IMG/VR virus record: IMGVR_UViG_3300018876_000089
Coordinates: 1-25,382 of that record
Source of the DNA: a virus
Reading direction: 5' to 3' (one strand)
DNA length: 25,382 nucleotides
Shown: piece by piece, positions 1 through 25,382 of the stretch
Layout of the letters: the number at the start of each line of letters is the position of its first letter
How positions within the stretch are numbered: the first letter of the stretch is position 1
Made by a program: the position numbers and the translations under genes
The notes under the pieces: generated by a model
What the model was told of the DNA's origin: nothing
Databases searched by the model: none
What the model saw: only the letters and a program-made list of their open reading frames with translations

Positions 1-3000
1 ACAAGCAGCATATTCTCGTTGTTAAGAGACTCAACGCGGAAGTCTTGGTCGCGGTTACCTTCATTGAATACGATAGTGTCGCCAAAACGCGCTATTTCAT
101 CACCTGAAGATTCAGGTGCGTCCGTTGATCCAATATTGTTTTTAATAATTACTTCGCCGCCACCTGATGTCGTACCCAAATACAAATTAGTAGAGGCATA
201 TCCAAGTTTTGCGCGATTACTACCTTGTGGGCCTAAATCAATGTGCGGTGACGTGCCAGATATATGCACCTCTGCATCTGGCGCAGATGTGTTTATTCCA
301 ATTCGATTAGTACTAGCATCGACAAAGAGCATGTGGGTTTGACTATCAGACTCAACGCGAAAGTCTATTGCAGCATCAGACCCATCATTAACAACAACAC
401 CACCTGCACCAGCGCCAATGGAAAGGTAGTTTGTGCTTGCACTGGGGTCAGAACCGTTGTTGAATTTTAAAATATCGCTGTCAGAGTTATCGATACCAAT
501 CGTGTACTCTTGAATGCCTTCAATACTTAAAACAAGGCGCGGGTCACCCACGTCGCCGTTGGCGACTTGAATAATATTTCTAGCGCCACTTGCCGCATTA
601 GTAGAAGCCGCATTTCTAAGCCTAAAGTCGGCAAGGCCTCCTGTGTTTGTTTCAAGCACATCGAGGAGGTAGCCCGGAGTCCCAGTTCCTACTCCGACCC
701 GATTAGTGTCAGCGTCAACAAACAGCATATTCTCGTTGCTAACAGACTCGACGCGGAAGTCTAGTTGCGACAAACCACCTTGGTTGAAAGTAGTACCACC
801 GGCATAATCTAACTCCAAGTATGAAACATTACTCGCAGTAGCGTTTGTTGCACGGAACAAAAAGTTAGCGCCTGATGTTTCATCTTGAACAGAATCAAAC
901 ACAAACGTATTATCGTCTACATAAAAACTACCCGATTGGTTCGTACCGCCACTTCGAGTTATGTAAATTTTGTTCGTGCCGCTGTCGGTATTAAATGCTG
1001 CTGGACCTTGAACTGCTAGTTTTGCCCCAGTAGTGCTTAACCCACTTGTGCCTATATTTACAACGTCATTACCACCATCAACAAACAGCATATTAGGGTT
1101 GCCGTTAGACTCAACGCGAAAGTCAGAGTCGTAACCCTGTTGGTTAAAAACAACGTTTCCGGCGTAATCAACATCAAGCCAAGGACGTAATCCAGCACCG
1201 TTATTTACGGAAAACTGATACTCCCCTCTATTAACCTGCCCTGCGCCTACGTTTACTCGTGTCCTAGCAATTTCGTAAGCAGTTCCCGTGTCATTCCAAT
1301 AACGTATTTGGTGGGAGTTAGTTTCGGATACGATGCCAGTTGCGACTAAAGACAAATCTGATGTGGTTGAACCTTTTATAGCAAGACCCCCACTACCAAC
1401 ATATGTTGCGGGTGATCCTGTTCCTGTGCCAATAACATTATTTCCGGCATCAACAAACAACATATTCTCGTTGCTAACAGACTCGACGCGGAAGTCGGAG
1501 TCATTACCATCTTCGTTAACGACAATCTCGTCCGTTGCAACACTAAGTCGTCTTACACCTTCCGGTCTAATCTCAATTCTAGCCGCGTCAATACCCAGTT
1601 CGTTATAAACACTTGTATTACGATTATAATTTGTGATGCGGTTGAAGTTTGCGGTAATCTCGGGTTGGAACTCAATACCCGATGATCCATTACTTACTGT
1701 AAGAGCGGCTAAAGGGTTGTTAGTACCAATCCCGACACGCCCTTGATTGGTTATTCGAACTCTTTCGTTTGTATGACCATTAGTGTAAAACCTGATGTCG
1801 GAATTTGAACGAGTCATGATAGACAGACCACCGGATGCATTGCTTGTCGCACCAAGAACTGCTGCATCTTGGACAAATCCATCTTGTGTTGTAAATCCGG
1901 ATCCGGTTGCCTGTAAGAACAATCCACCGTTTGTTGTGTCGTTATTTGATATATAAACAGTTGCTTCGGCTAATGTCCCGACATCGTCATTATAGAAATG
2001 TGCCAACACCGGATCGCCATTTAAACTGTCGGCAACGACTAATGTTCCGGTCATTGTATCGCCATCAATATTTACATATCGTGCGTCACTGTTTGCTTGG
2101 TCGTCGTATGTAGAAAGTGCCGTCGAAATTTGTGTGTTGGTTTCTGCTTGCGTATAGGTTTCGGATTTTAGATAATATGAATCATTGGTCAACAACTCAT
2201 AAACTTGAACATCCACATTTGCCCCTATAGGCAACGTGTATGTGAAATTGATTGAACTGCCTGTTGTTGCAACATAGTCTTGTGTCGCACCCTCAAACTG
2301 TTTAACACCATTGATATACACTTCAATGTTTTGGCTACCGTCAACAATGTATTCTAAAACTTGACTTGCGGTTCCTGTTCCGGTTCCCTCTACTTCAGCA
2401 ACAAACTCGTCACCTACAGAATTAACTGCGGTTGCAGGATGTTCGGCTGCAAAGTCTGTGGTACCTAACGACACAATCTTATATGTTCTACCAACAACAA
2501 AGTTTCCAGAATCTGTTGTTGGATCTTCTTCACCAATGATAATATTGGTTTCACTTGTAGTTGTGTAACTATATTTTCTAAACGTTGCGTTTGCAGCTGA
2601 AGTGTCACCACCGCCACCGCCGCCACCACCAGCTGGAACAGCATCAATGAAAGTTGATCCTGTATGGACTTTAAGTTTGGAATTTAATGAATCAAAGAAA
2701 AATGATCCCGCTTGTGGAGCTCCAGCCGAACTGTCGTATGCAACGCCATATTGCATTCTAACGTCGCTTAGAGTCCCTCTGAGACTTCCAGCGGGAACAA
2801 TCCCAACTCCATCAGTTAAAACTCTTGCGGCCGTATAATATTTATTAGACCCCTCTGACAAGTCGGTTGTCGTATTAGCAGACAGACTAATTTTAACTGT
2901 TTGGTCGATTGAATTTTTAAGTTCGAATTCGTTAGTCCCGTCATTGTATTCGATCTTGCCATCGCCGATATAAATCGTGTTGCCACTCAAATACAAATCT

Positions 3001-4520
3001 CTCCAACGATTTGTCGCAGAACCTAAATCATACGTAATGTCAACCGATGGTAAGATATGACTAGAAATTTCACCAGCGAAAGTAATTGTATCTGTTTGGG
3101 CGTCACCGAAGTATAAGTTACCATTTAAAGTTGTATCACCAGTTACTATCAAATCTGTAGTGACAGTTAAAGATCCTGGCGTCACCAAGTCGCCCGCCAA
3201 GCTTGCAGAAACAACGGTGTTGTTTGCGGGAACATTGACTTCAGTTTGAGTGAATGTCATTACTTCGATTGTGGTGCCGGATGGAGGTGCTTCACTAAAT
3301 TGAATATCATAACCACTGATTGTGTAAGCATCTTTTTGCTGATAAACACCATCAATGAACACCTGTGTGTTATTTTCATTGATTGGAGGAATTGACAACG
3401 TGAACACTTGAAGAATGCCATCACCTTCAAAAGAATCTTGGTTTAAGTTGTTCCCTGATACACCAGCAGCAACTACGTAAACTACAATACTTCTTGTGTT
3501 TGCGGGAGCTTCACTGAATATTAATGTGGTAATACCGCCGGTTGTTGAAATGTTGTATGCGTCTTGGTTTTGGAAAATACCATCAACAAAAACCATCAAA
3601 TTACTTTCAGATTCAGTAGATTGTGACAGTACAAACTCTGTTTCAACACCATCACCTGTATATGTGTCTGTTGTGAATGTGTTTGTTCCACCACCACCGA
3701 TGGCACCCCAAGTTGAAGTGTATCCTTCGAATTGATTAAGGCTTGTGTTATATCGGAAATAACCAGCATCCGGTGTGCCAGGTCGTTGTTCGGTTGTTCC
3801 CACAGGAATGTGAATTGCATCTGTAGCTGATCCAACATCAAAACTTACGTCTGGACTTGTATTTAAAATACCAACACGATTGGTTGTAGAATCTACATGG
3901 AATGTTGTTGTATCAACTGTAAAATCACCAGAAACTGATCCGGACGTTGCAGATAATATATTGACATTTGCAGTGCCGCCGAGGTATATATCTCGCCATT
4001 GTTTCGATAAAGAACCAAGATCGTATGCATTAGAATTTTCTGGTAGAATTGATGAAGCTACGTCAGCTGAAAGTGTAATTGTATCTGTCTCAGCGTCGCC
4101 AAATGTAAGGTTGCCGGAAATAGTAGCATCACCAATAACTGTTAAATTACCACCAACCTGAAAATCATTAACCGTAGAACCAGAAGTTGCTGATAAAATA
4201 TCAATGTTAGCCGTTCCGGTAAGATATAAATTATTCCAAGCTTCAGCTCCAGACCCAAGATCATATGTATTACCGAGAGCTGGTACCAAATTAGATCCAA
4301 TCCCACCAAACGAAGATTCACCCGTAACATCTAAATCATTTCCTACAGTCAAATTTCCAGATTCGCCAGAACCTGTAGAAATTACGATAGACCCAACTGT
4401 TACTGTCGCCGAACCAGTCCCAAATTTATTCAATTCATCGATGACAGTATTAGAACTAATACGAAATTCATCAAAGGTATTTGATAATAAAATTTGTTGA
4501 ATATTGAGTGATGATGCCAT
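1..4520 (-). CDS. giant modular tail fibre protein, N-terminal 1506 aa (C-terminus beyond window)
   Basis: An uninterrupted frame runs from an ATG at 4520 to the window edge with no stop, giving at least 1506 residues. I checked the frame at several points. The N-terminus (MASSLNIQQILLSN) begins a string of repeated beta-rich modules. There are three YDLGS...W..LYL units (about 4200-4290, 3960-4050 and 2960-3050), and two GDAxTDTIT units link them. Three adhesin-like units carry VFVDGIFQ, VFIDGVYQ and VYINGVKQ (about 3510-3690, 3250-3450 and 2210-2370). An eight-glycine linker lies at 2610-2633. Five DFRVES...MLFVD units follow, spaced about 320-400 bases. NRVGxGT-type repeats of this kind often precede a C-terminal S74 chaperone domain in phage fibres; that end is outside the window. 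It lies last in the late baseplate operon, 15 bases after the 78-aa gene, with a weak GGAA Shine-Dalgarno. Receptor binding is inferred from architecture and position. Confidence 0.88.
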   Translation of the reverse strand, partial: MASSLNIQQILLSNTFDEFRISSNTVIDELNKFGTGSATVTVGSIVISTGSGESGNLTVGNDLDVTGESSFGGIGSNLVPALGNTYDLGSGAEAWNNLYLTGTANIDILSATSGSTVNDFQVGGNLTVIGDATISGNLTFGDAETDTITLSADVASSILPENSNAYDLGSLSKQWRDIYLGGTANVNILSATSGSVSGDFTVDTTTFHVDSTTNRVGILNTSPDVSFDVGSATDAIHIPVGTTEQRPGTPDAGYFRYNTSLNQFEGYTSTWGAIGGGGTNTFTTDTYTGDGVETEFVLSQSTESESNLMVFVDGIFQNQDAYNISTTGGITTLIFSEAPANTRSIVVYVVAAGVSGNNLNQDSFEGDGILQVFTLSIPPINENNTQVFIDGVYQQKDAYTISGYDIQFSEAPPSGTTIEVMTFTQTEVNVPANNTVVSASLAGDLVTPGSLTVTTDLIVTGDTTLNGNLYFGDAQTDTITFAGEISSHILPSVDITYDLGSATNRWRDLYLSGNTIYIGDGKIEYNDGTNEFELKNSIDQTVKISLSANTTTDLSEGSNKYYTAARVLTDGVGIVPAGSLRGTLSDVRMQYGVAYDSSAGAPQAGSFFFDSLNSKLKVHTGSTFIDAVPAGGGGGGGGDTSAANATFRKYSYTTTSETNIIIGEEDPTTDSGNFVVGRTYKIVSLGTTDFAAEHPATAVNSVGDEFVAEVEGTGTGTASQVLEYIVDGSQNIEVYINGVKQFEGATQDYVATTGSSINFTYTLPIGANVDVQVYELLTNDSYYLKSETYTQAETNTQISTALSTYDDQANSDARYVNIDGDTMTGTLVVADSLNGDPVLAHFYNDDVGTLAEATVYISNNDTTNGGLFLQATGSGFTTQDGFVQDAAVLGATSNASGGLSIMTRSNSDIRFYTNGHTNERVRITNQGRVGIGTNNPLAALTVSNGSSGIEFQPEITANFNRITNYNRNTSVYNELGIDAARIEIRPEGVRRLSVATDEIVVNEDGNDSDFRVESVSNENMLFVDAGNNVIGTGTGSPATYVGSGGLAIKGSTTSDLSLVATGIVSETNSHQIRYWNDTGTAYEIARTRVNVGAGQVNRGEYQFSVNNGAGLRPWLDVDYAGNVVFNQQGYDSDFRVESNGNPNMLFVDGGNDVVNIGTSGLSTTGAKLAVQGPAAFNTDSGTNKIYITRSGGTNQSGSFYVDDNTFVFDSVQDETSGANFLFRATNATASNVSYLELDYAGGTTFNQGGLSQLDFRVESVSNENMLFVDADTNRVGVGTGTPGYLLDVLETNTGGLADFRLRNAASTNAASGARNIIQVANGDVGDPRLVLSIEGIQEYTIGIDNSDSDILKFNNGSDPSASTNYLSIGAGAGGVVVNDGSDAAIDFRVESDSQTHMLFVDASTNRIGINTSAPDAEVHISGTSPHIDLGPQGSNRAKLGYASTNLYLGTTSGGGEVIIKNNIGSTDAPESSGDEIARFGDTIVFNEGNRDQDFRVESLNNENMLL
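726..761. repeat. 36-bp exact direct repeat within the fibre gene, copy 1
   Basis: These 36 bases (starting CATATTCTCG and ending GGAAGTC) are identical to those at 1461-1496. Both copies encode the DFRVESVSNENM part of the fibre module. Identity extends through synonymous sites, whereas other copies of the module differ. Confidence 0.85.
1461..1496. repeat. 36-bp exact direct repeat within the fibre gene, copy 2
   Basis: This is the second identical copy of the sequence at 726-761, about 735 bases away. Diverged copies of the same module lie near 1-53, 320-370 and 1080-1132. Confidence 0.85.
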
Positions 4521-4535
4521 TTAACTATTCCGTTT

Positions 4536-4772
4536 TTATCTGTTAGAAACCAATTCCGTCAGTAAGGTTTTAATATCCGTTATGTCACTACTTAAATCTG
4601 CTACTTTTGTTTTTAAAAAATCCAACTCATTTGCCATTCGGCGTTGGTTTATACTTTTTTGTTTTTTAATTTTATATTGCAATAGCGCTTCTGTGTCAGT
4701 ATTTAATAAGGCTTTAGAGTGTGAATCTCTTTCGGTAATACCGGCAAATTTTTCTTCGAGGTCGATCTTCAT
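4536..4772 (-). CDS. small coiled-coil protein, 78 aa
   Basis: This is a 78-residue charged protein beginning MKIDLEEKFAGITERD. Its C-terminal half (ELDFLKTKVADLSSDITDIK) has heptad-spaced hydrophobics typical of a coiled coil. It has no signal peptide or membrane segment. Its ATG overlaps the stop of the DUF4815 gene by one base (TAATG), so it is probably translationally coupled. The tail fibre starts 15 bases after its stop. I do not recognise a named family. Lying between a giant baseplate-periphery protein and a fibre, it could be a fibre-attachment or trimerisation factor, or a fibre assembly chaperone. That role is inferred from position only. Confidence 0.75.
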   Translation of the reverse strand: MKIDLEEKFAGITERDSHSKALLNTDTEALLQYKIKKQKSINQRRMANELDFLKTKVADLSSDITDIKTLLTELVSNR

Positions 4773-7700
4773 TATGCCAACGCTATAGCTCTTAAGTTTT
4801 TAATTCTTGGCGCATATGATCCGTTACTCGACAAGAAAACAACCTTTATTGAAAAATATTTAAATCCACTATAAGTTCTTAAATCTTCTGTGGTATATCC
4901 CACAACATTATTTAGTACCTCAAATATCTCCAATCCAGATAATGTTGATCCTGTATATCCACTTTCTAAAGTCAAAACTTCATTACCGCCAATTGTTGCA
5001 ACAACCCCAGTAATTCTATCTGGGCCGATTGCCACTGTATCTCCAATCCGAAGTTCTTCCGTAAATCTGGTACCAGTACCATTTACAGTAACGTTATTAT
5101 TTGTCACACTTACTGTTCCGTACAGTATTTGAACACCACCAGTTAAATCTGATGTTGGAATAACATATTTTTCTTCTTCGTATATATTAGAATCTTGATT
5201 AATTGTCGGTGTTCCGTCAAGTAACATTTCATTGTAGAATTTAAAATCAAAAGAATCTTGATCACTCTCATTAAGGATTCTGTAATACACCTTAATATTA
5301 GTTCCAGCTGGACGATTGACATCAACATAAACTTTGATATCAGACGCTTCAAATCCATCATTCAATGCAACACGTCGAGAGATATACCGGCCGTTTGATG
5401 TGTATGTTCCTGCAGGAGATTCTTCAAATTTTATTTGCGCAGGCACTCCAGAACGGGTTTCTCGGAAATTTTGTGTTGTGATTAAATTCAAATCGTCAGT
5501 TATCGAAGAAACGACTCGATAATCATTGCCAATCTTAATATATTCTCCAGGCTGAACCTCAGTTAGAAATTCTGTGGATACACCTACAACTGCATTGGAT
5601 GATGCGGTTGTGCTTACCGTTCCTGTCAAAGTTGTTTCTGTCGTATTATTAATGTCAAGATCTTCAGGAATAACATTGATACGTTCCAAATCAATATATG
5701 GTGAAATGTATTTGTTGTCCGTAGATAGAGTTGACAATATATTTAATGACGACGAGTCGACCGTATCATTTATTGTGTATCGTTTGGTCAATTCTAAACG
5801 TTCTAGATTTTTAACAGACAGATATCCAGACTGTTCTAAATTAGAATCATACATATTAATAGAATATTGTATGTCAGTGTCGGCAATAGTTAAATTTTCG
5901 ATATTGGTTGTGATTCTAGAAAAATTGATATCAGAATCAATATTCGTATTATCAAAATATGCCAACCCATTTGCTGTAGTTGAAAATTCAGCAATCTTCA
6001 ATTTGAATTTCAAATCTTGATTCTGCCTAACACTCCAAGTGAAGTTGTTCGTAGCTGCAAACAAGATGCCGGCCGCTGGTTCCTTATCGATTCTATTATT
6101 CACCGAAGAATCTGTAATATCAATCTCACCCAAAACAGCTGTCCAGATTTGATAATCTCTGGAGTTGCCATCCGCTTTAACTGAGAAACAATATTCTGTG
6201 CCTGGGAAAAGATATATCGGACTCGGGAATGTAAATGTCGTCGCAGAAGTAGAATCATTCGAAACCAAAATATTATTATTTTCCACTCGCGAAACTTCAT
6301 TACCTATAATTTTTCTAGTCGGGAATCCATTTTGCATTTCTCGAATTTCCACAGTCACACCAAGATTATTGTTTCCAGATTTTGTTTGGAAAAATAAATC
6401 AATCGATGTTAAAAATACACCTCTTGGGTATGTGGATTCGTCGATGTAAAAACTTTGCGATAACGGATCGTATCGTTTGTAGTTAGCGTCGTTGTAATTC
6501 TTAGATGTTGAATTAACACGGCTAATTTTAGTTACATAATTAGATTCATCGACTGCAACCGAAAATGGTCGAGTGTTGATAGAATTTAATCCACGAGTAA
6601 TGCCTAAACCAGAAGATCGGATAGAATATTTCGCAACCGTTGTGGCCACAGAATCTCTATTTAAAGCATCATCAATCAATTTTAATTCTCTGTACCCAAC
6701 ATAAAATGTATTAGATGGCACTGTGAATATACCATATACTTTATTATTGATAGCTCGAAGTTCTGTATTAGAAACTTCAGTCCAATAATTTGTATCAACC
6801 GCCAACACACCATCATTGTCATACAAATCATTGAGATCGTCTAAAGTTTTTGTACCAACAAGTGCGATTTGTTTACAATCTGATGTTACATCGATTCCGT
6901 CGAAGAAGGCATACATTTGTGCGCCGTCTTTCAATCCATTACACTCAAAGGCAAAATCTCTACCTCGCATAACATGTGAGACTGAAATGTCAGAAACACG
7001 ATCGACTGCAATATTTAAATCCGATGTTGTAATATCAATTGTCGAATCTTGGATTTGGTTTTTGCCGGTTTGAATAACCGCAGTTCTGCTGATTTCATAT
7101 TCAGTGTTAGTTGTGGTGAAAGATAGAGACTTGCTTGGCGCACCGATCCAATGACGTATCGTCGGATTAACTTCAGTGTTCCACGCATTAGTCAAAGATT
7201 TCCAGTTGTCAGATTCGCCAGTTAGGTCGGAAACTAAATCGGAACTTGGAGTTCGTGTAGTCTGTAACCAGTTGTCTGTAGCTGGGACAACTTTCATATC
7301 ACCAACCCAGCTAAATGCAAATGACTGTGTTAATCGCAATGATTCGGAAGCAAAAGGTTGATCGGCAAACGTTGACTCTGTATAATCCAACATTAATTTA
7401 TTGCCAGCTGTTTTGGTAACACCGGAAGATGTTGTTGAATTATATTCCAACCGCACTTGACTGTCATTGTTGAAATATGTGGTAGCATATTTACTGTCGC
7501 GGTTGATTGCCGCTCGATATGACGGAAGTCCAACATCAGCTACAGAATGACCCGTAAACGCATCAACCAAAATACCGTTCTTAAATCTATCGATACCGTC
7601 TGAGTCTACTATAACTTTATCTCTAGATTCTTTTTCTAACAAGTTCAATGAAGTATAATATTCAAGGTTGTTAATCCGTTCCTGCAATTTCCCAATGTCT

Positions 7701-10700
7701 TGCATAGTGAATCGTCGATTCTTTTTCGGCGACACAATTACATTCTTAGGCAAGGATGGGAATGCTGGTATTTCTAATTCTGCAAGATCAATAGAATCAG
7801 GAACACTTGGGGGCGGTGTTGGGTTTGGATATCCAGGCGACCCGTCAATAACCGCAAGCTCACCTTTGTTGTTCATGTACAACTTCGATTTTCTACCTTT
7901 ATAATATTGAAGGTCTGCTTGGAAATCTGAATTTGCAGCCGGGAAGTGTAATCCACCGCCGCCTACAGGAACATCGAACGTAGTAGATTCAACTGGGTTT
8001 GTCGCATTATTTGTGCTATTTAATTTAATTGGCCTAAAATCTAAAGTGTTTCTGAGATCGTAAGAAGCCCCGTTTTTTAAACTAACATAAGTTGGAATAT
8101 CTGTAGTCCGAATTGTTGTCGTCGTGTTGTCACCAGCATCATCAACTGGATACGAATCTATAGACAAATAACCAACACCCTGTGTAGAGTCGTGTGTGAA
8201 AAAGTCAAATACAACTAACAAATTACCCGTCGGAACAACACCGACGTTAGGTGTGATTTTACCATTCTCATACAAATTATCCCGTTGACCATTGTCTAAT
8301 GTATAATCTGAGGTAACATTTGTGTCTGACGTTGTTGCATCGACAGTAAAATTGGGTGCTTGATAAATTCCTTTGAGTGCGTAAATATCTGAGTGACCCA
8401 AAGAGTATGGTCCAGATGTCCCATTCGGATGAGCAGACGCGCCAGGGCCGGTGCCGGTTGGTTCGATTTTAATTTGTCGATCCCGTACAACATTTTTTTT
8501 GATTTCTCTTGCGTTTGCTCTATCCATTGTTGCAATAAAACTAATACCGCCATTAAATTGTTCGTCCAAGTCTAAAGTAACCGATGTTGGAGTAGTTACC
8601 GTCAAAGTACGGCTGTTTCCTCCAGTTGAGCTTCCGTTTAATCGTATTGGTAACCCGCCGGGGAACACTTTATAAATGTCGAGACCTGTGTCAGAAATTG
8701 GATGTGGTGCATCAATTGTTAAATTATCGTCGTCAGTAATTGCAGTGATTTTGAAAATACCGTTAGTATCATCCCCTATACCATTAATTGTAATATAATC
8801 TCCCACAACAAAATCTGTAGTGAACGATCCGCCAGTACCACCGTCGGTTGTTATTGCGGTTGTCCCATTAGTCGTAACATTATCAGTTTCTACTGATGTA
8901 GTGTATAGTGTGGTCTGTGGGATAACCAAATAGTTGTTTTTCTTTTGTAGTTCAGACAAAGTTCCTGTCCCAACAAAAGATTCATTTGTAGACGTAGAAC
9001 TAATTGTACCAGTTCCGTTGCTCAATGTCAAAGGAAATTCTCTACGAAAACGGAAACCATTTTCTAGCTGTCCGTTAGAATCTCTTAATGTTTTGATACT
9101 ACCATATGGAAGTTTAAATAATAACCTGTCGAATGTTTGTTCTTTAACGACAGCATTACCGGCCGAATCTAACACAATGTCAGCAACACAATCGGCAATT
9201 GATACGTTGTTTTGATACAATGAACGAACTTCTTGGAATGTTTTCCCAGCATTCATTTTGATATCATATGTGTATAAGTTGTATTGTGTGTTTGCCTCAC
9301 CAGTTTCGCCACTAACATACTCGATCGACTTGATTCTTACTGTGCCAATCTTTGTGCCTGATGGGGTGAATGATGCGTTGTCAAAAGATTTGTTTGTAAT
9401 TACATTCTGTGATGTATCATACAAATCAACTTCGATACTATCTTCGAAATTCCAAAACCCAATAAATTCATTAGTTGTTATATAACTACCGAGATTGATT
9501 TGAGTGTTTACTTGTTCGACTTCCTGTGTATCCAATCCTTTAGAAATTTCAACATTAGCCCGAGAAATTATTTCATTTCTATAACCAGAAACATATGCAA
9601 CAAAAGGGTCAACCTCAAGTAATAATAGGTCAGAATTACCACCTTCATCCGCCGAATATCGACCACCATTACTTCCTGTATTCAGGTGTTCTCTAACAGA
9701 AATCCTTGGGTCCGATAATGTATAATCTCCAGATTCGTCGGATGTTCTTTTTGCGATCGCTTCTTCAATCTTACCTTCAAGTTCTATTTCTCTACGTTTC
9801 TTGATGATACCGTCTTCAACTTCGATCATAGAAACGAAATCTGATTCGTCTGTTGCCGCAGTATAAGATACCTTAGATAACGTAGTGTCGATCTTAAGTC
9901 GGTCTGCGCCTGGCGCTTGAAAGTTTTCCGTACCCTGTGCGTTGTCCAATAAACTAGAATCTGCTGCAGAATCCACAAAAGTTTTTGTTGGAACTAAACC
10001 AACTTTGTATGAAGGAACATTGGTGTACTTATCGAGGATAATTGTTTGGGCTGTGTGCTTGACAAAGTGATCGGCAATATACATGATGCCTTCGTCAATA
10101 GTGGCCTTAGAAGCTTTAGTATAAGTTACTTCTGTTGCAAGTCCAGCATCAACAACAAATTTTGTTGCGTTTGCGGTTGCAGAAACTGCATAAAATCTAG
10201 TACCATAAACACCGGCCATTAAAATTTCATTTTCAACATATCTTGAAGCTGATCGACTATCTAAAATCGAAGAGTCGTAAACAACTTGTACGTCCAAGGA
10301 TGTTGCTGGAATCAATACTTCAGCGGTACCATCTGTTGGAATTGTATCGATGGATGAAGATAAATTATTTACCCAAATATAATCATTTGTTCCTGTAGTC
10401 GGATCAATATCAAAATCAACTAAAGTAGCAGTAACGACATCAACTGTTGGTGCGGCCGCAGTTCTAAATCGAACTGTGTCACCAACAATTGCATCAGTTG
10501 GGATGACCGGCGCGTTGGCAACCCTAGGTATTCTAACACGAACCGACCCAGCTGTCAAGTAATTAATGTAAAGTGTTTTGGGATCTTCACCAGACAAGTC
10601 TGTAACTAACCCAATAAAAGCTCGAATCCCTGTGGTTTGACCCACAACTTCTTTTTCAACAAAATTCGAAACCAAAACATCATTCGAATCAAATGTCGAT

Positions 10701-10945
10701 TGCAACTTAACATATTCCAAATCTAAATCGATTGTCTGTTCACAACCCTGAACAATAGAACCTTGTTTAAAGAAAAAATTAGCAAATCTTTCTATTTGTT
10801 TTTGTTGTAAACTTTGACCTTGTGTCAACTCTCGGGCCTGAACGGCCCGGCCTGGTCGATATAAAATTCGTGCGAATTTTTTATCTTCATCAAAGTCATC
10901 GAAATACGGACTGATGTTTAGGTTTATTCCGCCGGGATTCGTCAT
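4772..10945 (-). CDS. giant DUF4815-family baseplate/virion structural protein, 2057 aa
   Basis: The N-terminus (LNISPYFDDFDEDKKFARIL followed by YRPGRAVQARELTQ) is the recognisable DUF4815 signature found in large virion proteins of marine T4-like phages. About midway is a segment with RRFTMQDIGKLQERI and NNLEYYTSLNLLEKES. Later comes YDPLSQSFYIDESTYPRGVF, also typical of this giant family. Several short beta modules of the form GTVS...GTGTxF...GDxIxIG occur (about 4955-5122, 5463-5634, 8695-8880 and 8900-9030), and one more is at the end of gp7. No transmembrane or enzyme motif is seen. It occupies the place where T4 has genes 9 to 12, so it probably serves as peripheral baseplate or fibre connector; that is inference. 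The ATG at 10945 has an AGAAGAGAAAG stretch upstream. The stop overlaps the next start. Confidence 0.9.
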   Translation of the reverse strand: MTNPGGINLNISPYFDDFDEDKKFARILYRPGRAVQARELTQGQSLQQKQIERFANFFFKQGSIVQGCEQTIDLDLEYVKLQSTFDSNDVLVSNFVEKEVVGQTTGIRAFIGLVTDLSGEDPKTLYINYLTAGSVRVRIPRVANAPVIPTDAIVGDTVRFRTAAAPTVDVVTATLVDFDIDPTTGTNDYIWVNNLSSSIDTIPTDGTAEVLIPATSLDVQVVYDSSILDSRSASRYVENEILMAGVYGTRFYAVSATANATKFVVDAGLATEVTYTKASKATIDEGIMYIADHFVKHTAQTIILDKYTNVPSYKVGLVPTKTFVDSAADSSLLDNAQGTENFQAPGADRLKIDTTLSKVSYTAATDESDFVSMIEVEDGIIKKRREIELEGKIEEAIAKRTSDESGDYTLSDPRISVREHLNTGSNGGRYSADEGGNSDLLLLEVDPFVAYVSGYRNEIISRANVEISKGLDTQEVEQVNTQINLGSYITTNEFIGFWNFEDSIEVDLYDTSQNVITNKSFDNASFTPSGTKIGTVRIKSIEYVSGETGEANTQYNLYTYDIKMNAGKTFQEVRSLYQNNVSIADCVADIVLDSAGNAVVKEQTFDRLLFKLPYGSIKTLRDSNGQLENGFRFRREFPLTLSNGTGTISSTSTNESFVGTGTLSELQKKNNYLVIPQTTLYTTSVETDNVTTNGTTAITTDGGTGGSFTTDFVVGDYITINGIGDDTNGIFKITAITDDDNLTIDAPHPISDTGLDIYKVFPGGLPIRLNGSSTGGNSRTLTVTTPTSVTLDLDEQFNGGISFIATMDRANAREIKKNVVRDRQIKIEPTGTGPGASAHPNGTSGPYSLGHSDIYALKGIYQAPNFTVDATTSDTNVTSDYTLDNGQRDNLYENGKITPNVGVVPTGNLLVVFDFFTHDSTQGVGYLSIDSYPVDDAGDNTTTTIRTTDIPTYVSLKNGASYDLRNTLDFRPIKLNSTNNATNPVESTTFDVPVGGGGLHFPAANSDFQADLQYYKGRKSKLYMNNKGELAVIDGSPGYPNPTPPPSVPDSIDLAELEIPAFPSLPKNVIVSPKKNRRFTMQDIGKLQERINNLEYYTSLNLLEKESRDKVIVDSDGIDRFKNGILVDAFTGHSVADVGLPSYRAAINRDSKYATTYFNNDSQVRLEYNSTTSSGVTKTAGNKLMLDYTESTFADQPFASESLRLTQSFAFSWVGDMKVVPATDNWLQTTRTPSSDLVSDLTGESDNWKSLTNAWNTEVNPTIRHWIGAPSKSLSFTTTNTEYEISRTAVIQTGKNQIQDSTIDITTSDLNIAVDRVSDISVSHVMRGRDFAFECNGLKDGAQMYAFFDGIDVTSDCKQIALVGTKTLDDLNDLYDNDGVLAVDTNYWTEVSNTELRAINNKVYGIFTVPSNTFYVGYRELKLIDDALNRDSVATTVAKYSIRSSGLGITRGLNSINTRPFSVAVDESNYVTKISRVNSTSKNYNDANYKRYDPLSQSFYIDESTYPRGVFLTSIDLFFQTKSGNNNLGVTVEIREMQNGFPTRKIIGNEVSRVENNNILVSNDSTSATTFTFPSPIYLFPGTEYCFSVKADGNSRDYQIWTAVLGEIDITDSSVNNRIDKEPAAGILFAATNNFTWSVRQNQDLKFKLKIAEFSTTANGLAYFDNTNIDSDINFSRITTNIENLTIADTDIQYSINMYDSNLEQSGYLSVKNLERLELTKRYTINDTVDSSSLNILSTLSTDNKYISPYIDLERINVIPEDLDINNTTETTLTGTVSTTASSNAVVGVSTEFLTEVQPGEYIKIGNDYRVVSSITDDLNLITTQNFRETRSGVPAQIKFEESPAGTYTSNGRYISRRVALNDGFEASDIKVYVDVNRPAGTNIKVYYRILNESDQDSFDFKFYNEMLLDGTPTINQDSNIYEEEKYVIPTSDLTGGVQILYGTVSVTNNNVTVNGTGTRFTEELRIGDTVAIGPDRITGVVATIGGNEVLTLESGYTGSTLSGLEIFEVLNNVVGYTTEDLRTYSGFKYFSIKVVFLSSNGSYAPRIKNLRAIALA

Positions 10946-10970
10946 TTTACTTTCTCTTCTTTAGGTAAAA

Positions 10971-12356
10971 TTAAAACTCAATAATTAATTTAACATCTTC
11001 AATCTGGTCCGATGCTCTTGAAATTGGACTTCTGTTCTCTATATATAGGATGTCACCAGAATGCGGTTGCAGACCTGGCGCTTGATATAAAGTATCAATG
11101 TTTGCACCACCACCAGAGTTACTTGTGATACTCTTAGTACTTCCTGATCCATCAAAATCCGCCGGGTCTGGAGTTGGTAGAGTTGTGTACAAATACCTGT
11201 TAGTCGCATCATATTCTACAACTGTTGCTGTGCTGTTACCAACTGTTACAACGTCATCAGGTAAAAATGTTCCCGTTGGTTCGGCGTTGAACAGATGTCT
11301 GAATGTTTGTCGAATATTGGTCGTATTTGCAACTGTGGTGGTTCCATAGTTATACGGATCACGGATCAAACCAACTTTACGGAAATCGTTTTCGATACTA
11401 ATCGTATCACCTTCCGTGCCGTCGAGTCTAACGTTCAACATTACATATTTACCACCAAGTTCTTCTTCAGCGTCAAATCCATGGCCACCTTTAGGGCTGA
11501 TAATGGCCCGAGCAGTTGCGGTGTCACCACCACCCGCTGGAGCCGCAATAGTAACTGTTGCACTACTATATCCACTACCCAACTGAAATCCGTCGACTAA
11601 AATTTCTGTAACAGCACCAGAACCATCGACCGTAACACCAGCCGGATTTACAACTGTGGTTCCACCTGTTCCAGTAATTGTAACAACCGGAATATCGGTG
11701 GATGCATTATAACCACTTCCACCGTCTGTTACTACGATAGCGTGAATTGCACCATTTGATGTGCTTGTAGCATAAGCCTTTACTGTAGAATCAGTTCTTA
11801 CAGGAATAAATTCGTTGGTTAAGAATTTCAAAGCATCTGCTGTAGATACGGTGTACATATATTTCCAAATGTATCCGTCCCCCGTTTGCAAAGGTGTTGT
11901 TGATGTTCCCGTAGGTTGATCGTTAATGCCGTTAGCGTTTCCAACTGCAGCTCCACCATTATTCCAAAGACATTTATAGACGTTGTATTCTTCAGTCATC
12001 ACATAAAAATCATCATCTAAAATATCAGAATCTTGATCGTCATACTGATCGTACACAGTACCATCTGTCCAGTTATACCGTTCAACAACTTGCACAACAT
12101 CACTTTCAATAACACGTTTGGCACCAATCATATCCGACCAAGGTGAATATTCTATCGATGTTGTATTATTTAACGGCGTAGGTGGATTTGTATCATCGGT
12201 AAATGCACTAATACCACCAATGTAGAAATACATTTTAGTGTCGATATCGGCATTTGGTGTTGATGATCCTTCTTCAAACCCAGAACTTTCTGAAAATGCT
12301 TCTTTAAATTGTTGCGCATTATGTATGCGAAATTTACTCGTTGCTATCGCAGGCAT
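10971..12356 (-). CDS. 8: baseplate wedge protein gp8, 461 aa
   Basis: The C-terminus HSGDILYIENRSP (residues 432-444), followed by DQIEDVKLIIEF, lines up with the end of T4 gp8 as I remember it (HSGEMIYMENRPP). GDGYIWKYMYTV (159-170) matches the T4 gp8 GDGYVWEYLF segment. YNVYKCL (124-130) matches its VYRCL segment. gp8 dimers sit on the wedge with gp7 and gp10 in T4. At 461 aa it is longer than T4 gp8 (334 aa). The surplus includes a glycine-rich insertion at about 201-287 with two GSGY motifs like those in the neighbouring gp7. A second extra segment lies at about 355-420. A GGAGAAA Shine-Dalgarno precedes the ATG, and a TATAAATA element overlaps the gp7 stop upstream. Confidence 0.9.
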   Translation of the reverse strand: MPAIATSKFRIHNAQQFKEAFSESSGFEEGSSTPNADIDTKMYFYIGGISAFTDDTNPPTPLNNTTSIEYSPWSDMIGAKRVIESDVVQVVERYNWTDGTVYDQYDDQDSDILDDDFYVMTEEYNVYKCLWNNGGAAVGNANGINDQPTGTSTTPLQTGDGYIWKYMYTVSTADALKFLTNEFIPVRTDSTVKAYATSTSNGAIHAIVVTDGGSGYNASTDIPVVTITGTGGTTVVNPAGVTVDGSGAVTEILVDGFQLGSGYSSATVTIAAPAGGGDTATARAIISPKGGHGFDAEEELGGKYVMLNVRLDGTEGDTISIENDFRKVGLIRDPYNYGTTTVANTTNIRQTFRHLFNAEPTGTFLPDDVVTVGNSTATVVEYDATNRYLYTTLPTPDPADFDGSGSTKSITSNSGGGANIDTLYQAPGLQPHSGDILYIENRSPISRASDQIEDVKLIIEF

Positions 12357-12387
12357 ACGATTTCTCCTATATTATTTGTGTATTCTT

Positions 12388-12395
12388 TATTTATA
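12388..12395 (-). promoter_or_regulatory. late promoter TATAAATA ahead of gp8
   Basis: This exact late consensus on the minus strand overlaps the gp7 stop codon. The start would fall near 12382, about 25 bases ahead of the gp8 ATG, with a GGAGAAA Shine-Dalgarno in the leader. It would give gp8 and the downstream genes their own transcript. Confidence 0.65.
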
Positions 12396-15030
12396 ACAAG
12401 TATTCACGTAAAGCTTCAACATTTGAATATGATGCATCTGGTTGTACATTCACCACCATTTCCAGATCATTTGTGATATTTGTTATTTTAAATTTTTCGT
12501 TTCCAATAATTATGTACTCACCAGCAACAAAATCTGTCAAAAAACTAGTCCCAGTTCCAGTTACCGTTGTGCTACCCGATATAGAAACTGTTCCCGTAAT
12601 TCTGTCCTGTATATACATCCCACGCCCAGTAGAATATTGATCCAAAAATGTTTTGTTTTTGAAAGAAGAAATCTGTGATGAAGCTAATACGGATATCTCC
12701 AAGTCTTTATATAACGGACCTGCAACATCTAATGGATCTACAACTTTAACTTCAACATTAGATTGAGACTTTACAAAATGGAATTTGCCAATAGTACTTG
12801 AATTATTAACAATGCCAAGAACGACCGAATCTCGGCCACCAAACGATACATTATATTTATTCTGAACAATTGCCGTAGCGTCAATTTTATTCCCATGTAT
12901 TTCAATATTGTAACTTGGAGTACTCGGGGAAGATAACTGTTGTATAGATGTAACACTCGGTTTCTTTATGACATATTGACTTCTGTCTTGTGTAATTGGT
13001 TCCACAAAAGATAATAAAGTTTCGAGGAAAATTGTTCGACTCGTTCCACTAAATTCTGGCGCAATAATACTATAAAATTCCGGCGACACTGTCAAAAGTG
13101 TTGATATTAAAATCTCACCAAAGAATTGTGTTCCAGCTGGATGCAAAGTGTCTTTAACAATAGATCGATAGTCATTAAATCCCAAACCACTACGAATTAC
13201 ATAAGAAAAATCTTGGAAAAATAACGAATCTTGAATGACCCGCCTACCAATAATACTGTCTGTAGTTGTCCAATCTCCAGATTGTATGCCCAATCCACTC
13301 ACAATCGGCGTTATAATAGCATTACCGTCACCACCATTCACGGTAGCTGTTGTTTGTGTGGTGGAATAATTTACACCAAAGTTTTTAATTTCAATTTCTC
13401 GAATAGATCCTAACCCAGAACCAGAACCTATCGCATCCACAGAAACAGCTCCCGAGCTGCCTTGAATACCAGTAACGGTCAGTACTGCGAGACCATCACC
13501 ACTACCTGTCATATCAATAGTTGGTAGTGTTTGGTTTGTATATCCTGTACCAAAGTCAGTAAGTTCTATTCTAGAAATTGGGCCCAACCCGTCAACCAGA
13601 GGGTCGTCATTAATCAATATACCAGATTCACCCTCTAAAGATAAATTAAAATCATCTTCGAAAGCAAATTCGGAAGTAGAAGCACTAGGCGATACTGAAG
13701 CAACTAACCCTGTTGCTGTGCCGGAACTAAAAACAAGTGTGTCGCCTACCGCATAATCGTCACCGGCATTGTTGATTGTAATAAGTTTATCCGACAACGC
13801 GCCGATTGATTCTATAACAGTGTCTATTAAAGTTAATGTCGGTGCGCTTGTATAATTTTCGCCTCGGTTGACAATAGTTAGTGTTGCAATTTCACCAACA
13901 GTATATGTGTCCCCACCATTTGTTATTGTGTATGGGTTTTTTATTTCTGTTACTTCTACTAAGAATCCAGACCCACCAGCATTAGTGTTATCGGTTACAG
14001 CTCGAGTACCTAATCTATAACCATGTCCAATAGAATCTACATTAATTTTATTGATTGGACTGGAATTGATAGACGAAACTTCAGCTTCGACTTCTTTACC
14101 ATTTCCAGAAGCATCCGTTACCGTAATCAAGTCACCGACCGAATATCCAGATCCAGAATCTACGATGGTAAAGTCAGAAACCATACCAAACAAAATGACA
14201 TTTAGACTTGGTGTTCCTACAGCAAAAACTTCTTCCCCAGCTTGGAATGTGCCGGATGTTAACGTTAAAACAAATTCAGCGAACTGAATTCCACCCAAAA
14301 AAGTAATACGAACATTGACAACGTTTGCAACAGCGCCACTACTGACGCCACTGATCGTTTTATTTAAGAAACTAAAAACGTCTATTGGTTGCGAATCTTT
14401 GTCTGTTATTGACGTTCGAAGGACGGTTCTTTTTTCAAATTTACCATCAGATACCCGCAAGATTTCTTCGCCCGGAAATCTAAAAATTACATCGTCATCG
14501 AATACAGCTTTAAAGAAAAACTTGTAAGCTTCTTCTGTACTTTTAGAAGAATAAAACTCTTTAATTTTCTTGGCAATTAATCTGCGGTCGCTTTCTGTTT
14601 GTGCAGGAATACCACGATTTAATTCAGATTTGAGATACTCATAATATTCTCCAGACGCATAATCGAAAGATTTGTTCTGCACCATATTGTCTGCGGCACG
14701 TAAAACATTGTCTTTAACAGAAACAGTTGTAGCTGTAGTAGATGATGTATTCCCCTGAACAACCTCATTAACATCAAAAGATTCTTTGCTAAACATTTTC
14801 AGTACAATAGTTGTACCGTCAATTTGTTTAATACATCCGCTAGCAAAAGAAGTTGATCCGACAAGTGTTTCGCCGAGAGTGAAAGACCCAGACAAATCCT
14901 TAAGAATTACTGAACTACTTTCCATCCATTCGTAGTATGCCTTTACGAATGTAAGAAAGTTAGGGCTGTCCAGATTCGGTATTAAATTTTCTACCGATAA
15001 CGAGGGTTTGTTTGTAGTCTCAATTGACAT
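12391..15030 (-). CDS. 7: baseplate wedge protein in gp7 position, 879 aa
   Basis: The N-terminus has FLTFVKAYYEWMESS (residues 25-39), then FYSSKSTEEAYKFFFKAVF (159-177) and EEILRVSDGKFEK (188-200). The later stretch QDSLFFQDFSYVIRSGL, followed by KDTLHPAGTQFFGEI, is a conserved block I know from marine phage structural proteins. The middle (about 290-580) is a series of glycine-rich beta units with GSGY, GHGY and GTGY. Residues 813-861 form a GTVS...GTGTSF module that recurs in the DUF4815 protein. T4 gp7 is about 1032 aa. Assignment to gp7 rests on position between gp6 and gp8 and on overall size; direct similarity to T4 gp7 is not obvious to me. The ATG overlaps the gp6 stop by one base. 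Confidence 0.75.
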   Translation of the reverse strand: MSIETTNKPSLSVENLIPNLDSPNFLTFVKAYYEWMESSSVILKDLSGSFTLGETLVGSTSFASGCIKQIDGTTIVLKMFSKESFDVNEVVQGNTSSTTATTVSVKDNVLRAADNMVQNKSFDYASGEYYEYLKSELNRGIPAQTESDRRLIAKKIKEFYSSKSTEEAYKFFFKAVFDDDVIFRFPGEEILRVSDGKFEKRTVLRTSITDKDSQPIDVFSFLNKTISGVSSGAVANVVNVRITFLGGIQFAEFVLTLTSGTFQAGEEVFAVGTPSLNVILFGMVSDFTIVDSGSGYSVGDLITVTDASGNGKEVEAEVSSINSSPINKINVDSIGHGYRLGTRAVTDNTNAGGSGFLVEVTEIKNPYTITNGGDTYTVGEIATLTIVNRGENYTSAPTLTLIDTVIESIGALSDKLITINNAGDDYAVGDTLVFSSGTATGLVASVSPSASTSEFAFEDDFNLSLEGESGILINDDPLVDGLGPISRIELTDFGTGYTNQTLPTIDMTGSGDGLAVLTVTGIQGSSGAVSVDAIGSGSGLGSIREIEIKNFGVNYSTTQTTATVNGGDGNAIITPIVSGLGIQSGDWTTTDSIIGRRVIQDSLFFQDFSYVIRSGLGFNDYRSIVKDTLHPAGTQFFGEILISTLLTVSPEFYSIIAPEFSGTSRTIFLETLLSFVEPITQDRSQYVIKKPSVTSIQQLSSPSTPSYNIEIHGNKIDATAIVQNKYNVSFGGRDSVVLGIVNNSSTIGKFHFVKSQSNVEVKVVDPLDVAGPLYKDLEISVLASSQISSFKNKTFLDQYSTGRGMYIQDRITGTVSISGSTTVTGTGTSFLTDFVAGEYIIIGNEKFKITNITNDLEMVVNVQPDASYSNVEALREYLL

Positions 15031-16853
15031 TATCTATTCACTAAGCTGATATTTTTATCATTAATAAGTGTTACCGAAACATCAATATCATTAATTAAAA
15101 CAATTTGACCCCTCAACGGTAAGATATCTTTATTCTGTGGATTTGCAGTTATTCTGAGCGTGACCCCACCATCAGCAATAGCTGTTGGTCTAAAATCATC
15201 TAATATGATTTGGCCAGTATTATAATTTATCGTTCCTACATTCTGAGCGACGCCTAGTGCGTCCCCAGAAGCATTTAACCTAAAAATACGAATTAATCCA
15301 GCATTGTCTTCAAGATAACAATTAGAAAATCCACCGTAACTAAAAGCATTTGAGATAATCTGATTTCCACTATTATATGGGTGTGCTGTTGGTCTGCCAG
15401 AAGTAGTTGAATTGATTGGGTTTGAAAAATTGACCGTATACTTCGCGGAAGCATTTAACTGAACATCAAATTCTTTTCGCATTTTAACAACCATATCAGA
15501 ACTTAAAATAGACCGTTCACTCGTATCTATTAAACGTGAGAGTTCGGAATACCTAAAATATTTTGAGAATTTATTTAAGTTATTTTGACTATATTCTTTT
15601 ACAGCAGTTTTAACGGTGTTATTTAAGTTTGTTTCCGTTGCAATAGTTTTTTCTGGGTCATACGTAGTACTAATAGTTAAAGATAGGTAAATATATTCAG
15701 GATCTACAATTTCAGTAGACACTGTCAATATTTTTTTAGGATCTATAACGGATCGGGTCAACTCTAATTTTTCAGCAGGCGTCAAAACATTACCGATAGT
15801 GGGTTTAACTGCAATATAAACCTTTCCGTAGGCTGGAGGGTCGTTATCCTCTCCACCCCAAACTATGACAGAAGACACATTAGATTGTTGCGATATTAAA
15901 GTAGAATAATCTTCTGCTGTTACTGCCCTGTTTTGTGACGCGTAAGCCTTAGGAGCATTAAATTTAATAGAATCCACAGTTTCAGAATCTTGACCACCAA
16001 AAGAATATGCCGAAGCTTGAAATGTTGATGAGTCTATACCCGAAATAGAATCTTTCAATGTCACATTAGAGACACCATTTCCTGACGAACCTTTCGACAC
16101 AATATACGTAAGATATACGACATTGCCATCATCTAAAGATTTACCTAAAGCACCACTACCAAAAACAACTTCAAATTTATTACCATCAATTTCTTTTAAA
16201 TAATATATTAAAGATTCTGAGGTTAATGCCGTTACTGTTGGGCCATAAACAAAATTTCTAGTTGTTGAATCTGACGACGAATTTAAAACTCGAACCTGTA
16301 ACGTAGATGTATCTGCATTACTGTTGTTAATGATGATCTTTTTAGTTCTATCTGTGATATCATAAGTATACTGTTCGGTTACATATGTGCCTTCGATCAA
16401 TACTACATCCGATAAAGAATATACGCCATTTGCTGGTGTTATTGTTAATGATTCGGTGTTTGAAAAAACATACGATCGGCCGTCAATGGTCGTATCAAAC
16501 TTAGACCCAAAGGGGATTGTTATCGAAGACGGTATACCAGTAGGCACTACGGTAATTGTGCCAGGTAAAGTCGCTGATGTTGTCGACCTTGGCGTGTAAC
16601 CTAAAGAATCTGCTAACGTAACGACCGAGGATCTTTTTTGAGCTGTGTTTAAGAATGTTTCGGCCGAAGCCATATTCGTATAAAACATATTGTAATACGT
16701 GTTATATGATAATAGATCTAACAGACTAGCCAAACCCGACGAATCAAAATTATAATCTTGAAATTCAGATTGTGTTTTTAAATATGAAACGAGGTTGGAT
16801 CGAATCTCCGCATATTCAAGTCCATCAACTTTTAAATTTGTGTCGTTAGCCAT
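15030..16853 (-). CDS. 6: baseplate wedge protein gp6 (Baseplate_J-like), 607 aa
   Basis: The N-terminal region YNTYYNMFYTNMASAETF, followed by AQKRSSVVTLADSLGYTPRS, is characteristic of gp6 of T4-like phages. The size is close to T4 gp6 (660 aa). The central part has the Baseplate_J character: FNAPKAYASQNRAVTAEDY, then VWGGEDNDPPAYGKVYIAVK and a run on DPKKILTVSTEIVDPEYI. In T4, gp6 dimers form the continuous inner ring of the baseplate and drive the dome-to-star change. The gene lies between gp25 (one base upstream) and gp7 (overlap), as expected for proteins that interact in the wedge. Confidence 0.9.
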   Translation of the reverse strand: MANDTNLKVDGLEYAEIRSNLVSYLKTQSEFQDYNFDSSGLASLLDLLSYNTYYNMFYTNMASAETFLNTAQKRSSVVTLADSLGYTPRSTTSATLPGTITVVPTGIPSSITIPFGSKFDTTIDGRSYVFSNTESLTITPANGVYSLSDVVLIEGTYVTEQYTYDITDRTKKIIINNSNADTSTLQVRVLNSSSDSTTRNFVYGPTVTALTSESLIYYLKEIDGNKFEVVFGSGALGKSLDDGNVVYLTYIVSKGSSGNGVSNVTLKDSISGIDSSTFQASAYSFGGQDSETVDSIKFNAPKAYASQNRAVTAEDYSTLISQQSNVSSVIVWGGEDNDPPAYGKVYIAVKPTIGNVLTPAEKLELTRSVIDPKKILTVSTEIVDPEYIYLSLTISTTYDPEKTIATETNLNNTVKTAVKEYSQNNLNKFSKYFRYSELSRLIDTSERSILSSDMVVKMRKEFDVQLNASAKYTVNFSNPINSTTSGRPTAHPYNSGNQIISNAFSYGGFSNCYLEDNAGLIRIFRLNASGDALGVAQNVGTINYNTGQIILDDFRPTAIADGGVTLRITANPQNKDILPLRGQIVLINDIDVSVTLINDKNISLVNR

Positions 16854-16854
16854 G

Positions 16855-17229
16855 TTATGCCCTGCTTATTACGGTAGATACTTCTTGTGGTTGTGGGAAA
16901 CCCTTAGCATAATACTCTATAATAATTTCTATGCCATAGTCTTCCATATTGGTTTCGATCGAAATTAAATCTACTCTAGGTTCCCAAGTTCGAATTGCAT
17001 ATTCAAGATCTTCAGTCAACTCATTTTCTGTCAGAGGATCAGCTGGCTTAAACAAATAATCAAAAACCCGACTTCCAAAATTTGGATTGTATGGCCTGCT
17101 GCCGACTGGTGTTCTGATTAAATTCAACAACGCCAGTCGAACTGCTTTCTCGCCACTAGCCGGTTTAACCTCCCCCGTGTTGGGGTTTGGTGTGAAATTT
17201 AACGGTAAATCTGAATATAATTCTGCCAT
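16855..17229 (-). CDS. 25: baseplate wedge protein gp25 (GPW_gp25 family), 124 aa
   Basis: The sequence has the gp25 family layout: LLNLIRTPVGSRPYNPNFGS (residues 34-53), FDYLF (56-60) and the signature TWEPRV with EPR at residues 83-85. Its length of 124 aa is close to T4 gp25 (132 aa). In contractile systems this small protein joins the wedge core with gp6 and contacts the first sheath ring. The start has no recognisable Shine-Dalgarno. Instead a TATAAATA late-promoter element ends five bases before the ATG, so a transcript from it would begin at about the A of the start codon. Its stop is one base from the gp6 start. Confidence 0.93.
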   Translation of the reverse strand: MAELYSDLPLNFTPNPNTGEVKPASGEKAVRLALLNLIRTPVGSRPYNPNFGSRVFDYLFKPADPLTENELTEDLEYAIRTWEPRVDLISIETNMEDYGIEIIIEYYAKGFPQPQEVSTVISRA

Positions 17230-17234
17230 GAGAC

Positions 17235-17242
17235 TATTTATA
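17235..17242 (-). promoter_or_regulatory. late promoter TATAAATA abutting gp25
   Basis: This exact late consensus on the minus strand lies within the 20-base gap between the histone-like gene and gp25. It ends five bases before the gp25 ATG, so with T4-like spacing the first base of the mRNA would be about the A of ATG. No Shine-Dalgarno is visible for gp25. Confidence 0.6.
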
Positions 17243-17249
17243 TCTTATT

Positions 17250-17423
17250 TTAAGTATTTTTTTGGTCTTGTATTTCTTTTCTTAGTTCTTTAGTTACTTT
17301 TGCAATTTCTGATAGGGCTTTTCTGGCTCTTGTGGCAGAAACTTTGACACCCTTTTCAATAAACTTTTCTCTTTCTGACAAATACGTTTCAAATAAACTA
17401 ACTAACATTTCATGATTGCTCAT
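17250..17423 (-). CDS. histone H1/Hc1-like small basic protein, 57 aa
   Basis: The minus strand holds an ATG at 17423 and a TAA at 17250-17252, with a good Shine-Dalgarno (AGAAGGAAA) about seven bases ahead of the start. The protein runs MSNHEMLVSLFETYLSEREK, then FIEKGVKVSATRARKALSEI, then AKVTKELRKEIQDQKNT. It has 12 Lys/Arg against 9 Asp/Glu and looks like one long helical pair. The pattern EKFxEKGxKxxxTRxRKxxxEIxxxxxExRKEIQxxKN resembles, from memory, the Hc1-type histone H1 family of Bacteroidota and Chlamydia (GNKAAGTRVRK...RKEVQ...KN). Small relatives occur in marine myoviruses. A DNA- or RNA-binding or virion role is inferred, not shown. It sits between gp5 and gp25, with a TATAAATA element about 92 bases upstream of its start. 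Confidence 0.8.
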   Translation of the reverse strand: MSNHEMLVSLFETYLSEREKFIEKGVKVSATRARKALSEIAKVTKELRKEIQDQKNT

Positions 17424-17452
17424 AATATTTCCTTCTATTTACAAAAAATTGC

Positions 17453-17480
17453 TTGACATTTCATTTGATTGTGTTATAAG
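17453..17480 (+). promoter_or_regulatory. strong sigma70-type promoter, antisense to gp5
   Basis: A perfect -35 TTGACA at 17453-17458 is followed after 16 bases by TATAAG at 17475-17480, extended by an upstream TG (TGTTATAAG). Transcription would start near 17487 and run rightward, antisense to gp5 and then the hub gene. No plus-strand gene lies downstream, so the product would be an antisense or non-coding RNA. Confidence 0.5.
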
Positions 17481-17514
17481 TAGCTGTGTAGCATTTTAAA
17501 ATCAAATATATTTC

Positions 17515-17522
17515 TATTTATA
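17515..17522 (-). promoter_or_regulatory. late promoter TATAAATA ahead of the histone-like gene
   Basis: This exact late consensus on the minus strand begins nine bases after the gp5 stop. The start would fall near 17509, giving a leader of about 85 bases for the histone-like gene. It faces a sigma70-type promoter on the other strand. Confidence 0.6.
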
Positions 17523-17530
17523 ATATTTTA

Positions 17531-18247
17531 TTATGCCAGTTGATCGATTAAAGCTTTAATTTCTGATACAGTAACCACACCAGTTTTGTCTTTTAATATA
17601 ATATCATCGGCTTGCAACGTTATACTCGTTTTAGACGTTTCGTATTCATTTTTTATCACAACAGATGCATTGCTTCCATTTGCTATATTTAGATAGGTCG
17701 ATGGATTGACTGGTTTTATTGGTGAAATATTATCAGAATATATTTCTACCCCAGTATTGTCTTGTGGCATCGTTAGTGATATTTTAGGTTTCCCACTCAA
17801 CCCTCCATCTGGATCTAGTTTAAATTTAACTTTACCGTAAATTTCCTGTATGTATGCGTCCCTGTTTGAGTCAGCTGAATTGGTTGGATTTTGATAGACG
17901 GATGGGAATGAAATTTCCGATTCTGATGACCATTTCGCAGAATCCTGACCCATATTAGATTCAATGTTGCCTGGAATAACCCCGAGAACCATTGGTTCTT
18001 GTGCATCTGATCCATCAAGGAAAAACCCGAGAACCCAATCTCCAACATTAGGACGGCCGTAAGCACCATGCACATTCGGAGCATTCAGACAAGCAGCCCA
18101 AGGTAGAGACTGTGTCTTAATTTCATTTAAATATGCAGCTGAATGATATCCAAATATTCTCACTTTTACACGACCCAAAAGCGCAGGATCAACATTCCAT
18201 TCAACAACACCTATCCACCAAGTAAAATTTGGATTATCTGTAATCAT
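17531..18247 (-). CDS. 5: baseplate hub/spike protein gp5, OB-fold, without lysozyme domain, 238 aa
   Basis: Residues 9-32 (TWWIGVVEWNVDPALLGRVK and following) match the opening OB-fold strands of T4 gp5 (WFVGVVEDRMDPLKLGRVRV as I recall). LPWAACL and VGDWVLGFFLDG...PMVLGVIPG complete that domain by about residue 105. The remainder is a short beta-rich tail (KVKFKLDPDGG, ASVVIKNEYETSKTSITLQA). At 238 aa it is far shorter than T4 gp5 (575 aa). It has no lysozyme domain and no long run of octapeptide repeats. It would sit beneath the gp27-like hub and form the membrane-piercing spike, perhaps with a separate tip protein. The gp27-like gene ends two bases upstream. Confidence 0.88.
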   Translation of the reverse strand: MITDNPNFTWWIGVVEWNVDPALLGRVKVRIFGYHSAAYLNEIKTQSLPWAACLNAPNVHGAYGRPNVGDWVLGFFLDGSDAQEPMVLGVIPGNIESNMGQDSAKWSSESEISFPSVYQNPTNSADSNRDAYIQEIYGKVKFKLDPDGGLSGKPKISLTMPQDNTGVEIYSDNISPIKPVNPSTYLNIANGSNASVVIKNEYETSKTSITLQADDIILKDKTGVVTVSEIKALIDQLA

Positions 18248-18249
18248 TA

Positions 18250-20724
18250 TTAACCACCCCCATCACCAGTATTAATCGAAATACCATTCTTACCAAAAAG
18301 TTTGATATTCTTAAAAATTGTTTCATTTATTCTAGTGTCTATCGAAAAGATTTGTTCTTTCAGATTTCCATCAGTTTCAGTAACCTTAACAGTTAATTCG
18401 GGTGAATTGACAGTTTCCGTTTCTGTTGTTGACATAGGTGCTGCGTAGTATTGTGATTCGGACTGATTCAGTTTCTTTTCAACTCCATCAATCGATATCG
18501 AAGCTGGTACATACGTCTTAGCAAAATCTTTCAACCCTTCAGAGAATCCAACGGCCAATGACTGAATTCCAGTTTCAACACCAGTTCTCAAATTTTCTAC
18601 AGCAAGTTTTTGTGAATCGATCATAGACTGAAAACCTATTATGTTGTTAGCTTGGTTCGACAGTCTGGTATTGACAGAATCTATACCCTTGTTAATTTGG
18701 GTGCCAATTGTTGCGTTCAGAGATGTCAATTGGTTGCCAAATTCCGTATTTAATGAAGAACGGAGGGTTCTTCTAGCAATGTCGTTTTGTTCTTGAATAG
18801 ATTTAATACGTTCGGCCCAAGCATCTTCTCGTTCTTTTTGTTGTTGAGCAAACGTTGACGCTTTCTTTTCCAACTCAGCTTTGGCAATTGCCGCCGCGGC
18901 AGCTGCCTGCTCGCGAGCAGTTACGGCTGTTCTTTGCAACTCGGCCGCTAACGCGGCTTCGGATACAATTCTCTGTTGTTGTACTGTCAAAACGCTGTTT
19001 GTTACGTTTGTCAAACCCCGTTCAAATGCTATGCGTTGATTTTGTATTTTATTTTCCGCATCGACGGCCGTATCAGACAATAGATTTTTTAATTCTTCTG
19101 CAGCTGCTGCAGCAGCTTCCTGTTGAATTTTAATATTGTCTGCCAACCGTTGTTCGGCTTCTCGGGTCTCCTGTCTTGCTGTAGCTACAATTTCCGAGTT
19201 TTCTAAAAGATTGTCGATACGAAAAGATCTTAAATTCTGTAGTACCACAGGATCAATTTGCAGTGCATAATCACTGGGGACCGTCACAACATTGTTTTCT
19301 ACTTGCGCCACAGCATTTGCCGTATACCCTTCTTCAGCTGTTCTTGTTGGAAGTAGATCGGATGCACTGAGTTGATTCTGTGATTTTAATGGTTCTCTGA
19401 CCGAACCTCTTGACAACTCCAAATCTTTAGAGTATACTTCGTTTGTTATTACATGTCTCACAGCTGTTACGAAATATTTTCCAGAATACACATTGTTTTC
19501 TGTTATAGAACTTATGGAAGTATCGGTTGATTTTTCTACGTCACTTGGTAATTTGAGATACACAATATCACCAGCGCCTAATTGATTGACAGCACCATCT
19601 ACGCCGACTCGAACTCTCATTGCTGAAAGAGCAAAAGATCCGAATAGATCTGCCTTAATCCACGCCTTTTTGTCTTTCATTGGATCGTTGATAGCTGTAG
19701 TGACCATTCTTTCGCCGGGAATTTCTTCTGATCCTTTGATACGTCCGGTAGAAAATTTAGCAAATATGTTATTATCACTTATAATATCATTAACGTAAAA
19801 ATCTTCTGGAGCATCTTTATAATTGAACACGTCAACTTCCAAAGATCGTCTTGCAATATTGACGTTGGTTACTTTAGATCGATAAAATCCATAGTTCATA
19901 TTAATCATATGATTGAAATTTTCTTCTGGAGTGACATACTCTGCTCTCATAACAGTTTCAGCGCCTTTACCTTCTGTATACCCTATTGCTGGTTTATATA
20001 CAATGGTGTATATGTCTTTTGTGTTACCACCAGAAACTTTTGGAGCCAAGTTTCTTAAATTTTTTAAACTTGCAAATGTATATCCTGTAGTCAATCTATC
20101 AAAAAATAAATAATAATTACCATCAACACCAGATCTTTTTGCTAGGTATTGTATTGCCGAAATTGGCGAGTAGCCTGGGGACACAAAAGAACTGTCAATT
20201 TTCGGCAAATTTGTTTGAATGTTAATACTTTTACCTAGATCTTCGGTACAAATATCATTTATTATATTGCTTAATGACGTATCACTTTCGTAGGATCTAT
20301 ATATACGTTTTTTCTGAGAAACAATTGTGCTTCTCGTTACAAATCCCAAATTGTATTTGATACTATTGTTAGCTACATAAGTTCCGTTGGATATTGAATG
20401 TACAATCAAATCGTCGCGATCGACTAGGACATCGTAACCATTTGGCCTTAAAATTCTAATGGAAATACTTTCTCCACCAGTTAGCTGGAATTTTTCCAAT
20501 CCTCCAACAAAGTCGTCAATTTCTATAAATCCCGAAATCGAAGGGTTAAAAATATCTTCATATATAATAATCTGCGTCATAACATCGGTTACACTTACGG
20601 GTGTGCCGTCACGAAGTGTTAACGTTATTGAGTCTACCGTGTAAGATCCGGCAATATGTTCGTCAAGTTCAGGCTCGCGAATTGACGATTGCGTCCTCAA
20701 ATCAGGAAACTTGTACGCTGTCAT
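18250..20724 (-). CDS. 27: gp27-like baseplate hub with long coiled-coil extension, 824 aa
   Basis: Residues 1 to about 445 look like a tail-hub protein of the gp27/gpD type. Early segments are SYTVDSITLTLRDGTPVSVT, then IIIYEDIFNPSISGFIEIDD, then SGVDGNYYLFFDRLTTGYTF at about 198-217. A second barrel-like part ends near AVRHVITNEVYSKDLELSRG. It lies directly before gp5, its hub partner. T4 gp27 is only 391 aa. Here a linker (446-500) leads into about 230 residues (505-735) rich in Ala, Glu, Gln and Lys, with poly-Ala stretches and no proline, predicted as coiled coil. A short beta-type C-terminus ends in GISINTGDGGG. What the extension does is unknown. The stop of gp53 lies immediately before its ATG. 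Confidence 0.82.
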   Translation of the reverse strand: MTAYKFPDLRTQSSIREPELDEHIAGSYTVDSITLTLRDGTPVSVTDVMTQIIIYEDIFNPSISGFIEIDDFVGGLEKFQLTGGESISIRILRPNGYDVLVDRDDLIVHSISNGTYVANNSIKYNLGFVTRSTIVSQKKRIYRSYESDTSLSNIINDICTEDLGKSINIQTNLPKIDSSFVSPGYSPISAIQYLAKRSGVDGNYYLFFDRLTTGYTFASLKNLRNLAPKVSGGNTKDIYTIVYKPAIGYTEGKGAETVMRAEYVTPEENFNHMINMNYGFYRSKVTNVNIARRSLEVDVFNYKDAPEDFYVNDIISDNNIFAKFSTGRIKGSEEIPGERMVTTAINDPMKDKKAWIKADLFGSFALSAMRVRVGVDGAVNQLGAGDIVYLKLPSDVEKSTDTSISSITENNVYSGKYFVTAVRHVITNEVYSKDLELSRGSVREPLKSQNQLSASDLLPTRTAEEGYTANAVAQVENNVVTVPSDYALQIDPVVLQNLRSFRIDNLLENSEIVATARQETREAEQRLADNIKIQQEAAAAAAEELKNLLSDTAVDAENKIQNQRIAFERGLTNVTNSVLTVQQQRIVSEAALAAELQRTAVTAREQAAAAAAIAKAELEKKASTFAQQQKEREDAWAERIKSIQEQNDIARRTLRSSLNTEFGNQLTSLNATIGTQINKGIDSVNTRLSNQANNIIGFQSMIDSQKLAVENLRTGVETGIQSLAVGFSEGLKDFAKTYVPASISIDGVEKKLNQSESQYYAAPMSTTETETVNSPELTVKVTETDGNLKEQIFSIDTRINETIFKNIKLFGKNGISINTGDGGG

Positions 20725-21252
20725 TTATAAGTTCTCTGTGGAATACAACGATTCTTGAATTGCGACTTCAATTCTTTTAACCAAGTTTGGTTGCAAAATT
20801 TTAATTCTTCTTTTTTCTTCATTCAAATCGGATTCATACTCATAAGTTGTTTTGCTGTATTTTTTATCGTCAATTAACGACTCGTAAGTGGCCTGACTTA
20901 TTATAAAACCCTCACCCGTATAATAAAATCGAATTTCATTTCTTGCGTTTGAAATAGATCCATATTTTTCTATGATATATTTTTTGAATGTTGCAGAATC
21001 TTTTGGCCATTCGTCGTACAAGTTGTGAATGTTGTTTGATAACAATAATATATAGGCATAGGATGGACGACCATATAATCTGTTAGCAATTCCTTCTGGT
21101 CTTTCGCCTTCCGCAATCAAATAATCTCTTGCGCCCGCACCTCCTGCTTGAAAAATATAATCATTTATTTTGGTTCTAGTTGTAATATCAATCGCAGATA
21201 ACGAGTGATACTGATCAATTTTATAATCGACTTTATTGTAATATCTAAACAT
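20725..21252 (-). CDS. 53: baseplate wedge protein gp53, 175 aa
   Basis: The N-terminus MFRYYNKVDYKI and the LysM-like stretch GERPEGIANRLYGRPSYAYI (followed by LLLSNNIHNLYDEWP) fit gp53 of T4-like phages, whose length in T4 is 196 aa. In T4, gp53 clamps adjacent wedges together around the hub. It overlaps the gp48 stop by one base and is followed directly by the hub gene, consistent with translation as a coupled set. The C-terminal part is charged and Lys/Glu-rich (YESDLNEEKRRIKILQ), with no further recognisable motif. Confidence 0.88.
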   Translation of the reverse strand: MFRYYNKVDYKIDQYHSLSAIDITTRTKINDYIFQAGGAGARDYLIAEGERPEGIANRLYGRPSYAYILLLSNNIHNLYDEWPKDSATFKKYIIEKYGSISNARNEIRFYYTGEGFIISQATYESLIDDKKYSKTTYEYESDLNEEKRRIKILQPNLVKRIEVAIQESLYSTENL

Positions 21253-22247
21253 TATATGAACTTCGATCTATTCTGAGCTTCACTCTTAGCATCACCCAAA
21301 GTTCTTGGAATGATTTCAATTAAACTCAGTGTTAAATTAGTTTCTGTCGGATAATTGTCAGTCGTAAAGAAATTTATTTTTTGACCGCCATAGTCAGATT
21401 GTACTGTTTCAATAACACACGGTTTACTTTTGAAAAGTGTTTCCCAGCCTGGAAGACCTACGCCACCACTTTCACGCACAAATGGAGCCTTCTTTACTAT
21501 GATATTAAATTGAATTAAATTTGGGTATCCAAATGTGAGATTGATACCAGTAATTGATTCATCATCATCATTAATCAATCCGGTCGATTGATTTAATGAG
21601 GGCGAAGCTGCCAATTTTAATGTGGTTACAGCTTTTCTAACTTCTTCTGCATCGGTCTGGTTTCTAGGTTTCATATTAAAAGGTAATTGATATCTTCTGA
21701 ATGTAGGTCCCTTGTATAATTGTTGTTGCATAGGGTTGATTGCGGTCTTAGTAAGAAACTCAAACTGACTTAAATTGTTTAATCCTGCAGAAGCAATAAA
21801 TCCACTTAGACCTGCGCCACCTTTCTTAATACTATACTCCAACGCCTGTGCTGCAGATACAGCCGTCTGGCCTGCGGAAGATGCAGCTTGCGACGCTCCC
21901 AATATATCGGTAGCTACCTTTAACCCCTCGGTCGTTCCTGCTCCAAAAATTGGGCCGTCTTGTTGATAGTTATTAATATTCGATAGGTTTAATTGTGGTG
22001 GCGCTTTCAAATATAACTGTGGAGCCTCACTAACTCTCGCTCCATCAGCATTTAAAATTGTCATTTTAACATATGCTGTTACATGGTTGTCGTTACCCGC
22101 ATCTTGATTGTGAGGAAACTTAATTTGTGAGGAACCAATATTCGAATATCGACTATTTGGGTCTGATTGTTCTGGCCAACCAGTGTCGTCACCCGCATAA
22201 GATTGATGACCATTATTTCCTGCTAATTGGTATATCGTCTTTCCCAT
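21252..22247 (-). CDS. 48: baseplate tail-tube cap protein gp48, 331 aa
   Basis: The gene is the first of the minus-strand operon and lies just ahead of gp53. The length of 331 aa is close to T4 gp48 (364 aa). The C-terminal part has the tube-fold character: FRRYQLPFNMKPRNQTDAEE, then GINLTFGYPNLIQFNIIV, then QKINFFTTDNYPTETNLTLS and SLIEI. This resembles the last strand region of T4 gp48. An Ala/Gly-rich segment lies at about residues 105-160. In T4, gp48 sits on the hub and starts the tail tube together with gp54. An AGGAA Shine-Dalgarno precedes the ATG, and a TATAAATA element lies 34 bases upstream of the start. Confidence 0.82.
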   Translation of the reverse strand: MGKTIYQLAGNNGHQSYAGDDTGWPEQSDPNSRYSNIGSSQIKFPHNQDAGNDNHVTAYVKMTILNADGARVSEAPQLYLKAPPQLNLSNINNYQQDGPIFGAGTTEGLKVATDILGASQAASSAGQTAVSAAQALEYSIKKGGAGLSGFIASAGLNNLSQFEFLTKTAINPMQQQLYKGPTFRRYQLPFNMKPRNQTDAEEVRKAVTTLKLAASPSLNQSTGLINDDDESITGINLTFGYPNLIQFNIIVKKAPFVRESGGVGLPGWETLFKSKPCVIETVQSDYGGQKINFFTTDNYPTETNLTLSLIEIIPRTLGDAKSEAQNRSKFI

Positions 22248-22259
22248 AGAAAGTTCCTA

Positions 22260-22267
22260 AATAAATA
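22260..22267 (+). promoter_or_regulatory. candidate late promoter AATAAATA ahead of gp4
   Basis: This is a one-mismatch version of the late consensus on the plus strand, inside TAAATAAATA. The start would fall near 22273, about 24 bases ahead of the gp4 ATG. It faces the gp48 late promoter at 22281-22288, and the two start sites nearly coincide. Confidence 0.45.
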
Positions 22268-22280
22268 CTATCTTGTTCTC

Positions 22281-22288
22281 TATTTATA
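22281..22288 (-). promoter_or_regulatory. late promoter TATAAATA ahead of gp48
   Basis: On the minus strand the eight bases are an exact match to the T4 late promoter consensus. Transcription would start near 22275, about 28 bases ahead of the gp48 ATG, with AGGAA in the leader. It would drive the minus-strand baseplate operon. Confidence 0.7.
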
Positions 22289-22296
22289 ATTTAAAA

Positions 22297-22749
22297 ATGT
22301 CATATCGCGGATATAAAGGTAAATTTAAACCAAAAAATTTCAATAAGTACTGGGGTGACCCAACCAAAATAATCTACAGAAGTTTACTTGAAAGAAGGTT
22401 TATGTGTTATTGTGATGAAAGTCCTTCTATAATAAAATGGAATTCTGAAGAGGTTATTATACCATATTTATCACCCATTGACAATAGATATCACAGATAT
22501 TATGTGGATTTTCTTATTAAAACTAAAACTAAAACTGGCGAAATTAAAACGACATTGATTGAAGTTAAACCATATTCACAAACATCGCCTCCGGTAAAAA
22601 AATCTGGATCAAAAAAACCCACAAAAACATACATTAGAGAAGCTATGACTTGGGGTGTTAATGAGGCAAAATGGAAAGCTGCTTCGGAATATTGTTTAGA
22701 TCGCAAGTGGCAGTTTAAAATAATTACAGAAAAAGACTTAACCCCGTAA
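22297..22749 (+). CDS. 4: head completion protein gp4, TnsA/PD-(D/E)XK-like nuclease, 150 aa
   Basis: From the ATG at 22297 the protein is 150 aa, the same length as T4 gp4. A TTG at 22273 is in frame upstream, but it would add residues unlike the family and would overlap the predicted promoter. Similarity to T4 gp4 as I recall it is clear: a YxGDxxKIxxRSxxERxF pattern, then SPSIIKWNSEEVIIPYLSPI and YHRYYVDF, then LIEVKPYSQTSPP. Candidate nuclease-core residues are Glu32, Asp71 and the Glu89-x-Lys91 pair, as in TnsA-like folds. gp4 acts with gp50/gp65 to complete heads before tail joining in T4. No Shine-Dalgarno is visible ahead of the ATG. Confidence 0.9.
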   Translation: MSYRGYKGKFKPKNFNKYWGDPTKIIYRSLLERRFMCYCDESPSIIKWNSEEVIIPYLSPIDNRYHRYYVDFLIKTKTKTGEIKTTLIEVKPYSQTSPPVKKSGSKKPTKTYIREAMTWGVNEAKWKAASEYCLDRKWQFKIITEKDLTP

Positions 22750-22757
22750 TTAAAATG

Positions 22758-22765
22758 TATAAATA
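22758..22765 (+). promoter_or_regulatory. late promoter TATAAATA abutting the gene at 22772
   Basis: This exact late consensus lies in the 22-base gap after gp4 and ends six bases before the next ATG. With the usual T4 spacing, transcription would begin within about one base of the start codon, giving an almost leaderless mRNA. Confidence 0.6.
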
Positions 22766-22771
22766 GAGTAT

Positions 22772-23404
22772 ATGTTAATATTTAAAGAACTAATTTATAA
22801 CGGCGTTCGGTCGGGTGAAATTCCCGCCAGAACCAAATCGTCTAGAGAATGGTATAGAGAAACTGCTAGGCAGTCTTTCAGTGAAATTCAACCAGGCGAA
22901 AGTAGTGATAAGTTTAGGCCTGGAAATGTTGTAAAACAATTTTCCGAAAAAAGACGAGTATCGAGACCGGAACTGGGAATGATGTACTCATTTAAGTACG
23001 ACCCAAAACATAAAAAAACTTTGCCGTATTATGATACATTTCCGTTGATATTTCCGGTGGAACAATACAACGACGGTATACTTGGGATCAATTTTCATTA
23101 TTTGCCATTAGCTGGACGGGCCAAACTTATGGACGCACTATACACAGTGTCTTCGGACAAAAGATATAACGAGAGGACTAAAATATTGGCAACGTATGAT
23201 ATTTTAAAAGGTGCATCAAAGTTTTCTGGGTTTCGACCAACATTAAAACGATATTTGTATGAATACGTAAAAACTCCATTTTTGGAAATTACAGCTGCGG
23301 AGTGGGATATTGCATTATTTTTGCCGATGGAAAGATTTAAGAAGGCACAAGCATCTGAAGTGTGGGCAGACGCGACTAAAAAATCAAAAAGGAAAGGTAG
23401 GTAA
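22772..23404 (+). CDS. conserved T4-like phage protein next to gp4, 210 aa (possible gp2 analogue)
   Basis: The central block PELGMMYSFKYDPKHKKTLP (residues 66-85), followed by YYDTFPLIFPVE, GILGINFHYLP and RAKLMDALY, looks like a conserved family I associate with marine T4-like phages. I cannot give it a proven function. The C-terminus is lysine/arginine-rich (TKKSKRKGR) and could contact DNA. In T4, gene 2 (DNA end protector) adjoins gene 4, so this could be the gp2 counterpart, but that rests on synteny only. A TATAAATA element ends six bases before the ATG, and no convincing Shine-Dalgarno is seen. The stop overlaps the next ATG by one base. Confidence 0.8.
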   Translation: MLIFKELIYNGVRSGEIPARTKSSREWYRETARQSFSEIQPGESSDKFRPGNVVKQFSEKRRVSRPELGMMYSFKYDPKHKKTLPYYDTFPLIFPVEQYNDGILGINFHYLPLAGRAKLMDALYTVSSDKRYNERTKILATYDILKGASKFSGFRPTLKRYLYEYVKTPFLEITAAEWDIALFLPMERFKKAQASEVWADATKKSKRKGR

Positions 23405-24162
23405 TGGCGAAGAAGTCTAATTTTTCATTATCAGGATTGCAATCCGTTCTTAAGGGTGGTATCGCTAGGCCAAATTTATTTGCGGTTGAGATTGGTGTGC
23501 CGAATGTGATTAAAGGTAGATGGAGGCAACTGCAATATGCAGAATATAATGGCCGATTAAATAACACTGATCCTAATTTGGGTATTTTTATTAAAGCTGG
23601 ATCGTATTTTTCGGAAACATCCGAAAATGTTGGTAAGTGGTTTGTTGATGCGTTAGTGGATGCAGCAAGTAGTTCAAAGAGAACTCAAAAGTCCATGCCG
23701 TTTATTATAGAATCGACAGAATTTCCTGGCAAAACTATCTCTGCAGTAGAAGACAACTATTCTGGTCCGGCAATTTTAATACCAAATGATATGACATATA
23801 ATGATATCACTTTTACATTTTTGGCTGCAGCCGGAATGAAACAAAGAGCCTTTTTTGATGTTTGGATGGAGGGGATAGTCGTACCAGGCACCTTGCGTGT
23901 GGGCAGTGACGCACCATTAACAGGCCGGGCAGGAACTGTTGCATATTATGATGATTGTATAGCTGACGTTAAAATTCATCAACTGGGTGATGCCGGCCAG
24001 ATAATTGCAACAACATACCTAAATAATGCATTCCCAATAGCAATGAGTTCTATGAATTTGAATTGGGAAGAACGTGACACATATCAAAGATTTTCTGTGA
24101 CGTTTAATTATCGTTATCACAATGTTAATTATACAGCAGAATCAGAACCATTTACAGTTTGA
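23404..24162 (+). CDS. 54: tail-tube-fold protein, probable gp54 tube initiator, 252 aa
   Basis: The N-terminus has GLQSVLKGGIARPNLFAVEI, the opening of many tail-tube-fold proteins. FIIESTEFPGKTISAVEDNY, GPAILIPNDMTYNDITFTFL and the ending NLNWEERDTYQRFSVTFNYR, then YHNVNYTAE, also fit the gp19/gp54/gp48 fold. It is longer than T4 gp19 (163 aa), shorter than T4 gp54 (320 aa), and lies beside gp26 and gp51 rather than beside the sheath gene. I therefore favour gp54, the baseplate tube initiator, over the main tube gp19. An insertion at about residues 35-65 (QYAEYNGRLNNTDPNLG) departs from a minimal tube monomer. A purine-rich AGGTAGG lies ahead of its start. Confidence 0.75.
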   Translation: MAKKSNFSLSGLQSVLKGGIARPNLFAVEIGVPNVIKGRWRQLQYAEYNGRLNNTDPNLGIFIKAGSYFSETSENVGKWFVDALVDAASSSKRTQKSMPFIIESTEFPGKTISAVEDNYSGPAILIPNDMTYNDITFTFLAAAGMKQRAFFDVWMEGIVVPGTLRVGSDAPLTGRAGTVAYYDDCIADVKIHQLGDAGQIIATTYLNNAFPIAMSSMNLNWEERDTYQRFSVTFNYRYHNVNYTAESEPFTV

Positions 24163-24193
24163 ATAAATTATTAATACACTAGGAGTATATACT

Positions 24194-24934
24194 ATGGCTT
24201 TACCTAAAATTAAAACCCCGTTACACGAACTAACTTTGCCGTCATCTGGTAAAACTGTGCAATATCGGCCATTCCTTGTCAAGGAACAAAAGATTTTGTT
24301 GATGGCACTTGAGAGTAGTGAACAATCAGAAATGTTACGTGCAATTAAACAGATTATCATTAATTGTACCGTTGATGAACTTGATGTAGAAACATTGCCA
24401 ATGTTTGATCTTGAATATGTATTTTTAAAACTTCGAGCAAAATCGGTTGGTGAAATTGTGGACCTTAAATTGTCACACCTCGGAGGTAAAAATTCGGAAG
24501 ATGAAGAGTGTACCCACAGATTTGATTACAGTTTAGATTTGATGGCCATCGAAATTTTCCGAGAAGAGGGTCACGAACCAAAAATTATACTCGACGAAGA
24601 AAGTGGAATTGGTGTTGTGTTGAAATATCCAACACTTAATATGGCCGATAAGATCGAACAGGCTGCTAATCAATCTCAAATTGAAACCATCACTGATATG
24701 GTTGTTACTTGTGTTGATGTTATTTTCGATGCGGAAGAGGTATACCCATCGAGTGAAACTTCTCCTAGTGAAATTGCAGAGTTTTTAAATGATCTTTCAC
24801 AAGAACAATTTGAAAAAATCACAAATTTTTTCAGTAGTATGCCAAAATTGAAAAAAGAAATCGAATGGACATGTCCCAAGTGTGGGAAAGATGAAACATC
24901 GGTGTTGGAGGGAATGGCAAATTTTTTCGGATAG
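24194..24934 (+). CDS. 26: baseplate hub assembly protein gp26 (T4_baseplate family), 246 aa
   Basis: The N-terminus LHELTLPSSGKTVQYRPFLV, followed by KEQKILLMALES, is characteristic of the gp26-type hub assembly family. So are the DxxxLPxFDLEYVFLKLRAK and VVLKYPTLN segments. A CPKCG motif (Cys227 and Cys230) near the C-terminus, with a Cys-Thr-His near residue 102, suggests a zinc site. An AGGAG Shine-Dalgarno lies ahead of the ATG. The last codons form a tandem slippery sequence, and the stop follows at once, so the protein is probably made in two forms, one extended into the gp51-like frame. In T4, gp26 (208 aa) is needed for central hub assembly. Confidence 0.85.
   Translation: MALPKIKTPLHELTLPSSGKTVQYRPFLVKEQKILLMALESSEQSEMLRAIKQIIINCTVDELDVETLPMFDLEYVFLKLRAKSVGEIVDLKLSHLGGKNSEDEECTHRFDYSLDLMAIEIFREEGHEPKIILDEESGIGVVLKYPTLNMADKIEQAANQSQIETITDMVVTCVDVIFDAEEVYPSSETSPSEIAEFLNDLSQEQFEKITNFFSSMPKLKKEIEWTCPKCGKDETSVLEGMANFFG
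24919..24928 (+). promoter_or_regulatory. tandem -1 ribosomal frameshift slippery site
   Basis: In the gp26 frame the codons read GCA AAT TTT TTC GGA TAG. This contains two overlapping X XXY YYZ heptamers: A AAT TTT at 24919-24925 and T TTT TTC at 24922-24928. A -1 slip on the second enters the frame that reads through TTT CGG ATA GGC TTG TCT and continues to the stop at 25132-25134. The gp26 stop is the second codon after the site. I found no convincing stem-loop downstream, so the efficiency cannot be judged. Confidence 0.7.
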
Positions 24935-25134
24935 GCTTGTCTCATGATAACCTTTTGAATTATTATAAATCAAACTTTGCAATGATGCAACATCATAAAT
25001 ATAGTTTGACGGAATTGGACAATATGATGCCATTTGAGAGGGAGATATACATAGCCCTCTTGACTGAATATGTGAAAAAAGAAAATGAACGTATAGAAGA
25101 ACAAAATAGGAAATCTGCGTCTCGAAGACGCTAA
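24928..25134 (+). CDS. 51: gp51-like hub assembly frame, probably made as -1 frameshift extension of gp26
   Basis: The frame encodes RIGLSHDNLLNYYKSNFAMM, then QHHKYSLTELDNMMPFEREI, then YIALLTEYVKKENERIEEQN. This resembles the gp51/tail-assembly-chaperone T-type domain, as I recall it, in T4-like marine phages. The frame is open only from 24895, after a TGA at 24892-24894. The only candidate starts are ATA, ATC and a TTG at 24937. The first ATG, at 24982, would discard the LSHDNLLNYY block. A slip at the upstream slippery site gives a 313-aa gp26-gp51 fusion (245 + 68 residues) with continuous family character. If made independently it would be about 65 aa from the TTG. T4 gp51 is longer (249 aa). 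A probable tape-measure gene follows. Confidence 0.75.
   Translation, partial: RIGLSHDNLLNYYKSNFAMMQHHKYSLTELDNMMPFEREIYIALLTEYVKKENERIEEQNRKSASRRR
25117..25131 (+). other. perfect 6-bp hairpin at the end of the gp51-like frame
   Basis: GCGTCT, a CGA loop and AGACGC form a perfect stem at the last codons of the gp51-like frame, 20 bases before the next ATG. No T-run follows, so it is not a typical terminator. It may protect the message or be a by-product of the arginine codons. Confidence 0.4.
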
Positions 25135-25151
25135 CCAGAGAGTAGAAATAA

Positions 25152-25382
25152 ATGGCATCAAATCTACAAAGATTGGGCGGATACATAGGCGGCAAAATCA
25201 GCAATGCAAAGGATAGCCTAGTTGCAGGCGCCAAAGCGTCTGTGTATGAAGCTAACCCTGCAATGTTCTCTGGTATAGAATCTGGAATATCTTCATTACG
25301 CAAATCGTTCGATAAAAACAATACCGATAATGAAAAAAGGGCTCGTGAAGAGCAAGCAAGAAACAATCGGTCTCGGGGTGTC
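25152..25382 (+). CDS. start of probable tape-measure/gp29-type tail protein (partial)
   Basis: An ATG at 25152 opens a frame that runs off the window with no stop: MASNLQRLGGYIGGKISNAK, then DSLVAGAKASVYEANPAMFS, then GIESGISSLRKSFDKNNTDN, then a Lys/Arg/Glu-rich helical stretch. It lies 17 bases after the gp51-like frame. In lambda-like and many other tailed phages the tape-measure gene follows the frameshifted chaperone pair, and in T4 the hub and tape protein genes 27, 28 and 29 follow gene 51. The call rests on that position and the Ala/Gly-rich helical start; only 77 residues are visible. Confidence 0.6.
   Translation, partial: MASNLQRLGGYIGGKISNAKDSLVAGAKASVYEANPAMFSGIESGISSLRKSFDKNNTDNEKRAREEQARNNRSRGV

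Follow-up and report, generated by a model that had tools for sequence, protein, structure and literature searches.

A histone H1-like PF07432 (Hc1) gene between gp5 and gp25 in a lineage of uncultured aquatic T4-like phages

In Hc1 of Chlamydia, DNA binding maps to the lysine-rich C-terminal tail, and the N-terminal domain has been reported to mediate dimerisation (PMC2848022). Phage proteins of the same Pfam family, PF07432, are already known. Histone H1-like proteins of this family are encoded by four complete large genomes of moraphages, a group of large aquatic phages, and their role in DNA compaction was only suggested by the authors (PMC12619734); a 'histone H1' is also present in the record of Synechococcus phage S-SRM01. 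Here we analyse a gene of this family in a virus record of 25,382 bases (the window, in what follows), where it lies among baseplate genes.

The Hc1 gene and its baseplate neighbourhood

On the minus strand of the window, an ATG-to-stop frame of 57 codons runs from 17423 to 17250, with the product MSNHEMLVSLFETYLSEREKFIEKGVKVSATRARKALSEIAKVTKELRKEIQDQKNT. The frame starts 107 bases past the stop of gp5 and ends 20 bases ahead of the start of gp25, and is preceded by the Shine-Dalgarno sequence AAGGAAA (17428–17434, minus strand). A Shine-Dalgarno-like motif is kept in 78 of 81 distinct relatives at the baseplate locus, so that a short frame with its own ribosome-binding site in the gp5–gp25 gap, as described in the original prediction, is borne out.

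The surroundings form a T4-type baseplate cluster in the order gp48-like, gp53, hub, gp5, Hc1, gp25 and gp6. The identities of gp25, gp6 and gp53 are backed by Pfam and PHROGs and that of the gp5-like hub by PHROGs. The constant downstream neighbour of Hc1 is the baseplate wedge gene gp25 (16855–17229, minus strand; PF04965, E 4e-14; phrog_261), and the upstream one is the gp5-like baseplate hub gene (17531–18247, minus strand; OB domain, 238 aa; phrog_694/430, with PF04717 below cut-off). The match of this gp5-like protein to the PHROG hub-lysozyme profiles, which are far longer, is confined to their N-terminal part, so that the protein appears to have no lysozyme domain.

The likeness to Hc1/histone H1-type proteins, first noticed from the sequence alone and proposed together with a profile search, was confirmed by that search. 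PF07432 matched over the whole domain (E 1.2e-12, 47.9 bits; protein 1–57 against model 1–57 of 57), with twice the bits of the curated gathering cut-off (23.5 bits), and was recovered again in a six-frame search of the window (46.4 bits). Both the score and the full coverage place the protein in the family. Profile searches of PHROGs and NCBIfam with the 57-residue protein gave nothing significant, and PHROGs contains no family for the phage Hc1 protein. Over 61 sequences, the core F21, G25, K27, R32-A33-R34-K35-A36-L37, E39, K42, K45, R48, E50-I51-Q52 and K55 is invariant or nearly so.

In 21 IMG/VR loci the frame is unbroken, and each time it lies between gp5 and gp25. Its dN/dS of about 0.02–0.11, a range that covers pairs with unsaturated dS and leaves out several with saturated synonymous sites, indicates strong purifying selection, as the original prediction required. 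The Hc1 gene is thus a genuine gene that had previously been overlooked, and with Pfam, synteny, dN/dS and AlphaFold behind it, both the gene and the family assignment of 17250–17423 are solid.

Distribution of Hc1 in phages and bacteria

A scan with the Hc1 protein returned 22 loci, with the gene between gp5 and gp25 in L001–L021. Scans by gp25 alone were used against a selection bias toward Hc1-bearing loci. Among the best 80 loci chosen in this way, Hc1 was directly upstream of gp25 in 79 of 79 untruncated loci (one was truncated). A wider scan with a more divergent gp25 query, which shares many contigs with the first, found Hc1 in 64 of 79 untruncated loci (again with one truncated), and the 15 loci without it (L339–L353) are all those with the most distant gp25s. 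With a cyanophage gp25 query the gene was found in 0 of 72 loci, and the annotations of Pelagibacter phage Mosig and Synechococcus phage Syn19 contain no Hc1 gene. Hc1 is therefore fixed in a single lineage of uncultured T4-like phages from aquatic habitats and absent from its T4-like cousins; the presence of the gene at the same locus in relatives, on which the original prediction depended, is upheld.

Seven contigs of 36–152 kb carry exactly one Hc1 copy each. The gene diverges less than its baseplate neighbours gp25 and gp5: in L018–L021, Hc1 is 69–75% identical versus 36–39% for gp25. In the tree, the baseplate-locus copies form nearly one clade (76 labelled sequences plus L013 and L016, among 82), with weak support (0.69) and from 55 residues, which permit no dating or rooting of the Hc1 acquisition. 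In L013 and L016, gp25 overlaps the Hc1 stop.

Hc1 is not restricted to the company of baseplate genes. A scan of viral contigs with the Hc1 profile gave 79 loci, with gp25 adjoining in 56 and not in 23, and copies occur in bacterial chromosomes too. Replication or recombination genes adjoin Hc1 in L145, L161, L171, L026, L163, L173, L174 and L178. In L161, the gene is near PhoH, a Cas4-like exonuclease and a gp59 helicase loader, and L145, L171 and AG-345-O18 resemble L161 in gene order; in L174 it is near an SbcC/gp46-like protein, with L173 and L178 similarly laid out, and in L162 its neighbour is a ribonucleotide reductase. Replication and recombination neighbours in other phages fit a nucleic-acid role of Hc1.

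The closest chromosomal relatives belong to Spirochaetales (up to 71% identical) and Polynucleobacter (60–61%). The resemblance to proteins of Bacteroidota and Chlamydia that had been suggested holds as a family link, and the nearest chromosomal relatives lie instead in these two groups. The chromosomal genes are flanked by unrelated housekeeping genes (metabolic, ClpA-like or tRNA synthetase), and the neighbours of the bacterial homologues show no common theme. From the homologues in Spirochaetales and Polynucleobacter it follows that Hc1 works without a phage baseplate, and the non-baseplate phage and bacterial-chromosome contexts argue against an obligate baseplate role. Some of the matches in MAGs (Pelagibacter, Neomarinimicrobiota, Pacearchaeota) may come from phage contigs that were binned with them. 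Polynucleobacter and related Burkholderiaceae (L199, L200, L203–L206, L208–L212, L214–L217 and L219) have a chromosomal Hc1-like gene of 77–78 aa with a conserved C-terminal extension, GMSQDAARHAHIRK.

Promoter motifs and predicted structure

A match to the T4-type late promoter motif TATAAATA lies upstream of Hc1 (17522–17515, minus strand) and is in place in close relatives. Only 26 of the 81 distinct upstreams at the baseplate locus have the motif, which most of the wider lineage lacks; as a motif, the late promoter of its own that had been predicted for the gene stands for the window and its close relatives but not for the lineage as a whole.

Unexpectedly, the late motif is far less well conserved than a putative sigma70-type promoter, TTGACA-16-TATAAG (17453–17480, plus strand; boxes at 17453–17458 and 17475–17480), which is directed away from Hc1, antisense to gp5, and is conserved in relatives. 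A score of 10/12 or more is reached in this orientation by 59 of the 81 distinct upstreams of the baseplate locus, but by 6 of 81 when they are read in the sense orientation and by 7.5% of shuffled sequences, although the 81 loci are related and these promoter counts are not independent. The −35 box mostly starts 10–35 bases from the Hc1 start codon, and transcription from such a promoter would run into gp5. In relatives (for example, L006, L009, L013 and L020) it consists of TTGACA, often another TTGACA some 11 bases further, TATAAT and GTGTAGCC; it faces the late promoter motif, and the sequence past GTGTAGCC is unconserved. Similar promoters are found elsewhere in four large relatives, with a total of 19 matches versus 0 for the reversed pattern. 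At non-baseplate loci, sense sigma70-type promoters are present in 10 of 20 distinct loci, about 82 bases upstream, and antisense ones in 2 of 20, which suggests that Hc1 may be early in these phages.

Structure prediction, another of the checks proposed at the outset, gave a confident antiparallel two-helix hairpin (AlphaFold2 monomer model; helices 3–24 and 27–56, mean pLDDT 96.7). On a helical wheel of helix 2, the core residues A33, A36, L37, I40, V43 and I51 are opposite K27, R34, K42, K45 and K49, and K35 and R48 lie along the edges of this basic stripe. The stripe is predicted to be exposed and is conserved. A basic residue is found at R34, K45, R48 and K55 in 98% or more of 61 sequences, at K27, K35 and K42 in 95% or more and at K49 in 80%, and most of these positions point away from the hydrophobic face; the acidic residues E39, E46, E50 and D53 flank the stripe. 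Overall, 12 K+R stand against 9 D+E, for a net charge of only about +2.6, and the protein ends at residue 57, right after the domain, with no lysine-rich C-terminal DNA-binding tail. Since the phage protein is the dimerisation domain only, DNA condensation cannot be predicted here from the 'histone' label alone. A sequence search of the PDB found no solved structure of the family, and Foldseek against PDB and BFVD returned generic helical hairpins only, none with E below 0.001; therefore, neither a function nor a DNA-binding analogy can be drawn from the fold.

The T4 prohead protease cuts at LxE motifs. An LFE near the N-terminus of the phage Hc1 is of this type; it is common to the chromosomal homologues and was thus rejected as a sign of entry into the virion.

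Possible roles and comparison with known systems

The basic stripe, together with the replication and recombination contexts, makes nucleic-acid binding plausible, judging from sequence, and the stripe could instead serve protein contacts. We treat DNA packing by the phage Hc1 as a hypothesis. Of the histone-like DNA condenser originally envisaged, the Hc1 family, the conserved locus, the purifying selection and the late motif stand, but the condensing function does not follow from a protein with no tail, so low a charge and no solved structure in its family.

We favour the reading in which Hc1 of this phage would be a late-made, probably dimeric, nucleic-acid-associated protein, and put its chances at about even, above those of a host-directed protein or a baseplate accessory. 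The analysis establishes the gene, its family, the fold prediction, the conservation and the synteny; the dimer, the nucleic-acid binding, the time of expression and any packaging role are inferences. In this reading, the ancestor of a large lineage of uncultured aquatic T4-like myoviruses probably acquired the one-domain PF07432 gene once, and its descendants have kept it in one fixed position, between gp5 and gp25. The protein would fold as an antiparallel two-helix hairpin displaying the conserved basic stripe on helix 2, and pair probably through its hydrophobic face, as reported for the N-terminal domain of Chlamydia Hc1. Synthesis would be late, from the TATAAATA promoter or by read-through, and the protein may then bind nucleic acid, whether RNA or the DNA of phage or host, and bridge it in the manner of a small nucleoid-associated protein. 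That the tail-less Hc1 domain alone bridges nucleic acid and acts as a late, dedicated nucleoid protein of the lineage, organising replicated DNA for packaging or travelling in the virion, seems rather unlikely to us.

Clearly less probable than the late nucleic-acid-associated reading is a host-takeover (moron) protein that would mimic or poison a host Hc1 and alter the host nucleoid or translation, not phage DNA. Mixed dimers could form with chromosomal homologues such as those of Spirochaetales and Polynucleobacter, and the sense sigma70-type promoter in half of the distinct loci of other phage lineages suggests early expression there; at the window locus, however, the nearby sense-direction promoter motif is of the late type, and the host of this phage may have no Hc1. 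Slightly less probable again, in our view, is a role for this small protein in the structure or assembly of the baseplate, as a hub-wedge clamp or a gp25/gp5 chaperone; its family likeness would then reflect a reused helical hairpin. Such a role would explain why the gene always adjoins gp25 within the lineage and why it lies, with a late promoter motif, among baseplate genes, but close homologues lie at non-baseplate loci of other phages and in bacterial chromosomes with no baseplate genes nearby, and Hc1 is missing from other T4-like phages that also have these baseplate genes (the cyanophage-type loci, Mosig and Syn19). Its evolution, much slower than that of gp25 and gp5, is expected of a conserved partner and not of co-diverging subunits. 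Finally, that 17250–17423 is a chance open reading frame or a non-functional remnant, as its short length and absence from PHROGs and NCBIfam might suggest, is extremely improbable and was rejected on the PF07432 match, the synteny, the intact frame in all relatives and the strong purifying selection.

The absence of the family from PHROGs means that phage pipelines based on this resource would leave the gene unnamed. Among known systems, the protein resembles the PF07432 Hc1 of Chlamydia (HctA) and Bacteroidota in its full-length profile match (57/57), and differs from Chlamydia Hc1 in the missing lysine-rich tail and the low net charge. With the moraphages it shares a phage-encoded PF07432 protein, whereas the window lineage is T4-like, with Hc1 fixed between gp5 and gp25. 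The 'histone H1' of S-SRM01 (QPX48246.1), also a T4-like phage, is 45.6% identical and has the core TRARKAL but, unlike the window gene, sits among hypothetical genes, with no gp25-like match within the 12 kb region around it. S-SRM01 is a cultivated phage, whereas the phage collection searched contained no close relative of the window. The same core is present in the chromosomal Hc1 of Spirochaetales (Sphaerochaeta and others; best 71%) and Polynucleobacter (best 60–61%), which differ from the window gene in their bacterial chromosome context; the Polynucleobacter copies have an extra tail of about 20 residues, not lysine-rich, that the window protein is without. PF07432 is named after Chlamydia Hc1, whose DNA-binding tail these phage and bacterial proteins lack, and a lineage that keeps the Hc1 domain alone, strongly selected and single-copy in each large contig, provides a minimal system for the function of the domain.

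Follow-up and report, generated by a model that had tools for sequence, protein, structure and literature searches.

Are gp26 and gp51, annotated in hundreds of genomes as "baseplate hub" and "baseplate hub assembly catalyst", respectively, two genes or, as appears very probable, two readings of one gene? The window analysed here is an entire virus record of 25,382 bases, and the gp26/gp51 junction lies close to its right end; the features of the window described below are on its + strand. The first reading frame, gp26 (24194..24934, with the ATG start codon at 24194), encodes 246 aa, matches Pfam PF12322 (E 1.5e-62) and phrog_150 (E 7.9e-68), and is predicted to be the short form of a tail assembly chaperone (TAC-N). 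The gp26 of T4 itself aligns with the gp26 profile (hhalign E 5e-21). The frame that follows, gp51 (TAC-C), matches phrog_634 (E 1.9e-29), i.e., both frames are members of the T4 gp26/gp51 family. An NCBIfam search yielded nothing useful, and sequence profile searches against solved structures gave no significant matches for either gp26 or gp51.

The final codons of gp26 are ATG GCA AAT TTT TTC GGA TAG. Two overlapping slippery heptamers, A AAT TTT (24919..24925) and T TTT TTC (24922..24928), are both present in the zero frame, as pointed out in the initial annotation, which also placed the stop two codons on: the TAG (24932..24934) is indeed the second codon past T TTT TTC, with one sense codon (GGA) in between. 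The gp51 frame is -1 relative to gp26, is opened by TGA at 24892-24894, and extends through 24895..25134, where it is closed. The claim that neither ATG nor GTG precedes the conserved block in this frame is correct as well, the first ATG (24982) being within the conserved domain; the sole common-start candidate ahead of the block is TTG 24937, and the next TTG is at 24955. A slip on T TTT TTC would yield a predicted fusion protein of about 313 aa (...GMANFF-RIGLSHDNLLNYYK..., with the junction NFF-RIG), in which the gp51 part, read from 24928, accounts for 68 aa. The NFF-RIG peptide would be identical for a slip on A AAT TTT.

The junction was compared across 160 IMG/VR loci that contain relatives of gp26 or gp51, plus annotated records of phages belonging to several families; iterated profiles of the two proteins were run against ORFs delimited stop to stop. 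Separate, overlapping gp26 and gp51 ORFs form 121 distinct junctions, of which 120 are counted here, the exception being Campylobacter phage CP21. All 120 have T TTT TTN in the gp26 frame and gp51 at -1, i.e., a second ORF overlapping the end of the first one at -1 with a slippery site, the layout of the G/GT type. They span phages of cyanobacteria, Pelagibacter, Methylophilales, Vibrio and Rhizobium (S-PM2, P-SSM2, Mosig, Melnitz, KVP40, phiM7 and RHph_N34 among the named ones) and group into 95 clusters at 90% gp26 identity, 63 at 70% and 27 at 50%. This comparison supports the -1 frameshift reading proposed in the initial annotation, heptamer and phase being retained across 63 lineages with less than 70% gp26 identity.

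Away from the junction, only 28 of the 27,484 codon positions in the gp26 of the relatives carry T TTT TTN (~1.4% per 14-codon stretch), so its presence at every junction is beyond chance. The heptamer is followed by the stop after 3 nt in 97 junctions, 0 nt in 15, 6 nt in seven and 24 nt in one. TTT is the first slip codon in every case, and TTC, TTT, TTA or TTG is the second; the codon ahead of the two is AGT (69), AAT (41) or GAT (6), and also GCT, TCT or ACT. Thus, all six T are invariant while the residues vary (S, N, D, A or T in the preceding position and F or L in the second slip codon); in 33 of the 120 junctions, the run consists of seven T. Given that the amino acids shift and the six T stay, the heptamer itself is, as far as can be read from the alignment, under selection. 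The overlapping A AAT TTT is optional: the preceding codon varies among the relatives and AGT TTT is the commoner form, which rules it out as the main site and leaves T TTT TTN as the site, so that only one of the two heptamers initially pointed out is conserved.

The decamer is not sufficient by itself to mark the frameshift site, given that an identical second AAATTTTTTC is present in the same frame within gp26, at 24823-24832. A -1 shift there would run into TAG within two codons, and no Shine-Dalgarno (SD)-like sequence is found ahead of this decoy. At 12 of the 28 additional T TTT TTN sites in relatives, the distance to the true site downstream is the same as for this decoy (96 nt).

The true site is preceded by GGAGG (24907..24911), an SD-like element that did not figure in the initial annotation, with its 3' end exactly 10 nt before the heptamer. 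GGAGG occurs at the same 10-nt spacing in 59 of the 120 junctions. In the junctions that encode Leu-Glu-Gly, GGAGG is spelled in 55 of 70, vs 4.4% expected from the Leu and Glu codon use of the same genes, and this excess persists once the sequences are clustered at 70% identity, where the count is 21 of 29. An SD-like match of at least 4 bases is present in the upstream interval at 97 of 120 true sites vs only one of the 28 other T TTT TTN sites in gp26. In E. coli dnaX, the SD stimulator is located about 10 nt upstream of the slip site. The position of GGAGG 10 nt upstream points to a stimulator of the dnaX kind, i.e., an anti-SD-complementary sequence at a set distance ahead of the slip site. 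On this evidence, we lean towards the view that, in much of this phage family, the candidate GGAGG element has been selected to stimulate frameshifting, that it would act by pairing with the host 16S rRNA and that it would also help to set the true site apart from the identical T6 sites inside gp26. In the literature searched, we found no prior description of a conserved GGAGG or of its contrast with the decoy sites, and this element may be the newest part of the present analysis. It would provide a testable explanation for the way in which the ratio of the short (TAC-N) to the extended (TAC-NC) form is set and for the silence of the decoys in gp26.

The region downstream of the site folds somewhat better than its shuffles on average (mean z of -1.4 to -1.9, vs -0.2 to -0.5 in controls), and the case for a downstream stimulatory structure is weak and unproven. 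A conserved 3' hairpin right after the site (24937-24950) was considered and rejected: 81% of the cells are paired, and covariation is no greater than in shuffles. A short hairpin on ATGATGCAACATCAT (24981-24995 in the window), ~52 nt past the slip site and beyond the usual stimulator spacing, follows from the coding of Met-Met-Gln-His-His.

In T4, the gp26 and gp51 genes are located on opposite strands. T4 gp51, a single ORF in which PF12322 spans residues 1-201 and is followed by the gp51 domain (205-244), hence is a natural TAC-N plus TAC-C chain, and T4 gp26 is TAC-N alone, so that T4 has no need for a frameshift; the end of T4 gp26, EFFELL, is coded with TTC TTT, i.e., lacks the heptamer. 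A gp26-like region and gp51 are also joined in a single ORF in Aeromonas 50AhydR13PP, phiEap-3 and pv27 (with Slopekvirus among the groups named) and, as judged from the ORF length and a gp51 match within, in the Campylobacter phages IBB_35 and WX1.

In Campylobacter phage CP21, gp51 is split across two frames (locus L173, 2992-3183). The possibility that this phage represents a +1 variant without the heptamer was ruled out because its relatives IBB_35 and WX1 carry gp51 in one 741-bp ORF; given that these ORFs are unbroken, the break in CP21 is probably a one-base indel in a single ORF.

The AlphaFold2 model of gp26 (mean pLDDT 88.7, pTM 0.81), for which only window and IMG/VR sequences were supplied, resembles tail assembly chaperones. 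The first two rows of the Foldseek output are the HK97 tail assembly chaperone 2ob9, with weak E-values (0.39-0.41), and VIA-align gives Z of 8.2 for 3fgx, 7.4 for 2ob9, 7.3 for 3klu (YqbN) and 6.1 for 5ir0, compared to 2.9 for the next row, with all four top matches within gp26 residues 1-95. The entry title of 2ob9 identifies it as a tail chaperone, and 3fgx and YqbN are of the same kind. The predicted fold of gp26 is thus the one expected of TAC-N; given the weak Foldseek E-values and the fact that a Z near 8 is possible from a common arrangement, this chaperone-like fold is support for the assignment, not proof.

The gene neighbourhood is also compatible with this assignment. Upstream of gp26, in the place of lambda V, is a tail-tube-like gene (23404..24162; phrog_45, tail tube, E 1.1e-35; phrog_3629, tail tube protein). 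Downstream of gp51, a long, tape-measure-like ORF starts at 25152 and is cut by the contig end at 25382; the 77 aa encoded in the window share 49% identity with the N-terminal end of an ORF of 936+ aa in another of the compared loci (L088). Matches of the downstream ORFs to tape measure proteins are weak (phrog_3981, E 0.0017, for L088; phrog_305, E 1.8e-5, for phiM7). The order of tube-like gene, gp26, gp51 and long tape-measure-like ORF fits lambda V-G-T-H, with the last gene being the least certain. The gene order is thus compatible with the lambda-like arrangement perceived in the initial annotation, the tape measure gene remaining its weakest element; the continuous T4-type protein, the chaperone-like predicted fold and the gene order agree, as far as sequence can tell, with its suggestion that gp26/gp51 is the counterpart of G/GT.

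Taken together, these observations make it highly probable that gp26 and gp51 are a TAC-N/TAC-NC pair, i.e., a single tail assembly chaperone gene from which -1 frameshifting yields a second product. Most ribosomes would stop at TAG 24932 and release TAC-N (gp26), whereas a minority would slip back by one base on T TTT TTC, with tRNA-Phe re-pairing on UUU UUU, and continue in the -1 frame to produce TAC-NC. By analogy with E. coli dnaX, base pairing of GGAGG with the 3' terminus of 16S rRNA in the elongating ribosome probably raises the slip rate. By analogy with lambda gpG/gpGT, TAC-N would be expected to coat the tape measure protein from the adjacent downstream gene, and the TAC-C part to recruit tube subunits.

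Database annotation assumes instead that gp51 is a separate protein, which in the window would require reinitiation at TTG 24937, just past the gp26 stop. In several relatives, an ATG is located 2-8 nt past the first base of the stop codon of gp26, and database records do annotate gp51 as a gene of its own. However, the gp51 frame lacks any ATG, GTG or TTG before its core in 82 of the 120 junctions, and in none of the 38 that have such a candidate start is it preceded by an SD-like sequence; a search of the relatives for a gp51 start with its own SD sequence and no slippery site thus comes out against this possibility, the heptamer being present in all 120. In the window, the GGAGG is 25 nt from TTG 24937, too distant to serve that start. 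Entry far upstream is not possible either, given the position of the last stop in the -1 frame, which precedes the heptamer by a median of 24 nt (120 junctions). A separate gp51 would leave the invariant in-phase T6 and the fixed -1 phase unexplained, and the T4-type relatives have both parts in one chain. We regard it as very improbable as an alternative to the fusion. In KVP40 (L167 3016), phiM7 (L168 3019-3022) and RHph_N34 (L169 3016), an ATG in the gp51 frame overlaps the gp26 stop, so that free gp51 is possible in these phages besides the fusion.

The invariance of the six-T run, extended to seven in part of the junctions, could also be accommodated by slippage of RNA polymerase rather than the ribosome, which would join the two frames in a subset of the mRNAs. 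Six or seven T is a short run for such a process, given that bacterial transcript slippage is described on runs of 9 A or T (PMC5009743). Moreover, polymerase slippage has no requirement for a codon phase, whereas the run keeps to it every time, and the GGAGG at a fixed 10 nt would have no explanation, all of which makes this scenario very improbable. Homopolymers are error-prone and a single-ORF form does exist in T4-type phages, so a miscalled T run in what is really one ORF, or else a chance overlap of two genes, might be invoked. Nevertheless, the same layout is found in 120 distinct junctions from both isolates and metagenomes, finished genomes included, and a separate contig (L006) has the same junction sequence as the window; we consider such an artefact or coincidence extremely improbable. 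Ribosomal frameshifting on T TTT TTN remains the reading that we favor.

The gp26/gp51 case belongs to a kind already described. The statement in the initial annotation that frameshifting was not known to be established for gp26/gp51 of T4-like phages is out of date in view of the work of Vladimirov, Gautam and Davidson (2022, Virology 566:9-15), the title of which is cited in PMC12846349 and PMC10885494. No paper joining gp26, gp51 and a frameshift in T4-like phages was found in the open literature searched, and the Vladimirov study surfaced through citations. Its abstract reportedly states that the TAC genes of T4-like phages were identified and that several groups have retained frameshifting, with T4 itself said to use the separate genes 26 and 51. 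Very probably, that study deals with the same genes and reaches the same conclusion as drawn here. Some T4-like phages are described as an exception, with two genes, one short and one a long fusion gene (PMC10885494).

Among the known systems, lambda G/GT similarly has its -1 shift close to where the short ORF ends, upstream of the tape measure gene, and produces a short and an extended form (PMC5009743), whereas gp26/gp51 differs in its T TTT TTN site, the upstream GGAGG and the larger N-domain (246 aa). Residues 1-87 of the gp26 model find some of their best fold matches in the HK97 chaperone 2ob9 and in YqbN 3klu, but a further 150 residues of the model have no such match. In E. coli dnaX, the -1 shift is likewise aided by an SD sequence (PMC5009743), but that system has an A AAA AAG site, a 3' stem-loop and 50% efficiency, and its shift leads to a shorter product; in gp26/gp51, there is no proven 3' structure, and the shift would lead to a longer product. 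The tail chaperones of Vandenendeviridae and Andersonviridae also have a conserved poly-T -1 site at the TAC-N end, before the tape measure gene; their conserved motif is, however, GTTTTT, and these are other phage families (PMC12846349).

A marine T4-like phage is thereby assigned its tail chaperone pair, and genomes in which gp26 and gp51 carry the baseplate hub annotations should be re-annotated with a joined CDS. In two cyanophage records, ACG-2014j (L005 3013-3198) and S-CAM4 (L177 3013-3195), gp51 is unannotated although its frame is intact.
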